Below are positions 1-64,000 of a DNA stretch of 64,000 bases, one piece after another (positions within the stretch are counted from its first letter, which is position 1; every line of letters starts with the position of its first letter). The stretch lies in assembly GCF_000190435.1 (NCBI RefSeq), contig NC_015152.1, forward strand, positions 1,308,458 through 1,372,457, written 5' to 3'. The position numbers and the translations under genes are program-made. The notes under the pieces were generated by a model. The model was not told the DNA's origin and searched no databases. It was given only the letters and a program-made list of their open reading frames with translations. The DNA is from Sphaerochaeta globosa str. Buddy (lineage in GTDB: Bacteria; Spirochaetota; Spirochaetia; Sphaerochaetales; Sphaerochaetaceae).

Positions 1-916
1 GAAGCCTTGCGGTTCTGAAGATGAAATAGGTAAGAATGAATGTATAAAGGCATGCAATGGCTGCACTTTCGGTTGCGGTGAAAACTCCGGTGGCAACTCC
101 GCCCATGATAATGACAATGGTCATCATCGGCAGGATTGCATTAAGCAGAATCTGGATGCATTTGCCCATTTCCAGCGTAAAAAGTGGAGTTGAAATGATC
201 AAGAACGTTTCGGCTTTCTTGGTGTACCTCCATTTTTTGTCCATTGTATTACTGAATTTGAGCCAGCGTACACTATCACCTTTACCGATTCGCATCCCCT
301 CGGGAAAGCGATAGTGGTTGCGAAACAGGAAGCAATAGAGCAAGAGACTCAGCCCAAGGAATATTCCGGGAATGGCACCACCGATGAACATACGGGCAAT
401 CGAGATACCTCCCCCGGCAGCAAGGGCATAAATGACCATGTTATGGCTTGGCGGTATGAGTACTCCTTGACAGGACGTGACGACAGTAAGGCCGACGGAG
501 AACTCGGGGCTGTACCCCTGTTTTACCATCAAGGGAACTACCACAGACCCTAAGGAGGAGACGTCGGCGACCGCCGATCCACTGATACCTCCGAAGAACA
601 TCGAGTCGACGCAGTTCACATACGCCAGTCCGCCCTTGAAGCGGCCGACCACGAGATTTGCCAAATCGATGATTTTGTCCGACACCTTGCCGGCCGACAT
701 GATTTCACCCATCAGAATGAAAAAGGGGATTGCAAGCAAGGTAAAGTTGTTCACTCCATCAATCATCATCCGGACCATGACGGTGAAATTGGTCCCGCTG
801 ATGAAAGCAGAGCACAAGGTGGAGATAAGCAAGGCGAATGTTACCGGGACTTTTACAAACATCAGTACAAAAAAACCACCCAGTAAAACAATGGTTGAAA
901 GTAGTGTTGCATCCAT
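1..916 (-). CDS. dctM: TRAP transporter large permease DctM (3' part cut by window edge)
   Basis: The frame is open from an ATG at 916 to the window edge (305 codons), so the C-terminus is missing. The product is very hydrophobic and carries the DctM signature TGVFTATESAA near the edge, plus an early LLAIPFFILMGEIM segment. In the family, DctM is the 12-helix inner-membrane subunit that moves the substrate delivered by the periplasmic DctP, driven by the Na+ gradient. Its ATG overlaps the dctQ stop by one base (TGATG), implying translational coupling. The substrate cannot be read from sequence. Confidence 0.93.
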   Translation of the reverse strand, partial: MDATLLSTIVLLGGFFVLMFVKVPVTFALLISTLCSAFISGTNFTVMVRMMIDGVNNFTLLAIPFFILMGEIMSAGKVSDKIIDLANLVVGRFKGGLAYVNCVDSMFFGGISGSAVADVSSLGSVVVPLMVKQGYSPEFSVGLTVVTSCQGVLIPPSHNMVIYALAAGGGISIARMFIGGAIPGIFLGLSLLLYCFLFRNHYRFPEGMRIGKGDSVRWLKFSNTMDKKWRYTKKAETFLIISTPLFTLEMGKCIQILLNAILPMMTIVIIMGGVATGVFTATESAAIACLYTFILTYFIFRTARL

Positions 917-1584
917 CACGACCTTCCTTCCGAAACATTTTCATGTTGCTGTTTTACAATTTTCGTGTAGTCCACTTCTTTCTCGGAATACAAAAGTTCT
1001 TCCCGATCTAGGATTCCTGTCAAAAACAGCAATGAGTCGAAGGTCATGACAAACCCGGCAAGCGGAGCGGGAATATATTGGATGAATGTAGGCCAACCAG
1101 TCATCGGAAGGGTTCCAGGCAGACTCATCAAACGTTTTGTATACTGCCATCCATAGACAAGCAGGAACAAGCCACAAAGGAGAATGCAGACATCGGTGAA
1201 AATCACTAGGGCTTTCCGTACCCAGGAGCCTTCTTTGCAGGAGTTGTATAGGATATTTACAGAAATATGCATATGGTCGCGTACTCCGATGGCACACGCG
1301 AGGAAGGCGAACAGCGTGACGAGCAATCGGGGAACTTCCTCCGCCCAGCCGATGCCTGTATTGAACACATACCGCAGGACAACAGTAAGTATTACCAGTA
1401 CCACCATCAATGCCAGTGCGACTTGGGCAATATACAGAATTAGCTTATGGGTCCAGTGATTGAGGGTTCGTAGCAGTTCAGGAATCAAATGCAGCCCTTT
1501 ATGGTCCGCAACATCAACAATCAAATGGTTCGAGACCAGATAGGAACGAACCTTTGATGAGTAAGGTGATTTAGTTTCTCTCAT
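916..1584 (-). CDS. dctQ: TRAP transporter small permease DctQ
   Basis: About 222 residues with four predicted membrane helices, beginning near IAQVALALMVVLVILTVVLR, followed by the family motif WAEEVPRLLVTLFAFLACAIGVR. DctQ is the four-helix partner of DctM. I prefer the start at 1584 (MRETKS), preceded by GAGGGC about 8 bases upstream. A longer frame reaches 1656, but it would run through a strong hairpin (1617-1637) and lacks a good ribosome site. It lies between dctP and dctM and ends one base into dctM. Confidence 0.88.
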   Translation of the reverse strand: MRETKSPYSSKVRSYLVSNHLIVDVADHKGLHLIPELLRTLNHWTHKLILYIAQVALALMVVLVILTVVLRYVFNTGIGWAEEVPRLLVTLFAFLACAIGVRDHMHISVNILYNSCKEGSWVRKALVIFTDVCILLCGLFLLVYGWQYTKRLMSLPGTLPMTGWPTFIQYIPAPLAGFVMTFDSLLFLTGILDREELLYSEKEVDYTKIVKQQHENVSEGRS

Positions 1585-1616
1585 GGACAAGCCCTCACGC
1601 TGTGGGGTATTGCATT

Positions 1617-1637
1617 GGGGGGACATTTCGTCCCCCC
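1617..1637 (-). promoter_or_regulatory. intercistronic hairpin between dctP and dctQ
   Basis: GGGGGGAC and GTCCCCCC form a perfect 8-bp stem around a 5-base loop, directly after the dctP stop codon. No T-run follows, so it is unlikely to be a full terminator. In binding-protein transporters such hairpins often protect the upstream mRNA and raise the binding protein above the permease; that role is inference here. Confidence 0.6.
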
Positions 1638-1659
1638 ATGGTTGTGAAACAGACAAGGC

Positions 1660-2682
1660 TTACTTGAACTGCTTGCCGATTTCCTTGATCTTATTGATGG
1701 TATCAGTGTACGCAGAGCCAAACTCTTGGTACAGCGGAGCCATTTTGCTCTGGAATTCAGCAAAAGCCTCGGGTGAGAGGGAAATGACCGTAGTACCGGC
1801 AGCGCGGACAATCTGCTCCGAGGAAGCCTCTTTCTTGGCCCATTCGGAAATCTCAAATTCCTGGGTCTCTTTAGCAACTTGCTTGATGATCGCCAAGTCT
1901 TCCTTGCTGACCTTTTTCAACGCTTCTACCGAGCCAAGCAGAATTTCTGGAACACGGGTATGCTGGTCAAGAATGTAGTACTTGGCCGCTTCGTAGTCGC
2001 CCATGTTCTGGTAGGTCGGCCAGTTGTTCTCTGCGCCATCGATGACGCCTTGGGTGATGGCAGAGTATACATCGTTCGGTCCAATGCCGGTCACACCGGT
2101 GGCACCGAGCAATTCAACCATGCGAACCATCATCTGATTGTTCTGCATGCGGATCTTCAATCCTTTCATGTCAGCCACTCGATTTACCGGCTTGGTCAGG
2201 TAGAATGAGCGGGAGCCTGCATCGTAGTAGCAAAGGCCGATCAAACCAGACTTGGAAGCCTCGATGTCACTGAGCATCTTTTGTCCGACTTCCCCATTGA
2301 GAACAGCCCACATATGAGCCCCGTTGTTGTACAGATACGGCATCTGTATGGCATTGAGTGCCGGTACATAGCTGGCAACCGGTGAAGCTGAAACACGGGC
2401 AAAGGCGAGATCACCAATCTGCAGGGCTTCGATGGAAGCCGTCTCCTGTCCGTAGAGCGTTCCGCCGGTATAGACTTCAATCTTGACCCTTCCTTGGGTC
2501 TTCTCTTCCACCAAGCGGGCGAATTCATGGTCGGCGAGGGATGTCGGATATCCTTCGGCGTGGACTTCTGATAGTTTAAGGACTACCGGCTTGACTGCAG
2601 CAGCTTCAGGGGCCGCTTGGGCGAACACAAGCACTGAAGCAACGAACAAAAGTACAAACAGAACACTAAGTCGCTTTCTCAT
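1660..2682 (-). CDS. dctP: TRAP transporter substrate-binding protein DctP
   Basis: 340 residues with a clear signal peptide (basic MRKR, hydrophobic core, AQA cleavage region near residue 23). Typical DctP features follow: LKLSEVHAEGYP at the start of the mature part, GLKIRMQNNQMM in the middle and GVIDGAENNWPTY after it, with the conserved Arg and Asn that contact carboxylate ligands. It acts in the periplasm and hands an organic acid or sugar acid to DctQM. GGAGG lies 8 bases before the ATG. It is the first gene of dctPQM and has its own promoter. Confidence 0.95.
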   Translation of the reverse strand: MRKRLSVLFVLLFVASVLVFAQAAPEAAAVKPVVLKLSEVHAEGYPTSLADHEFARLVEEKTQGRVKIEVYTGGTLYGQETASIEALQIGDLAFARVSASPVASYVPALNAIQMPYLYNNGAHMWAVLNGEVGQKMLSDIEASKSGLIGLCYYDAGSRSFYLTKPVNRVADMKGLKIRMQNNQMMVRMVELLGATGVTGIGPNDVYSAITQGVIDGAENNWPTYQNMGDYEAAKYYILDQHTRVPEILLGSVEALKKVSKEDLAIIKQVAKETQEFEISEWAKKEASSEQIVRAAGTTVISLSPEAFAEFQSKMAPLYQEFGSAYTDTINKIKEIGKQFK

Positions 2683-2724
2683 ACCAAATCCTCCATGTGT
2701 GATATTGAATATACATTCAAATAC

Positions 2725-2753
2725 ATAATAGATTTAGCCGAAGCGAACTGCAA
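2725..2753 (-). promoter_or_regulatory. sigma-70-type promoter of dctPQM
   Basis: On the minus strand TTGCAG, a 17-base spacer and TATTAT match the -35 and -10 boxes. An inverted repeat TTGAAT-N4-ATTCAA (2705-2720) lies just downstream and a TGCAACAA copy (2749-2756) overlaps the -35 box. Confidence 0.7.
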
Positions 2754-2811
2754 CAAAAATGCATCTACATAGAAGGACAAAAGCGACATAATTTTGAAAA
2801 AAACCGATATA

Positions 2812-2850
2812 TTGTTGCACTGGCGGAATTGCAGTGAAATATTGCAACAA
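2812..2850. promoter_or_regulatory. inverted repeat upstream of dctP, candidate operator
   Basis: Arms TTGTTGCA and TGCAACAA (8 bp, perfect) enclose a second nested pair, CACTG and CAGTG. It sits about 60 bases upstream of the dctP -35 box. A third TGCAACAA copy overlaps that box, so one regulator may bind all of them. No regulator gene is adjacent. Confidence 0.5.
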
Positions 2851-2874
2851 ATCTGTAGAATGGGAACTGCTGTA

Positions 2875-3459
2875 TTACTTACAGGAATCTGCAAGCATAT
2901 GCGATAGTTGCCTGACCGGCAGACCGATAACAGTCCCTTTGTCTCCTTCAATGTGGTCGACCAGGCTCTGTCCCTTTCCTTGGATCCGATAGGAACCGGC
3001 AGCCCCCATGTACTCCAAGGTATCAAGGTAATTTTCTATTGTTTGATCATCCAGATGCTTGAAATATACCATTGCCCGATCAGTTCCTGTAAGTATGGAT
3101 TGGTTATACCAAAGAGCCCATCCGGAATGTACTTCTTGTGCTTTTGCATTGAATGCGAGCAGCTGGCTTTTCGCTTCTGCTCGATTTTCAGGTTTTCCGA
3201 TGAGCTTGCCTTCAAAAAAAATGAGCGTATCGCAGCAGAGAACCGGCAGACTATAGGCTGGGTGCTCGTTTTGGTAGGCTTGCAGCTTGCGCAGGGCAAG
3301 CATGGCCACCACTTCTGCCGGATTGTTCAAGCTATGTGTCTCATCGCTGTTTGTGGGGTATGGTACCACCTCAATTCCCAGCTCTTCCAGCAAAGCCCTG
3401 CGTGCCACCGACTGGCTTGCAAGGATAACCTTGGGTAACAGGTACGCCAACTCAGGCAA
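2875..3459 (-). CDS. maf: Maf-family nucleotide pyrophosphatase
   Basis: 194 residues. Near the N-terminus VILASQSVARRALLEELG is the Maf phosphate-binding signature (S-x-S-x-R-R). Residues around VLCCDTLIFFEGKLIGKP supply the conserved Asp, and GSYRIQGKGQSLVDHIEGD the C-terminal motif. The family hydrolyses dTTP/UTP or modified nucleotides to monophosphates as house-cleaning enzymes. The ATG lies 8 bases inside the end of the upstream ABC-F gene, so the two are probably co-transcribed. Confidence 0.92.
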   Translation of the reverse strand: MPELAYLLPKVILASQSVARRALLEELGIEVVPYPTNSDETHSLNNPAEVVAMLALRKLQAYQNEHPAYSLPVLCCDTLIFFEGKLIGKPENRAEAKSQLLAFNAKAQEVHSGWALWYNQSILTGTDRAMVYFKHLDDQTIENYLDTLEYMGAAGSYRIQGKGQSLVDHIEGDKGTVIGLPVRQLSHMLADSCK

Positions 3460-5398
3460 GTTCGTCCTCCAATGCTTCTATTTCCATCGTCAGCGAAAGC
3501 CAAGACTCTTCTTCCTGTTCCATAGCCAAATGTAGGTTCTCTTTTTTCTGGACCAGGGCGGTAATCTTTTCGGCATTGCTATAGTTCTCCGCAAGCGCCA
3601 TCAGTTGTTCAGTCTGCTCGATTTTCTCCAAGAGCAATTCGTGGGCTTTCAAGAGCTCATCGCACTGCCTGCGCAACGTACTAAGCCGATTCTTCTTTCG
3701 GTTTGCTTCCTTGTAGGAGAGAGCGGATTTTGCAGCCGGTTCTACGGTACTCGTTGGCACCTTTTTTTTGCGGTCCTCAACCTTTTCCTTCTGTTCAAGC
3801 TTGTAGATGAAGTACTCATAGTCCCCATCGAACAGCTCGGGAGGATTATCTTCAGTCAGATAGAGAATTTTTGTGGCGATATGTTCGATGAAGTAAGAAT
3901 CGTGGCTGACAAAAATCATCGTACCATCGTATTGCTTGAGAGCTTTGAGAAGCATCTCTTTTGCGTTGATGTCCAGATGGTTGGTAGGTTCGTCAAGCAC
4001 CAGCAGATTCACCGGATGCATCAGTATCTTGAGCAGGGCGAGTCTGCTTCGCTCCCCGCCACTGAGTACCGAAACGGATTTGAATACATCATCGCCGCCA
4101 AACAGAAACGAACCGAGGTAATTGCGCAGCTTGGGGAGGTCCGCTGTCGATGCAATGCTGGCGATTTCCTCGAGCACGGTATTTGTGGGCGTAAGGGTCT
4201 TTTCCGTATCCTGGGCAAAATAGCCTACGCTGACATTGCTGCCCAGTCGAACCGTTCCGCTGAATTCTGCATCCTGACCGCTTATGATTCGCAGCAGTGT
4301 GGATTTACCTGCTCCATTCTTTCCCGTCACCGCCAAACGCTCACCTTTGTTCACCAACAGCGAGAAGTCCGAAAAAATTTCGAGGGTGGGGTAGCGCTTT
4401 ACAAGATTTTCAATAATAAGTACATCGTTTCCGCTGTGCGGGGCAGGGGGGAAGCTGAAGGAAAGCTGTTTCAGATGGGATGGCACTTCCACCATATCGA
4501 GTTTCTCAAGCATTTTTATGCGACTTTGCACTTGCTTGCTCTTGGTGGCCTTATACCGAAACTTCTCGATGAACTGCTCAGTTTTCTCCAATTGCTCCTG
4601 CTGCAGCTTGAACGCAGCTTCCAATTGTGCGATTTCCAACTCTCTTTGTTTCACATATTGGGTGTAGTTGCCGCTATAGCGATGCAGTTTGCCTTGGAAG
4701 AGTTCATACACTTCATTGACCGTATCGTCAAGAAATCCTTGGTCGTGGCTGACTATCATCACCCCGCCGTCGAAAACCTTCAGATAGTTCTTCAACCAGT
4801 AACGAGCTTCGATATCCAAATAGTTGGTCGGTTCGTCCAACAACATGATGGTAGGATTTTCCACCAGAATTTTTGCCAGGGCGACACGCATCTGCCATCC
4901 GCCGGAAAACTCCCGGGTCGGGCGATCCATATCCAGAGCTGAGAACCCCAGGCCGAACAGGACTTGCTGGATGAGTTCCTTCCTACTGTAGTACCCGTCA
5001 TTGAGCAATGCTTCCTGGATTTCATGCAGGCGAAGCAAAAGCGTTTCGGTTTTCGCTTCCTCTTTGACGGATGCAAGCTTTGTTTCCAGAACATGCAGCT
5101 CTTCCAGCATTTCATCAAACCGAGCATAGGCTTTCTCGACTTCCTGATAGACAGTCCCGTCCTCAAATACGATGTCGCTTTGCGGCAGGTAGCTGATTCT
5201 CATCCCTTTAGTAGCAGAGAATGCATAATCGTCGGCACTCATGTGGCCGCTGATGACCTTCAGCAGGGTCGACTTGCCGCTTCCATTGCCCCCGGCAAGT
5301 GCACTGCGGCTTTTTTCCGACAACGTAAAGGAGATCTCCGACAAAATATCCCTATCGGCAAAAGCTAATTGGACCCGTTGAACCTGCAAGGTTGCCAC
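3452..5398 (-). CDS. ABC-F family ATPase (Uup/YdiF-like)
   Basis: 648 residues with two ABC ATPase domains and no membrane segments. Walker A is GGNGSGKST at 36-44 and GKNGAGKST at about 359-367. Signature motifs are FSGGW (about 165) and LSGGE (about 445), and both Walker B motifs read LLDEPTN or LVLDEPTN. A charged inter-domain linker (about 245-300) and a C-terminal coiled coil (about 550-648) place it in the Uup-like group. These proteins bind the ribosomal E-site region and relieve stalled translation or, in some members, antibiotic inhibition. It is followed by overlapping maf. Confidence 0.92.
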   Translation of the reverse strand: MATLQVQRVQLAFADRDILSEISFTLSEKSRSALAGGNGSGKSTLLKVISGHMSADDYAFSATKGMRISYLPQSDIVFEDGTVYQEVEKAYARFDEMLEELHVLETKLASVKEEAKTETLLLRLHEIQEALLNDGYYSRKELIQQVLFGLGFSALDMDRPTREFSGGWQMRVALAKILVENPTIMLLDEPTNYLDIEARYWLKNYLKVFDGGVMIVSHDQGFLDDTVNEVYELFQGKLHRYSGNYTQYVKQRELEIAQLEAAFKLQQEQLEKTEQFIEKFRYKATKSKQVQSRIKMLEKLDMVEVPSHLKQLSFSFPPAPHSGNDVLIIENLVKRYPTLEIFSDFSLLVNKGERLAVTGKNGAGKSTLLRIISGQDAEFSGTVRLGSNVSVGYFAQDTEKTLTPTNTVLEEIASIASTADLPKLRNYLGSFLFGGDDVFKSVSVLSGGERSRLALLKILMHPVNLLVLDEPTNHLDINAKEMLLKALKQYDGTMIFVSHDSYFIEHIATKILYLTEDNPPELFDGDYEYFIYKLEQKEKVEDRKKKVPTSTVEPAAKSALSYKEANRKKNRLSTLRRQCDELLKAHELLLEKIEQTEQLMALAENYSNAEKITALVQKKENLHLAMEQEEESWLSLTMEIEALEDELA

Positions 5399-5425
5399 AC
5401 TCGTTCCCCTTTCTCCAAACGGGAG

Positions 5426-5454
5426 TTGAAAAGCCCGTTAAATGACGTTATGAT
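5426..5454 (+). promoter_or_regulatory. promoter of aroDE
   Basis: TTGAAA, a 17-base spacer and TATGAT form a strong sigma-70-type promoter, putting transcription start near 5461 and giving a leader of about 50 bases. Confidence 0.7.
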
Positions 5455-5510
5455 TACCTTAACACAAGCGTGTATTCGGTGACAATCCACCCCAAGTCAG
5501 GAGGTCTTCA

Positions 5511-6995
5511 GTGCTTTGCCTTACACTTACCGGCTCGACCTTGGAGGAGAACCGGGCTTTAGTTGAACGCAACCGCAAATGGATCTCCCTTGCAGAGCTT
5601 CGACTCGACTATTTGCATCCGGATGAACAGAAGATTGCCTCCTCCTTTCCTTCCACCGTCGATGTGCCGGTAATTCTTACCTTGCGGCGCAGCAGTGATG
5701 GTGGATCCTGTACCTTGAGCGAAAAACAGCGGTTGCAACTGCTGTATGAAGCTGCAAAGGGTGATTTCGCCTATGTCGATATCGAAGACGATGTTAAGAA
5801 AACAGACTTGAAGTTCAAGGATCCCCTGTTCGAGCAGAAAGTAGACTTGGAGCAAAGCCTGAAACAACGGCACATAAAAATCATCCGCTCCTACCATAAC
5901 TTTGAGTGCGTTCCCGCCGACATCTTTGGGCGCATCAGCAAGCTCGCCGCAAAAGGGGACATTCCCAAGGTGGCGGTCACTCCCAAAAGCATGATGGATG
6001 TCATTACGCTGTTCAGGGTTGAGCAGGAACTTGCAAATCTCAAAGAGAAAATTGTCATCGGAATGGGTGAATATGGCATTTGCACCCGCATACTGTACAA
6101 GAAGTGCGGCTCTTTTCTCAGCTTCTGCTCCGACAGCCAGGCGGCCCCCGGCCACCTGAGCGCCCAGACTATGAGCACACTGTATCGTGCAGACAAGCTG
6201 GATGAGAAAACCCACATTTTCGGCATCATAGGCAATCCCGTCTATCATACAGCAAGCCCAAAAATCCATAATCCAGGATTTGAGGCCATACGGTACAACG
6301 CTGTCTATGTACCTTTCCTTGTCGATTCGGTGCGTGCCTTCTTCAAGCTGGCCGAAATGTTGCAGATTCACGGTTTCTCCGTGACCGTTCCGCATAAGCG
6401 CAGCGTCCAGCCGTACCTAGGCAGGATTACCCGCGAAGTGAAGCAAATCGGATCGTGCAATACCGTTGTTCGCATCCAGAACATGTGGAAGGGTACAAAT
6501 ACCGATTACTATGGTTTCTTGGCCCCGATCTCCGAGCAACTCGGCAAAGGTGAAATCAAGAACGCCCTGGTCGTCGGGGCCGGGGGGGCTGCAAGGGCCG
6601 TAGTCTGGGCACTGCACAACCACGGGGTGAAGGTTACGATTCTCAATCGCAGCATGGAGCATGCCAGAACGCTTGCCTCTGAAACGATGAGCACGTTCGA
6701 TACACTGGAGAATGCTCACTTGTACAATGGCAACTGTGAGTTGGTTGTGCAGACAACCAGTGTGGGCATGGGCAACCTCGGCAATGAGGAATGCATTCCC
6801 AGTTTCAACTTCACAGGGAAGGAAATTGCCTATGAGTTGGTATACAACCCCAAGGAGACTCTTTTTCTCAAGCGGGCTATGGAAGCGGGGTGTACCATCA
6901 TCGGAGGCTCACAGATGTTGATGGAGCAGGGCAAGCTTCAGTTCGAAGCCTTCACCGGCTACCACTACCCCCATTGGATTCAAGCAGACATCTGA
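5511..6995 (+). CDS. aroDE: bifunctional 3-dehydroquinate dehydratase (type I) / shikimate dehydrogenase
   Basis: 494 residues, a fusion of two shikimate-pathway enzymes. Residues 1 to about 225 are a type I dehydratase, with the catalytic His in IIRSYHNFE and the Schiff-base Lys in PKVAVTP. From about 238 the dehydrogenase begins: GIIGNPVYHTASPKIHN binds shikimate, VTVPHK carries the catalytic Lys, and VVGAGGAARAVVWAL is the NADP-binding loop. The start is GTG, chosen because AGGAGG lies 6 bases upstream. The same fusion is known from plants, chlamydiae and some spirochaetes. aroC and aroK lie on the facing strand. Confidence 0.95.
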   Translation: MLCLTLTGSTLEENRALVERNRKWISLAELRLDYLHPDEQKIASSFPSTVDVPVILTLRRSSDGGSCTLSEKQRLQLLYEAAKGDFAYVDIEDDVKKTDLKFKDPLFEQKVDLEQSLKQRHIKIIRSYHNFECVPADIFGRISKLAAKGDIPKVAVTPKSMMDVITLFRVEQELANLKEKIVIGMGEYGICTRILYKKCGSFLSFCSDSQAAPGHLSAQTMSTLYRADKLDEKTHIFGIIGNPVYHTASPKIHNPGFEAIRYNAVYVPFLVDSVRAFFKLAEMLQIHGFSVTVPHKRSVQPYLGRITREVKQIGSCNTVVRIQNMWKGTNTDYYGFLAPISEQLGKGEIKNALVVGAGGAARAVVWALHNHGVKVTILNRSMEHARTLASETMSTFDTLENAHLYNGNCELVVQTTSVGMGNLGNEECIPSFNFTGKEIAYELVYNPKETLFLKRAMEAGCTIIGGSQMLMEQGKLQFEAFTGYHYPHWIQADI

Positions 6996-6996
6996 T

Positions 6997-8898
6997 TCAG
7001 GAGACATGAAAGCGCACGAAGCGGATAAGGAAGATTTTGCTGATAGGCAGAATCTTCACTTCCATCGTGGGCATGACCGCAACCTTAAGGAGCGCTTCCC
7101 GTTGGACCGTATAGGCTACCTCGAGCGCTTGGACAACCAACTCTTGGTCGGTGAGCTGCAATTGCAGAGCTACATCCTTGCGTCCGACAGCCTGACGGGC
7201 CAGACTTACCTTGCCTTGGTAGTCAAAGCCTCCGGCTTCGATCACCGTATTGATAACCTGGGCAACTATCTGGCTGGGTGAGAGAATCATTTTGGCTTGA
7301 AAACGGTGTAACAAATCTTGTTTCTGGGCACCGGTGAACGGCGCATTCTCAATTGCCTGCCTTAGCTCATCATCGCTGTGTACTGCATGCAGTTCACTCT
7401 GCACCTTGGCCGTAGCCGAAGGGTGGCATCGGGTTGCGCCATCAAGCAAAAGAGTGAGGGAGAGGGAGTTCTGGCGCTTGAGCACTTCAATTTTTTCATA
7501 CGACTTGGTGGAACCTGCCAACAGTCCTGCAGCGGAAAGTATTTGGCGCCAATTCTCTTCAGTATCACGGCGCATGAGAAAAATGGTCGGACTGAGGTTT
7601 CGGTACCGATGCTCAGCAAGGGCGGGAAGATTCTGTACGACATATGCCGTTCTTTCATCACAGCACAGGACAAGACCATCATAGATGCTGATGGCTTGAT
7701 AGCGTTCATGCACCATGCGTAATTGCTTGAGCAGCAAGGTATGCATTGCAGCACTGCTGTTCTCTTTCAGGTACTGCTCGATGTCTGTAAAGGTAAGTCC
7801 CGAATCCAGGGCACAAAGAAAACTCTCCTTGGTCAGATGATACCGTTTCTGGCGGTCGAGTACCTCGATGAAACAGAAGCGGTAGAGAATATCGTTTGCG
7901 TTTCGGCTTCCTAGGTAGCTTATTGTCTGGTCGCTGTCGATCAACAGTGGATTGGGAGGTTGAGCCGCTTCAATATCGGCAACCTTCCAGACTCCGTCCA
8001 GGGTAATCACACCCCAAGTGGAAAGATGGGTCGGCATTTCTGCGTCATAGGGTATGCCATGCTTGATTGAAAGGGAGCGGATCAGAAGTTTCAGGGATTG
8101 TGTATCGACCTGTGCCAATGCCTCAAGGTACGACAGCAGGTCCGAACAGAAGGCAAGGGCATGCTCTTTCTTCAAGGAACTCGATTGGAGGGCAAGCAGC
8201 AAGCATATAAGCTGATGATCATCCAACTGCAGCAATTGCTGGGCCTTGGTGTAATCGATGGTGACTTTTTTGTCGACGGTGATGATGAGCAGTTGTGAAA
8301 GTACGTGGGCAAGTGCGTTGAACAGCTGTTCAAGACGTCCTGCTTCAAAACTTGGGAACAATCGGGTGTACTCTTCACGGAACGCAATCTTCCCTTCTTT
8401 TGCTATGAGTGAGAAATAGGCTCTCAGAAACTCCGGACTACAGTAAGGCGTATTTGCATTCAGTATCTCATTGCTGCCAAATAACGGCCTCAGGCTGCAA
8501 CGTTTGGATAATTCTGCTTCAAGGAGGGGATTGAAAACAAGCTTTCCCTCATCGGTGAGCAAAATCAATCGTTCCTGCAGGTTTGCCACCCGCCTGAGAA
8601 TCGTTCCATAACTATAGGAGCCTTTGAGCAGATCCATGACCACTTCCGAGGCAAGGGGCCCGGTGACAGAAAGCAGGCTGAGTATGACCAAGTCCAGTTC
8701 ATCGAGCAATTCGAGCATCTTCTCTTGATGCGCCTTAAGGCTGAAGAACTGGCAGAGTTTGGCTGTCAGCTGAGGCTTGTGGAACGGTGTACTTACTATT
8801 CCCAAATAATTGCGAGCCAAGTAGAAATACGAGTCTTCACTGTACCGGCCCAGTAAGGCCGAAAATTGCTGTTGTGCATGTTCAGTCAATTCTTCCAT
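6997..8898 (-). CDS. helicase-associated protein, probable XPB partner (PF13625-like)
   Basis: 633 residues, soluble and helix-rich, without Walker motifs. The N-terminal half looks like repeated small winged-helix segments (for example DLVILSLLSVTGPLASEVVMD and HLSTWGVITLDGVWKVADIE). The C-terminal third (about 520-633) resembles the 'helicase conserved C-terminal' family found beside bacterial XPB in actinobacteria. It overlaps the end of the XPB gene by 13 bases. I infer that it modulates the helicase, by analogy with archaeal Bax1 and the actinobacterial pair. The exact family should be confirmed by profile search. Confidence 0.65.
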   Translation of the reverse strand: MEELTEHAQQQFSALLGRYSEDSYFYLARNYLGIVSTPFHKPQLTAKLCQFFSLKAHQEKMLELLDELDLVILSLLSVTGPLASEVVMDLLKGSYSYGTILRRVANLQERLILLTDEGKLVFNPLLEAELSKRCSLRPLFGSNEILNANTPYCSPEFLRAYFSLIAKEGKIAFREEYTRLFPSFEAGRLEQLFNALAHVLSQLLIITVDKKVTIDYTKAQQLLQLDDHQLICLLLALQSSSLKKEHALAFCSDLLSYLEALAQVDTQSLKLLIRSLSIKHGIPYDAEMPTHLSTWGVITLDGVWKVADIEAAQPPNPLLIDSDQTISYLGSRNANDILYRFCFIEVLDRQKRYHLTKESFLCALDSGLTFTDIEQYLKENSSAAMHTLLLKQLRMVHERYQAISIYDGLVLCCDERTAYVVQNLPALAEHRYRNLSPTIFLMRRDTEENWRQILSAAGLLAGSTKSYEKIEVLKRQNSLSLTLLLDGATRCHPSATAKVQSELHAVHSDDELRQAIENAPFTGAQKQDLLHRFQAKMILSPSQIVAQVINTVIEAGGFDYQGKVSLARQAVGRKDVALQLQLTDQELVVQALEVAYTVQREALLKVAVMPTMEVKILPISKIFLIRFVRFHVS

Positions 8899-10547
8899 AC
8901 CTCTATCTCATACGAGTAGCCTTGTTCGGCAAGGAATTTTTGTCGGTTTGCCGCAAATTCCTCTTCGTTGGAGTAACGGGTCACTACCGAATAAAAGAAA
9001 CTGGAACGGTTTTTCGGCCTGAGAATTCTCCCCAGTCGCTGGGCTTCCTCACTTCGGCTGCCGAACGTGCCGGAAACCTGGATGGCAACCGATGCATCAG
9101 GAAGGTCTATGGCAAAGTTGGCAACCTTGCTGACGACCAGAATCCTGCAATCGCCGTCCCTGAAGGCTCGATAGAGTTCCTCCCGCTTTGCATTCGGGGT
9201 GCTGCCGGTGATGATGGGTAATCCAAACGCATCGGCGATCATCGCAAGCTGGTCCAGGTACTGGCCGATGATCAGGATGAAATCGTCCGGATGCCGACTG
9301 ACCAGATCCTTTACCACTTCAAGCTTCAAGGGATTTTCGCTGGCCATGCGGTATTTCTCCCGCTTATTTGCCAGTGCATACGGAATCTCCAGCTCTTGGG
9401 GTAGGTCGAGACGAATTTCATGGCAGTAGGCTTCGGCTATGAAGCCCTGCTGCTGCAATTCAATCCAAGGCACATCAAAGCGTTTGGGACCGACCAAACT
9501 GAAAACCTCGTCTTCTCTGCCATCCTCCCTGATCAGGGTGGCAGTCAATCCAACACGGTAGACAGCCTGCAACTCTGCAGTAATCTTGAAGACCGGAGCG
9601 GGAAGCATATGCACTTCATCGTAGATTATCAGGCCCCATTGGCTTTTGGTAAGCAACTCCAAGTGCGGAAAAGGGCCCTCTTTGTCCGGTCGGTAGGTGA
9701 GCACCTGATACGTGCAGACTGTTATTTCCTTAGGTTCCTTGCGCGCACCGGTATACTCGCCAACTTGGTCGATGGTCAGGGTGGTCTTGTCCAAGATTTC
9801 CTGCATCCACTGGTGTACGGCAGCCACATTGGTGGTAACCACCAGGACCCGGGTGCAAAGGCGTTGCATGATATGCATGCCGACTACGGTTTTTCCCGAT
9901 CCACAGGGAAGAACGATGGTGCCGAAACCGCAGCCCGGTCCAAGATCTCCCAGCAAGGCATCGCCCGCCATTTGTTGGTAGGGTCGTACCGCAAAGGGTT
10001 TTCCACCCAGCGTTTCGGACCGTAGCGCTATCGGTACCGGCGGACCTTTCTGGAGCACAACCTGGTCATCCACTGGATACCCGATTTTAATCAGCTGAAG
10101 CTTAACCTCTCCGCGGGAATAAGTTTCCAGCAAGAAGGAGTGCTCGTCCTTGACCACCAGAATCTTTGACAGGGCTTTGCGTTGCATCAACTCTGTTTTG
10201 ATTCGCTTGCTTTCCACGAACAGCTGATAATACCGTGGATCCTCATATTCGGTAAGGCGGACCTTGCCCCACCTGGAGGCCATGTCATTGACATAGAAAA
10301 GAATGCTTTCAGGTACCGGGAAGCGTGACCAGCGATTCAGGCAATCGATGACCGAGGCTACCGGAAAACCTGAGGAGGCTGCATTCCACAGCGAAATAGG
10401 GGAGAGTGCATAGGTATGCATATGCTCCGGACTCTTGACCAATTCACAGAATCGGACCAGATCGGCACGGCAGGCCTCACTTTGGTTATGGTGGACGTCC
10501 AGAAGCAACGTCTTGTCACTTTGTACAATCAGAGGAGTGTCTTGCAT
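8886..10547 (-). CDS. XPB/Rad25-type superfamily 2 DNA helicase
   Basis: 553 residues. An N-terminal XPB-like damage-recognition region (about 1-180) precedes two RecA-like domains. Walker A is GSGKT (216-220), the DEAH-type box is DEVH (310-313), and TATLIRED (335-342) contains both motif III and the RED motif diagnostic of XPB. Motif VI is RLGRILRP (about 504-511). XPB opens DNA in nucleotide-excision repair or transcription; in bacteria its role is poorly known. Its ATG overlaps the aroC stop (TGATG), so it is translated with aromatic-biosynthesis genes. Confidence 0.92.
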   Translation of the reverse strand: MQDTPLIVQSDKTLLLDVHHNQSEACRADLVRFCELVKSPEHMHTYALSPISLWNAASSGFPVASVIDCLNRWSRFPVPESILFYVNDMASRWGKVRLTEYEDPRYYQLFVESKRIKTELMQRKALSKILVVKDEHSFLLETYSRGEVKLQLIKIGYPVDDQVVLQKGPPVPIALRSETLGGKPFAVRPYQQMAGDALLGDLGPGCGFGTIVLPCGSGKTVVGMHIMQRLCTRVLVVTTNVAAVHQWMQEILDKTTLTIDQVGEYTGARKEPKEITVCTYQVLTYRPDKEGPFPHLELLTKSQWGLIIYDEVHMLPAPVFKITAELQAVYRVGLTATLIREDGREDEVFSLVGPKRFDVPWIELQQQGFIAEAYCHEIRLDLPQELEIPYALANKREKYRMASENPLKLEVVKDLVSRHPDDFILIIGQYLDQLAMIADAFGLPIITGSTPNAKREELYRAFRDGDCRILVVSKVANFAIDLPDASVAIQVSGTFGSRSEEAQRLGRILRPKNRSSFFYSVVTRYSNEEEFAANRQKFLAEQGYSYEIEVWKN

Positions 10548-11596
10548 CAGTTTTTTCCAAATGCGGTGTAATAGAGGTCAAGCAATGTAATAGCCACCAT
10601 GGATTCGACTACCACCACCGCCCGGGAACATATACAGGGGTCATGCCTGCCCTCTACCACCAAGGTAGTCGTCTCGTTGTTTGTATTTACTGTCAGCTGG
10701 GGTCGCGAAATCGAGGAAGTGGGCTTGATGGCAGCCTGGAAAACAATTTCCTGCCCGCTTGATATGCCACCGAGGATTCCCCCGGCATGATTGGAGAGAA
10801 ACCCCTCTTGGGTCCTCTGGTCGTTGCACTCGCTGCCGCGCATGGAAGCACAAGCGAAGCCTGAACCGAATTGGATCCCTTTCACCGCCCCGATGCTCAT
10901 GACTGCATGGCTGAGCAATGCCTGCAGCTTGCCGAAGACCGGCTCTCCCAGACCTATCGGTACGCCGTTGACCCTGCATTCGATAATACCGCCGATGCTG
11001 TCATTCTCACTACGGACCTGCTCGACTAAAGCAATCATCTGTTTTGCAGCCACTCGGTCGGGGCAGCTCATGACATTGTCGGCTTCATCCCAATTTCGAT
11101 TCTCGGTTTTCACAGACCCGACTTGCACGGTTCCTGCTTGTATGGAAATTCCTCGTTTGGCAAGCAGTTGCATGGCAAGGGCACCGGCTGCTACTCTTGC
11201 ACTGGTCTCTCTGCCGCTGGATCTGCCGCCACCGCGAATATCACGTATCCCATATTTCTTGAAAAAGGTCCAATCAGCATGACCGGGTCTGAAGACATCC
11301 TTGAGATGGTCGTAATCGGTCGACTTCTGGTTGGTACTATACAGAATCATGGCGATCGGGGTGCCGGTCGTGTATCCCTCGTACACCCCCGAGAGTATGG
11401 AGAGCTCATCGATCTCGTTGCGTTTTGTCCCTGTAGGGTTGCCACCGGGACGACGGCGGTTCATCTGAGCCTGCAACGCTTCCCTGTCAATCTTGAAACC
11501 ACTTTCCACCCCATCGATGATGACACCGAGGGCAGGGCCGTGAGACTCGCCGAAGGTAGTGACGGTAAATGCATTCCCAAAGCTGTTATGGCCCAT
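10547..11596 (-). CDS. aroC: chorismate synthase
   Basis: 349 residues starting at MGHNSFGNAFTVTTFGESHG, the normal N-terminus of the family. A longer frame runs up to 11809 but lies wholly inside aroK, so I reject that start. Conserved segments include RPGHADWTF and GGGRSSGRETSARVAAGA, which bind reduced FMN and EPSP. It converts EPSP to chorismate, the last common step of the shikimate pathway. It follows aroK by one base and overlaps the helicase gene. Confidence 0.96.
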   Translation of the reverse strand: MGHNSFGNAFTVTTFGESHGPALGVIIDGVESGFKIDREALQAQMNRRRPGGNPTGTKRNEIDELSILSGVYEGYTTGTPIAMILYSTNQKSTDYDHLKDVFRPGHADWTFFKKYGIRDIRGGGRSSGRETSARVAAGALAMQLLAKRGISIQAGTVQVGSVKTENRNWDEADNVMSCPDRVAAKQMIALVEQVRSENDSIGGIIECRVNGVPIGLGEPVFGKLQALLSHAVMSIGAVKGIQFGSGFACASMRGSECNDQRTQEGFLSNHAGGILGGISSGQEIVFQAAIKPTSSISRPQLTVNTNNETTTLVVEGRHDPCICSRAVVVVESMVAITLLDLYYTAFGKN

Positions 11597-11597
11597 T

Positions 11598-12128
11598 TCA
11601 TACCTCACTCTTGAGTGTTTCGACAAGGAAGCTTGCCGTATCGCGGATATCGGGATAATTTGGTAATTGTACCAAAACATCACAGATGTTTCCATAGATT
11701 GCATGTCTTCTTGCATACAGGGCATGAAATGATGCCTTTGGATCGGATTCATCCAAAAAAGGAGGAATCCCACCTGAGATAATCCTTCTGAATAGCACTC
11801 CCTCCTCAACCATGAGGTAGATGAGTCTGCCCCGGCTTTTTGCCAGGCTCAGCAATGCCTCGTTATCCGAGGCTCCTCCCCCGAGGCTGATGACCGTCCG
11901 CTCGTGATGGGAGCAAAGGTACGTCTCAAGGGCAGCAACTTCCTGCGCCTGGAATGCCATTTGTCCTTCTTGTTTGTAATAAGCGCGCACTGAAGTCCAG
12001 GGGGCAATGGCCTTCAGGATCAGGTCATCCAAGTCAACCCACGCAAGATTGTTGGCCCTTGCATAGAAGGCTCCGAGTGTGGACTTCCCGCTATGCTTGA
12101 TGCCGCAGAAAAATAGGTGGTCCTTCAT
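11598..12128 (-). CDS. aroK: shikimate kinase
   Basis: 176 residues. GIKHSGKSTLG (residues 8-18) is the P-loop, WVDLDDLI holds the Asp that contacts shikimate, and VISLGGGAS is the third family motif. It phosphorylates shikimate with ATP. The start has no obvious Shine-Dalgarno sequence, but the stop of the upstream membrane-protein gene is only 2 bases away, so coupling is likely. Confidence 0.92.
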   Translation of the reverse strand: MKDHLFFCGIKHSGKSTLGAFYARANNLAWVDLDDLILKAIAPWTSVRAYYKQEGQMAFQAQEVAALETYLCSHHERTVISLGGGASDNEALLSLAKSRGRLIYLMVEEGVLFRRIISGGIPPFLDESDPKASFHALYARRHAIYGNICDVLVQLPNYPDIRDTASFLVETLKSEV

Positions 12129-12130
12129 GC

Positions 12131-12604
12131 TTAGTGCTGGTCGAACAGTTCAATCCACTGTTCTTCATAGGCACCGGTCGACGGAACGGTTGCTGCTTGT
12201 TTGGTGTAGAAATGTTTCCTGCGCCGTTCCTTTTGCTGGTGAACCAGCGTGTCGACTGCCATCTGATAGCGGGCTTCATAGAGATTCTTCCGAACCTGTT
12301 CCTCATAGTGATTGATTCGTACGGTCTTTTTCAGGGCGAAGTGGAACGTTACGATCATTGCATACCAAAAGAGGGAGAGCAGCAGTGGCTGCAAATCCAA
12401 ATAGGTGTAGGGAAGCGTTACCGATGCAGGGTTGCTGGCAACCCGGTAGAGGTTCAGCGAATTGGGCCAAAGGATGAAAAGCGTTAAAAGTAGCGGGACA
12501 ATCCAATACAAGCCTTGCCGTGAAAACAGGAAACGCAGGCAGGCGGCGAAGGCAAGAAAGTTCAAGAGCAGGCAAACCAGGGGAAGAGCATACATTTCAA
12601 CCAT
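12131..12604 (-). CDS. small membrane protein of unknown function, first gene of the aro/helicase operon
   Basis: 157 residues from the ATG at 12604, which has GGAGG four bases upstream; a longer frame to 12670 lacks one. There are three hydrophobic segments (LPLVCLLLNFLAFAACLRFLF, YWIVPLLLTLFILWP, LLLSLFWYAMIVTFHFAL), then a basic, charged cytoplasmic tail of about 60 residues. I do not recognise the family. It lies 2 bases before aroK. Confidence 0.7.
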   Translation of the reverse strand: MVEMYALPLVCLLLNFLAFAACLRFLFSRQGLYWIVPLLLTLFILWPNSLNLYRVASNPASVTLPYTYLDLQPLLLSLFWYAMIVTFHFALKKTVRINHYEEQVRKNLYEARYQMAVDTLVHQQKERRRKHFYTKQAATVPSTGAYEEQWIELFDQH

Positions 12605-12632
12605 GGAACCTCCGCTATCCAAAGAGTCTTTT

Positions 12633-12648
12633 CCTATGATACCATAGG
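12633..12648 (+). promoter_or_regulatory. palindrome over the dgt promoter region
   Basis: CCTATG-ATAC-CATAGG is a perfect inverted repeat whose left arm contains a -10-like TATGAT, 30 bases before the dgt start. The core ATGATACCAT recurs in the palindrome beside nrdR (14355-14372). A good -35 box is not visible. Confidence 0.45.
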
Positions 12649-12669
12649 CTAACAATTTGGGGAATAACA

Positions 12670-13821
12670 ATGGAATTGCAGAATCAGATCTCCGAGCAGT
12701 TGCTGAAAAAGCGAAAGACCGACAAGCAGGAAGATGTACGCGGCCCCTATTACCGCGATACCACAGCCATCATCCACTCCTCGGCCTTCCGAAGGCTGAA
12801 GCATAAGACCCAAGTATTTTTCGCCCCAAGCAACGATCATATCTGCACCCGTATGGAGCATTGCCTGCATGTGGCCTCGATTGCCTCCTCCATCTGCCGC
12901 GGCCTCGGCCTGGATTCTGAACTGGCGTGGGCGATCGGCATGGGCCATGACCTCGGGCACACCCCTTTCGGCCATACCGGTGAAAAAATTCTTTCCTCAA
13001 AAATGCAAATGGCGGGGTTCGGCCCGTTCGAACATGAGCTGAACAGCCTTCGGGTGGTGGATTTTCTCTCCAATCAAGGCAAAGGCCTCAATCTTACCTA
13101 TGCGGTCAGGGATGGGATTGTCTGTCACAATGGTGAGCGATTGGTGCAGTCCATCAAACCCACCTTCGCCATCAGGGACTTGGATGCAGTAACCGAACGC
13201 AAAGGGTTGTTGCCTGCAACCTATGAAGCCGCTGTAGTGCGCCTGTGCGATACCATCGCATACCTTGGCCGCGATTTTGAGGATGCTTGCCGCCTCGGTC
13301 TTATTTCCAAGAAAGAGCTTCCTTCGGATGTCGAGAAAAAGCTGGGAAACCGCAACGCACAGATTATCGATACCTTGGTTGTCGATGTAATAGAACACTC
13401 CGGCGGTGAGCAAGGCATCAGTTTCAGTGACGAGCTGTTTCCTTCTATTGAAAAAATGATTGCCTTCAACTATGAGCGCATCTACAAGAGTCCTATGCTG
13501 GAGGGGTACGAGCGGTACTTCACCCGTTTGTTCACGCTCATTCTTGACTATTTGGAATTCCTTGTCTCATCCTATGGATTCAAGGAAGAGCTCTATGTGC
13601 AGGAAAAGAATATGCTTGCCATGGGCTTTTATCAGCATCTCATGGACATGAAGGAGGCCTATCTGCAAAAGGATGGCAACCTTGATCGCTTGATTTTCGA
13701 TTACATCGGAGGAATGAGCGATACCTTCTGCCTGGATTGCGCCAATGAGATTCTCAAACCGGAACACTTAAACGACAGCATCGAACATTCACTCACCGGC
13801 AAATGGTTCGATGCACGTTAG
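12670..13821 (+). CDS. dgt: deoxyguanosinetriphosphate triphosphohydrolase (dNTPase, HD family)
   Basis: 383 residues. The family hallmark IIHSSAFRRLKHKTQVF appears near residue 35. The HD metal site is formed by RMEHCLHV and GHDLGHTPFGHTGE (about 57-105). These enzymes cleave dNTPs to deoxynucleoside plus triphosphate and control pool size. A GGGGA sequence lies 7 bases before the ATG. It converges on nrdR with a 4-base overlap; both genes concern deoxynucleotide supply. Confidence 0.93.
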   Translation: MELQNQISEQLLKKRKTDKQEDVRGPYYRDTTAIIHSSAFRRLKHKTQVFFAPSNDHICTRMEHCLHVASIASSICRGLGLDSELAWAIGMGHDLGHTPFGHTGEKILSSKMQMAGFGPFEHELNSLRVVDFLSNQGKGLNLTYAVRDGIVCHNGERLVQSIKPTFAIRDLDAVTERKGLLPATYEAAVVRLCDTIAYLGRDFEDACRLGLISKKELPSDVEKKLGNRNAQIIDTLVVDVIEHSGGEQGISFSDELFPSIEKMIAFNYERIYKSPMLEGYERYFTRLFTLILDYLEFLVSSYGFKEELYVQEKNMLAMGFYQHLMDMKEAYLQKDGNLDRLIFDYIGGMSDTFCLDCANEILKPEHLNDSIEHSLTGKWFDAR

Positions 13822-14282
13822 CCGAGTTCCTTTCCTAATTTTTGGATTTCCGCAATGAATTGGCCGAGGTCGTTGAAAGCCTTATAGACAGCGGCAAACC
13901 GTACATACGCAACCAAATCCACTTCCCTCAACTGTTTCAAAGCCTCATCGCCGATATCGGACGAGGCAATTTCACGTTTGCTTCCCACCTTGAGCATGAT
14001 GGCATCCTCAATGCTCTGCAAGAGTGTATCGATTTGGTTCTCGCTGATTTTTAATTTCTCGGTGCAGGATCGAATTCCCCTCCCGAGTTTGTTCAAATCA
14101 AAAGGTTCTCGCCGGCCGTCACGCTTGATGACCATAAGCGGCTTGTCCTCGATGCGTTCATAACTGGTAAATCGATAGCCGCAGGAATTGCATTCCCTTC
14201 TTCGTCTGATTGTTGAGCCGCTGGAATTTTGCCTTGATTCCAAGACCTTGTCATCCATCTGTGAGCAGTGGGGACATCTCAT
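13818..14282 (-). CDS. nrdR: transcriptional repressor NrdR
   Basis: 154 residues with a zinc ribbon (Cys3, Cys6, Cys31, Cys34) followed by an ATP-cone domain starting near VIKRDGRREPFD. NrdR senses ATP/dATP and represses ribonucleotide reductase genes. GGAGG lies 7 bases upstream of the ATG. No reductase gene is in this window. Confidence 0.96.
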   Translation of the reverse strand: MRCPHCSQMDDKVLESRQNSSGSTIRRRRECNSCGYRFTSYERIEDKPLMVIKRDGRREPFDLNKLGRGIRSCTEKLKISENQIDTLLQSIEDAIMLKVGSKREIASSDIGDEALKQLREVDLVAYVRFAAVYKAFNDLGQFIAEIQKLGKELG

Positions 14283-14304
14283 GCAAGTTCCTCCTCAAGC
14301 AGAT

Positions 14305-14333
14305 AGTATACACACTGGCTGGGGTGTTCTCAA
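14305..14333 (-). promoter_or_regulatory. promoter of nrdR
   Basis: On the minus strand TTGAGA, 17 bases and TATACT, ending about 22 bases before the nrdR start codon. Confidence 0.7.
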
Positions 14334-14354
14334 CTAAATAGTACCAAATGGTGT

Positions 14355-14372
14355 CACAATGATACCATTGTG
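14355..14372. promoter_or_regulatory. palindrome in the nrdR upstream region
   Basis: CACAATG-ATAC-CATTGTG is a perfect 7-bp inverted repeat lying 22 bases upstream of the nrdR -35 box. It shares the ATGATACCAT core with the dgt palindrome. It does not match the classical NrdR box. Confidence 0.5.
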
Positions 14373-14470
14373 GTTGCTAGAAGAGAAGATTTACGCTAAA
14401 TATGGATATTCGTGAATGTAGCATGTATAGTTTTCACTGTATAAATTCCTCAGTATTCAAGGTAAATTTG

Positions 14471-14499
14471 TTGTAAATTATTACCACTTGTGATAATAA
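14471..14499 (+). promoter_or_regulatory. promoter and overlapping operator of the ACT-protein operon
   Basis: TTGTAA, 17 bases and TAATAA form a promoter. A near-perfect palindrome (14478-14499, arms TTATTACCAC and GTGATAATAA, one mismatch, 2-base centre) covers the spacer and the -10 box, the classic place for a repressor. GGAGG stands 7 bases before the start codon. Confidence 0.6.
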
Positions 14500-14517
14500 T
14501 AACATAACGGAGGCTCT

Positions 14518-15177
14518 ATGGCTGATTCAGTGAGTAGTTGTGTAAAACGGATTGTGGATAGATCACCTTTTATCCATGAGATGCTGATCAATGGAATTCT
14601 CTCCTTCAGTAATTACGCATCCTCGATTCAAGGCGAGGTTCAGAAAGCATACGGCAAGGAAGTCAAATCCAGCGCCATTGTAATGGCATTGCGACGCTAT
14701 GCTGAGGAATTGCGCAAGGGAAGCCAAAAAAAGAACGTGGGTAATGTCGAGTACGGCATTGTCATGAAGACCAATATTTTCGACCTCAACCTTGTACGCA
14801 GGGACAGCTTCATCAGCAAGCTTGGCGTCCTGTATGGCCAGATTTCCACCGAGAAGGGTGATTTCTTGAACATAACCTTGGGCAGTCATGAGGTTTCCTT
14901 GGCCGTAAGCGAGAAGTATCGCAGTCTGGTCAATGAGCTTGCAAAGGATGAGGAAGTGCTCAATAAGATGGATGACCTGGTGGCCCTTTCCCTTGTTTTC
15001 ACCGGTGATTTCCTCCAAACTCCGGGTATCGTGTATGAAGCGGTCCGTCACCTTGCATGGGAACAGATCAATGTCATCGAAATAGTCTCCACCATGAATG
15101 AACTTACGTTTGTCATCAAGCGAGAGGACTCGATGAAAGCCTTCGATGTTCTGCAGGGCTTTTTGAGTGCAAACTAG
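14518..15177 (+). CDS. ACT-domain protein with N-terminal helical (HTH-like) region
   Basis: 219 residues, no membrane segments. Residues 15-70 are helical and basic (AIVMALRRYAEELRKGSQKK) and could be a winged helix. Residues 80-219 resemble tandem ACT domains as in aspartokinase; the last, TPGIVYEAVRHLAWEQINVIEIVSTMNELTFVIKRED in outline, has the typical P-G turn and N-V-I strand. ACT domains bind amino acids or small ligands. With a palindrome over its promoter, an autoregulatory ligand sensor is possible, but this is inference. First gene of a three-gene operon. Confidence 0.6.
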   Translation: MADSVSSCVKRIVDRSPFIHEMLINGILSFSNYASSIQGEVQKAYGKEVKSSAIVMALRRYAEELRKGSQKKNVGNVEYGIVMKTNIFDLNLVRRDSFISKLGVLYGQISTEKGDFLNITLGSHEVSLAVSEKYRSLVNELAKDEEVLNKMDDLVALSLVFTGDFLQTPGIVYEAVRHLAWEQINVIEIVSTMNELTFVIKREDSMKAFDVLQGFLSAN

Positions 15178-15655
15178 GCTGACATTCGTGGTTGCCGCCC
15201 GTGATGGAGGAAAGACTACCCGCCTGAAGCAGTTGATCGAGCAAGCACAGCATGCCGGTCTGAAAGTCAGTGGAGTGATTGCTCTTGCAAATCCTGAAAA
15301 AACTTGGTATAGACTCAAGGACCTGTCCAGTACGGAGAGTAGGCTTGCCCTTAGTTCGCAGATTAACCTGGGAACAGAACGTATAGGACGATTCAGTATC
15401 AGCTCTGATGTTTTTGCTTGGGCCAATGCCCTGATCGAGCAATCGATGGCGACAACAGAGCTTATCGTCTTTGATGAAATTGGGAAGCTGGAACTGCAAG
15501 GAGGTGGATTGGCCCCTTCGTTTCGCAAAGCCCTTGATGAAACGTCATGCAACATCCTTGCCTCGGTCAGGGATGAGCATGTCGAAGCTGTTCTCAAGTG
15601 TTTTGCCATCGACGCCTCCCACCTATCGATTGTGAAGGTAGAGAAGGAAGAGTAG
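15167..15655 (+). CDS. THEP1-like nucleoside-triphosphatase
   Basis: 162 residues. The P-loop VAARDGGKTT lies at residues 9-18 and the Walker B LIVFDEIGKLEL near 98-109, as in the small THEP1/NTPase family. The start is GTG inside the end of the upstream gene (11-base overlap), so translation is coupled. The cellular substrate is unknown for the family. Confidence 0.75.
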   Translation: MQTRLTFVVAARDGGKTTRLKQLIEQAQHAGLKVSGVIALANPEKTWYRLKDLSSTESRLALSSQINLGTERIGRFSISSDVFAWANALIEQSMATTELIVFDEIGKLELQGGGLAPSFRKALDETSCNILASVRDEHVEAVLKCFAIDASHLSIVKVEKEE

Positions 15656-15659
15656 TAGA

Positions 15660-16355
15660 ATGAATGAACTTTACTGGTTTGTGATGTTGTTGTGTAATTT
15701 CGTCCTTATCATGATTGCATTCCGCAAATGGGGAAAGCTGGGTCTCTATATCTGGGTCCCCATCAGTGTCATCGTCGCCAACATCCAGGTCACCAAAAAT
15801 GTCATGCTCTTCGGTTTGGAAGCTACGCTGGGAAACATCGTCTACGCCACCGGATTTCTGGCAACAGACATCCTCAGTGAGTGTTATGGGAAGAAAGAGT
15901 CTGCAAAAGCGGTGGCCATCGGTTTTTTCAGTTTGCTCACGATGACCATTCTCATGCAAGTGGCACTCTTTTTTGAGCCTGCTTCCTCGGACCTTTCCCA
16001 GGCTTCGCTGGCACAGATTTTTGGTCTGATGCCGCGTATCGCCCTCGGTTCACTCATCGCGTATGTGGTGAGCAATCTGCACGACATCTGGGCTTTCGAT
16101 TTCTGGAAGCGCAAAAAGCCGGGTCGCAATTTCCTATGGCTTCGCAACAATCTGAGCACTTTTGTCAGCCAATTCATCGATACACTGCTCTTCACCCTGA
16201 TTGCCTTCTGGGGTGTGTATCCAAGCAGTGTATTAATTCAGATTATGATTTCCACCTATCTTTTGAAATGGGTGGTGGCTGTATTCGATACCCCGTTCAT
16301 GTACCTGGCCAGGCATTGGTATGATAAAGGAGTGCTTCCTACTCCTACTATTTAG
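15660..16355 (+). CDS. queuosine precursor transporter, YhhQ/VUT family
   Basis: 231 residues with about six to seven membrane helices. FLATDILSECYGKKESAKAV is the family signature and SQFIDTLLFTLIAFWG a later conserved helix. Members import preQ0/preQ1 for queuosine tRNA modification. It lies 4 bases after the NTPase gene and converges with the next gene, sharing an 8-base overlap. Confidence 0.88.
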   Translation: MNELYWFVMLLCNFVLIMIAFRKWGKLGLYIWVPISVIVANIQVTKNVMLFGLEATLGNIVYATGFLATDILSECYGKKESAKAVAIGFFSLLTMTILMQVALFFEPASSDLSQASLAQIFGLMPRIALGSLIAYVVSNLHDIWAFDFWKRKKPGRNFLWLRNNLSTFVSQFIDTLLFTLIAFWGVYPSSVLIQIMISTYLLKWVVAVFDTPFMYLARHWYDKGVLPTPTI

Positions 16356-16365
16356 CGGGAAGCAC
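16332..16365. terminator. hairpin across the convergent gene ends
   Basis: GTGCTTCC and GGAAGCAC form a perfect 8-bp stem enclosing both stop codons. The plus side is followed by CTTTCTT. It may end transcription from both sides, but it lacks a clean T-run. Confidence 0.45.
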
Positions 16366-17154
16366 CTTTCTTAGTGCCTGGATGCAATCTTTGGTTCCTG
16401 CATAGAAGGAAGGGGAGAAAGGTTTGCGTTCCAGTAAAAACGCGTCATCGTATATAAAAGGCGTCCCATCGACATACTCGATATCCATACCCACGCTGAG
16501 CAATGCGGCGTGGGCTGCAGTGATATCCCAGACATAACAACTCTGGTTCACACAGCCTTGGATATGGTCATAGAGCACCGGGCTGAGCATATGGAGAATT
16601 GAAGAACCGAATATGCGGATCTTTCCCTCGAAATGCGTGAAATCCATCAACCGTTGACCACTCGACCCCATGGTGATCTGGTGGGGAAAATCCTTGTTGG
16701 TTCTGATGGAGAAGGGTTTCCCATTAATCAACAATTCCTTACCCGGATCCAGGCGCAAGAAGAGCTCGTCCTCTCCCAGGCCCCAGCGAGGAGCACTGAT
16801 CATGGCTCCTACGGGGTTCCTTTGCTTATCCAGAATTCCCAAAGCCACCGCCCAGGAGGGCAATCCTTGCGAATAGACGTCCGTCCCATCGATGGGATCG
16901 AGAACGAATGTAAAGGGAGCATCGGGATCGAAAGGGGTGAGGGTTTCTTCGCTGATGATATTTACATTTTCAAACAGTTGGGAAACCACGCCCAAAATCT
17001 TTCGAGAAATTGCCAGATCGGTTTCGGTAATCACTGTCCCGTCACTTTTATAGGAACGGTGGATGCATTGTTGTTGTTCTTTAGCGTATCTGCCTGCATC
17101 CTGTACAGCCACAGCGAGTGTATCCAATGCCTTTTGGTCGAGTACTCTATCCAT
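16348..17154 (-). CDS. inositol monophosphatase / 3'(2'),5'-bisphosphate nucleotidase family protein
   Basis: 268 residues with the complete Mg2+ site of the family: SEETL, then VLDPIDGTDVYSQG (metal-binding D-P-I-D-G-T) and WDITAAHAALLSVG near the C-terminus. Members dephosphorylate inositol phosphates, PAP/PAPS or similar phosphomonoesters. Which substrate applies cannot be told: DPIDGT is more IMPase-like, while the short N-terminus is more CysQ-like. Divergent from mfd. Confidence 0.85.
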   Translation of the reverse strand: MDRVLDQKALDTLAVAVQDAGRYAKEQQQCIHRSYKSDGTVITETDLAISRKILGVVSQLFENVNIISEETLTPFDPDAPFTFVLDPIDGTDVYSQGLPSWAVALGILDKQRNPVGAMISAPRWGLGEDELFLRLDPGKELLINGKPFSIRTNKDFPHQITMGSSGQRLMDFTHFEGKIRIFGSSILHMLSPVLYDHIQGCVNQSCYVWDITAAHAALLSVGMDIEYVDGTPFIYDDAFLLERKPFSPSFYAGTKDCIQALRKVLPAK

Positions 17155-17182
17155 TGTCTTGCATAACCTTCTTGCTCATGAT
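17154..17182 (+). promoter_or_regulatory. candidate promoter of mfd
   Basis: TTGTCT, 17 bases and CATGAT. The -10 box ends only 6 bases before the ATG at 17189, which would make the transcript leaderless or nearly so. The -35 box overlaps the start codon of the divergent gene. Confidence 0.4.
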
Positions 17183-17188
17183 AGGGTA

Positions 17189-20100
17189 ATGGCGCTTATG
17201 CAAACGCCAATTTCCACCCTTGTCCAATCGTATATCAAAACCAGTAGTGCATACAAGGTATATGGGGCACAGACCAACCACATCCACATCCACGGACTTG
17301 AGGGCTATCCGTTGGCCCAATTCCTCAGGTTGCTCAGTCGCAAACAAAAAGGACGGGTCTGGGCAGTTTGTCCTACTGAAGAGAGCGCCCTGCAACTGCT
17401 CAAAGACAGCGGCTTTTGTGGCGATGGTGCTGCCTCTTCCAATGGCGAAGGCCGAATGGTCTATTTACCCAGTAATGGGAGAAAACTATACACCCCTTTC
17501 AATGCCGACAATGTCGAGTATGACCAGCTCAGTCGCCTGATGCAGATTCAGGAGTTGAAAGAGGGACTGGTCATTACCCATCTCAGGCCGTTTGTATCAC
17601 CTTTGGTCAGTCCCGAAACCTTGAGCAGCTCATCGCTGACCATCAAGGTTGGGGATGCTTTTGAGAGCTCATCCTTTTCCCAATTGCTTACCAATGCAGG
17701 CTATGTCCATACGGTTTCCACCTCTGCGATGGGAGAATATTCTTTGCGCGGCGAAGTGTTGGATATTTTCCCGTATGAAAGCGAGTACCCGTATAGAATC
17801 TATGCCGACTGGGATACCGTTGGAAAAATTGCTCGGTACAACCCCATAACCCAGGAGAGTATCGGGACTGTTGGAAAGCTGGTCCTGTCCTTGGTCGATG
17901 CAACCGGTGAAATGGCTACCTCTTCGGTCGGGGAGTATCTTGCTGATTCCGACCTGTTTTGCTTCATTGGTGACCAAAGACTGGCAACGAGTTTTCACAG
18001 CCTGCAGATAGAGGCAAAAGCCTTGTATCGGCAGGCTTTCCTTCAAGATCGGGAAGCAATAAAACCCGATGCACTTCTCTTTGATTTTCCTGCTTTTCAA
18101 AAGAAGTGCCGGTATTCGTTGACAGTTTTCGACATTGTCGGCCAAGGCCAGGATGTCTATCGGTTCGATATTGAGGGACCGCGCTCCTATTTTGGAAACT
18201 TTACCTTGCTCAAGGAAGACCTGAAAAGTTTGGAGAAACAAGGCTGGAATGTGGTTGTCTTTACAGAAAATCAACTGCAGAAACAGCGTCTGATGCAGAT
18301 GCTCAGTGCTTTTCCTTTCCTCGGGTGGGAAGATCGTGCAATTTCCGGTGGGTTTGCCATCCCTTCGTTGAAAGTGGTTGCCATTTGCGAGCATGAGATT
18401 TTTGGGCGGCGGCGTCAGGTTGTCAAAACGTTGCAGCACACCCAGTCTTCGCCCCTGGACTCTTTTGTCGACTTGAATGAAGGCGATTATGTCGTACATG
18501 TCAACTACGGGGTGGGGCAGTTTGTAAAGATCGATCGCGTATCGAGTTTCGATCGCGAACGTGACTTCATAAAAATTGCGTATGCAGACAATGAAATGCT
18601 CTATGTCCCCATCGAGCAGGCCAACTTGGTCCAGCGGTATATCGGCAGCGATACGGGCCTGCCGAAAAAAGACAAGCTCGGGGGCCAAGGGTGGGAGAAC
18701 AAGAAAGCCAAGGCCCGCAAGAACGCCGAGGATTTGGCCAAACATCTTATCACCCTCTATGCCAAACGCAAGAACAGCATCGGATATGCCTTCCCCAAGG
18801 ACACCGATTGGCAGTTGCAGTTTGAAGCTTCCTTCCCCTTCGATGAGACTGCAGACCAACTGTCCTGCATCGAGGATATCAAGGATGACATGGAAAAACC
18901 CATCGTCATGGATCGCCTCGTCTGCGGGGATGTGGGGTATGGGAAAACGGAAATTGCCTTCCGTGCAGTATTCAAGGCGGTAATGGGTGGCAAGCAGGTG
19001 GCATTTCTTGCACCGACTACCATTTTGGCAGAACAGCACTATCAGAATTTTTTGAAACGTCTGGGTACCTTTCCTGTCCGTTGTGCACAGTTATCCCGTA
19101 TTGTCACCAAAAAGGAGCAAAAACAGACACTCTTGGCATTGGCCGAGGGTAAGGTGGATGTCCTGTTCGGTACCCATAGGATTTTGCAGAAAGACATCAT
19201 GTACCGTGATTTGGGACTTTTGGTTGTAGATGAGGAACAGCGTTTCGGTGTCAAGGACAAGGAACGGATCAAGACACTCAGGGCGAGCATCGATTCATTG
19301 TCACTCAGTGCAACTCCTATTCCCCGCACCTTATACATGTCCTTGCTTAAAATTCGTGACATGTCCCTGCTTGCCACACCCCCGATTGCACGAAGACCGA
19401 TAGAAACGTACATCGGAGAGTACAATGAACAGACTATTGTTAAAGCCATCCGAGACGAGGTTGAACGCAAAGGCCAGGTATTCTTCCTGCACAATCGAAT
19501 CGAGAGCCAGGACGAGGTGGTTTTCCAGCTGACCAAGCTATTGCCTGATGTCATTATCGAGAGTGCCCACGGCCAGATGGATAGCACCAAACTTGAGGAT
19601 ACCATGCGCCGGTTCATTCATGAAGGAATCCAAGTCCTGGTCTCCACCACCATCATCGAAAACGGTATCGACATCCCCAATGTAAACACCATCATCATTG
19701 ACCGTGCCGACCGGTATGGACTCAGCCAGCTCTATCAGCTGCGCGGGCGGGTGGGGCGCAACGACAGTCAGGCGTATGCGTACCTGTTTTACCCGCAGGG
19801 GAGCGCCCTCAGTGAAATTGCATTGAAACGGCTGAAGATCATCAGTGAGCACACTGAACTGGGAAGCGGTTTCAAGGTGGCAATGAAGGATATGGAACTG
19901 AGGGGGACCGGCAACCTGCTCGGGCGGGAACAGAGCGGCCACTTGGCCACCGTCGGACTGGATATGTACATCCGTATCCTGGATGAGGCGATCAGGGATT
20001 TGCAGAATGTGGGGGTCAAGGACGAGGAGCGGGAAGTCTTCTTGGAGCTCGATTATACCGGCTTCATTCCTGATACCTATATCAAGGCACCTTCCGTTAA

Positions 20101-20470
20101 GTTTGATATTTATCGTAAAATATCCTCAATCGTGAACGATGAGCAACTGCAAGGTCTTGCAAGTGAATTATCCGACCGGTTCGGCCCTCCTCCGGTGGAA
20201 GTTGCAAACCTGCTCTTCATTGCCGAGATCAAGATTATCTGCCGCAAGCTTTCCATCATCCACCTGACCGACCGCAAGGGTGTGGTGGCCGTTGAATTCG
20301 GCAAAGTTGCAGACCTGAATGTAAACAAGGTCATGAATCTCATTTCGCTGAGCAATAAAACTGTTTGGCTTGATATGAGACGTATGAATGTCATGTATTT
20401 GAAAACTGATGCGGTTTCTCTCAAGGATAAAGCGTTGTTCTTGATGGAGAAATTGCAACGTCTGGTATAG
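17189..20470 (+). CDS. mfd: transcription-repair coupling factor Mfd
   Basis: About 1093 residues. In order: a UvrB-like N-terminal region; the RNA-polymerase-interacting domain (EGDYVVHVNYGVGQF); a RecG-like translocase with Walker A CGDVGYGKTE, DEEQ box VVDEEQRFGV and LSATPIPRTL; the TRG motif region; and a C-terminal regulatory domain. It removes stalled RNA polymerase at lesions and recruits UvrA. The start is uncertain: ATG at 17189 or 17198, neither with a good Shine-Dalgarno. An open extension to 17063 overlaps the divergent gene and is rejected. Confidence 0.95.
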   Translation: MALMQTPISTLVQSYIKTSSAYKVYGAQTNHIHIHGLEGYPLAQFLRLLSRKQKGRVWAVCPTEESALQLLKDSGFCGDGAASSNGEGRMVYLPSNGRKLYTPFNADNVEYDQLSRLMQIQELKEGLVITHLRPFVSPLVSPETLSSSSLTIKVGDAFESSSFSQLLTNAGYVHTVSTSAMGEYSLRGEVLDIFPYESEYPYRIYADWDTVGKIARYNPITQESIGTVGKLVLSLVDATGEMATSSVGEYLADSDLFCFIGDQRLATSFHSLQIEAKALYRQAFLQDREAIKPDALLFDFPAFQKKCRYSLTVFDIVGQGQDVYRFDIEGPRSYFGNFTLLKEDLKSLEKQGWNVVVFTENQLQKQRLMQMLSAFPFLGWEDRAISGGFAIPSLKVVAICEHEIFGRRRQVVKTLQHTQSSPLDSFVDLNEGDYVVHVNYGVGQFVKIDRVSSFDRERDFIKIAYADNEMLYVPIEQANLVQRYIGSDTGLPKKDKLGGQGWENKKAKARKNAEDLAKHLITLYAKRKNSIGYAFPKDTDWQLQFEASFPFDETADQLSCIEDIKDDMEKPIVMDRLVCGDVGYGKTEIAFRAVFKAVMGGKQVAFLAPTTILAEQHYQNFLKRLGTFPVRCAQLSRIVTKKEQKQTLLALAEGKVDVLFGTHRILQKDIMYRDLGLLVVDEEQRFGVKDKERIKTLRASIDSLSLSATPIPRTLYMSLLKIRDMSLLATPPIARRPIETYIGEYNEQTIVKAIRDEVERKGQVFFLHNRIESQDEVVFQLTKLLPDVIIESAHGQMDSTKLEDTMRRFIHEGIQVLVSTTIIENGIDIPNVNTIIIDRADRYGLSQLYQLRGRVGRNDSQAYAYLFYPQGSALSEIALKRLKIISEHTELGSGFKVAMKDMELRGTGNLLGREQSGHLATVGLDMYIRILDEAIRDLQNVGVKDEEREVFLELDYTGFIPDTYIKAPSVKFDIYRKISSIVNDEQLQGLASELSDRFGPPPVEVANLLFIAEIKIICRKLSIIHLTDRKGVVAVEFGKVADLNVNKVMNLISLSNKTVWLDMRRMNVMYLKTDAVSLKDKALFLMEKLQRLV

Positions 20471-20478
20471 GAGCATTG

Positions 20479-21216
20479 ATGCAGGAAAACCAAGGAACGA
20501 TTTTCCAGGATATTCCGGAATTGGAATGGGTGGAAACCAAGGAAGAAGGGCAGGGTAGGCCGATTAAGAGCTATGTGCTCAGAGGGGCATACCTGAGAAC
20601 ATACCAATTGGAAGCGGTCCGCCGTTATTACAGCAGCTACGGCATTGCCTTTCGCAAGCAGGAGCTCGATTGGCAGCAAGTTTTTGGCAATGACAAACCC
20701 GTGATCATTGAGATCGGATTCGGCATGGGTACGGCAACGGCACGTATTGCAAAGGAACGAAGTCAGTATAATTACCTCGGCTTGGAAGTCTTCATTTCAG
20801 GATTTGCAAAACTATTGCATACCGTGGGAACTGAACAGTTGGAAAATGTGCGCCTGATGCGGTTTGATGCCGTTGAGGTGCTGACCAACATGGTTGCACC
20901 GCTCAGTGTCGCCGGCTTTCACATATTCTTCCCTGATCCTTGGCCGAAAAAGCGACAGCAGAAACGACGTCTGATCCAAGGAGACTTTGCCCGATTGCTC
21001 AGCTCTAGACTCTCAAGCGGGGGATATATCTACTGTGCCACCGATTGGGAGGAGTATGCCGACCAGATGCTGGATGTTTTCTCCCATACCGAAGGTCTCG
21101 TTAATCCCTATGAGGGTTTCTGTCCTCCCATCAGCTGGCGGGATACGACCAAATTCGAACAGAAGGGGCTTGCAAAACAGCACTCCATCAATGAGGTTTG
21201 GTTCGAAAAGCGGTAA
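20479..21216 (+). CDS. trmB: tRNA (guanine-N7-)-methyltransferase
   Basis: 245 residues. The SAM-binding motif EIGFGMGTATARIAKE lies near residue 77, and FHIFFPDPWPKKRQQKRRL is the diagnostic TrmB motif. It methylates G46 in tRNA variable loops. GGAG lies 5 bases before the ATG at 20479; a TTG one codon earlier is possible. It follows mfd by 8 bases, so they are likely co-transcribed. Confidence 0.95.
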   Translation: MQENQGTIFQDIPELEWVETKEEGQGRPIKSYVLRGAYLRTYQLEAVRRYYSSYGIAFRKQELDWQQVFGNDKPVIIEIGFGMGTATARIAKERSQYNYLGLEVFISGFAKLLHTVGTEQLENVRLMRFDAVEVLTNMVAPLSVAGFHIFFPDPWPKKRQQKRRLIQGDFARLLSSRLSSGGYIYCATDWEEYADQMLDVFSHTEGLVNPYEGFCPPISWRDTTKFEQKGLAKQHSINEVWFEKR

Positions 21217-21222
21217 AAAGAG

Positions 21223-21254
21223 GGAAGGGAGCCTGCCGCCGCACGCTCCCTTCC
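21223..21254. terminator. bidirectional intrinsic terminator between trmB and the EF-G-like gene
   Basis: GGAAGGGAGC and GCTCCCTTCC form a perfect 10-bp stem with a 12-base loop. On the minus strand the stem is followed by CTCTTTTT, a good terminator for the EF-G-like gene. On the plus strand it directly follows the trmB stop. Confidence 0.75.
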
Positions 21255-21310
21255 AAGGTTCACAAATTCACTCTCAAGCAATCAGAATGCTTCTGATTGT
21301 TTCACCTCGC

Positions 21311-23395
21311 CTACTCCTCTTCTTCCTTTACGGATTCCTTGTAGGCCTTGATCACCTCGTCAGCCAACTTGCCGCTCAGTGGTTCATAATGGTCGAATTC
21401 TATTTCGAAACTTCCCGTTCCACTGGTCATCGACTTCAGATCGATGGCATAGTTGAGCAGTTCGGATTGGGGAACCAACGCTTTGACCAATTGCAGGAGT
21501 CCCATATCCTCCTGGCCAAGCACCCGCCCCCGTTTGCCGGAAAGGTCGGAGAGGATGTCGCCCAGGTAATCGTTCTCAATATATACACTAAGTTTCATGA
21601 TAGGTTCAAGTAGTACTGCCCCTGCTTTCGTGAGGGCCATCTTCATGGCTCCTTTTGCAGCAAGTTTAAAAGCCATTTCACTTGAATCGACCGGGTGTTC
21701 CTTGCCGTCGATGAGGGTGATGCCGATATCCATCATTGGATAACCGGCCAGAAAACCTTCCTCCATCTGTTCGTGCAAGCCCTTCTCAATACCGGGAATA
21801 TAGCCCTTGCTTACCGAGCCTCCCTTGATTGCATTGGTAAAGGAGTAGTAGGATCCTCGTTCCAGCGGTTCAATCTCGATCAGGACGCGGGCATATTGTC
21901 CGTGGCCGCCGCTCTGTTTCTTGTGTGAGTACTCGGCAATTCCGCTCTTATGGCTGATTGTCTCGCGATAGGCGACCCGAGGGAGCTTGGTCTCAATAGT
22001 GACCTTTTGTTTCTCGCGCACCTTGTCAAGAATCATATTCAAATGCAGTTCGCCCATGCCGGCTACCACATTCTCCTTGGTCTCCTCGTTGAACTTGATC
22101 CTGAACGTAAAGTCTTCCTCGGTGACCTTGTGCAGGGACTCGTTCATCTTCACTTCACTCTTTTTATCATCACTGCTGATGGCCAGACTGTAGATAGGCT
22201 GGGGGAAGGCCAGCGGTTTGAACTTGAGTTTCTGATCCGATCCCTCTACGAGGGTTGAATTGGTTGATGCAATATTGCTTTTGGCAATGACCCCGATATC
22301 ACCGGCAGGCAAACAATCGGTTTCGACCAACTTCTTGCCCACCATGCGGTATACTTTGTTGGGACGCTCTTTCTTGCCGATATCAACATTCATCAACTCG
22401 GTATCGCCTTTGATGGTGCCCCTGAGAACCTTGATGAAGCTGAGCTTGCCGCTGAACTGGTCGATGGTGGTCTTGAATACTACAGCCGCAGCACTTCCTT
22501 CAGCAGAAATGATGAAATCCTTGGCAGTCCCATCTTCGGCGATAACCCAGTCCTTTTTACCCAGAGGTCTTGGGAAGTTGTTGCGAATGAAGGTAAGAAG
22601 GCTGGTGATACCACTGCCCCCCTCGCTGCAACCGCAGAATGCAGGAACGACCCGGTTCTGTTCCATACCTTCCCTCAGGCCCCTGCGGATTTCTTCGCTG
22701 TCCAGCGTGCCTGCATCGAAGTACTTCTCGATCAGGTCATCGGCACCTTCGGCGGCGTTTTCGATAAGGGAATTGCGGAATTCATCTGCATAATCAGCAA
22801 ACTCAGCTGGAATATCTCCGACAGTTTCCTTCTCCCCTCTATTCATGAAATATGCTTTATTTTCAATAAGATTGATGATTCCTTTGAATTCCTTGCCGTT
22901 TCCCATGGGAATGGTGACAGGGACAAAGGTGGTTTTGAAAGTTTCTTTCAAGTTCTCCAATACTTTGGAATAATCTGCACGGTCGCGGTCCATCTTGTTG
23001 ATGAAGACTGCGCGCGGCTTGTTGCGTTCATCGAGATACCGCCAAAGCTTGATGGTTTCTATCTGGGCCCCGTCACGTCCGTCTACGACCATGACCGCAG
23101 ATTCACAAGAACGGAATCCGCAAATGGTCTCGCCGATGAAACCGGCTGTTCCCGGAGTGTCGAGAATGTTGAGAGTCCTGCCATCCCAATTCATGGATGC
23201 GAGGGAAGCGTGAATGGAAATCTTGTGATTGATTTCCTCCTCCGTATAGTCACTAGTGGTCTTACCGCTAGCTACGGTCTCTGGCCGGGAAATCACATTG
23301 GCATAAAACAACATCTGTTCAACCAAGGTGGTTTTCCCGGTTTCGTTGTGGCCGATGATGGCAACATTCCTTAAGTCAGTGCTGACAACGCTCAT
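21311..23395 (-). CDS. EF-G-like translational GTPase lacking the catalytic His
   Basis: 694 residues with all five EF-G domains. G1 is GHNETGKTTL (15-24) and NKMD is intact, but the switch II motif reads DTPGTAGF (79-86): Thr replaces the His that activates water in EF-G. This resembles the EF-G-2/FusA2-like group, whose members also lack it. Domain IV keeps a loop KEHPVDSSEMAFKLAA. The C-terminus ends in an acidic KEEEE tail. The start at 23395 has AAGGAGG four bases upstream. Likely a specialised ribosome-associated factor rather than the main translocase. Confidence 0.88.
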   Translation of the reverse strand: MSVVSTDLRNVAIIGHNETGKTTLVEQMLFYANVISRPETVASGKTTSDYTEEEINHKISIHASLASMNWDGRTLNILDTPGTAGFIGETICGFRSCESAVMVVDGRDGAQIETIKLWRYLDERNKPRAVFINKMDRDRADYSKVLENLKETFKTTFVPVTIPMGNGKEFKGIINLIENKAYFMNRGEKETVGDIPAEFADYADEFRNSLIENAAEGADDLIEKYFDAGTLDSEEIRRGLREGMEQNRVVPAFCGCSEGGSGITSLLTFIRNNFPRPLGKKDWVIAEDGTAKDFIISAEGSAAAVVFKTTIDQFSGKLSFIKVLRGTIKGDTELMNVDIGKKERPNKVYRMVGKKLVETDCLPAGDIGVIAKSNIASTNSTLVEGSDQKLKFKPLAFPQPIYSLAISSDDKKSEVKMNESLHKVTEEDFTFRIKFNEETKENVVAGMGELHLNMILDKVREKQKVTIETKLPRVAYRETISHKSGIAEYSHKKQSGGHGQYARVLIEIEPLERGSYYSFTNAIKGGSVSKGYIPGIEKGLHEQMEEGFLAGYPMMDIGITLIDGKEHPVDSSEMAFKLAAKGAMKMALTKAGAVLLEPIMKLSVYIENDYLGDILSDLSGKRGRVLGQEDMGLLQLVKALVPQSELLNYAIDLKSMTSGTGSFEIEFDHYEPLSGKLADEVIKAYKESVKEEEE

Positions 23396-23565
23396 AATTC
23401 CTCCTTCGATCACCTCTGCTTCTTATGGTGATCCAGAACGCATGCGTCAATGGTACGCTCCATAATCTCATATGTCAAAAGAATTCTTTGTATGCAAAAA
23501 AAGGCAGACACTCAAAAACGAGCATCTGCCTGAAAATGCAGGAAAGAAGAAAAGAGCGTGTATCG

Positions 23566-23889
23566 TTAGCGTGTCAAGCTTACATTCACATCGATGATAT
23601 GACTGATGTCCTGTTTCAGTTTATAAGCAAACTGGTCCATCACGGTAACATCATTGGGAAGCTTGTCGCCATCTTCACAAAAGAATGTCCAGCAAGGTAC
23701 ATCCAACGCAGCACTGATTTTCTCGATTGTAGCAAAGGAAGGAGCCTTTCTCGAGGTTTCGATTTCAGTGACAAAAGAGGTGGAAACCCCGATTTTTTCA
23801 GCAAGCTGTGCCTGGGTCAAAGAGAGTTTACGTCTGCGCTCCTTCAGATTTCTCGCGAAAATGTCCTGCAAATTGTAAGTTCTAGCCAT
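23566..23889 (-). CDS. XRE-family helix-turn-helix regulator
   Basis: 107 residues. Residues 13-67 form a Cro/C1-type HTH: RNLKERRRKLSLTQAQLAEK followed by GVSTSFVTEIE. The short C-terminal part contains a Cys-Trp stretch and no known sensor domain. A perfect palindrome AATTGCAATT (23908-23917) lies just upstream of its ribosome site GAGGAG and could be an autoregulatory site. It sits between two EF-G genes; no link to them is shown. Confidence 0.85.
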   Translation of the reverse strand: MARTYNLQDIFARNLKERRRKLSLTQAQLAEKIGVSTSFVTEIETSRKAPSFATIEKISAALDVPCWTFFCEDGDKLPNDVTVMDQFAYKLKQDISHIIDVNVSLTR

Positions 23890-24054
23890 GTTGTACTCCT
23901 CTTAAGTAATTGCAATTCCATAAACCTATATGATTAAGGAAATGATAAACATCCTCCTTCAGCCTTAAAAACTGAACTGTTTCAATACATTCTAGGCATG
24001 GAACACTAGTTTTCGCAAGGTTTTAGCCCCGTGTTTTTTAATTATTCCATACCA

Positions 24055-26085
24055 TTAGCGGGTTTTTGCTTCGTAATGGTCAAACTCCATTACGAACGTT
24101 CCCCGTCCCTGAGTTGCGGATCTCAGTACCGTGGAGTATCCGAAAAGTTGCGAAAGCGGAGCTTGGGCATGGATGTGCTCACTGGCTGTTCTGCTTTCAA
24201 TGCTGTTGACCAATCCACCCCGGCTGGTAATGCTTGAGATAGCCTCCCCGACATACTGGGACGGCACTACAACCGTAACTTTCATCACCGGTTCCATCAG
24301 TACCGGTTGGGCAGCCTGGGCAACCTTGTCAAAACACATGGCGGCACATGCCTCGAAGGCAAACTCGCTTGCTGTCAGTTCATGGAAAACGATTTCCGTT
24401 ACCTCTACTTCAAGATCACATACTTCATAGCCGAACTGGATGCCACCCTTGAAAGCATTGGTGATACCGCGTTTTACTGCCTCCAGGTATATTTCATCGA
24501 TACCGCGCACTTTTGCGCTCTGCCGATACTTGGTCCCACTTCCCGAAGGCAGGGGCTTGACGGTAATACTAAGTCCGGCAGCATTCTCTTTTCCTGCCAA
24601 CACCTTGGAGAACGTCTCAGAACCACTGGCAACTTTGGAAATGGATTCCCGGTAGGTGACCTGCGGCTTTCCGACCCTGGCTTGGATTTTCATCTCCTTG
24701 GTCAGTCGGGTGACCAACACATCGAGGTGGAGTTCACCCATGCCGCTGATGACCAACTGACCTGTTTCCTCATCATCCCGATAGGTGAAGGTAGGGTCTT
24801 CCTGAGCAAGCAAGGAAAGGGCGGCTCGTAGTTTGTCGCCATCGCTGAGTGTATTGGGTTCAATGGCGACGGAAATGACTGGGATGGGGAAGTGCATCTG
24901 CTCAAGCAGAATTTGCGCTCCTTCACTGCCGATGGTGTCGCCGGTTCTGCCTTCCTTGAAGCCGATGATCACCCCGATGTCCCCAGCCTCGAGTTCGTTT
25001 ACTTCCTCGGCGCGGTTTGCGTGCATCCTGAGAATCCTGTTGACCCTTTCACGCTTCTTCTTCGTGATGTTCATCAAGGATGTTCCCTTGCGGATGACTC
25101 CATTGTAGACACGGACAAAATCCATGGCTCCGGCTTCACGATCGACCTGAATCTTGAAAATCAGGGCCAACGGCGGCTTGTCCTTGGAATAGGGCACTTC
25201 CACTTGCTTTTCAGTCTTGAGATGGATGCCCATGATGGGGGGTACTTCCGAGGGGGAAGGAAGGTAGTCGATGACTCCGTCGAGCAATGCCTGTACTCCG
25301 ATATCCTTCAAGGAGGAGCCCACGAATACCGGTAATGCCATCCGTTCGATGGTAGCTTTCTTCAAGGTTTGCTTGATGAGAGCGGCATCGATTTCCTTCC
25401 CATCAAAATACAGCTCGGTAATTTCATCGCTGAATGACGATACGCTATCGATCAGCCTTTCATACCAACTAGCAACCTCAGACTGCATCGAAGACGGTAT
25501 TTCCAGCTCTTCGATTGTTTTACCTTGGTCTTCATTGCTGAATACCAAATATTTCTTGGTAAGCAAATTGATAATGCCGCTGAAATTGCCCTCAGAACCG
25601 ACAGGCAGGAATACGGGAATGGGATTTGCACCCAATTTTATTTTCAATTCATTGACCGCTTCTTCGAAGTTTGCACCCAGACGGTCCATTTTGTTGATGA
25701 AGGCAATACGGGGAACCCGGTAGGTATCGGCTTGTCTCCATACCGTTTCGGTCTGAGGTTCAACACCACCGACGGCACAGACAACCATAACAGCTCCATC
25801 CAGAACCCTGAGCGAGCGTTCGACCTCAGCTGTGAAATCCACATGGCCCGGAGTATCGATGATATTGATCTGATGTTCCTTCCAATAACAGGTGGTAGCC
25901 GCACTTGCAATGGTAATGCCGCGGTCCTGCTCTTGTTCCAGAAAGTCCATCGTTGCTTCGCCATTGTCAACTTCACCGATTCTATGGTTCTCACCGGTGT
26001 AAAAGAGAATTCTCTCAGTGGTAGTAGTTTTCCCTGCATCGATATGTGCCATAATGCCGATATTGCGTGTCATCTTCTCGTTCAT
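24055..26085 (-). CDS. fusA: elongation factor G paralogue (possible spdEFG2-type)
   Basis: 676 residues. All G motifs are canonical: [10 protein letters not shown] (13-22), DTPGHVDF (77-84, catalytic His present) and NKMDRLGA. The domain IV tip reads [14 protein letters not shown], where the usual EF-G tip has a conserved Asp-Val-Asp-Ser stretch; this loop enters the decoding centre during translocation. Spirochaetes are known to split EF-G duties between spdEFG1 (translocation) and spdEFG2 (recycling), and the altered tip suggests the recycling type. That assignment is inference. Confidence 0.85.
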
Positions 26086-26138
26086 GCTATAAATCCTTCA
26101 AACAATCTGTGGAACAATACCATAGATGGATTCGATAA

Positions 26139-28247
26139 TCAACGTGAAGGACGGAAGAGGAGGATGCGAAGGGCATTGAGAATTGCTATGATTGTTACCC
26201 CGGTATCGGCAAGCACCGCAATCCACATCGAGGCATACCCCAATGCCCCCAGCCCAAGGGCCAATACCTTTACCAGCAGGGCAAAACTGATATTCTGCCT
26301 GACAATCCTTGCGGTTTGCCTGCTTATCTCAATCAGGTTTGCCACCTCATGCAAGTCATCGGTGAGGATGACTACATCGGCACTCTCCATGGCGGCATCA
26401 CTTGCTTTATTGCCCATGGAAATGCCCACCTTGCTTGCCGCAAGACTGGGAGCATCGTTCATTCCGTCCCCCACAAACACCAGGTTTTTTCGTTTTGCGG
26501 CAATCGCCAGCATTCGTTCCTGTTTTTGATCCGGCAAAAGGGATGCATGTACTTCGTCTAAGCCAAGTTCACGTGCCACCCTGTTCGCATGTACCAAGCT
26601 GTCTCCGCTTATCATGGCCAGATGTTTGATCCCAAGCTTTCTAAGCCGTTGGATCATAGGCTTTGCCTCTTTTCGTATAGTGTCCTGAAGAACGAAAGAA
26701 GCTTCATGCTTTCCCTCCACTGCCAGAAGAACGGTAGCCTCATCCTCTGCTTCACAGAATACAGGTATTCCCATTTCCTCAAGCAATGCCCTGTTTCCTG
26801 CAACAACATCCTTTCCATCCACAATGCCCGTCAAGCCTTTGCCGGCAATTTCCGACACCTGAGAGACTGCAAACGGTGCATCCAACTCCAAAAATGCTTT
26901 TGCCAGCGGATGGGCGCTGTTCCTCTCAAGGGAGGCTGCCAGATTTTGTGCATACGAAGTCTCTAGATGAGAAGGAGAAGTCATCCGCACTTCAATAAGG
27001 CTGAACGTGCCAGTAGTGAGGGTTCCCGTTTTGTCAAAAACAAAGGTATCGGTTTTTGCGAGCGCTTCCAGATAGTTGCCACCCTTGACCAATATGCCGC
27101 CCTTAGCGCTGCGTCCGATACCGGCAAAATAGGAGAGCGGAACGCTGATGACCAGCGCACAAGGACAGCTTACCACCAAGAAGACCAAGGCACGATACAT
27201 CCAGGTCTGCCACGATCCGGTGATGAGGGAAGGAATGATGGCGAGGCCCAAAGCAAAGAACACAACGATTGGAGTATAGTAGCGGGCAAAAGCAGTGATA
27301 GTACGCTCGGTTTGTGCTTTCTTACTTGCGCTCTCTTCCACCAAGTGCAATATCTTTGCTGCAGTGCTCTGCTCATACACTTTGCTTACCCTGATATCCA
27401 GACTTCCCCCTAGGTTGATCGAGCTTCCCAGGACCTCATCGCCGGCCTTTACTGATCGGGGAATAGACTCCCCGCTCAAATGTTGCATGTCTACACTTGA
27501 GCTGCCGCTGATGACAACGCCATCGAGGGGGATCTTCTCGCCTGAAAGTACACGGATGCTTGAACCGGGAACAACCTCTTCAACCAATACCATGGACGTA
27601 TCCTGCCCCTGAATGAGCCTTGCCTGTTGCACCTTCAGATCCAGGGCGTCAAGGATGGACCTTCTACTTTGCATCACCGAACGGGCTTGGAAGTATTCGC
27701 CGATAAGGTAGAAAAGCATAACCGCAGCAGCTTCTCCGGTCTCACCTATAGCCAAAGCCCCAAGGGTTGCAACACTCATCAAAAAATTTTCATCGAATAA
27801 TTTGCCATGCAGAATGTTCCTGCCGGCTGTAAAGAGCACATCGTATCCGCTGACTACAAAGCTCAGCATATACAACAGCTTAGTATCAAAATACATTGCA
27901 AATCCAAAACTGAGAACCGATACGAGGATTCTTATCAGATTCCAGCGTAGGGAACTATCCTTTTCCTGAGATTGATTTTCAAGGGGCCTGACTTGCATTG
28001 AGGGCTCTACTCGTTTCGCCTCCTTGATAAGATTGGCGAAAAAGGGTTCCTGCTGTGTATCGGTGGTGGTGATGTGTATTTGCTTGCGGGAAAAGTCTAC
28101 ACGTGCAGAGGCAACCCCTCCGATCTGCTGGATGCGGTCCTCGATCTTTGCTGCGCAGACCGGACAGTCTACACCCTCGAACGCATAGCTGCGTTCTTGG
28201 GTGAAAGAGAGAGGTTCTGTTCTGTCGGTGTTCGATATAGGCTTCAT
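26139..28247 (-). CDS. heavy-metal-translocating P-type ATPase (Zn/Cd/Pb type)
   Basis: 702 residues from the ATG at 28247 (GGAG 6 bases upstream). An N-terminal HMA domain has the metal-binding Cys28-x-x-Cys31. Membrane helices follow, with the SGES actuator motif, the transmembrane CPC (about 361-363), the phosphorylated Asp in DKTGTLT (about 405), the AHPLAKA motif and GDGMNDAP. The CPC motif with an adjacent PLSYF favours Zn2+/Cd2+ over copper, but this is not decisive. The promoter carries an ArsR/SmtB-like operator. Confidence 0.93.
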   Translation of the reverse strand: MKPISNTDRTEPLSFTQERSYAFEGVDCPVCAAKIEDRIQQIGGVASARVDFSRKQIHITTTDTQQEPFFANLIKEAKRVEPSMQVRPLENQSQEKDSSLRWNLIRILVSVLSFGFAMYFDTKLLYMLSFVVSGYDVLFTAGRNILHGKLFDENFLMSVATLGALAIGETGEAAAVMLFYLIGEYFQARSVMQSRRSILDALDLKVQQARLIQGQDTSMVLVEEVVPGSSIRVLSGEKIPLDGVVISGSSSVDMQHLSGESIPRSVKAGDEVLGSSINLGGSLDIRVSKVYEQSTAAKILHLVEESASKKAQTERTITAFARYYTPIVVFFALGLAIIPSLITGSWQTWMYRALVFLVVSCPCALVISVPLSYFAGIGRSAKGGILVKGGNYLEALAKTDTFVFDKTGTLTTGTFSLIEVRMTSPSHLETSYAQNLAASLERNSAHPLAKAFLELDAPFAVSQVSEIAGKGLTGIVDGKDVVAGNRALLEEMGIPVFCEAEDEATVLLAVEGKHEASFVLQDTIRKEAKPMIQRLRKLGIKHLAMISGDSLVHANRVARELGLDEVHASLLPDQKQERMLAIAAKRKNLVFVGDGMNDAPSLAASKVGISMGNKASDAAMESADVVILTDDLHEVANLIEISRQTARIVRQNISFALLVKVLALGLGALGYASMWIAVLADTGVTIIAILNALRILLFRPSR

Positions 28248-28265
28248 GGGAACTCCTGAAATATC

Positions 28266-28315
28266 AATATATGAATACATGTTCATATATTAGGGAGTAT
28301 TGGTATCCTTGTCAA
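28266..28315 (-). promoter_or_regulatory. promoter with ArsR/SmtB-type operator of the metal ATPase
   Basis: On the minus strand TTGACA, 17 bases and TAATAT form a near-consensus promoter. A perfect 10-bp inverted repeat (28266-28291; arms AATATATGAA and TTCATATATT, 6-base centre) overlaps the -10 box and start point. The ATATGAA...TTCATAT pattern is that of ArsR/SmtB metal-sensing repressors. No such regulator gene lies in the window. Confidence 0.75.
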
Positions 28316-28324
28316 GCTCGTTAA

Positions 28325-28423
28325 TCAGACATCCCAAGAGGGATCCATGACTTCCGGAATGATTTGCCGTTCATAGATTGAGAGCCGTCCACTGAAAAGG
28401 TAGGCAATACTGCAAACAAAAAA
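28325..28423 (-). pseudogene. displaced C-terminal coding segment of the ClC gene
   Basis: Read in the frame one base off from the main gene, this stretch encodes the missing last helix and tail ([18 protein letters not shown] onward) and stops at 28325. It is coding sequence cut off by the T7-tract frameshift rather than an independent gene. Confidence 0.7.
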
Positions 28424-29639
28424 AGAGGGAAGTTGGATTGCCGAAGCCATAAAGCTCAAGTCCCAGTACAAAGCAGGCAAGGGGCAATTTGGTACTGCCG
28501 CTGAGCATGCCGATGGCCCCAAACATGGAGAGTGCCGAAACAGGAATGGGCAACCACGATCCGAAGATTGCACCGGTGGTTGCTCCTATGACAAGGATGG
28601 GAATCACCTCACCTCCGACAAAACCGCTTCCGATGGTCAGGGCAGTAAGCAGAAGCTTGAAGAGCGGAGCTAATTTGCTGGTAGTGCCGTATTCGGCTTG
28701 GATGATTAAATCAAGGGAGAGACCGTTGTAGGCAAATGAACCGGTAATGCCATAGATGGCTAGGGAAGCTGCCAATAGGAGCATGCTTGCAAGCAAAGCT
28801 TTTTTGTAAGGATTAGGCGTAATACGGGAAAACAGCTTTTTGGTCAGGTGGATCAGATGGCAGAAGAGTCTGCTTGCCAATCCGAGCATCATGGAGAGCA
28901 CCAGGAGGATCAATAGGGTGCGCAGGTCGATTGGAAAGGATTCGGCACGTACAGGAACCAAGGTGTGCATATGCAGTGCTTGGCTTGCCAGGCAGGCGGT
29001 GAATGAGGCAATCAGGCAGGGGAGCAGGGCATCAGTACGGTTGACGCGGGGGTTGGAGAACTGCATCCCGAACAGGGTACCTGCAATCGGGGCGTTGAAT
29101 AGGGCGCCGAAGGCAGCTCCTGCCCCACTGATCAGCCAGATTCCCTTCTGTTGGATGCTTTGGGGATGCCTGAATATGTTCTGTTCGAGACGGGAGACAT
29201 AGCTGCCGATGGATGCACCTAACTGCACTCCGACCCCTTCCTTGCCGCCCGATGCTCCGACAAGGTGGGTGATGAAGGTGTTGAAAAGCAGCAAGGGTGC
29301 CATTTTTGTGGATATTCTCTGTTTGTGAACATCGCGGTCGTTCTCATAGCCGATGCTGGTTGGATGGGCGATATCGAGAATCCCCTGGTTGATCAGGTCG
29401 ATCACTTGAGAGCCACCGTCCTTCAGATAAGGACCGAGTTTCTGATAGAGAAGGGCGGTGAGTAGGGCGCCGAGGGGAATGCACAAGAGAATCCAGGGAT
29501 AATCGGATCTGATTGCACCTGCCTTTGCTACAAGGAAGGTCAACAAGCTGATGATCGGTCCAACCAATAAGCCGAGCAGTAAAGCTCGTACAGTCCAAGC
29601 CAGTAGAGGAATTGAGATATTGCGTCTTGTATGGTCCAT
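28371..29639 (-). CDS. ClC-family anion transporter, C-terminus altered by a frameshift
   Basis: About 422 residues as read, with roughly ten membrane helices. [17 protein letters not shown] holds the gating Glu region, and [24 protein letters not shown] is a conserved later segment. The frame leaves the family at 28417-28423, a run of seven A (T on the coding strand), and stops at 28371 after CLQYCLPFQ. Removing one base continues as [19 protein letters not shown], which fits ClC C-termini. The start is uncertain; the ATG at 29639 has a TATGAT box 7 bases upstream and no Shine-Dalgarno. Confidence 0.8.
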
Positions 29640-29752
29640 ACTGCACATCATACGGGGTTTTCTTGTTTCTTGGAACCTCAAGAGAGCCTTATTTTGCCTT
29701 GACAACACACAAAGGTTGGCACACACTTGCTTCTGATAAAGAAGGAGAAGTC

Positions 29753-30451
29753 ATGCTCAAAGAGTTGAAAGAAAGAGTTTGTGAAGCAAATTTGCTGCTG
29801 CAAACCTATAAGTTGATCACCTTTACCTGGGGTAATGTCTCCGAGGTCGATGAGAACCGTGAGTTGATGGTCATCAAACCATCAGGGGTCCCGTATGCTG
29901 AGCTTACTCCCTCATCCATGGTAGTGATCGAGCTGGCAACCGGCAAGCAAGTGGAGGGTACCTACAATCCTTCCAGCGACACCCCGACACATCGCTATCT
30001 GTTCAATCATTTTGAAAAAGTCAATGCCGTTGTACATACCCATAGCAGGTGGGCTACCATTTTTGCCCAAGCGGGAAGGGGTATTCCAGCACTGGGTACA
30101 ACCCATGCCGATTATTTCTATGGTGAGATTCCCTGTACCCGTGCCCTTACAAGCGCCGAAATCCAGGGAGAGTATGAACGAGAGACAGGCAAGGTGATTG
30201 TTGAACGTTTTTCGAAACTCGACCCCAAAAGCATTCCCGCAGTTCTGGTACACAGCCACGGGCCGTTCTGTTGGGCGGATAATGCCGTCAAGGCCGTAGA
30301 GTATGCGGTGGTGCTCGAGGAAGTGGCAATGATGGCTTACCACTCGATATTGCTTAAAGACGCCACTCAAAAGCCTATGGATCAGTATCTGCTGGACAAG
30401 CATTATTTACGAAAACACGGTGCTCAGGCATATTATGGTCAGAACCGGTAA
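29753..30451 (+). CDS. araD: L-ribulose-5-phosphate 4-epimerase
   Basis: 232 residues, close to the usual 231. TWGNVSEVD near residue 27 binds phosphate. The zinc ligands are in [16 protein letters not shown] (His-x-His), with a third His in [11 protein letters not shown]-like [10 protein letters not shown]; the catalytic Asp is in the [12 protein letters not shown] segment. It interconverts L-ribulose-5-P and D-xylulose-5-P. GAAGGAGAA lies just before the ATG. The isomerase gene follows 14 bases later. Confidence 0.92.
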
Positions 30452-30465
30452 CGAGGAGTGATGTC

Positions 30466-31938
30466 ATGAACAATATGGAACACGTTCGGTTGGGCTTGGT
30501 TGCGGTAAGCAGAAGTTGCTTTCCTCGAATGTTGTCTGAAAAAAGACGAATAGCGGTAAAAAAGGCTTACAAAGGTGATTTGTATGAGTGCCCTGTCATC
30601 GTGGAAAACGAAAAGGATATGCTCGGCGCCCTCAAGGATTTGGAACAGCATCAGATTAATGCCTTGGTAGTGTTTTTGGGAAATTTCGGACCGGAAACAC
30701 CGGAAACACTGTTGGCAAAACATTTTGCAGGGCCGGTTATGTATGTAGCTGCAGCCGAAGGGGATGGGGATTTGCATGATGGCAGGGGTGATGCGTATTG
30801 CGGCATGCTCAACTGCAGCTACAATCTCAAGCTTCGTTCCTTGCAAGCATATATCCCCGAGTATCCGATTGGAACCGACCGCGAGGTCGCAGACATGATA
30901 GAATCTTTTGTTCCGATTGCCCGTACGGTTCTCTCGCTGAAAAAGTTGAAAATTATCAGTTTTGGGCCCAGACCGCAGGATTTTCTTGCCTGCAACGCCC
31001 CTATCCAGGGATTGTTTGACTTGGGGGTGGAGATAGAAGAGAATAGTGAGCTTGATCTTCTTGTTGCGTACAATAAGCATGCCGATGATCCGAGAATACC
31101 TTCATTGGTGGCAGAAATGCAGAGCCAAATCGGTTCCAGCCCCTATGCCGGGATTCTGGATCGCTTGGCTCAATATGAGTTGACTTTGCTTGACTGGGCC
31201 GAGGAGCACAAGGGTGAGCGGGACTATGTTGCATTCGCCAATAAATGCTGGCCGGCTTTCCAGACCGAGTTCAAGTTTGTTCCTTGTTATGTGAACAGTC
31301 GTCTGACTGAACGGGGCATCCCCGTCAGTTGCGAAGTCGATATTTACGGTGCTTTAAGTGAGTATATCGGTTTGTGCGTCACCGAAATTCCGGTCACCTT
31401 GTTGGATATCAACAACACCGTCCCCGCGCCAATGTATGAAGAACACATCAGGACCAAGCGTCCGTATCGCAACGACGATCTGTTTATGGGTTTTCATTGC
31501 GGCAATACTGCTTGCTCGTTACTTAGGAATCCACACATGGGTTACCAGCTGATCATGAAGCGAGATCTTGAACCTGAATTGAAGCATCCTGATATCACGC
31601 GGGGAACCATGGAAGGGGACCTGATCAGTGGTCCTGTTACCATTTACCGGCTGCAATCGAATGCCCGAGGACAGTTGAAAGCGTATATTGCTGAAGGCGA
31701 AGTGCTTGACGTTCCCACCTCAAGCTTTGGAAGCATCGGGATTATCGGCATTGATGAAATGGCACGATTCTATCGCTATGTGCTTTTAGCCAAAGCCTAT
31801 CCACATCATACGGCAGTTGCCTTCAGGCATGCGGGGAAAGCGCTGTTCGATGTCTTCCGCTATTTGGGAATCGAGGATATCGCGTACAACCAGAAACCAG
31901 AGCACCCCTATGCAAATGAAAATCCCTTCAAGCATTAG
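30466..31938 (+). CDS. L-fucose/L-arabinose isomerase family protein
   Basis: 490 residues of the FucI-like family. Metal-binding residues are visible as Glu in VSCEVDIYGAL and Asp in VTLLDINNTVPAP, with FMGFHCGNTACSLL following. An aldose-ketose isomerase is expected. Beside araD it probably produces the ketose that, after phosphorylation, AraD epimerises (L-ribulose if the sugar is L-arabinose). No kinase is present here. GAGGAG lies upstream of the ATG. The last codons form one arm of a hairpin. Confidence 0.8.
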   Translation: MNNMEHVRLGLVAVSRSCFPRMLSEKRRIAVKKAYKGDLYECPVIVENEKDMLGALKDLEQHQINALVVFLGNFGPETPETLLAKHFAGPVMYVAAAEGDGDLHDGRGDAYCGMLNCSYNLKLRSLQAYIPEYPIGTDREVADMIESFVPIARTVLSLKKLKIISFGPRPQDFLACNAPIQGLFDLGVEIEENSELDLLVAYNKHADDPRIPSLVAEMQSQIGSSPYAGILDRLAQYELTLLDWAEEHKGERDYVAFANKCWPAFQTEFKFVPCYVNSRLTERGIPVSCEVDIYGALSEYIGLCVTEIPVTLLDINNTVPAPMYEEHIRTKRPYRNDDLFMGFHCGNTACSLLRNPHMGYQLIMKRDLEPELKHPDITRGTMEGDLISGPVTIYRLQSNARGQLKAYIAEGEVLDVPTSSFGSIGIIGIDEMARFYRYVLLAKAYPHHTAVAFRHAGKALFDVFRYLGIEDIAYNQKPEHPYANENPFKH

Positions 31939-31947
31939 CTTGAAGGG
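31924..31947. terminator. hairpin spanning the isomerase stop codon
   Basis: CCCTTCAAGC and GCTTGAAGGG make a perfect 10-bp stem with the 4-base loop ATTA, which contains part of the stop codon. It lies between convergent genes and could stop transcription from both sides, although no T-run follows. Confidence 0.5.
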
Positions 31948-31973
31948 ACGGCTCTCAGCACATAGTCACATGC

Positions 31974-32876
31974 CTAAATCCAGGAGTCTCTCAGTTTCTC
32001 AATCTCCTTGATTTCCTTGGTATCGGTTGGCTTGATCGGCCTGAATACCTTGGCTTTCTCCAAGACATACGAAAGCACCATCTCCGCTTCTTGGCGGTCA
32101 CTCATCTGTTTCAGGGTGACCGATGAGTAGAACGGTTTGGTCGCTCCAGCGTCCTTGCCTTCGTAATAGCGATATTTTTCCAGATTGGTGGAAGCTTTCT
32201 GCCAATCTTTTTGCATTTTAGCCAGTTCCTTGGAGCGCTTGGATGCACTCCAATTTCTTGCGTACAGCTCTTCGGCGAGTTTTTTGTAGTGTCCGGGATA
32301 GAGCAGGCTGGATTCAATGGTGTCCATTGCCATGCGCATGTAGCTGACCGCCCAATCCTTGTTTCCAAAGGAAATCATGCCCCCCGGCAACTCATCGTAT
32401 AGACTGGAAAGAACATACCAAGTCTCGCTGGAGTCCAGGGTATTGAGGTTGTTGACGATGACCGTCAGGTCCTCGAGCATTCCCTTCGCCTTTCCTAGAG
32501 CGTTCAAAGGACCTTTTGTTTGTCCCCATCGCCCCACATTGGAGGATTTCCAAAGGTACCCGAAGGGGGTGGGGTTCTTCTCTATGGAAGACAACGCATA
32601 GGCTTCGCCTTTCTCATAGAGGGCAAAGCGCCCTGCCTTGTCCTCCTTGTCCAAGTCATCTCCCAAGGAAACCATCACACGGGCAAGCCGCCAGAGAATC
32701 TGCGCTTCCTCTTCAGGGTTCGCTGCTTTGTCCAGTTGCACAAGCAGGGCTTGCTCAGCCTGGGTAAAGGCATCCTGATCATAGAAGTCATCAGCTTCTT
32801 TCACATCGATTGCAGAAAATACAAGGCTGCCGATCAGCAAAAATACTGTCAGCGATGCCAAACGTTTCACGCTCAT
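31974..32876 (-). CDS. secreted TPR-like protein of unknown function
   Basis: 300 residues. A signal peptide (MSVKR, hydrophobic core, SLVFSA) suggests export. The rest is helical, with TPR-like pairs: AFTQAEQALLVQLDKAANPEEEAQILWRLARV in outline near 35-67, and KDWAVSYMRMAMDTIESSL near 175-195. TPR proteins mediate protein contacts. AGGAGG lies 4 bases before the ATG. I do not recognise an assigned function. Confidence 0.7.
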   Translation of the reverse strand: MSVKRLASLTVFLLIGSLVFSAIDVKEADDFYDQDAFTQAEQALLVQLDKAANPEEEAQILWRLARVMVSLGDDLDKEDKAGRFALYEKGEAYALSSIEKNPTPFGYLWKSSNVGRWGQTKGPLNALGKAKGMLEDLTVIVNNLNTLDSSETWYVLSSLYDELPGGMISFGNKDWAVSYMRMAMDTIESSLLYPGHYKKLAEELYARNWSASKRSKELAKMQKDWQKASTNLEKYRYYEGKDAGATKPFYSSVTLKQMSDRQEAEMVLSYVLEKAKVFRPIKPTDTKEIKEIEKLRDSWI

Positions 32877-32895
32877 GGAACCTCCTTATGTTCAA

Positions 32896-34266
32896 TCAGG
32901 GAAATAGTCGTTTGATGAGTGATAGCTTACCACGATACGGGGCATACCGAAGCTTAATTTCAAGCCAAGTTTTACCTTCAAGGATGCTTTTTGTATGGCT
33001 GAAGGTTTTGAATCCCTCTCTGCCGTGATAGCACCCCATGCCACTGTTGCCGACACCCCCGAAGGGAAGGGCGGTATTCGAAAGGTGCATGATGACATCG
33101 TTTATGCAACCACCGCCAAAGCTGACCGAGGAGAGGACGGTTTTTTGGTGTTGCTTGTTATTGGAGAAGAAATACAGAGCCAAAGGATGTTCCCTCTTCT
33201 GTACAAAGCCAAGGGCTTGTTCAAAGGTATCATAGGCGATGATGGGAAGAATGGGACCGAAAATTTCTTCCTGCATCAGTGCAGAGTCAAGCTTCGGTTC
33301 GGTAATGATGGTAGGTGCGATGCGCCGTGTTCTTGGATCAATCTGTCCGCCCCATGCAAGCGTTCCGCACTCGAAAAGGCCGATGAGCCGGGAAAAGTGT
33401 TTTTCATTGATGATGTGTCCAAGGTCGCTTGCGTGCAAAGGGTCTGAACCGAACATCGCTGTGATGGCGATTTTCATCTGTTCGATCAAGGCATTGTGGA
33501 CCTTTCGTTCGACCAGGACATAATCGGGAGCTACGCATGTCTGTCCTACGTTCAGGCACTTGCCCCATATTATGCGTCGTGCCGCCAAAGGAATGTCTGC
33601 ATCTGCTTCGACGATAACCGGGCTCTTCCCCCCCAGTTCCAAGGTGACCGGGGTGATAGTCTTGGCAGCACTCTCCATAACCAGCTTGCCCACTTGGGGG
33701 CTTCCGGTGAAGAAAATATGGTCATAGCGATGCTTCAGCAACTCCTGATTCATCTCCGCTCCGCCTTGGAACGTGGCCACATGGTTGCTGTAGAAAAGTT
33801 TGGAAAGGAGTTCCTCGATTATCTGGGAAGTATGGGTGCTGTACCGTGAGGGTTTGAGGATGACGCAATTGCCGGCGGCAATTGCACTGATCAATGGGGC
33901 GATGGTGAGCTGGAAAGGATAGTTCCAAGGGCTCATGATCAGTACAATTCCCAACGGTTGTGCGATGGTATAGGCTTTGGAGGGGAAGGAAAGGATACTG
34001 CCCTTGACGCGATGCTTAGCCGACCAAGTATCCAGATGCTTCAGATGTTCGTCCAATTCTGCATAAATGATACCCAATTCGGTGGCAAACCCCTCGAAGT
34101 CGGTTTTTCCCAAGTCTTCATGCAGAGCATTGAGGATTTGCTTTTCATAGGAACGAATGCCTTCCTTGAGGCGCCGCAGCTGCTCTTTCCTCCAAGTGAT
34201 GCTCAGTGTAGCCCCGCTTTGGAAAAACGTCTGCATCTCACTCAGACAAAGCTGGATCTCATTCAT
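32896..34266 (-). CDS. aldehyde dehydrogenase, class-3-like
   Basis: 456 residues. Family motifs are present: PWNYPFQLTIAPLISAIAAGN, the glycine motif FFTGSPQVGKLVMESAA, the general-base Glu in TLELGGKSPVIVEADAD, and the catalytic Cys in NVGQTCVAPDYVLV. The short length and lack of an N-terminal extension match class 3/fatty-aldehyde dehydrogenases. It oxidises aldehydes to acids with NAD(P)+. GGAGGAG precedes the ATG. Confidence 0.92.
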   Translation of the reverse strand: MNEIQLCLSEMQTFFQSGATLSITWRKEQLRRLKEGIRSYEKQILNALHEDLGKTDFEGFATELGIIYAELDEHLKHLDTWSAKHRVKGSILSFPSKAYTIAQPLGIVLIMSPWNYPFQLTIAPLISAIAAGNCVILKPSRYSTHTSQIIEELLSKLFYSNHVATFQGGAEMNQELLKHRYDHIFFTGSPQVGKLVMESAAKTITPVTLELGGKSPVIVEADADIPLAARRIIWGKCLNVGQTCVAPDYVLVERKVHNALIEQMKIAITAMFGSDPLHASDLGHIINEKHFSRLIGLFECGTLAWGGQIDPRTRRIAPTIITEPKLDSALMQEEIFGPILPIIAYDTFEQALGFVQKREHPLALYFFSNNKQHQKTVLSSVSFGGGCINDVIMHLSNTALPFGGVGNSGMGCYHGREGFKTFSHTKSILEGKTWLEIKLRYAPYRGKLSLIKRLFP

Positions 34267-34311
34267 GCTCCTCCCCCTTTCAGCCAGTATGACACCCAGA
34301 GTATGGATTTG

Positions 34312-35376
34312 TCAAAATGTTGCGATGATTTGTTCGTTCAGGCGAGTCAGAATGGCACGGCCCAACCTGACAGAGTTCTGAACATCGTCGAGGCTGCTTA
34401 CTCCCCAATGCGTATGAGCATACCGTACCGGGATTCCGATGACGATGGTTGGGATTCCCTGCTCCGACAAATGGAGGGCGGATGCGTTTGTCGCCCCTCC
34501 GTTGCGTACACCTTTCTGAACGGGTATGTCAAATTCCTTTGCAATATCCAGAGCAAACTGCTGGAAACGCGGATTGGTGATCATCTTTGAGTCGATGAAC
34601 CGGAGCATGGGGCCTTTACCGACAATCGTCTGTTGTTGATAGGGAGGCAGGAATGTATCGTCGGCTGGACTTCCCTCGAAGCAAATAGCCACGTCGGGTT
34701 TCACTTTGCGTGCAGTAAGTTGAGCTCCCCGGCAACCGACTTCTTCCTGGCTGGCAAAACCAGCAACCAGGTTGACCTGCAATTGTTCACCTTTCAAATC
34801 CTCCAGCACATCGATAATGGTGGTACAACCAAGGCGGCAATCGAAAGCCTTGCCGAAGAGCAGATTGTTGTTCTCATTGTAGATGCATACTGCATCAGGA
34901 ATAATGGGACTAGCAATATCCACGCCCATGCTAAGGGCTTCTTCTACACTTCTGGCACCGATATCGATATACATTGAGGCGATATCGGGAGCACTCTTGC
35001 GTTCTGACTCGCTCTGGTAGTGAGGGGGTTTTGATCCTACGATGCCTGGAATGGTTTTTCCAAGATTGGTCTGTACCCTCACCAAGTGCGCCGGAACATT
35101 GGAGGAGACCCAACCACCGATCGGTATGAATTCCAGCATGCCATCGTCTCTGATGCATTTGACCATGAATCCTACTTCATCGGTATGGGCATCCAGCAAT
35201 ACCACCGGCTTGTTCTCTGTGTTCTCTGTCCGATAGAGATAGAGATTCCTCAGTGAATCCTCGGCAAAATGACCGAGTTCCCCAGCTTCCTGTCGAATTG
35301 CCAGGACGACTTCATCCTCAAAACCGCTGATACCGTTGGCATCACAAATTTTTTGTATTCTGGAAAGTTGACTCAT
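34312..35376 (-). CDS. M42 family metallo-aminopeptidase
   Basis: 354 residues from the ATG at 35376 (AAGGAG 7 bases upstream). The dinuclear metal site is visible: LLDAHTDEVGFM (His, Asp), KAFDCRLGCT (bridging Asp), and SQEEVGCRGAQ (catalytic Glu-Glu). These tetrahedral enzymes trim peptides in the cytoplasm; some are glutamyl- or broad-specificity aminopeptidases. Specificity cannot be read here. Confidence 0.9.
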   Translation of the reverse strand: MSQLSRIQKICDANGISGFEDEVVLAIRQEAGELGHFAEDSLRNLYLYRTENTENKPVVLLDAHTDEVGFMVKCIRDDGMLEFIPIGGWVSSNVPAHLVRVQTNLGKTIPGIVGSKPPHYQSESERKSAPDIASMYIDIGARSVEEALSMGVDIASPIIPDAVCIYNENNNLLFGKAFDCRLGCTTIIDVLEDLKGEQLQVNLVAGFASQEEVGCRGAQLTARKVKPDVAICFEGSPADDTFLPPYQQQTIVGKGPMLRFIDSKMITNPRFQQFALDIAKEFDIPVQKGVRNGGATNASALHLSEQGIPTIVIGIPVRYAHTHWGVSSLDDVQNSVRLGRAILTRLNEQIIATF

Positions 35377-35435
35377 TTGCATGCTCCTTTGACGATGTTT
35401 CATTATTCATAGATTGTAGTTCTTGTACACCCGCC

Positions 35436-35464
35436 TTGACTGCAGAGGAGCAACTTTCTAAAAT
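35436..35464 (+). promoter_or_regulatory. promoter of the fluoride riboswitch-antiporter transcript
   Basis: TTGACT, a 17-base spacer and TAAAAT. The predicted start, about 7 bases downstream, falls on the first G of the riboswitch. Confidence 0.75.
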
Positions 35465-35470
35465 CTGAAT

Positions 35471-35532
35471 GGGCGATGGGGTTCGCCTTCATAATGAAAA
35501 CCGCAGAGTTCTGAAAGCTGCTGATAACTCCA
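35471..35532 (+). ncRNA. fluoride riboswitch (crcB motif)
   Basis: GGCGATGGGGTTCGCC begins the motif: a GGCGA/TCGCC hairpin whose loop GGGGTT can pair with AACTCC at 35526-35531, the defining pseudoknot. AAAC then precedes the second stem (GCAG 35503-35506, CTGC 35518-35521), followed by TGAT. Order and spacing match the known class. CTCC can alternatively pair with GGAG in the Shine-Dalgarno (35553-35556), extended by AGAAA/TTTCT, suggesting translational control. Confidence 0.88.
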
Positions 35533-35562
35533 GAAATAAACTACGTTTCTCGGGAGGTTTGT

Positions 35563-36828
35563 ATGGCTTTCAGTCTTGCTTCCGTGGTTTTGTTGTGTTT
35601 GTTTTTGGATTGGCTTTTAACCAAGGTGCACGTACCTGCACTCATCGGCATGCTTTTTGTGGGCATGCTCTTCGGTCCTGCAGTCCTGAACATATTGGAC
35701 AGCTCGCTGCTTGCTGTAGGCTCTGACTTGCGGATGATCGCCCTGATAGTTATCCTGCTTCGCTCGGGGTTGGAACTCTCCCGGGAGAGCCTGCATAAAG
35801 TAGGGCTGCAGGCCATCTTTCTCTCCTTTCTTCCCGCTTTATTTGAAACCCTAACCGTCATGCTCATCGGCCCCTATTTTTTGGGACTCTCACTTCTTGA
35901 GAGTGCCATCCTTGGCTGTGTTCTGGGCGCGGTATCACCTGCTGTGGTGGTACCTATGATGGTGACCTTCATCCAGGAGAAGCGAGGCACACAGAAAGGA
36001 ATCCCCACCCTTGTGCTCGCCGGAGCCAGTATGGACGATGTCACCGTCATTGTAGCTTTCAGCATCGTTCTTGGCCTGTATGTAGGCGATACCGTGAACT
36101 TGGCGTGGACCGTGGCAGGTATTCCCCTTTCAATAGCATTCGGAATAGTCATCGGTTTGGCAATCGGCCTTGTTTTGATACGGATATTTGAACAGTTCAA
36201 CCCGCGTGCGACCAAACGGGTATTGGCCATGCTGATGATCTGCATACTGTTAGTGCACCTCGGTGATGTTCTTGACTCCCGTCATATTCCCTTTGCTGCG
36301 TTGCTGTCGGTAATGGCCATCGGCTTCATAATTCTGGAGAAGCGGGAGCACATGGCCCATGAGCTGTCCTCCAAACTGGGAAAAATCTGGATTTTCGCCC
36401 AGATTTTGCTGTTTGCCATGGTAGGCTCGCAAGTCGATCTTGCTGCTGCGCAAGAGGTAGGCGTCAAGGGAATTCTTTTGATTCTCATTGCACTGGCCGG
36501 ACGAAGCGTCGGCACCTATTTTTGTACGTTGGGAAGTGGCTTTACTGCAAAGGAAAAGGCTTTCATCGTTATTTCCTATCTTCCAAAAGCTACGGTACAG
36601 GCAGCCATTGGGGCAACCCCTCTTGCTGTGATGGGCATGCACGGCATGCCTACCGGGGCAGGGCAGGTGATCTTGGCGGTAGCAGTTATGAGTATTGTAC
36701 TTACAGCACCCTTGGGGGCTATCGCCCTGAATTGGGCAGGCCATCACCTGCTGTCAATCGATACCAGAGAGACTTTCAGCAGCCTGCAGGCGATACAGGA
36801 GAGCCAACATGAGGGAGCTGCAACCTAA
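35563..36828 (+). CDS. cation:proton antiporter (CPA/NhaP-like) under fluoride riboswitch control
   Basis: 421 residues with about twelve membrane helices and short loops. The conserved Asp-Asp pair in GASMDDVTVIVAF is the ion-binding site expected for the monovalent cation:proton antiporter superfamily; an Arg-Ser-Gly segment (LLRSGLELS) is also typical. It sits in the inner membrane. GGGAGG is 5 bases before the ATG and is part of the riboswitch expression platform. Antiporters are among the gene classes reported with this riboswitch; whether this one moves fluoride or rebalances H+/Na+ is open. Confidence 0.85.
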   Translation: MAFSLASVVLLCLFLDWLLTKVHVPALIGMLFVGMLFGPAVLNILDSSLLAVGSDLRMIALIVILLRSGLELSRESLHKVGLQAIFLSFLPALFETLTVMLIGPYFLGLSLLESAILGCVLGAVSPAVVVPMMVTFIQEKRGTQKGIPTLVLAGASMDDVTVIVAFSIVLGLYVGDTVNLAWTVAGIPLSIAFGIVIGLAIGLVLIRIFEQFNPRATKRVLAMLMICILLVHLGDVLDSRHIPFAALLSVMAIGFIILEKREHMAHELSSKLGKIWIFAQILLFAMVGSQVDLAAAQEVGVKGILLILIALAGRSVGTYFCTLGSGFTAKEKAFIVISYLPKATVQAAIGATPLAVMGMHGMPTGAGQVILAVAVMSIVLTAPLGAIALNWAGHHLLSIDTRETFSSLQAIQESQHEGAAT

Positions 36829-36888
36829 AGCGCTGCGGGTGTGGATACAACATCCCTAGATTGCAGCCCGGAAGAAGGGTACATCACA

Positions 36889-36939
36889 AGGATGGTAGGT
36901 AGCTGATTGGGAGATATGATGCTATCGGTATACCATCCT
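36889..36939. other. structured intergenic element
   Basis: AGGATGGTA (36889-36897) and TACCATCCT (36931-36939) are perfectly complementary, with a further inner pair GGTAGC/GCTATC. An overlapping repeat, CGGTATAC and GTATACCG, spans 36926-36958. It may end antiporter transcription (CTATCTTCTTT follows) or encode a small RNA. The rest of the 36829-37040 gap shows nothing else. Confidence 0.4.
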
Positions 36940-37040
36940 CTATCTTCTTTGTATACCGAGTTCTACCAGAAGTCAATGGTATGCTCTGGCCATCTGTTTC
37001 GTACGTTTCCTACAGTGTGAAGGAACAGCCTGTCGGTAAT

Positions 37041-37072
37041 AAAAAAGGGAACCTGTACGATGACAGGCTCCC
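37041..37072 (-). terminator. intrinsic terminator of the tRNA pair
   Basis: On the minus strand GGGAGCCTGT and ACAGGTTCCC form a stem (one G-T pair) followed by TTTTTT, just after tRNA-Glu. Confidence 0.85.
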
Positions 37073-37079
37073 GATATAA

Positions 37080-37151
37080 CATCTCCTAGGGGAATTGAAC
37101 CCCTGTTGACGGGATGAAAACCCGTTGTCCTAACCACTAGACGAAGGAGAC
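37080..37151 (-). tRNA. tRNA-Glu (TTC)
   Basis: A full cloverleaf folds on the minus strand: acceptor GTCTCCT/AGGAGAT, D arm GTC...GAC, anticodon stem ACGGG/CCCGT with loop TTTTCAT, and T arm AGGGG/CCCCT. The anticodon TTC gives Glu. CCA is not encoded. Confidence 0.95.
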
Positions 37152-37182
37152 ATTTCTGCATGTTCAAAAAACAGTGGCAAGA

Positions 37183-37255
37183 TGAGCCGCACAGGATTCG
37201 GACCTGTGACCCACGCCTTAAAAGGGCGTTGCTCTACCAACTGAGCTAGCGGCCC
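37183..37255 (-). tRNA. tRNA-Lys (TTT)
   Basis: Acceptor GGGCCGC/GCGGCTC, anticodon stem ACGCC/GGCGT with loop CTTTTAA, and T arm ACAGG/CCTGT. The anticodon TTT gives Lys. CCA is not encoded. First of two tRNAs in one transcript. Confidence 0.96.
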
Positions 37256-37269
37256 CTGCAACGTAAAGG

Positions 37270-37299
37270 ACTATAGCAGAGAGCAAGAAAGGGTGTCAA
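37270..37299 (-). promoter_or_regulatory. promoter of the tRNA-Lys/tRNA-Glu transcript
   Basis: Minus strand: consensus TTGACA, 18 bases, TATAGT, ending 14 bases before the tRNA-Lys 5' end. The -10 box equals that of the rRNA operon promoter. Confidence 0.85.
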
Positions 37300-37333
37300 C
37301 TACCTTGGAGGAAAAAAACCAGAGAAGGCGAAT

Positions 37334-38698
37334 CTAGTGATAATGTCGGTCTTTGGGAAGAAGGTATAATTGTTCGGCCTCTTGCATAATTGCTTGTGTT
37401 ACCAAAATTTTTCCTTCATAGTCTGCAATGGTCCTGGCAAGCTTGCAACAAAGCAATGAACGTCTGAAACTCAGCTGGGTATTGCAGGAAATCTTCGTGT
37501 ATAGCGGTAGTAGACGCCTGATTTCTTGTTCACTTCGTTGCTTCTGCAGTTTTCGTACTTCTCGTATACGTTCATAGTCGAAGGTAGGTGCATTGACCTC
37601 GCTGACCAGCAAATTTTCACTGTGCAAGCAAAGGGCTATGGCAAAGCGGTCGAGCAGGGGATACCCAAGCCTTGCCCAGAATTTGTCAATTTGCATTTCA
37701 CTGCAATGGCAGACGCCCTGTACAGATCCAAGGTTTGCACAGCTGCATGCATTGGTGGCGCAGGCAACGAGCGTATTCACTGGATAGCCAGAGAAGGTAC
37801 GGCTGTCCATCACGGAGGCAAGCAGGGTAAGTATGTTGGGCTTTTGATGGGAAAGTTCGTCGACAATAAGAGAGCCTCCATGGGCTTTGCAAATTGCTGG
37901 TACAACCCCCTTCATAAGATCGGCTTCCTTGGTTCCGGGGTGTATCTCAAATACCGGCGGTTTGTCGATTCTCTGCGCTTGCATGGCAGATAGTTCCTGT
38001 TGGGATTCTGAGGTCAGCGCAGGCAGCAATGACGCGATTCGGCTTAATAGTAGGCTTTTTCCGGAACCAGGCGGCCCATAGAATAGTATCGGCAGGTTTC
38101 CTGCCACTGCGTAAAGCAGTGCTTGTTTTGCCCTTTTCAATCCAATGATGTTGGAAAACGGATCGCTTAAGGACTCAGCGCCTGTCGTATTCTCCTCGCT
38201 AGAGGCTTTTTCTCCCTGATGTTGGAGGCAGTATTTGCAAAGTTGAGATCCTGCATCCTGTATGGTTTCACACTCACAGAGTTCAAAATTTCCCGATCTG
38301 GATGGGAGCAGGGTCTGCCTGCCTACCAGAACCAAGCCAATTGCCTGGTCTGTGCAACGTAGGGGGATGTCCCTCAGTGAAGGGCTTGGCTTCAGTACTC
38401 CACCAAGGCCGATTTCACCATAGCAAAGTACTGCTGGGCAATCCAAGGTAAGAAGGTGTCTCTCATAAGCAAGTAGGGCGAGACTCAGCGGTGCAAGGAT
38501 TTCTTGCGTGGTTACTGAATTAGGCAGCTGTATGGTCACCTTGGGCAAGGAGGGTAGTATTGTTTTCAGCAGTATTCTTATTTCTCGCTGTTTTGCCAGC
38601 GAGGGGCCAAGAATCGTAAGTTCGGCAGTGTTTTGCGCCAGGACGATGGGTATAAGGTTGCCCGTAAAGCCCTGGCTTTGGTATCCATAGATAAGCAT
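37334..38698 (-). CDS. YifB/ComM-like Mg-chelatase-type AAA ATPase
   Basis: 454 residues. Residues 1 to about 125 resemble the Lon-S5-like N-domain of ComM. The AAA part has Walker A YGPPGSGKS (about 208-216), an SLIVDELSH Walker B, and a sensor Arg region LLDRFAIAL. A cysteine-rich stretch (CATNACSCANLGSVQGVCHC) is conserved in the family. ComM promotes branch migration during natural transformation. It is shorter and more divergent than the usual 500 residues. The MATE gene lies 24 bases upstream. Confidence 0.85.
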   Translation of the reverse strand: MLIYGYQSQGFTGNLIPIVLAQNTAELTILGPSLAKQREIRILLKTILPSLPKVTIQLPNSVTTQEILAPLSLALLAYERHLLTLDCPAVLCYGEIGLGGVLKPSPSLRDIPLRCTDQAIGLVLVGRQTLLPSRSGNFELCECETIQDAGSQLCKYCLQHQGEKASSEENTTGAESLSDPFSNIIGLKRAKQALLYAVAGNLPILFYGPPGSGKSLLLSRIASLLPALTSESQQELSAMQAQRIDKPPVFEIHPGTKEADLMKGVVPAICKAHGGSLIVDELSHQKPNILTLLASVMDSRTFSGYPVNTLVACATNACSCANLGSVQGVCHCSEMQIDKFWARLGYPLLDRFAIALCLHSENLLVSEVNAPTFDYERIREVRKLQKQRSEQEIRRLLPLYTKISCNTQLSFRRSLLCCKLARTIADYEGKILVTQAIMQEAEQLYLLPKDRHYH

Positions 38699-38722
38699 GC
38701 TCCCTAAGTAAGGGTGTGCATG

Positions 38723-40063
38723 CTATTGCTTCAGCAGATGCGAAAGTTTTGCGTATTGGAGTCTGTAGGCGATCAGTAGCAACAGTGCTGCGGATATCCA
38801 TGCAATGGGGCTGGACAGGCAGATGCCGATATACCCGATGAGCGGGGGTAAGGTAAAGGCAACCAAGCCTCGAAAAATGAGCTCCTGGATGGATGAGAGC
38901 ATGGGGATGAGGCCTGAGCCGAGTCCTTGACAGGTATTGCGGAAGACAAAAATCATCCCTAGTGGAATGAAAAAGTAAGAAATGATATGCAGGTATTGAA
39001 CAGTCTGCTCCACCACCAGTATTTCCGACGGTTCGATAAACAACAGTGCAAGTTGTTTTCCAAAAAGGAATATCAAACCCAGGGCAATCATACTGAAGAG
39101 TACGCATAAGAGAACGGCGCTGCGGACTCCCTGTCTGACGCGATCGAGGTGTCCCGACCCTAGGTTCTGAGCACTGAAGGTAGCCATGGCCAAGCCGAGG
39201 GTTACCAAAGGCTGGGTAACCAGTTGTTCTATCCTTACCCCTACCGAATAGGCAGCAACAGTGTCACTTCCGCTTTGATTGATTACCGACTGGACGATCA
39301 TTACCCCGATAGCGCACACGGAGAACTGAAGAGCGCTGGGAAGTCCAATACGAAGCAGCCTGCTGATCATGGACCAATCGATTTTCCAGTCCTGGGCGCT
39401 CAGATGGAGGCTTGGATACCGCTTATAGATATAGATAAGGCACAGCAGCGCGGAAATTGTTTGGCTTAGGACGGTGGCTATGGCAACACCTTTCACCCCC
39501 ATCTGTAAGCCGATGACGGCGATGAGGTCGCCTGCGACGTTGAGTGCGGATGCTATCAAGAGAAAATACAAAGGAGAGCGGCTGTCTCCCAGGGCTCGGA
39601 GAATGGCTGCTAGAAGGTTGTAATAGATGGTTGCCACAATTCCTATATAGATGATGATCAGGTATGCATAGGAATCGTCGATGATGTTCAAAGGGGTTTT
39701 GAGCATGACCAGAAGAGGTCTGGCCGTCAGTAAGGCAAGTGTTGAGACCACTACCGAGAGAAAGCAGGCGCTGAGTATGCTCATGGCAACTGCTTTTCGC
39801 ATGCTTACTGGATCCTTTGCCCCGAACTTTTGGCTGATGATTACGGAAAAGCCTGCAGTAAGGCCTACTACAAAGCCAAGAATGAGAAAGGTCATCGAAC
39901 CGGTGGCTCCCACCGCTGCAAGTGCATCGACGCCTACATAGCGGCCAACCACGAATGTATCGACCATTGAATAGAATTGTTGAAAAAGGTTTCCGCCGAG
40001 AATCGGCAACATAAAGAAGAATAGCAAGCGAGCGGGTTTTCCACTGCTCATGTCGTGTTCCAT
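38723..40063 (-). CDS. MATE-family efflux transporter
   Basis: 446 residues with about twelve helices in two homologous halves. LPILGGNLFQQFYSMVDTFVVGRYVGVDALAAVG is the first-helix pattern of MATE proteins; the second half repeats it less closely. They export cationic drugs or metabolites using Na+ or H+ gradients. The start at 40063 has AGGAG 7 bases upstream; a longer open frame into the rRNA leader is not coding. Confidence 0.92.
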   Translation of the reverse strand: MEHDMSSGKPARLLFFFMLPILGGNLFQQFYSMVDTFVVGRYVGVDALAAVGATGSMTFLILGFVVGLTAGFSVIISQKFGAKDPVSMRKAVAMSILSACFLSVVVSTLALLTARPLLVMLKTPLNIIDDSYAYLIIIYIGIVATIYYNLLAAILRALGDSRSPLYFLLIASALNVAGDLIAVIGLQMGVKGVAIATVLSQTISALLCLIYIYKRYPSLHLSAQDWKIDWSMISRLLRIGLPSALQFSVCAIGVMIVQSVINQSGSDTVAAYSVGVRIEQLVTQPLVTLGLAMATFSAQNLGSGHLDRVRQGVRSAVLLCVLFSMIALGLIFLFGKQLALLFIEPSEILVVEQTVQYLHIISYFFIPLGMIFVFRNTCQGLGSGLIPMLSSIQELIFRGLVAFTLPPLIGYIGICLSSPIAWISAALLLLIAYRLQYAKLSHLLKQ

Positions 40064-40162
40064 GGATCGTTCTCCTGTGATGCATCCTATCTTTGAAACC
40101 CTGCTTGGGCAAGCATCCTCATAGCTTCGTTCACAATTTATAAAAAAAGGTGAGGAAGCTAC

Positions 40163-40191
40163 TGGACAGAGGAGAGGAAAGCCCGTATAGT
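40163..40191 (+). promoter_or_regulatory. rRNA operon promoter
   Basis: TGGACA, 17 bases, TATAGT, about 330 bases upstream of 16S. The start point is expected near 40198. Confidence 0.7.
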
Positions 40192-40197
40192 GCCTTC

Positions 40198-40521
40198 TTG
40201 TCGGCCGGTAAAGCCGAGGCGGGAAAATGAGGAAAAGGGAAGAAAGCCCTTGACTGAAGGGACCCAAATCGGGTAAGTTGGTCGAGCGCCTCCGAGAGGG
40301 GGAGCGGGAAGCAGGCTGGTGCCGGCTATCCCTGGATTATTGAAACAACGAGCGTTAGGGAAGGGAAAGAGAAAGAGAAGGAAGCAACCGCGAGGGGCTT
40401 CCCAGTCAATTACCTAAGAAAGAAATGATGAACGGTAGTATAAAAGCTACGTTCGTTTGCGAGGAATGACAGGGCGAACTATTGAAGGAATAGAGCCCGC
40501 CCCTTCGGGGGCGGGATTCCT
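40198..40521 (+). other. rRNA leader (pre-16S 5' region)
   Basis: No gene in this 320-base stretch. It is G/A-rich with several small hairpins. A purine tract at 40358-40379 (GGGAAGGGA and AAAGAGAA) is complementary to a pyrimidine tract behind 16S (42167-42187) and probably forms the pre-16S processing stem. A stable hairpin, CCCGCCCC-TTCG-GGGGCGGG (40496-40515), extended by GGAAT/ATTCC, abuts the 16S 5' end. No clear boxA was found. Confidence 0.65.
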
Positions 40522-42066
<1,545 letters not shown>

Positions 42067-42208
42067 GAGAAGAAAGGCTGGCGGCGGCTCTCACAGCCGC
42101 AGCCGTCAACGGTCGTCGACCAGCAGGTGCAAGTCCTGCAACAAAGTGCCCCTCTAGGGTGCGGACTTCTCTTTTTCCTCCCTTCCCGTACGCCTTTTTG
42201 TTTTAGCC

Positions 42209-42282
42209 GGGGGCATAGCTCAGCTGGCTAGAGCATCGGCTTTGCAAGCCGAGGGTCAGGGGTTCGAATCCCCTTGCCTCCA
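42209..42282 (+). tRNA. tRNA-Ala (TGC) in the 16S-23S spacer
   Basis: Acceptor GGGGGCA/TGCCTCC (one G-T), anticodon stem TCGGC/GCCGA with loop TTTGCAA, T arm AGGGG/CCCCT. The anticodon TGC gives Ala. The spacer holds this single tRNA; CCA is not encoded. Confidence 0.97.
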
Positions 42283-42332
42283 TGAGTCGGAAGGTTTTTT
42301 ACAGTACAAGCGCAGGGATTGGAAGAATGATA

Positions 42333-45267
<2,935 letters not shown>

Positions 45268-45337
45268 ATCATTATTCCAGTCCCGTGGGCTGCCAAGGCC
45301 GGTCGTGCGAGTTATCTCGCGCTCCCAGGCGTTGGCC

Positions 45338-45453
<116 letters not shown>

Positions 45454-45547
45454 TCTTTTTTTTTCCTTCCTTGTTTTTTGTCCTTCCAGTCTAGTTGGAC
45501 TGCCAAGGCCGGTCGTGCGAGATTCTCGCGCTCCCAGGCGTTGGTCC

Positions 45548-45663
<116 letters not shown>

Positions 45664-45681
45664 TTTTCTTTTTTTAACCAA

Positions 45682-45708
45682 CCCTCCTTCTTCAGGAGGG
45701 CCTTTTTT
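45682..45708 (+). terminator. rRNA operon terminator
   Basis: CCCTCCT-TCTTC-AGGAGGG followed by CCTTTTTT: a clean intrinsic terminator after the second 5S. Confidence 0.9.
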
Positions 45709-45758
45709 AGCCTTCCTATTGCAGCCAAATACGGCTATACTTGCCCGAGGAGGCAACT

Positions 45759-46790
45759 GTGGCATTGATTCCTTTCTATAAACCCACCTTACGCAGAAAA
45801 GATATGGATGCTGTTTTGCAAACCATGGTCGATGAACGTATAGGCCCCGGTGAACGAAAGAATGTATTTCTCAACCAGTTTTGTGAAATGGTCGGAGCCA
45901 AAGGCGGTCTTGCCCTGCGCTCCTATGTGGATGCCCTCAGTTGTGCATTGGTTTCCTGCAATCTCGGACCCCATGCAAAAATCGGGGTTAGCATTCTTTC
46001 TCCCTCCTGGTATCAGAACGTTGCGGATGCATTGGGTTTTGAACTTGTGTGTGGTGACATAGAAGCGGAACACGGATGCCTTGCGCAACAAGAAGCTTTG
46101 CGACTTGTCGACCAAGGATGCAGTGCCCTTTTGATTCACCAACCCATGTGCCAAATCCCTTTTGCTTGCGACTACAAGCAGCTGGGCGTTCCAGTCATCG
46201 AGGACATCACACAAAGTCTTGCAAGCGAGTACGAAGAGCAAAAATCCGGAGGCTACGGGGATATGGTTCTCTGCGCCTTTGAGGAGGATAGCATTGTCAG
46301 TACCGCTGGAGGTGCTGCCATTGTCTATACCAAGGATTCCTATCAACCTATGGTGAAAGCTTTTGCCCAGCATGTTCGACCGTACATCGAATTACCCGAT
46401 ATGAATGCAGCGTTGGGTATGATTCAGTTGGCAGCGTTGCCTGAGCAACTTTCAAAGCGTCGGGAATTGTACGGCCTCTTCGCCAAATCGCTGCTTAAGA
46501 CATCGCATCGTGTCTTTGGCATTGGGAATATCGATTTCCAGCCCAACGGATACGGTTTTTGTGTTGCTCTGGATTCAAAACCTGAAGATGCCATAAAGTT
46601 TGCCAACAAGTACCAGGTTTCGGCCAAAAAGACTTTCACCGATACGCTTGCCAGTCAAGCGAGCGATCGCTTCGATCTCTACCCAAAGGCAATTCCGCTC
46701 TTTCTCAGAGCTATTTCATTACCCATTTACCCGTTTCTCAAACAGTCTGAAGTTGAACTGCTGATAAAAGTTATTTCCCACTTGAGCTAA
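45759..46790 (+). CDS. DegT/DnrJ/EryC1-fold protein without the PLP lysine
   Basis: 343 residues. The GTG start at 45759 is chosen because GAGGAGG lies 5 bases upstream. The fold is recognisable: IPFYKPTLRRKDMDAVLQTM at the start, PVIEDITQSLAS, GGYGDMVLCAF...GGAAIVYT, and LRAISLPIYPFLKQSEVELL at the end. Where aminotransferases of the family have S-F-x-x-x-K, this protein has AFEEDS, so the Schiff-base Lys is Ser and aminotransfer is unlikely. A regulatory or dehydratase-like role is possible. nadK follows after 10 bases. Confidence 0.75.
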   Translation: MALIPFYKPTLRRKDMDAVLQTMVDERIGPGERKNVFLNQFCEMVGAKGGLALRSYVDALSCALVSCNLGPHAKIGVSILSPSWYQNVADALGFELVCGDIEAEHGCLAQQEALRLVDQGCSALLIHQPMCQIPFACDYKQLGVPVIEDITQSLASEYEEQKSGGYGDMVLCAFEEDSIVSTAGGAAIVYTKDSYQPMVKAFAQHVRPYIELPDMNAALGMIQLAALPEQLSKRRELYGLFAKSLLKTSHRVFGIGNIDFQPNGYGFCVALDSKPEDAIKFANKYQVSAKKTFTDTLASQASDRFDLYPKAIPLFLRAISLPIYPFLKQSEVELLIKVISHLS

Positions 46791-46800
46791 GGAGACCACC

Positions 46801-47664
46801 ATGGAAGAGAGGCTTGTGCGGCACGTACTGATAATTGCTAATTGGAGAAAGGAAGCTTCCCATGCTCTCTCGCAAACCATCTCTGAATATCTGACGCAAA
46901 AGGGTATTACGAGCTCAATTTTTCGTACCAATGCGGAGGATGAACCCCTGCTCGTAGACGAAGGTACCGATCTGGTTATCTGTCTCGGTGGTGATGGAAC
47001 CGTTCTCTATTGTGCTCGCTATCTGCAGGATCTTGGAATTCCCATTCTTGCCATCAACCTGGGAACCTTTGGTTTTATTACCGAGATATCGGTTGATGAA
47101 TGGCAGGAAGCCATTGAATTCTATTTATCGGGAAAGAACTGCATCAGCAGGCGTTTGATGATCCGCACCTCGGTCCTGCGTGAAGGGGTGAAGGTATTCA
47201 CCGCCCATGGCTTGAATGAGATGGTAGTTTCCTCCAGTGGAATCAGCAAGGTTATCAGCATGGCTCTTCGTATCGGCGATACCGATGCAGGATTCTTCCG
47301 TTCCGATGGAATGATTATTGCGACCCCGACCGGTTCCACCGGCTACAGTCTTGCGGCCGGCGGCCCGATTCTCGATGTGGACCTATCCTCGCTGATTATA
47401 ACCCCGATTTGTCCGTTTACGCTTTCCAACCGTCCTTTGGTGGTCAGTGGCGAGTCGCGGGTTACCCTTACCATCCCCAAGGGGCAGAGAACCGGCCTCG
47501 TTCTTTCCCTCGATGGACAACAGACCTTCCCTTTGATGGAGGAGGATGTCATTATTGTGGAGAAATCGCGCAGCAAAGCCCTCTTGGTCACAAGCGAAAG
47601 GCGTAATTTCATAGAAGTACTCCGTGATAAACTGAATTGGTCAGGAGGAGGGCTCCATGCTTGA
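46801..47664 (+). CDS. nadK: NAD kinase
   Basis: 287 residues. LGGDGTVLYCARYL is the family GGDG motif (about 61-74), followed by NLGTFGFITEI and ATPTGSTGYSLAAGGP, which bind NAD and ATP. It makes NADP+ from NAD+. It overlaps recN by 8 bases, an arrangement seen in many bacteria. Confidence 0.96.
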   Translation: MEERLVRHVLIIANWRKEASHALSQTISEYLTQKGITSSIFRTNAEDEPLLVDEGTDLVICLGGDGTVLYCARYLQDLGIPILAINLGTFGFITEISVDEWQEAIEFYLSGKNCISRRLMIRTSVLREGVKVFTAHGLNEMVVSSSGISKVISMALRIGDTDAGFFRSDGMIIATPTGSTGYSLAAGGPILDVDLSSLIITPICPFTLSNRPLVVSGESRVTLTIPKGQRTGLVLSLDGQQTFPLMEEDVIIVEKSRSKALLVTSERRNFIEVLRDKLNWSGGGLHA

Positions 47665-49330
47665 ACGGCTAGAGATTCATCACTACGCACTCATTGAGGA
47701 CAGCACCATCGAATTTTCGGATGGGTTTAGTGTCATCACCGGCGAAACAGGTGCAGGAAAGTCCATAATTTTGGGAGCATTGTCCCTGTTGCTCGGTGAG
47801 AAAACAGAAGTGCAGTCGATACGCAATGGTTGCGACTTTGCAACCGTCAGTGCCTCGTTCTATGTCGCCTCGCCGATGGGAGCACACCTATCAGCGTATC
47901 TACAAAGAGAGGAATTGGAACTGGAGGAAGAAACGCTTGTAGTGAGCAGAACCATTAAGAGCAACGGTCGTTCCTCCATTACCATCCAAGGAAGGCTGGC
48001 TACACGATCGGAGCTTGCCCTCATCACCAGCGAACTACTCGATATCAGCGCCCAGCGCGACCACCAAAGTCTCCTATCCACATCCCATCAGCTCTCCGTT
48101 CTCGACGCATTCGGCTCTTGCGAAGCTGAAAAAGGTGCATATCGAAGCGCGTACGAACTTTTTCAGAGCCTGAAAGCCGAGCTTGAGCAGAAACAAGCCC
48201 AACTGGATGCAACCAAACGGGAGCTGGACTACCTCAGTTATGCTGTTGATGAAATCACCAAGATTGATCCGAAGGCCGGTGAAGACGAGGAGATTGCCAC
48301 CCAGGTGCAACTCATCGCTTCCTTCGAGCATATTCATGAAGCACTAAGCCAGTCGGTTTCCCTGTTGCACGGCGGAGAACAAGGCCTGAGTGCCTTAGCC
48401 TCGCTTCATCAGGCAAAAACACAGCTTGCCATCGCATGCAAGGCAGATTCCTCCTTGTCCAGCCTTGCAGAACGTCTTGAATCATCTTCAATTGAGATAC
48501 AGGATATTTATGAGAGCGTCCGCGATTATCTGAATGGCATGACATACAGCGAAACCGAGCTCGACCGCCTGCAAAGTCGGCTTGCCCAGCTGCAGCGGTT
48601 GAAAAAGAAGTACGGTCCGACTCTGGATGCTGTCCTCTTGTTTCTGGTTCAAAGCAAAGAGAAGCTCAGCTTGTCGGAACAAGGGGAAATTGTACTGAGT
48701 AAGTTGGAGAAACAGATTAGGCTTGCCAATGAAACACTGATGGAAAAGGCCGTAGCCCTGCAAAAGAAGCGCAAAGCAACTGCGTTGCTCCTTGCCGGTG
48801 AAGTCGAAGGAAAACTGAGAACCTTGGGAATGAAGGAGGCGGTGTTCTCCATTGCTTTCGCCCAGACCAGTCCTTCAGCAAGCGGCATCGATGAGGTGAG
48901 CTTCCAAATATGTGCAAACCCGGGACTTGAGATGCGCTCCATCAAGGATGTTGCAAGCGGGGGTGAACTCAGCCGCATCATGCTTGCAGTCAAAACTTCG
49001 CTTGCACAAAGCGATGCCGTCCCCACGTTGATTTTTGATGAGGTCGATGCCGGTATCGGCGGCAGTGTAGCCCTTTCCGTAGCCGAGCAGCTCGTCCATC
49101 TTGCAGTCTCACATCAAATAATTGTGATAACGCATCTTGCTTCCATCGCCAGCAAGGCAGACCATCATCTGGTGGTAAGCAAGGAAATTCGCAGTGGAAT
49201 GAGCTACTCAACCATCAAAGCAGTCAAGGATGCCGAACGTCAGAAAGAGATTGCCCGTATGCTCAGCGGTGACGACACCAGCATAGAGAGCTTGGGCCAC
49301 GCTAGGAAATTATTGGAGAAGGGGAGCTGA
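47657..49330 (+). CDS. recN: DNA repair protein RecN
   Basis: 557 residues of the SMC-like family. Walker A GETGAGKS lies at about 29-36, a coiled coil spans about 150-370, and the C-terminal lobe has SGGELSRIMLAVK and Walker B PTLIFDEVDAGIGG. RecN helps tether ends in double-strand-break repair. GGAGGAGGG precedes the ATG within nadK. Confidence 0.96.
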   Translation: MLERLEIHHYALIEDSTIEFSDGFSVITGETGAGKSIILGALSLLLGEKTEVQSIRNGCDFATVSASFYVASPMGAHLSAYLQREELELEEETLVVSRTIKSNGRSSITIQGRLATRSELALITSELLDISAQRDHQSLLSTSHQLSVLDAFGSCEAEKGAYRSAYELFQSLKAELEQKQAQLDATKRELDYLSYAVDEITKIDPKAGEDEEIATQVQLIASFEHIHEALSQSVSLLHGGEQGLSALASLHQAKTQLAIACKADSSLSSLAERLESSSIEIQDIYESVRDYLNGMTYSETELDRLQSRLAQLQRLKKKYGPTLDAVLLFLVQSKEKLSLSEQGEIVLSKLEKQIRLANETLMEKAVALQKKRKATALLLAGEVEGKLRTLGMKEAVFSIAFAQTSPSASGIDEVSFQICANPGLEMRSIKDVASGGELSRIMLAVKTSLAQSDAVPTLIFDEVDAGIGGSVALSVAEQLVHLAVSHQIIVITHLASIASKADHHLVVSKEIRSGMSYSTIKAVKDAERQKEIARMLSGDDTSIESLGHARKLLEKGS

Positions 49331-49332
49331 GT

Positions 49333-49602
49333 ATGGAGTATTACCAGACTGAGAATGGTTTTGCCTATGGCAAGCCTCCTGTAGCACGAATCGTAACGCG
49401 TCGGATCGGTGTTGATAAGCTTGCGATCGATCACACCTATGTTTCTGCCGAGCTCAGAGGGCAGGGCATCGCCCGCCAGCTGGTGTTGCTAGCCGTCGAG
49501 CAGGCACAAAAAGAGGGACGTTTGATCGTCCCCCTCTGTTCCTATGCGGCAAGAGTACTCAATGAAAATCCTGCTCTTTCCGAGCTTATTACGTTTCTTT
49601 GA
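49333..49602 (+). CDS. small GNAT-like N-acetyltransferase (YidJ/NATD1-like)
   Basis: 89 residues. IDHTYVSAELRGQGIARQLVLLAV includes the R-G-x-G-I-A acetyl-CoA loop, and IVPLCSYAARVL the terminal strand-helix typical of the minimal COG2388 group. Substrate unknown. It follows recN by 2 bases and its end overlaps the convergent GH57 gene by 14 bases. Confidence 0.85.
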   Translation: MEYYQTENGFAYGKPPVARIVTRRIGVDKLAIDHTYVSAELRGQGIARQLVLLAVEQAQKEGRLIVPLCSYAARVLNENPALSELITFL

Positions 49603-51928
49603 TTGTTAGCTCAAAGTTCAGCATAGTGCCCAAGGTGTTGATCAGGTTTGCATCAGTGGATGGTGGCAGCCTCTTTTGCATGCTCATATAGGGATATATT
49701 GCATCCTGGATGGCTGTCAGATCAGGTTGATACCCACGCTTTCGAATGATTTCCAAGAACTCCAGGATGAAACGGCTGTTCTGGTCATACAGTCCGAACG
49801 TCTGGATTTTCTCCGCCAGCGACCACATCTGCGTATCGAAGATGGTTTTTATCAGATCAAGGTCCGGCTGTTTGCCGTACTTGAGAAAGAAGTCAAGCAT
49901 CAGCTCAAAATCCTTCTTGAACTCATCCCACATCGAGAGACTTCCATACATGAAAAGACTCTTTATTGCCTGCAGCGTGGATCCGATCAACTCCTGGTAC
50001 AGTGCACCCATCGGTAGATAGGGGATATTGGTTGCCAAACTCGCATAGTGATACAGATTGCGGGAGAGTTGCTTGATTTGGTTCTGGTCGAGCGAACAGA
50101 CGGTACGATCGATTTGGTCGAACAAAGCATCCCGCATGCGTAGGTGTATATCATCATGATCCAGATAATAGGTCTGCTCTTCACCCTCGGTTGTATTCTG
50201 GACGGTGATGGAGTATTCCAATTGCATCAATTCCGGATGCAGATCAACGGCGGTACAGATATAACGGACCAGGGATTGCTTGTTGAGCAGTGTCAGCACA
50301 ACCTGTTGGTCCTCAAGCAGGGAGTAGGACTCAAGGGTGAAGTATCCATACGAGTCCCTATAGTCGTCGCTTTTGGCTATACGTCGGTTGAGGGTGAAAA
50401 ACAGGGCAGCCTCAACTTCACCGCGCAGCTGTTGCAGGCTCTCCATAGCAAGGTTTTGGCCGTTGCCGTCTTGCTTCCTGTTGGCCTTTGCCTTGCTCAG
50501 GTCGTCCAGCAACGTCATCATCAGCTCATCAGTGGAGAACCGTTGGCACAGCTGTACAGCCATCAGGGCATAGGTAATGTTCTGCCTGGGTTCCAGGCCT
50601 GCCAGGTCGTTGAAAAACCAACCGCAACTGGTGTAGGCGAAGTGTTTGTACTTTTGTGCCAACAGCAACTGCGCCAGTTGTTCCCTGACCGATGGATCAT
50701 TGCTGTACGCTGCCAAAAATGTTTCCATTTCCATCTGTCCGGAAGCGACCGGTGCAAAGGCATATAAAAGTGATAATGCCTCGACCTGAGGTCCCAGCAG
50801 GCGTTTGACTTCTGTAAAAAAGATAGTATCGATGTTCTGGCTGAGATGGTCGAACGCCTTTCGCAACGGAGTTCTCCATTTCTGGTTCCAGCTCTCATCC
50901 CCACCGGTATGGCAACCACAGTCACGATACCAACGGCTCACCCCGTGGGAGCAGGACCAGCTTGTGCCCTTCTCCTCCTCGCCTTCGTGCAGGTGAGCCC
51001 ACTCGGTTGCCGGATGTTCGCTCAGGTAGGCGGCATAGTTGGTGAAGGAAAAATCGTCTCGGTCCTCAACCTTCTTGATGAGGGCCGCCAGGGCCATATC
51101 GCCGTAGGGTTCGTGGTGCCCGTAGATTTCCCCGTCGGTGGCGGTATGAATGAGTTGCGCCTTTTCCTCAGTCTTGATCGTCAGAAGCCGTTCATACAGC
51201 TGGTCTGCGTCCCTGAGGTAATGCCCGAAGCTTATTCCTTCAGCCAACTGATGGTTGTAGAAAAAGGCATTGACGGTCTTTCCGCTTTTGCCTTGCAGTA
51301 AAAAAGGCCTGTCATACGGAGCCGGCTTGCCGTTCAGTCCTTGGATGCTCGACTCGTCCTTGGATATGGCTCTGCATTGCCAGGGGGAGAGAATCACAAA
51401 GGTGACACCGCTTTCCGCCAGCAGGTCGATGACCATCGGATTGATAGCAGTTTCAGACAACCACAAGCCTTGGGCGGCCCTGCCGAAACGTCGGTTGAAA
51501 TCATCCAAACCCCAAAGGATTTGGGTTCTTGCATCCTCTTTTGTACAAAGCGGGAGAATGGAGTGATTGAAAGCCTGGGCGATGGCGTTGCCGAATCCAA
51601 GCCGCTCTACACTTTGACGATCCGCTTGGAGGATCAGTTCGTACGTCTCAGGGTGCTGCTTCTGCATCCAAGAGAGCAGGGTGGGGCCGAAGTTGAAACT
51701 TATGGATGCGTAATTATTGGTCATGCTCAAGATTCTGCGATACGCCGAGAGATAGCGCGAATGGCTGTTTGCACTGTAGCAATCAGCATGAATCCGTTCG
51801 TTCCAATCTGGAAAAGGGCTGGCAGAGAGTTGCTTCCCGATGATTCCAGTCTGGGGATTCTCTCTGGGGGGCTGATAAAAATGCCCATGCAGGATAAGTG
51901 AGGTTTTCTCTTGTTGCTGTATATTCAT
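49589..51928 (-). CDS. GH57-family glycoside hydrolase with DUF3536
   Basis: 779 residues starting just before LILHGHFYQPPRENP, the family N-terminus. The catalytic Glu is in GLWLSETAIN and the second catalytic region is ATDGEIYGHHEPYGDMAL. The C-terminal half (about 380-779) is the DUF3536 helical region. GH57 enzymes act on alpha-glucans (amylase, branching or 4-alpha-glucanotransferase); which one is unknown. There is no Shine-Dalgarno; an extended TGC-TATACT box ends 12 bases before the ATG. Confidence 0.88.
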   Translation of the reverse strand: MNIQQQEKTSLILHGHFYQPPRENPQTGIIGKQLSASPFPDWNERIHADCYSANSHSRYLSAYRRILSMTNNYASISFNFGPTLLSWMQKQHPETYELILQADRQSVERLGFGNAIAQAFNHSILPLCTKEDARTQILWGLDDFNRRFGRAAQGLWLSETAINPMVIDLLAESGVTFVILSPWQCRAISKDESSIQGLNGKPAPYDRPFLLQGKSGKTVNAFFYNHQLAEGISFGHYLRDADQLYERLLTIKTEEKAQLIHTATDGEIYGHHEPYGDMALAALIKKVEDRDDFSFTNYAAYLSEHPATEWAHLHEGEEEKGTSWSCSHGVSRWYRDCGCHTGGDESWNQKWRTPLRKAFDHLSQNIDTIFFTEVKRLLGPQVEALSLLYAFAPVASGQMEMETFLAAYSNDPSVREQLAQLLLAQKYKHFAYTSCGWFFNDLAGLEPRQNITYALMAVQLCQRFSTDELMMTLLDDLSKAKANRKQDGNGQNLAMESLQQLRGEVEAALFFTLNRRIAKSDDYRDSYGYFTLESYSLLEDQQVVLTLLNKQSLVRYICTAVDLHPELMQLEYSITVQNTTEGEEQTYYLDHDDIHLRMRDALFDQIDRTVCSLDQNQIKQLSRNLYHYASLATNIPYLPMGALYQELIGSTLQAIKSLFMYGSLSMWDEFKKDFELMLDFFLKYGKQPDLDLIKTIFDTQMWSLAEKIQTFGLYDQNSRFILEFLEIIRKRGYQPDLTAIQDAIYPYMSMQKRLPPSTDANLINTLGTMLNFELTIKET

Positions 51929-52022
51929 ATTGCAGGGCGAAGTATAGCATAGCGCACAAATCGATAATAGATGCATCTTGCACTTTACTCCTTTCTGGTC
52001 GAGAATATGGTAGGAGGAAAAT

Positions 52023-52730
52023 ATGAGCATCCATATTGTTGCTGAAAAAGGAAGCATTGCACCTACCGTCCTCTTGCCGGGTGACCCCTTGAGGGCCAGA
52101 CACATCGCCCAGACTTACTTGACTGAAGTAACCCAATATAACGAGATACGCGGAATGTTCGGATTTACCGGCTATTGGCAGGGAAACAGAGTTTCCGTAC
52201 AAGGAACGGGGATGGGTATGCCCTCGTTCTCCATCTATGCCAATGAGCTGATTGATTCGTATGGTGCCAATCGCCTGGTGCGGGTTGGAACCTGTGGAAC
52301 CATGAGTAAAAAACTCCAGCTCAAGGATATTCTGATCGCCCAGGCGGCCGACTGCGACAGCGCCATGAATGCCAGCCGTTTCGGCACCTACCAGTATGCA
52401 CCGACCGCCTCGTTCGAACTTCTTTGTAAAGCTTATGAACATGCCAAGGCTGCCAAGGTCGGCTTTCAGGTGGGCAACGTATTCACCAGCGACCAGTTCT
52501 ACGACCTGCACGGCGAGCAGAAAAAGCTCATCGCCCAATCGGTGGGGACGATGGCCATAGACATGGAAACCTGTGAACTGTACACGCTTGCCCATTTGAA
52601 AGGCGTACAGGCTTTGACGTTGCTGACCGTCAGCGATTCCTTGCTGACCGGGGAACAGGTGAATCCTAAGGAGCGGCAAAGTACGTTCGATGCCATGGTG
52701 GACCTGGCTTTGCTCACGCTCTTCGACTAG
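52023..52730 (+). CDS. deoD: purine-nucleoside phosphorylase, hexameric type
   Basis: 235 residues, the usual length. LLPGDPLRARHIA binds phosphate, VRVGTCGT is the nucleoside-site loop, and AIDMETCELYTLA with SDSLLTGE holds the catalytic Asp and ribose-binding Glu. It cleaves purine nucleosides to base and ribose-1-phosphate for salvage. TAGGAGG lies 5 bases before the ATG. Confidence 0.96.
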   Translation: MSIHIVAEKGSIAPTVLLPGDPLRARHIAQTYLTEVTQYNEIRGMFGFTGYWQGNRVSVQGTGMGMPSFSIYANELIDSYGANRLVRVGTCGTMSKKLQLKDILIAQAADCDSAMNASRFGTYQYAPTASFELLCKAYEHAKAAKVGFQVGNVFTSDQFYDLHGEQKKLIAQSVGTMAIDMETCELYTLAHLKGVQALTLLTVSDSLLTGEQVNPKERQSTFDAMVDLALLTLFD

Positions 52731-52749
52731 TGCAGGCAACTCCGCTGTG

Positions 52750-52778
52750 TTGACTAAGATGGATGATTCTTTTACGAT
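52750..52778 (+). promoter_or_regulatory. promoter of the DUF4912/GH57 operon
   Basis: TTGACT, 17 bases, TACGAT, about 40 bases upstream of the DUF4912 gene. Confidence 0.6.
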
Positions 52779-52820
52779 TGAAAGAAAGAACATCCGCTTG
52801 GATGCGTTGCGGGAGTAAGC

Positions 52821-53552
52821 ATGATTCTCATCAATATTGATTCTTTGTCTACTACCGAGCTGCAGTACATAGCCCAACAAGAAGGCCTTGCTACCTGGCA
52901 GACACTTGACCGCGAAGAGCTCATCGATGCGCTTGAAGAAGCGTTTGAAGATCAGGATGATGAAATGCCCGCCGCTTTGAAAGGCAAAATCAATCGAAAC
53001 CGCTATTGCAACTCCCTCACCGATTACCGGGGGAACATGCAGCACATCAATGGGTTGCCCGGAGTGGAGGAGCTTCCTGAAAGTTATCTGGATACTTCGA
53101 TTCATCTCTTGCTTCGCGACCCTCAGTGGGCGTATGCCTACTGGTCTCTCTCCCCGTCGGCCCTTCATTCCGTGTTTGGTGAGGATGGGGAATTGGACGG
53201 CTCTCTCTTTTTGCGGGTGCAGGAGACAATGCTGGCAAGCAAAGAAACCAAGACCTTTGACATCAGCATCCAAGGCGATGACAACCAGTGGAATATCAAC
53301 CTGCCGAATATGGGTTCCTCCTATTTGGTAGACCTGTGCTACCGTGACCAAAAGGGCAACGAAATGTCCCTGGCGCAGAGCAAGAGTGTTGAGACCTATC
53401 CCTCTTACTGGCAGGACAATGTGGAACAACTTGCTCTGGATGAAGACCTGTTTACCATTCACTTCTCTTCTTTGGTAACCAAGGAAGGAGAGATTGTTGA
53501 CAATGCAGTGCTTCGTGATATCGCTCAAGCTTTGAGCAAGGGGGTACTGTAA
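52821..53552 (+). CDS. DUF4912 domain protein
   Basis: 243 residues. An acidic N-terminal helical part (residues 8-50, SAP-like layout) precedes the DUF4912 domain: LPESYLDTSIHLLLRDPQWAYAYW and, later, GSSYLVDLCYRD. The domain is often found beside GH57 alpha-glucan enzymes and resembles carbohydrate-binding beta folds. Its last base is shared with the start of the GH57 gene. Function inferred as an accessory to glucan metabolism. Confidence 0.8.
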   Translation: MILINIDSLSTTELQYIAQQEGLATWQTLDREELIDALEEAFEDQDDEMPAALKGKINRNRYCNSLTDYRGNMQHINGLPGVEELPESYLDTSIHLLLRDPQWAYAYWSLSPSALHSVFGEDGELDGSLFLRVQETMLASKETKTFDISIQGDDNQWNINLPNMGSSYLVDLCYRDQKGNEMSLAQSKSVETYPSYWQDNVEQLALDEDLFTIHFSSLVTKEGEIVDNAVLRDIAQALSKGVL

Positions 53553-55147
53553 TGCCTGTCAATTCCGTTGCTTTCATCCTGAATGCCCATCTTCCTTTTG
53601 TACGACATCCTGAATACCCCCGTTTTCTTGAGGAAGACTGGTTGTTCGAATCCATCAGTGAGAGCTATCTTCCGCTTTTGAGGATGTTCAACAAACTCAA
53701 GGCGGAGAAAATCCCCTTCAAGTTTACCATCAGTCTCTCTCCCACGCTCTGCGGCATGCTAACCGATGCTGTTCTGCAGGAGCGGTTTGTACAGTACTTG
53801 GAACGGCTCATGGAACTGGGGGAGAAAGAAGTCGAGCGTTGCAGAACAGAGCAGCCTGAGTTTCTTGAAATGGCCCAATTCTACCTCGACCAGGCCAAAC
53901 GCAATCTATCCGACTACCAGGACCTGTACCGCACCAATATTCTCGATGGGTTCAAGGCATTGGAGACCAGCGGCCATCTGGAACTGATCACCACTGCAGC
54001 CACCCATGCCTACCTTCCTTTGTACAAAGAGTATCCTACGGCGATCAACGCTCAGATCGAACTCGGCGTTCAATCGTTTTTGACCACCTTCGGACATCTG
54101 CCCAAGGGTTTCTGGTTGCCCGAATGCGGCTACTATCCGGGGCTTGAGGAGAATCTCAAATACCACGGCATTTCCTGGTTCCAAACAGCAAGCCAGAGCA
54201 TGTTGCTTTCTCCGGACAAAGTCCAATACGGCGATTACCGTCCGATTCGTTGTCCCAACGGTGTGGCAGCGTTCCCCCGTGATTTTCAGGGGACCAGTCT
54301 TGTTTGGTCAAATACCAGCGGGTATCCGACCGATAAGGCCTACCGGGAATTTTATCGTGACATCGGCTATGACTTACCGATGGAGTATATAAAACCCTAT
54401 ATTCATGAACCGCAGGTTCGTGTCTTTACCGGCTACAAATACTGGGCCATCACCGGTCATACCGACCAAAAGGTTCCCTATCAGCGTGCGCTTGCACAGC
54501 AGAAAATTGCCGAACATGCCCAAAACTTCATCTATAGCTTGAAGAAGAAGGGCCAAAGCCTTTCATCGGCCATGGATGTGGCTCCCCTGTTCACCCTTGC
54601 CTACGATGCTGAATTATTCGGCCACTGGTGGTTCGAGGGAATCGATTGGCTGGAGCAGGTCATCAGACTTGTGGCTCAGCAAGGGGAAGATATCGCTTTG
54701 GTTACGCCTTCGAACTTTTTGTCCAAGGAAGGTTTTGCGTTGCAGACCGCACGTCCGGCATTCTCTTCCTGGGGTCAGGGCGGGTATAGTGCAGTGTGGC
54801 TTGACGGCTCCAATGCATGGACGTACCGGCACATCCACAAGGCCATCGAACGGATGGAAGAATTGGCGGTTCGGTTCAGCGACCAAATCAGCCTGAAGCA
54901 GCGGTTCCTCAACCAGGCTGCAAGGGAAGTTTTGCTTGCCATGGCAAGCGACTGGCCATTCATCCTGTTCAACAAGAGCAGTACTGAATACGCACAGAAA
55001 CGGGTGCGCGATCACCTGAAAAACTTTAACGTTGTATATGGCAACATGTGCAAGAATGCAGTCAATACTGAATGGTTGGTGAAAGCTGAAAAGCGTGACA
55101 TCATTTTCAGCGATATGGATTACAACATTTTTAATCCTGACCGATAA
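53552..55147 (+). CDS. GH57 1,4-alpha-glucan branching enzyme (DUF1957)
   Basis: 531 residues. It begins VAFILNAHLPFVRHPEYPRFLEE as in GH57 branching enzymes. The nucleophile Glu is in FWLPECGYYPGLEENL (about residue 190), the acid Asp in LAYDAELFGHWWFEG (about residue 353), and DUF1957 covers the C-terminus with FILFNKSSTEYAQKR. It forms alpha-1,6 branches in glycogen-like polymers. Translation is coupled to the DUF4912 gene. Confidence 0.92.
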   Translation: MPVNSVAFILNAHLPFVRHPEYPRFLEEDWLFESISESYLPLLRMFNKLKAEKIPFKFTISLSPTLCGMLTDAVLQERFVQYLERLMELGEKEVERCRTEQPEFLEMAQFYLDQAKRNLSDYQDLYRTNILDGFKALETSGHLELITTAATHAYLPLYKEYPTAINAQIELGVQSFLTTFGHLPKGFWLPECGYYPGLEENLKYHGISWFQTASQSMLLSPDKVQYGDYRPIRCPNGVAAFPRDFQGTSLVWSNTSGYPTDKAYREFYRDIGYDLPMEYIKPYIHEPQVRVFTGYKYWAITGHTDQKVPYQRALAQQKIAEHAQNFIYSLKKKGQSLSSAMDVAPLFTLAYDAELFGHWWFEGIDWLEQVIRLVAQQGEDIALVTPSNFLSKEGFALQTARPAFSSWGQGGYSAVWLDGSNAWTYRHIHKAIERMEELAVRFSDQISLKQRFLNQAAREVLLAMASDWPFILFNKSSTEYAQKRVRDHLKNFNVVYGNMCKNAVNTEWLVKAEKRDIIFSDMDYNIFNPDR

Positions 55148-55168
55148 GAGCTTCTTGCTTGGTATCAG

Positions 55169-55196
55169 CCCCTTCCTCATCCAGGAAGGGGTTTTT
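55169..55196 (+). terminator. intrinsic terminator after the branching enzyme
   Basis: CCCCTTCC-TCATCCA-GGAAGGGG followed by TTTTT. It separates the glucan operon from the division cluster. The remaining gap to 55335 shows no gene. Confidence 0.92.
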
Positions 55197-55335
55197 GTTG
55201 TATGTAGCGATGAAATCCTCAAAATTGCCAATAACGCTCTACGCTTGTTAAGCGATGGAGTGAAACATTGTAGCGATTGGACTATGAAACGGGGAAACGG
55301 TTGGTTGTACTCTGGTGGTAAGGAGTGTACATTTA

Positions 55336-55360
55336 TGGGTACAAGTGGGAAAAAATCCCA
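55336..55360 (+). promoter_or_regulatory. MraZ operator upstream of the division cluster
   Basis: TGGGT and TGGGA are separated by 5 bases, the TGGGN-N5 spacing of known MraZ sites; a third unit at the same spacing is inverted (TCCCA). A weak promoter (TTGTAC-17-TACATT, 55305-55333) lies immediately upstream, so the site would cover the start point. Confidence 0.65.
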
Positions 55361-55390
55361 ATAAAGTGGTATTTCTATAGGAGCAAGGTC

Positions 55391-55846
55391 ATGTTGACTG
55401 GTGAATTTTACAACACCATAGACGACAAGGGTCGCATTCTCATCCCCTCTCGGTTGCGTACCGCACTCGAAGGAGATGCCCTGTATGTGACTCGGGGCCT
55501 GGAGAATTGCCTGTGGCTGATGCTTCCTGCAGATTTTGAGAAACTGAAAAACACGATCATGAATGGGCCTGGTTCGATGTTCGACCGTAAGTTGCGTATC
55601 CTGCAACGCGGTATGATCGCCCCCGCCCAGCTGTGTGAGTTCGACAAGGTGGGAAGAATTAACATTCCCTCAAGCCTCAGGGAAAGTGCCGGTCTTGGAA
55701 TGAGGGAAGAATCTGTCCTTCTGGGCACCGGCAACTATCTGGAACTCTGGAACAAGAATGAATATGAGCGTTACTTGCAGGCAAGCATGGGAGAGTTCCT
55801 CGATGCAGCCCAATCGCTCAGTGAGATGATCCGGGAGGAACAATAA
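55391..55846 (+). CDS. mraZ: division/cell-wall cluster transcriptional regulator MraZ
   Basis: 151 residues with two MraZ/AbrB-like halves: MLTGEFYNTIDDKGRILIPSRLR (first) and LCEFDKVGRINIPSSLRESAG (second), each with the D-x-K/V-G-R-I-x-I-P loop. It binds TGGGN repeats and represses the dcw promoter. AGGAG lies 7 bases before the ATG at 55391; an upstream extension is non-conserved. Its stop overlaps rsmH (TAATG). Confidence 0.95.
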   Translation: MLTGEFYNTIDDKGRILIPSRLRTALEGDALYVTRGLENCLWLMLPADFEKLKNTIMNGPGSMFDRKLRILQRGMIAPAQLCEFDKVGRINIPSSLRESAGLGMREESVLLGTGNYLELWNKNEYERYLQASMGEFLDAAQSLSEMIREEQ

Positions 55847-56736
55847 TGGAATATGTGCATTATTCAGTCATGGCACAGGAAGTCCTCCAGTATTTGGTTG
55901 TCCCCGAAGGTAGAGAGGCTACCATGGTCGATTGTACCTGCGGTGAGGGAGGGCATACCCACCTCTTTCTTTCAACCCATCCAAATCTGAAAGTCATCGG
56001 TTTGGACCGGGACACAACCATACAGCAGAAAGCCATCGAGCGGATGAAGGAATTCGGAAGCCGTTTCGAACCAAAGAATATCTGGTTCAACGATTTTTTC
56101 GCCCAAGGTGAAGAAAATGTGTACGACCTGATTCTATTTGACTTGGGCATTTCCAGTTTTCATTACGAAGAGTCGCACAGAGGGTTCTCGTTCCGAAAGG
56201 ACGAAGTACTGGATATGCGCTTGGATGAGAGTGCTTCCATCAGCGCCTTCGATGTGGTCAACGGGTATCAGGAAGAACGGTTGGCCGATGTAATTTTCAA
56301 CTTTGGGGAGGAACGCTACTCCAGACGCATAGCCCGATCGATTGTTGAGCGCCGCAAGCTTGCAAAAATCTCAACCAGCGAAGAATTGGCATCGATCATC
56401 TACAAGGCTGTTCCGCCCAACTACCGCTATGGGCACATTCATCCGGCAACCCGTACGTTCCAGGCTATCCGCATAGAGGTGAACCGGGAACTGGACCGCA
56501 TTGAGCCGGCTCTGAAGGGCGCTGTCAAAGCACTCAAGAGCGGCGGCCGTATTGCGGTCATCAGCTTTCACTCCTTGGAGGACAGGCAGGTAAAGTGGCT
56601 GTTCAAAGGTATGGCGGAGGGTGATGAGCCGGCAATACGCATTTTGACGAAGAAACCCCTGATTCCGACGGATCAGGAACGAGAGGAGAATGCGGCAAGC
56701 AGGAGCGCAAAACTGCGAATTATCGAAAAACGCTAA
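55846..56736 (+). CDS. rsmH: 16S rRNA (cytosine(1402)-N(4))-methyltransferase
   Basis: 296 residues. HYSVMAQEVLQYLVV starts the fold; DCTCGEGGHTHLFL binds SAM; DLILFDLGISSFHYEESHRGFSF and VISFHSLEDRQVKWLFK are diagnostic. It methylates C1402 in the ribosomal P site. Second gene of the cluster. Confidence 0.96.
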   Translation: MEYVHYSVMAQEVLQYLVVPEGREATMVDCTCGEGGHTHLFLSTHPNLKVIGLDRDTTIQQKAIERMKEFGSRFEPKNIWFNDFFAQGEENVYDLILFDLGISSFHYEESHRGFSFRKDEVLDMRLDESASISAFDVVNGYQEERLADVIFNFGEERYSRRIARSIVERRKLAKISTSEELASIIYKAVPPNYRYGHIHPATRTFQAIRIEVNRELDRIEPALKGAVKALKSGGRIAVISFHSLEDRQVKWLFKGMAEGDEPAIRILTKKPLIPTDQEREENAASRSAKLRIIEKR

Positions 56737-56748
56737 TGGGGGTGGAGT

Positions 56749-57093
56749 ATGGGCAACGACTGGTATACTACTGATCTCAAGCAACGACCGGTGCAAAAGC
56801 AAGGCCGTGGCCGTCATGTGGAACAGCTCGTTGTCGTATTCATGCTTCTTTGCGTCATGGGTGCCATTTTTGTACCCCTTTGGCAGCGTGGCGTAAACCG
56901 ATCCCTTGAAGTTGAGTACCAAACCCTGCTCAAGAACCGACAAGCATTGGAAGAGCAGCAGCAAGTTCTCAAGGCAAGTATTTCCAGCCTCAGCATGCCA
57001 GAAGCCCTGGTCAACGGAGCTTGGAGGGAGGATATTGCCTTCCAGCCCATCAAAGCCGAAACTGTCGTGATGGTCGCAAGGAGCCGTATATGA
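56749..57093 (+). CDS. ftsL: FtsL-like division protein
   Basis: 114 residues with a basic cytoplasmic tail, one membrane helix (VVVFMLLCVMGAIFVPLW, about 28-45) and a heptad-like coiled coil (about 55-85), the layout of FtsL. Sequence is poorly conserved in the family, so the call rests on topology and on its place between rsmH and murF. FtsL joins FtsB and FtsQ to activate FtsW at the septum. It overlaps murF by 4 bases (ATGA). Confidence 0.75.
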   Translation: MGNDWYTTDLKQRPVQKQGRGRHVEQLVVVFMLLCVMGAIFVPLWQRGVNRSLEVEYQTLLKNRQALEEQQQVLKASISSLSMPEALVNGAWREDIAFQPIKAETVVMVARSRI

Positions 57094-58475
57094 GTGAATA
57101 CCAACATATCGACACCTGCCGTTTTACAGCCTCCTCCATTGCTCCCCTGTTGAAAGCAGATTGCCTGAATCCAAACGGCAAGCGTATTGCCGATGTACAG
57201 CTCGACAGCCGCTTGTGTACCAAGGGCTCCCTTTTCTTTGCCTTGAAAGGTGAGAAAAGCGATGGGTTCGCGTACCTTGAGGACGTCGCCAAGAAGGGAG
57301 CCGCCGCAGTGGTGGTTCCCAAAAGTCGAGCCGCCGAGGCCCTCGCACGTGTGAGGTGTCCAGTCCTTGCTGCAGAAGATGTCCTTTCGAGCTTGCACGA
57401 ACTCGCCCAAAACTATGTACAGCGATTTCCCTCTGTCAAAACAATCGGCATAACCGGCAGTTGCGGAAAGAGTACAACCAAGGAAGCACTTGCACGCATT
57501 ACCGCGGTATTGGGTTCGACTGCAAAGACCCCGGGAAATCTCAACAGCGAGTACGGCCTTCCTTTGAGCATCTTCGGTCTTGATGAAACATCCCGATACG
57601 GGGTGTTCGAAATGGGCATCGACCATGTGGGCGAAATGGACCGGATGGTCGGAATGCTCAAGCCCTCGATTGCCCTGCTTACCAATGTCGGTATTTCTCA
57701 CTTGGAAAAGATGGGAAGCCAAGAAATCATAGCAGAACAAAAGGCCAGGATATTCCATCCAGGACTCGAGGCCGGTTTTGTCAGCAGCAGCTGCAAGCAC
57801 CTCGATCTCATTCAAACCATCGCTGCTCGCTCGCTGGTACGCTACGATGCCAAGGAAATCTCGGCCGTTGACTTGGGCCTCGATGGATGGCAACTCACCT
57901 ATGAGGGCCATACCTTTACTGTGAAATCAGTGGGGCGCCACCTTCTTGAGGATGTGGTGGGAGCTATCAAGGTAGGACGCTACCTTGGGGCAAATGCCGG
58001 CGATATTGCTGAGGCGTTGGAAGGCTTTGAACCAATGCACGGTCGCTCTTTCGTCCATAGAAGCGATGTGACGATTATTGACGACAGTTACAATGCCAGT
58101 CTCGATTCGACCAACAGCATTCTTACCTACCTTTCCGGCCTCTCATGGAAAGGGTCGAAGAAGGTGGTCCTTGGACCAATGAAGGAACTGGGAAAACTCT
58201 CCAGACAAGCGCATCGCATGGTAGCCAGAACTGTCGCTGCTTCATCCTTCAATCAAACGTATCTTTTTGGATCGGAGATGGAAGAAGCTTCTTTGGAGCT
58301 GAAAAAGCTCGGGTATCGCGGCCAGGTCAAATACACCAAGGATTTTGAGGAACTCGAAAGCATGGTGCAAAAGCAATTGAAGGGGGGCGACCTCTTCCTG
58401 CTCAAGGCTTCCCGGTCGGTGGCCATGGAACGACTGATTCCCTCAATCCAAAGGAGGTCGCTTGGATATGCCTGA
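57090..58475 (+). CDS. murF: UDP-MurNAc-tripeptide:D-Ala-D-Ala ligase
   Basis: 461 residues from the ATG at 57090 (AAGGAG upstream). Mur-ligase motifs: ITGSCGKSTTKEALA (ATP P-loop, about 129), EMGIDHVGEMD, LLTNVGISHLE, IIDDSYNASLDST. It adds D-Ala-D-Ala to the cytoplasmic precursor. It directly follows ftsL; in most bacteria ftsI and murE lie in between. Confidence 0.95.
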   Translation: MSEYQHIDTCRFTASSIAPLLKADCLNPNGKRIADVQLDSRLCTKGSLFFALKGEKSDGFAYLEDVAKKGAAAVVVPKSRAAEALARVRCPVLAAEDVLSSLHELAQNYVQRFPSVKTIGITGSCGKSTTKEALARITAVLGSTAKTPGNLNSEYGLPLSIFGLDETSRYGVFEMGIDHVGEMDRMVGMLKPSIALLTNVGISHLEKMGSQEIIAEQKARIFHPGLEAGFVSSSCKHLDLIQTIAARSLVRYDAKEISAVDLGLDGWQLTYEGHTFTVKSVGRHLLEDVVGAIKVGRYLGANAGDIAEALEGFEPMHGRSFVHRSDVTIIDDSYNASLDSTNSILTYLSGLSWKGSKKVVLGPMKELGKLSRQAHRMVARTVAASSFNQTYLFGSEMEEASLELKKLGYRGQVKYTKDFEELESMVQKQLKGGDLFLLKASRSVAMERLIPSIQRRSLGYA

Positions 58476-59403
58476 TAGATATCCCATCCTCCTTTTTTCC
58501 TCGTTTGTTGCGACCTTCGTCCTATCGAAGGTCCTGTTGTCTGTAACGGGAAAGAGCAAGGTTGCAATCAAGCCGGAGCTGATGGCCACGCAGGCAATGA
58601 AGCAAGGCACCCCGGTACTAGGAGGCATTGCCTTCTGTCTGGGGACGCTATGCATCTCGCTTTTTGACCCATTTCTCGGTGAACCTGGTGTTGCATATCC
58701 ATTGATCGCATTGCTGCTCTTTGGCCTCATCGGTTTGTTGGATGACCGTATGAAGCTTCGATCGGGCAACGGTGACGGCCTTCCAAGTCTTTTCAAGCTG
58801 GCCTTGCAGGCCCAAGGCGCGCTCTTGCTTTTGATTCTTCTCGGCAGGGAAGCTTTGATCGACACCCGCCTGGAAATTGGCTCATTCGGCATTGAACTGA
58901 GTTTTGCGTATTACATTTTTGCGTGTTTCTATATCCTGTACTTCGTAAATGCAGTGAATATCACCGACGGTTTGGATGCCTTGGCTGCAGGGTCCAGCCT
59001 GCCGCTGTTGGTGTTGTTGCTCCTGCTTGGTAATCGAAGCAATGGCATAGCTTCCACTGCTTTACTTGGATCATTGCTGGCTTTTCTTCTTTTCAACAGG
59101 AAACCGGCAAAGTACTTCATGGGTGACTGCGGCAGCCATGCATTGGGTGCCTACATTGCTATCAGCGCATTGCTGATGAGATTTGAGGTAGTGGTCTTTC
59201 TTGCAAGCGGTCTTTTCTTGGTTGAGCTGGCGACCAGCCTGATTCAGATAATTTCCATCAGACGGTTTGGGCGCAAGGTATTTACCATTGCCCCATTGCA
59301 TCATGCCTACGAGTTGAAAGGCGTCGCCGAGGGGAGAATCGTGACCTTCTTTACCTTGGCCTCTTGGGCGTTCGCTTTTGTCTCGCTCTTGATAAGCAGG
59401 TGA
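58468..59403 (+). CDS. mraY: phospho-N-acetylmuramoyl-pentapeptide transferase
   Basis: 311 residues with about ten helices, shorter than the E. coli 360. LLDDRMKL carries the Asp pair, NAVNITDGLDALAAG the uridine-binding loop and FMGDCGSHALG a third motif. The C-terminal His motif reads PLHHAYELKG where most MraY have three His. It makes lipid I. The ATG at 58468 is 10 bases from AGGAGG; a TTG at 58462, 4 bases away, is an alternative. It overlaps murF. Confidence 0.93.
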   Translation: MPDRYPILLFSSFVATFVLSKVLLSVTGKSKVAIKPELMATQAMKQGTPVLGGIAFCLGTLCISLFDPFLGEPGVAYPLIALLLFGLIGLLDDRMKLRSGNGDGLPSLFKLALQAQGALLLLILLGREALIDTRLEIGSFGIELSFAYYIFACFYILYFVNAVNITDGLDALAAGSSLPLLVLLLLLGNRSNGIASTALLGSLLAFLLFNRKPAKYFMGDCGSHALGAYIAISALLMRFEVVVFLASGLFLVELATSLIQIISIRRFGRKVFTIAPLHHAYELKGVAEGRIVTFFTLASWAFAFVSLLISR

Positions 59404-59407
59404 TGCC

Positions 59408-60643
59408 ATGGATATACGACGAGAATTTGACGATTGGCAGAAACATGAAGAAGCCTTGGAGACGATGGGCGGAAACTTAAGTGCCTTCACCTTTTTGTGC
59501 CTCATTTTGCTGATAACCACCCTGGGGCTGATCATGCTATACAGTGCATCCTACAATGAAGCATTGATTCATGAACTGCCTCACTACTATTTTTTCTCCC
59601 GTCAGCTGATATTTGTAGCTCTTGCCCTTGTAGCTTCCGTTGTCATACGCTACATACCTTTGTCCGCCCTCAAGGCATTCTCGTATCCAATCCTTGCCAT
59701 TTCGATAGTGTTGTTGTTGATGACGCTCTTCACACCGTTCGGTGTTGAGCGCCTCGGTTCCAGGCGGTGGCTCGAAATCGGGCCGCTTCCCTCTCTTCAG
59801 CCATCGGAGTTTGCAAAAATTGCCGTTATCCTGTTCTATGCGGCATATAATCAAAAAGACCGCAGCGCTGAGTCCGTTCCCAGGCGTTTCGGGTTGCCTA
59901 TCGGTGTGAGCCTTGTCATCACCGGTTTGATTTTCGCCCAACGGGATTACTCTTCCGCATTGCTTTTTCTTGCTTTGAGTTTCGCCTTACTGGTATGCAG
60001 CGGATTCAAACTCTCACATTTGCTCATATTGCTCGCCTTTCTTGCAACCCCTGCCTTGGTTGCCATGTTCAGCCAGAGCTACCGGGTTAAACGGGTTTTC
60101 TCGTTCCTGTTTCCCTCGCTTGACCCTGCCGGCATGAATTACCAAGTATCGACAAGCCTCAAAGCCATCAAGGCGGGTGGGATGTTCGGGGTGGGGTTGG
60201 GCAATGGACAATTCAAGCTTGGCTTGCTTCCCGAAGTGCAGAGTGACTTCATTTTTGCTTCAGTGTGCGAAGAAATCGGGTTTGTCGGCAGTGCCTTTAT
60301 TCTGATTCTTTTTGCCATGATCGCCATCCTTGGGTACAATGCTGCCAGCCGGATGCAAAGTCGTGACCGGTTCCTCAGTATAAGCGCTTTCGGCCTGACC
60401 AGCATGATTCTTTTTCAAACCCTGCTCAATATGGCTGTTGTGACGGCTTTGCTGCCGCCTACGGGCATACCCTTGCCATTCTTCAGTCAGGGGGGTACGA
60501 ACCTTTTCGTGGTACTTTGCAGCTGTGCCTTGCTCTATAGGATTCTTTTGATCAGCAGCGGGAAACTCCCGCTTGCAAAAAGCTCGCTGAAAAGCAAAGA
60601 ACGCAAAGCCATCCTGTTTCCCGATGAAGGGGGACTTTTATGA
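59408..60643 (+). CDS. ftsW: SEDS-family peptidoglycan polymerase FtsW
   Basis: 411 residues with ten helices. The SEDS catalytic Asp sits in LPEVQSDFIFASVCEEIGF (about residue 280), and PTGIPLPFFSQGGTNL is the late signature. FtsW polymerises glycan strands and normally works with the transpeptidase FtsI, which is absent from this cluster. Neither murD nor murG/murC adjoins it. Confidence 0.94.
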   Translation: MDIRREFDDWQKHEEALETMGGNLSAFTFLCLILLITTLGLIMLYSASYNEALIHELPHYYFFSRQLIFVALALVASVVIRYIPLSALKAFSYPILAISIVLLLMTLFTPFGVERLGSRRWLEIGPLPSLQPSEFAKIAVILFYAAYNQKDRSAESVPRRFGLPIGVSLVITGLIFAQRDYSSALLFLALSFALLVCSGFKLSHLLILLAFLATPALVAMFSQSYRVKRVFSFLFPSLDPAGMNYQVSTSLKAIKAGGMFGVGLGNGQFKLGLLPEVQSDFIFASVCEEIGFVGSAFILILFAMIAILGYNAASRMQSRDRFLSISAFGLTSMILFQTLLNMAVVTALLPPTGIPLPFFSQGGTNLFVVLCSCALLYRILLISSGKLPLAKSSLKSKERKAILFPDEGGLL

Positions 60644-61395
60644 GCAAGCTGGATATCAAGGTGAAACTTGCCTTGTTGATCCTCCCCCTTGCCATCCTTC
60701 TTTGTGTATTGCTGCTTCGCTCGATACCCGCTTTCAACCTCCGGTCGGTGCAGATCCAGGTACAGGGAGGCAGCAAGGTGGTCCCGGTCGCGGTACAAGA
60801 AAAACTCTCAGAGCTGGTGGGAACTTCACTGTTCGCAATCAATCTTGCCAAATACTCGAGAAGCCTCGAAACGATTACCGGTGTTAAAAACGTAAAACTG
60901 GTACGAAAACTTCCTTCTTCCTTGTTGGCGAGCCTCACCCTCGTAGACGCTGCAGCCTTGATCAAGGAAGAAGCGTCCGGCAAAGCCTATTTGGTTGACA
61001 ATCTTCATTTGAAGGTCCTGCACCCAGATGACGTAGTCCCTTGGCAAAGCGTTACAGTCACCATCGAAGTCCCTTCTTCTTATGCACAGATGATGGTAAA
61101 CTACGGGGTTGATGACTCATTCCATCAGGTCATGGAGTTGGCTAGGTCGCTAGAGGGAAAAACTACCTTGATAACTAAGATAAAATACGATAATAATAGT
61201 AGTAACAGCTTTGGAAAGATGGTATTGGAACTCTCGTCCCTGAATGCCCAAATTTGGGTGAGGGAGCCTGTAGGTGCGGCGCATGTAAGTGCCGCTGTTT
61301 CACTGGTCCAGCAGGACCAGAAGAATGCACTCTCTTTCCTCAGCTCGCAAGCTAGGCGTTACGACCTCTATCGTGAGGGTTTGGTACGCAGGTGA
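60640..61395 (+). CDS. ftsQ: cell division protein FtsQ (POTRA domain)
   Basis: 251 residues: short basic cytoplasmic tail, one membrane helix (about 10-27), then a POTRA domain (FNLRSVQIQVQGG, ETITGVKNVKLVRKLPSSL) and a beta domain. It links FtsL/B to the septal machinery in the periplasm. It overlaps ftsW by 4 bases. Confidence 0.88.
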   Translation: MSKLDIKVKLALLILPLAILLCVLLLRSIPAFNLRSVQIQVQGGSKVVPVAVQEKLSELVGTSLFAINLAKYSRSLETITGVKNVKLVRKLPSSLLASLTLVDAAALIKEEASGKAYLVDNLHLKVLHPDDVVPWQSVTVTIEVPSSYAQMMVNYGVDDSFHQVMELARSLEGKTTLITKIKYDNNSSNSFGKMVLELSSLNAQIWVREPVGAAHVSAAVSLVQQDQKNALSFLSSQARRYDLYREGLVRR

Positions 61396-61423
61396 TGAGA
61401 CCGACCAGAAGGGGGTTGCTGTA

Positions 61424-62671
61424 ATGGCTGGTGAAAAGATGTTGATGGGATTGGATATCGGCTCGAGCCGGACCAGATGCGTAATCGGCTCAGTGAGCCG
61501 GGACGGCCAGTTGATGGTCGACAGCATCTGCGAACATCCGAGCGAAGGAGTGCGTGCCGGTTCCATCGTCAATATTGAACAGACTTTGAAGACCATCCAA
61601 ACGGTGATCAACGAGGCCGAGCTCCAAGCTGGGGCTGAGATGAACGAAGTTATCATCGGCATCGGAGGGGAGAATATCATCGGCATTGCCAGTACCGGTG
61701 TTGTCGGTATCAATAGCAAGGACCAGGAGATCAAGCGGGAAGACATTTTCAGGAGCCTGGAAGTGGCACGGGCTTTCGAGCTTCCCCAGGACCGTGAAAT
61801 TCTCCACACCTTGGTCCAGGATTTCCAAATCGACGGCCAAATGGGCATTAAGGACCCGATTGACATGCTTGGACACCGTTTGGAGAGTCGGGTGCTTATC
61901 GTCACCGCCGCCTCCTCCATGTGTCAGAATGAACGAAAATGCATCCAGCGTTCGGGCCTCATAGTCCAACGTCTGGTTCTCCAGAGTCTTGCGGATTCCG
62001 AGGTGGTGCTGAGCAGTGAAGAGAAGGAGATGGGGACCATCCTCATCAATATCGGCAGCGGCATCACCAATATGATTGCCTATTCCAACGGAGCTCCCGT
62101 GTACACCGGCGGTGTCAACCTTGGAGGAGAGGCTGTTACGAATGATATTGCATACATTCTCAATAAGACCCGTGCTGCAGCCGAGCAGATTAAATGCGAA
62201 AGCGGGCACAGTTATGTCCCTTCAGTCTCCAGCGAAGAGATGATCCTCATTCCACAAGTCGGAGGACTTCCTGCCATAAAAATGCCGAAGAAGGAGTTGA
62301 GCAAGGTCATTGAGCCACGCATGGCTGAGATTTTCTCACGCCTGCAAAGCGATTTGGAAAAAGCTCAAATCCAAGGTTCATTCGGCGGTGGGGTGGTTTT
62401 GGTCGGTGGAGGTGCTCTTTTGAGCGGGGTGACTGAACTTGCAAGTGAGATTTTCCGCCTTCCTGCCAGACTTGGGTTTCCCGAGGCCATCGGCGGGTTG
62501 GACCGCAGCTATATCAGTCCGCAATATACAACCGTTTTGGGATTGCTCAAGAGTGAGGCCCGAAAGGTGCGTGAAACGGGAACTTCAACCAAGTCGCGCA
62601 AGGAACGAGTGCACCGAAAAGAGGGTGGAGCCGCCTCCAAGCTCCGTGGATTTTTCAGAACATTGTTTTAA
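61424..62671 (+). CDS. ftsA: cell division protein FtsA
   Basis: 415 residues from the ATG at 61424. Actin-fold phosphate loops are MGLDIGSSRTRCVIG and ILINIGSGITNM, with GGGVVLVGGGALLSG for adenosine. The C-terminal KLRGFFRTLF is a membrane-targeting amphipathic helix. FtsA tethers FtsZ to the membrane. Confidence 0.95.
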   Translation: MAGEKMLMGLDIGSSRTRCVIGSVSRDGQLMVDSICEHPSEGVRAGSIVNIEQTLKTIQTVINEAELQAGAEMNEVIIGIGGENIIGIASTGVVGINSKDQEIKREDIFRSLEVARAFELPQDREILHTLVQDFQIDGQMGIKDPIDMLGHRLESRVLIVTAASSMCQNERKCIQRSGLIVQRLVLQSLADSEVVLSSEEKEMGTILINIGSGITNMIAYSNGAPVYTGGVNLGGEAVTNDIAYILNKTRAAAEQIKCESGHSYVPSVSSEEMILIPQVGGLPAIKMPKKELSKVIEPRMAEIFSRLQSDLEKAQIQGSFGGGVVLVGGGALLSGVTELASEIFRLPARLGFPEAIGGLDRSYISPQYTTVLGLLKSEARKVRETGTSTKSRKERVHRKEGGAASKLRGFFRTLF

Positions 62672-62698
62672 GTGAGCCGTAGGGCAAAGGAATATGCT

Positions 62699-63940
62699 AT
62701 GGATTTTGGAATGTTTGAAGTAGAGGACATGGTCCAGGACGAACAAGCCACCTCCACGATCATCAAAGTAATCGGGGTGGGTGGCGCTGGCGGGAATGCG
62801 GTGAATCGCATGATTGCCAGTGGCTTGAAGAAGGTGCATTTTGTCACCATGAATACCGATATGCAAGCCCTCCAGCGGTCCAATGCCCAAATTCGGATAC
62901 CCATCGGCAAGGAACTGACAGGGGGTCTGGGAGCCGGTGGTGTTCCCGAGGTTGGAGAGAAGGCCGCCCAAGAGAGTAAAGAGGATATCAGACGCGAGAT
63001 AGAGAATGCCGACATGGTTTTTATTACCGCCGGCATGGGAGGGGGAACCGGGACGGGTGCCGCTCCGGTGGTCGCCGAGATTGCCAAGAGCTGCAACGCT
63101 TTGACCGTGGCTGTGGTTACCACGCCTTTCGCTTTTGAGGGCAAGAAGAAACTCATGCTTGCTCAGGCCGGAATCGAGAAGCTTCGCAAGCAGGTCGACA
63201 CCTTGATCATCATTCCCAACCAATACCTGCTGAAAGTGGTGGAAAACAATACTCCGATCAAACAGGCTTTCTTGATGGCCGACGAAGTATTGTACATGGG
63301 TGTGCAGGGTATTAGTGAACTTATCACCGAACCCGGTGAAATCAATATCGATTTTGCCGACGTTCGTACCGTTATGAAAGGCAAGGGCGATGCCCTGATG
63401 GGTATCGGCTTTGGTGAGGGTGCCAATCGGGCTGTGGATGCCGCTCGTCAGGCCATCAGCAATCCCTTGCTGGAGAACGCCAGCATCGAGGGTGCAAAGA
63501 GTGTGTTGGTCAACCTTGCAGGAAGTGACAATCTTACCCTGCAGGAATATCAGGATGTCGTCGAACTGGTGACCGAGCGTTGTGCTGATGACGCCCTGAT
63601 CATCGCCGGCCAAGCGTTCAACCCCGAGCTGGGTGACCGAATCAAGGTTACCGTGGTTGCAACAGGGTTTGAACGCAAGGAAGAGGTTGTTGGAGCCGAA
63701 CTTGCCGACATGGATATGGTCAAGCGCCGGTATGCTTCGGCAAAGCGGGATGAAGGCAAGAATGAAGGCTCCTCACAGCCGGCAAAGAAGCCTGATGATC
63801 AGGCCGATGTCGCCTCCATCCAGGTTAACCGTTGGCAGGATTTGCAGAAACAGCTCGGCAAGGGGCCGAGTACCAATGCAAATGATTACACCATTCCTGC
63901 TGTACTTCGCTACTCACGCAACAAAACGGACGAGAACTGA
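62699..63940 (+). CDS. ftsZ: cell division protein FtsZ
   Basis: 413 residues; the ATG at 62699 has AAAGG 8 bases upstream, better than a GTG at 62672. [14 protein letters not shown] binds guanine, and [12 protein letters not shown] is the tubulin signature. After a charged linker the C-terminal peptide [13 protein letters not shown] is the FtsA-binding tail. It forms the Z-ring. Confidence 0.97.
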
Positions 63941-64000
63941 TGAACAGTGATTCCTCTGACAGGGTATTGATCGAGGACTATACCGATTATCTTGCAATGC
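63940..64000 (+). CDS. 5' fragment, possible tyrosine recombinase
   Basis: The ATG overlaps the ftsZ stop (TGATG) and the frame is open to the window edge (20 codons). RVLIEDYTDYLAM resembles the N-terminal helix of XerC/XerD recombinases. Too short for a firm call. Confidence 0.4.
   Translation, partial: MNSDSSDRVLIEDYTDYLAM

Follow-up and report, generated by a model that had tools for sequence, protein, structure and literature searches.

A fluoride riboswitch precedes a gene for a cation/proton antiporter of the NHA2 type in the window, by which we mean the whole 64,000-nucleotide stretch of Sphaerochaeta globosa str. Buddy that was analysed (contig NC_015152.1, positions 1,308,458 to 1,372,457). 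The evidence taken together makes it quite probable that this riboswitch switches the antiporter by hiding the Shine-Dalgarno sequence (SD), and that the antiporter has an ion or pH role beside a fluoride exporter of the CLC-F type. Under this model, the crcB-class riboswitch would form the very 5' end of the antiporter mRNA. Without fluoride, its CUCC segment, extended by an AGAAA/UUUCU pairing, would pair with the SD and keep translation low; once the Mg-fluoride complex is bound, AACUCC would pair with GGGGUU in the P1 loop, so that the ribosome site would be free and the antiporter made. The protein would then probably rebalance ions and pH after HF entry acidifies the cytoplasm, and the CLC-F protein, encoded ~6 kb away, would export fluoride.

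The sequence-only reading had recognized the crcB motif in this leader, and the corresponding Rfam model bears it out. According to a cmscan run over the whole window, RF01734 (fluoride riboswitch) matches at 35463-35540 (+) with 36.5 bits (gathering score 34) and an E-value of 1.9e-6 over the window, and the match spans the full model (1-64) and is not truncated. Since just 2 RF01734 matches in the 3.32 Mb genome pass the cut-off, with the next best having 14.6 bits, a chance match is of no concern. The aptamer lies in the 5' UTR and ends 22 bases upstream of the antiporter ATG. A Chlorobi-1 RNA candidate at the same position was rejected (12.3 bits vs the gathering score of 50). Elsewhere in the window, the end of an rRNA operon contains two tandem 5S rRNA genes (45340-45452 and 45550-45662).

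All elements of the motif order given by that reading are present, namely P1 (GGCGAUGGGGUUCGCC), AAAACC, P3 (GCAG...CUGC), UGAU, and AACUCC. The Rfam alignment places the P1 hairpin at 35472-35487 (+), with the stem GGCG/CGCC and the loop AUGGGGUU, and the P3 stem-loop at 35503-35521 (+); neither helix has any non-standard pair. Relatives carry other complementary stems in P3, and the GGUG/CACC pairing in P1 of one of them (L011) is a compensatory change. The pseudoknot GGGGUU/AACUCC is present by inspection, its 5' strand being part of the P1 loop and its 3' strand, AACUCC, lying at 35526-35531 (+), where CUCC is paired with the SD in the alternative predicted fold. The window RNA shares with the RF01734 class its sequence, P1, P3, and both pseudoknot strands, with a score above the model cut-off. 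The class consensus, however, treats as an insertion an extra small hairpin between P1 and P3 (UUCA-UAA-UGAA, 35488-35498, +). This hairpin has differing but complementary stems in relatives (UUCA/UGAA, UCUCU/AGAGA, ACCU/AGGU, and CUGCU/GGCAG), with a summed stem score higher than in all 1000 shuffles, and is absent from L011.

The score of 36.5 bits is below those of the nearest relative L021 (44.1 bits) and of the second copy in the same genome (46.7 bits), as would be expected if the window riboswitch were decaying and had lost its ability to sense fluoride. We consider such decay extremely improbable: the core positions are aligned without non-standard pairs, the lower score accompanies 8 inserted bases, which form a hairpin of their own that relatives retain, the antiporter gene is intact, and the promoter is conserved. 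As for the stronger second copy, it is found at L007:7119-7202 (-), equal to G000:C1:2695118-2695201 (-); behind it come an SD and ATGGCCTTCAGTCTA, which is similar to the start of the antiporter (MAFSL, ~five codons) before it runs into stop codons. A search of 25 other genomes of the genus returned no orthologue of this second copy. Judging by these remnants, it looks like an orphan leader whose antiporter gene, a second one in this genome, has been lost.

The consensus scan reports a sigma-70-type promoter at 35436-35464 (+), in which TTGACT (from 35436) and TAAAAT (ending at 35464) are separated by 17 nt and agree with the consensus in 10 of 12 bases. Most orthologous leaders compared also have a TTGAC box before the aptamer, at a similar distance. 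Given that the promoter ends at 35464, transcription is predicted to begin near G35471, which lies one base 5' of P1, in agreement with the earlier proposal that transcription starts exactly at the first G.

Regarding the expression platform, the SD (GGGAGG, 35552-35557, +) lies 5 bases upstream of the ATG, and only ~30 bases separate the pseudoknot strand from the start codon. The ligand-free minimum-energy fold pairs CUCCAGAAA with UUUCUCGGGAG in a predicted off-state hairpin over the ribosome site (35528-35556, +), which was also assessed by base-pair probabilities and shuffles and which buries the SD by means of CUCC/GGAG plus AGAAA/UUUCU. The sequestering arm proposed earlier is recovered in the fold with both of its pairings; as a switch, it reaches moderate statistics. 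Linker shuffles match the SD-pairing probability of the window leader in 16% of cases, and SD pairing is absent in 6 of the 18 family leaders tested and significant in some orthologues. When the pseudoknot strand is blocked in silico, the SD becomes more accessible in most, not all, family leaders, and the arm over the SD is kept in several relatives with different inner stems. It counts against the model that CUCC and GGAG are, by consensus, complementary in any leader of this class. As the per-locus shuffle test is mixed, it does not serve as proof of the SD arm, and the folding model makes the arm a plausible switch. The same predicted fold pairs a segment of the P3 loop, CUGAAAGCU (~35509-35517), with the first antiporter codons, GGCUUUCAG (~35562-35570); among the leaders compared by eye this pairing is kept only in the nearest relative L021, and it is thus given no weight.

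Because the fold pairs CUCC with GGAG of the SD and a search of the window leader for a terminator-like site found none, the model suggests that translational control of the window antiporter is likely. Published crcB RNAs, in contrast, frequently overlap terminators (PMC2864571), and many published fluoride riboswitches use them, whereas the predicted fold of the window RNA suggests hiding of the ribosome site. In Bacillota and some other homologues, the same pseudoknot strand instead forms hairpins that precede T runs, so the platform has been exchanged during evolution. Within one gene family, some leaders appear to hide the ribosome site and others to use terminators, with both devices built on the same strand of the aptamer. 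These T-run hairpins and the published overlaps also speak for a response to fluoride that is mainly transcriptional here as well, by an intrinsic terminator or Rho instead of ribosome-site hiding. For the window leader this seems unlikely, given that it has no terminator-like site and that its pseudoknot strand, so close to the start codon, is paired with the SD in the predicted fold.

The antiporter gene itself (35563-36828, +) encodes 421 aa and matches PF00999 at 5.1e-38. The closest solved relative of its product is NHA2 (SLC9B2), with E-values of 3.9e-44 for phmmer and 1.1e-68 for the profile search, and the five ion-site residues E215, D278, D279, R432, and K460 of NHA2 correspond to E95, D158, D159, R314, and K342 in the window protein. 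These residues hardly vary among 97 homologues, and a comparison of riboswitch-linked and unlinked homologues for marker residues of fluoride transport revealed no difference in the ion site. The protein thus has the residues expected of a cation/proton exchanger. It differs from NHA2 in being bacterial and in having a fluoride riboswitch upstream, and its exchange activity is predicted. Literature searches for Sphaerochaeta together with fluoride, and for NHA2 together with fluoride, returned no relevant-looking title or abstract.

The linkage of the riboswitch and the antiporter extends far beyond the window. A survey of 100 genomes of the family yields 26 RF01734 matches, 22 of which lie directly upstream of an antiporter orthologue (41-86% identity to the window protein), followed by 2 before CrcB (L027 and L032) and 1 before a dead remnant in the same genome as the window (L001). 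The last one (L029:1501-1574) precedes an ORF at 1700-3073 named by eye as MutS-like; a MutS association was mentioned for the crcB motif in 2010 (PMC2864571). The antiporter occurs in 28 family genomes, 22 with the riboswitch and 6 without a detected one, the latter counting against the model. Among the 80 nearest homologues outside the family survey, 42 have RF01734 upstream on the same strand, and for a few of the remaining 38 the available upstream DNA is too short for a verdict. The linked homologues belong to at least 8 phyla, including Spirochaetota, Planctomycetota, Bacteroidota, Thermodesulfobacteriota, Nitrospirota, Bacillota, Fusobacteriota, and a Bipolaricaulota bin, among others. 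On the homologue tree the riboswitch label requires 16 changes vs 30.5 in shuffles, i.e., the linkage is clustered on the tree, with repeated gains or losses. One locus (L081) contains two divergent fluoride riboswitches, at 954-1024 (-) and 1215-1286 (+), one of them preceding an antiporter homologue and the other an ORF that resembles, by eye, a dynamin-type GTPase.

According to a 2024 review (PMC11139923), Na+/H+ antiporters are outnumbered only by fluoride exporters among the riboswitch-linked classes and are tied to pH homeostasis. The window arrangement is therefore of a known kind: as far as Baker 2012 is represented in that review, its riboswitch-linked Na+/H+ antiporters have the same layout, with a fluoride riboswitch before a cation/proton antiporter, and some linkage counts given here may repeat published ones. 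The earlier suggestion that this antiporter takes part in fluoride defence gains support from the 22 adjacent pairs in the family and the 42 of 80 nearest homologues elsewhere, and it agrees with the ranking in the review.

As for other fluoride-defence genes, the window contains one for a CLC-F type fluoride/proton antiporter at 28371-29726 (-), which is the only CLC of the genome. The closest solved relative of its product is the CLC-F structure 6d0j (1e-31, vs 7e-10 for the best chloride CLC), and the gating Glu, within the motif GKEGV, is not followed by a proline. No riboswitch was called at this gene when the whole window was scanned with Rfam. CLC-F is likewise a fluoride-defence antiporter, though of a fold family unrelated to that of the NHA2-type protein, and is the probable functional partner of the latter, outside its transcript. 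A search for CrcB (PF02537) in the window genome gave no match, while the control matched in 10 of 14 genomes. With no CrcB and a single riboswitch-free CLC-F in the genome, the exporter and the riboswitch-controlled antiporter probably share the work.

Across the 22 family genomes with a riboswitch-antiporter pair, CrcB exceeds the cut-off in none; a candidate in G055 was discounted as a sub-cut-off match (23.4 bits) in a 497-aa frame. A CLC-F relative is present in 6 of the 22 (the window genome G000, G002, G037, G049, G083, and G085), and the other 16 have neither CrcB over the cut-off nor a CLC-F relative. Eleven of these 16 have chloride-type CLCs only (GKEGP or GREGP motif), one has no more than a sub-cut-off CLC match, and the remaining four show no CLC match, among them the 99%-complete G063, where CLCs are missing altogether. 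A gene might go unseen in genomes split into many contigs, but G055 and G086 each consist of a single contig. Hence, in 16 of the 22 pair genomes the antiporter is the only recognized fluoride-linked gene.

These 16 genomes, and G063 in particular, are what one would expect if the antiporter itself exported fluoride by F-/cation or F-/H+ exchange and thus represented a third kind of fluoride exporter. Two points speak against direct fluoride transport, however. The intact cation site has the residues of a cation/proton exchanger, the same in homologues with and without the riboswitch, and the window genome has a CLC-F gene. We therefore regard fluoride export by the antiporter as very unlikely. 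A broader proposal, that in lineages lacking both CrcB and CLC-F the chief protection against fluoride comes from the antiporter alone, whether it moves fluoride or acts through pH and ion balance, is also rather unlikely, though less so; if the antiporter has this part, its intact cation site favours a defence in which fluoride is not moved. For the window, the preferred reading is an antiporter with a probable role in ion and pH balance that works beside CLC-F.

Both the RNA class and its association with Na+/H+ antiporters were known before. To this the analysis adds a defined subfamily, with mammalian NHA2 as a relative, that is tied to fluoride across at least 8 phyla, as well as near-complete genomes in which the antiporter has no known fluoride exporter beside it. 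This raises the questions of whether the antiporter alone gives fluoride tolerance and whether it moves fluoride or only cations and protons. With such a subfamily and such genomes at hand, the help that the antiporter may provide via pH balance becomes directly testable.
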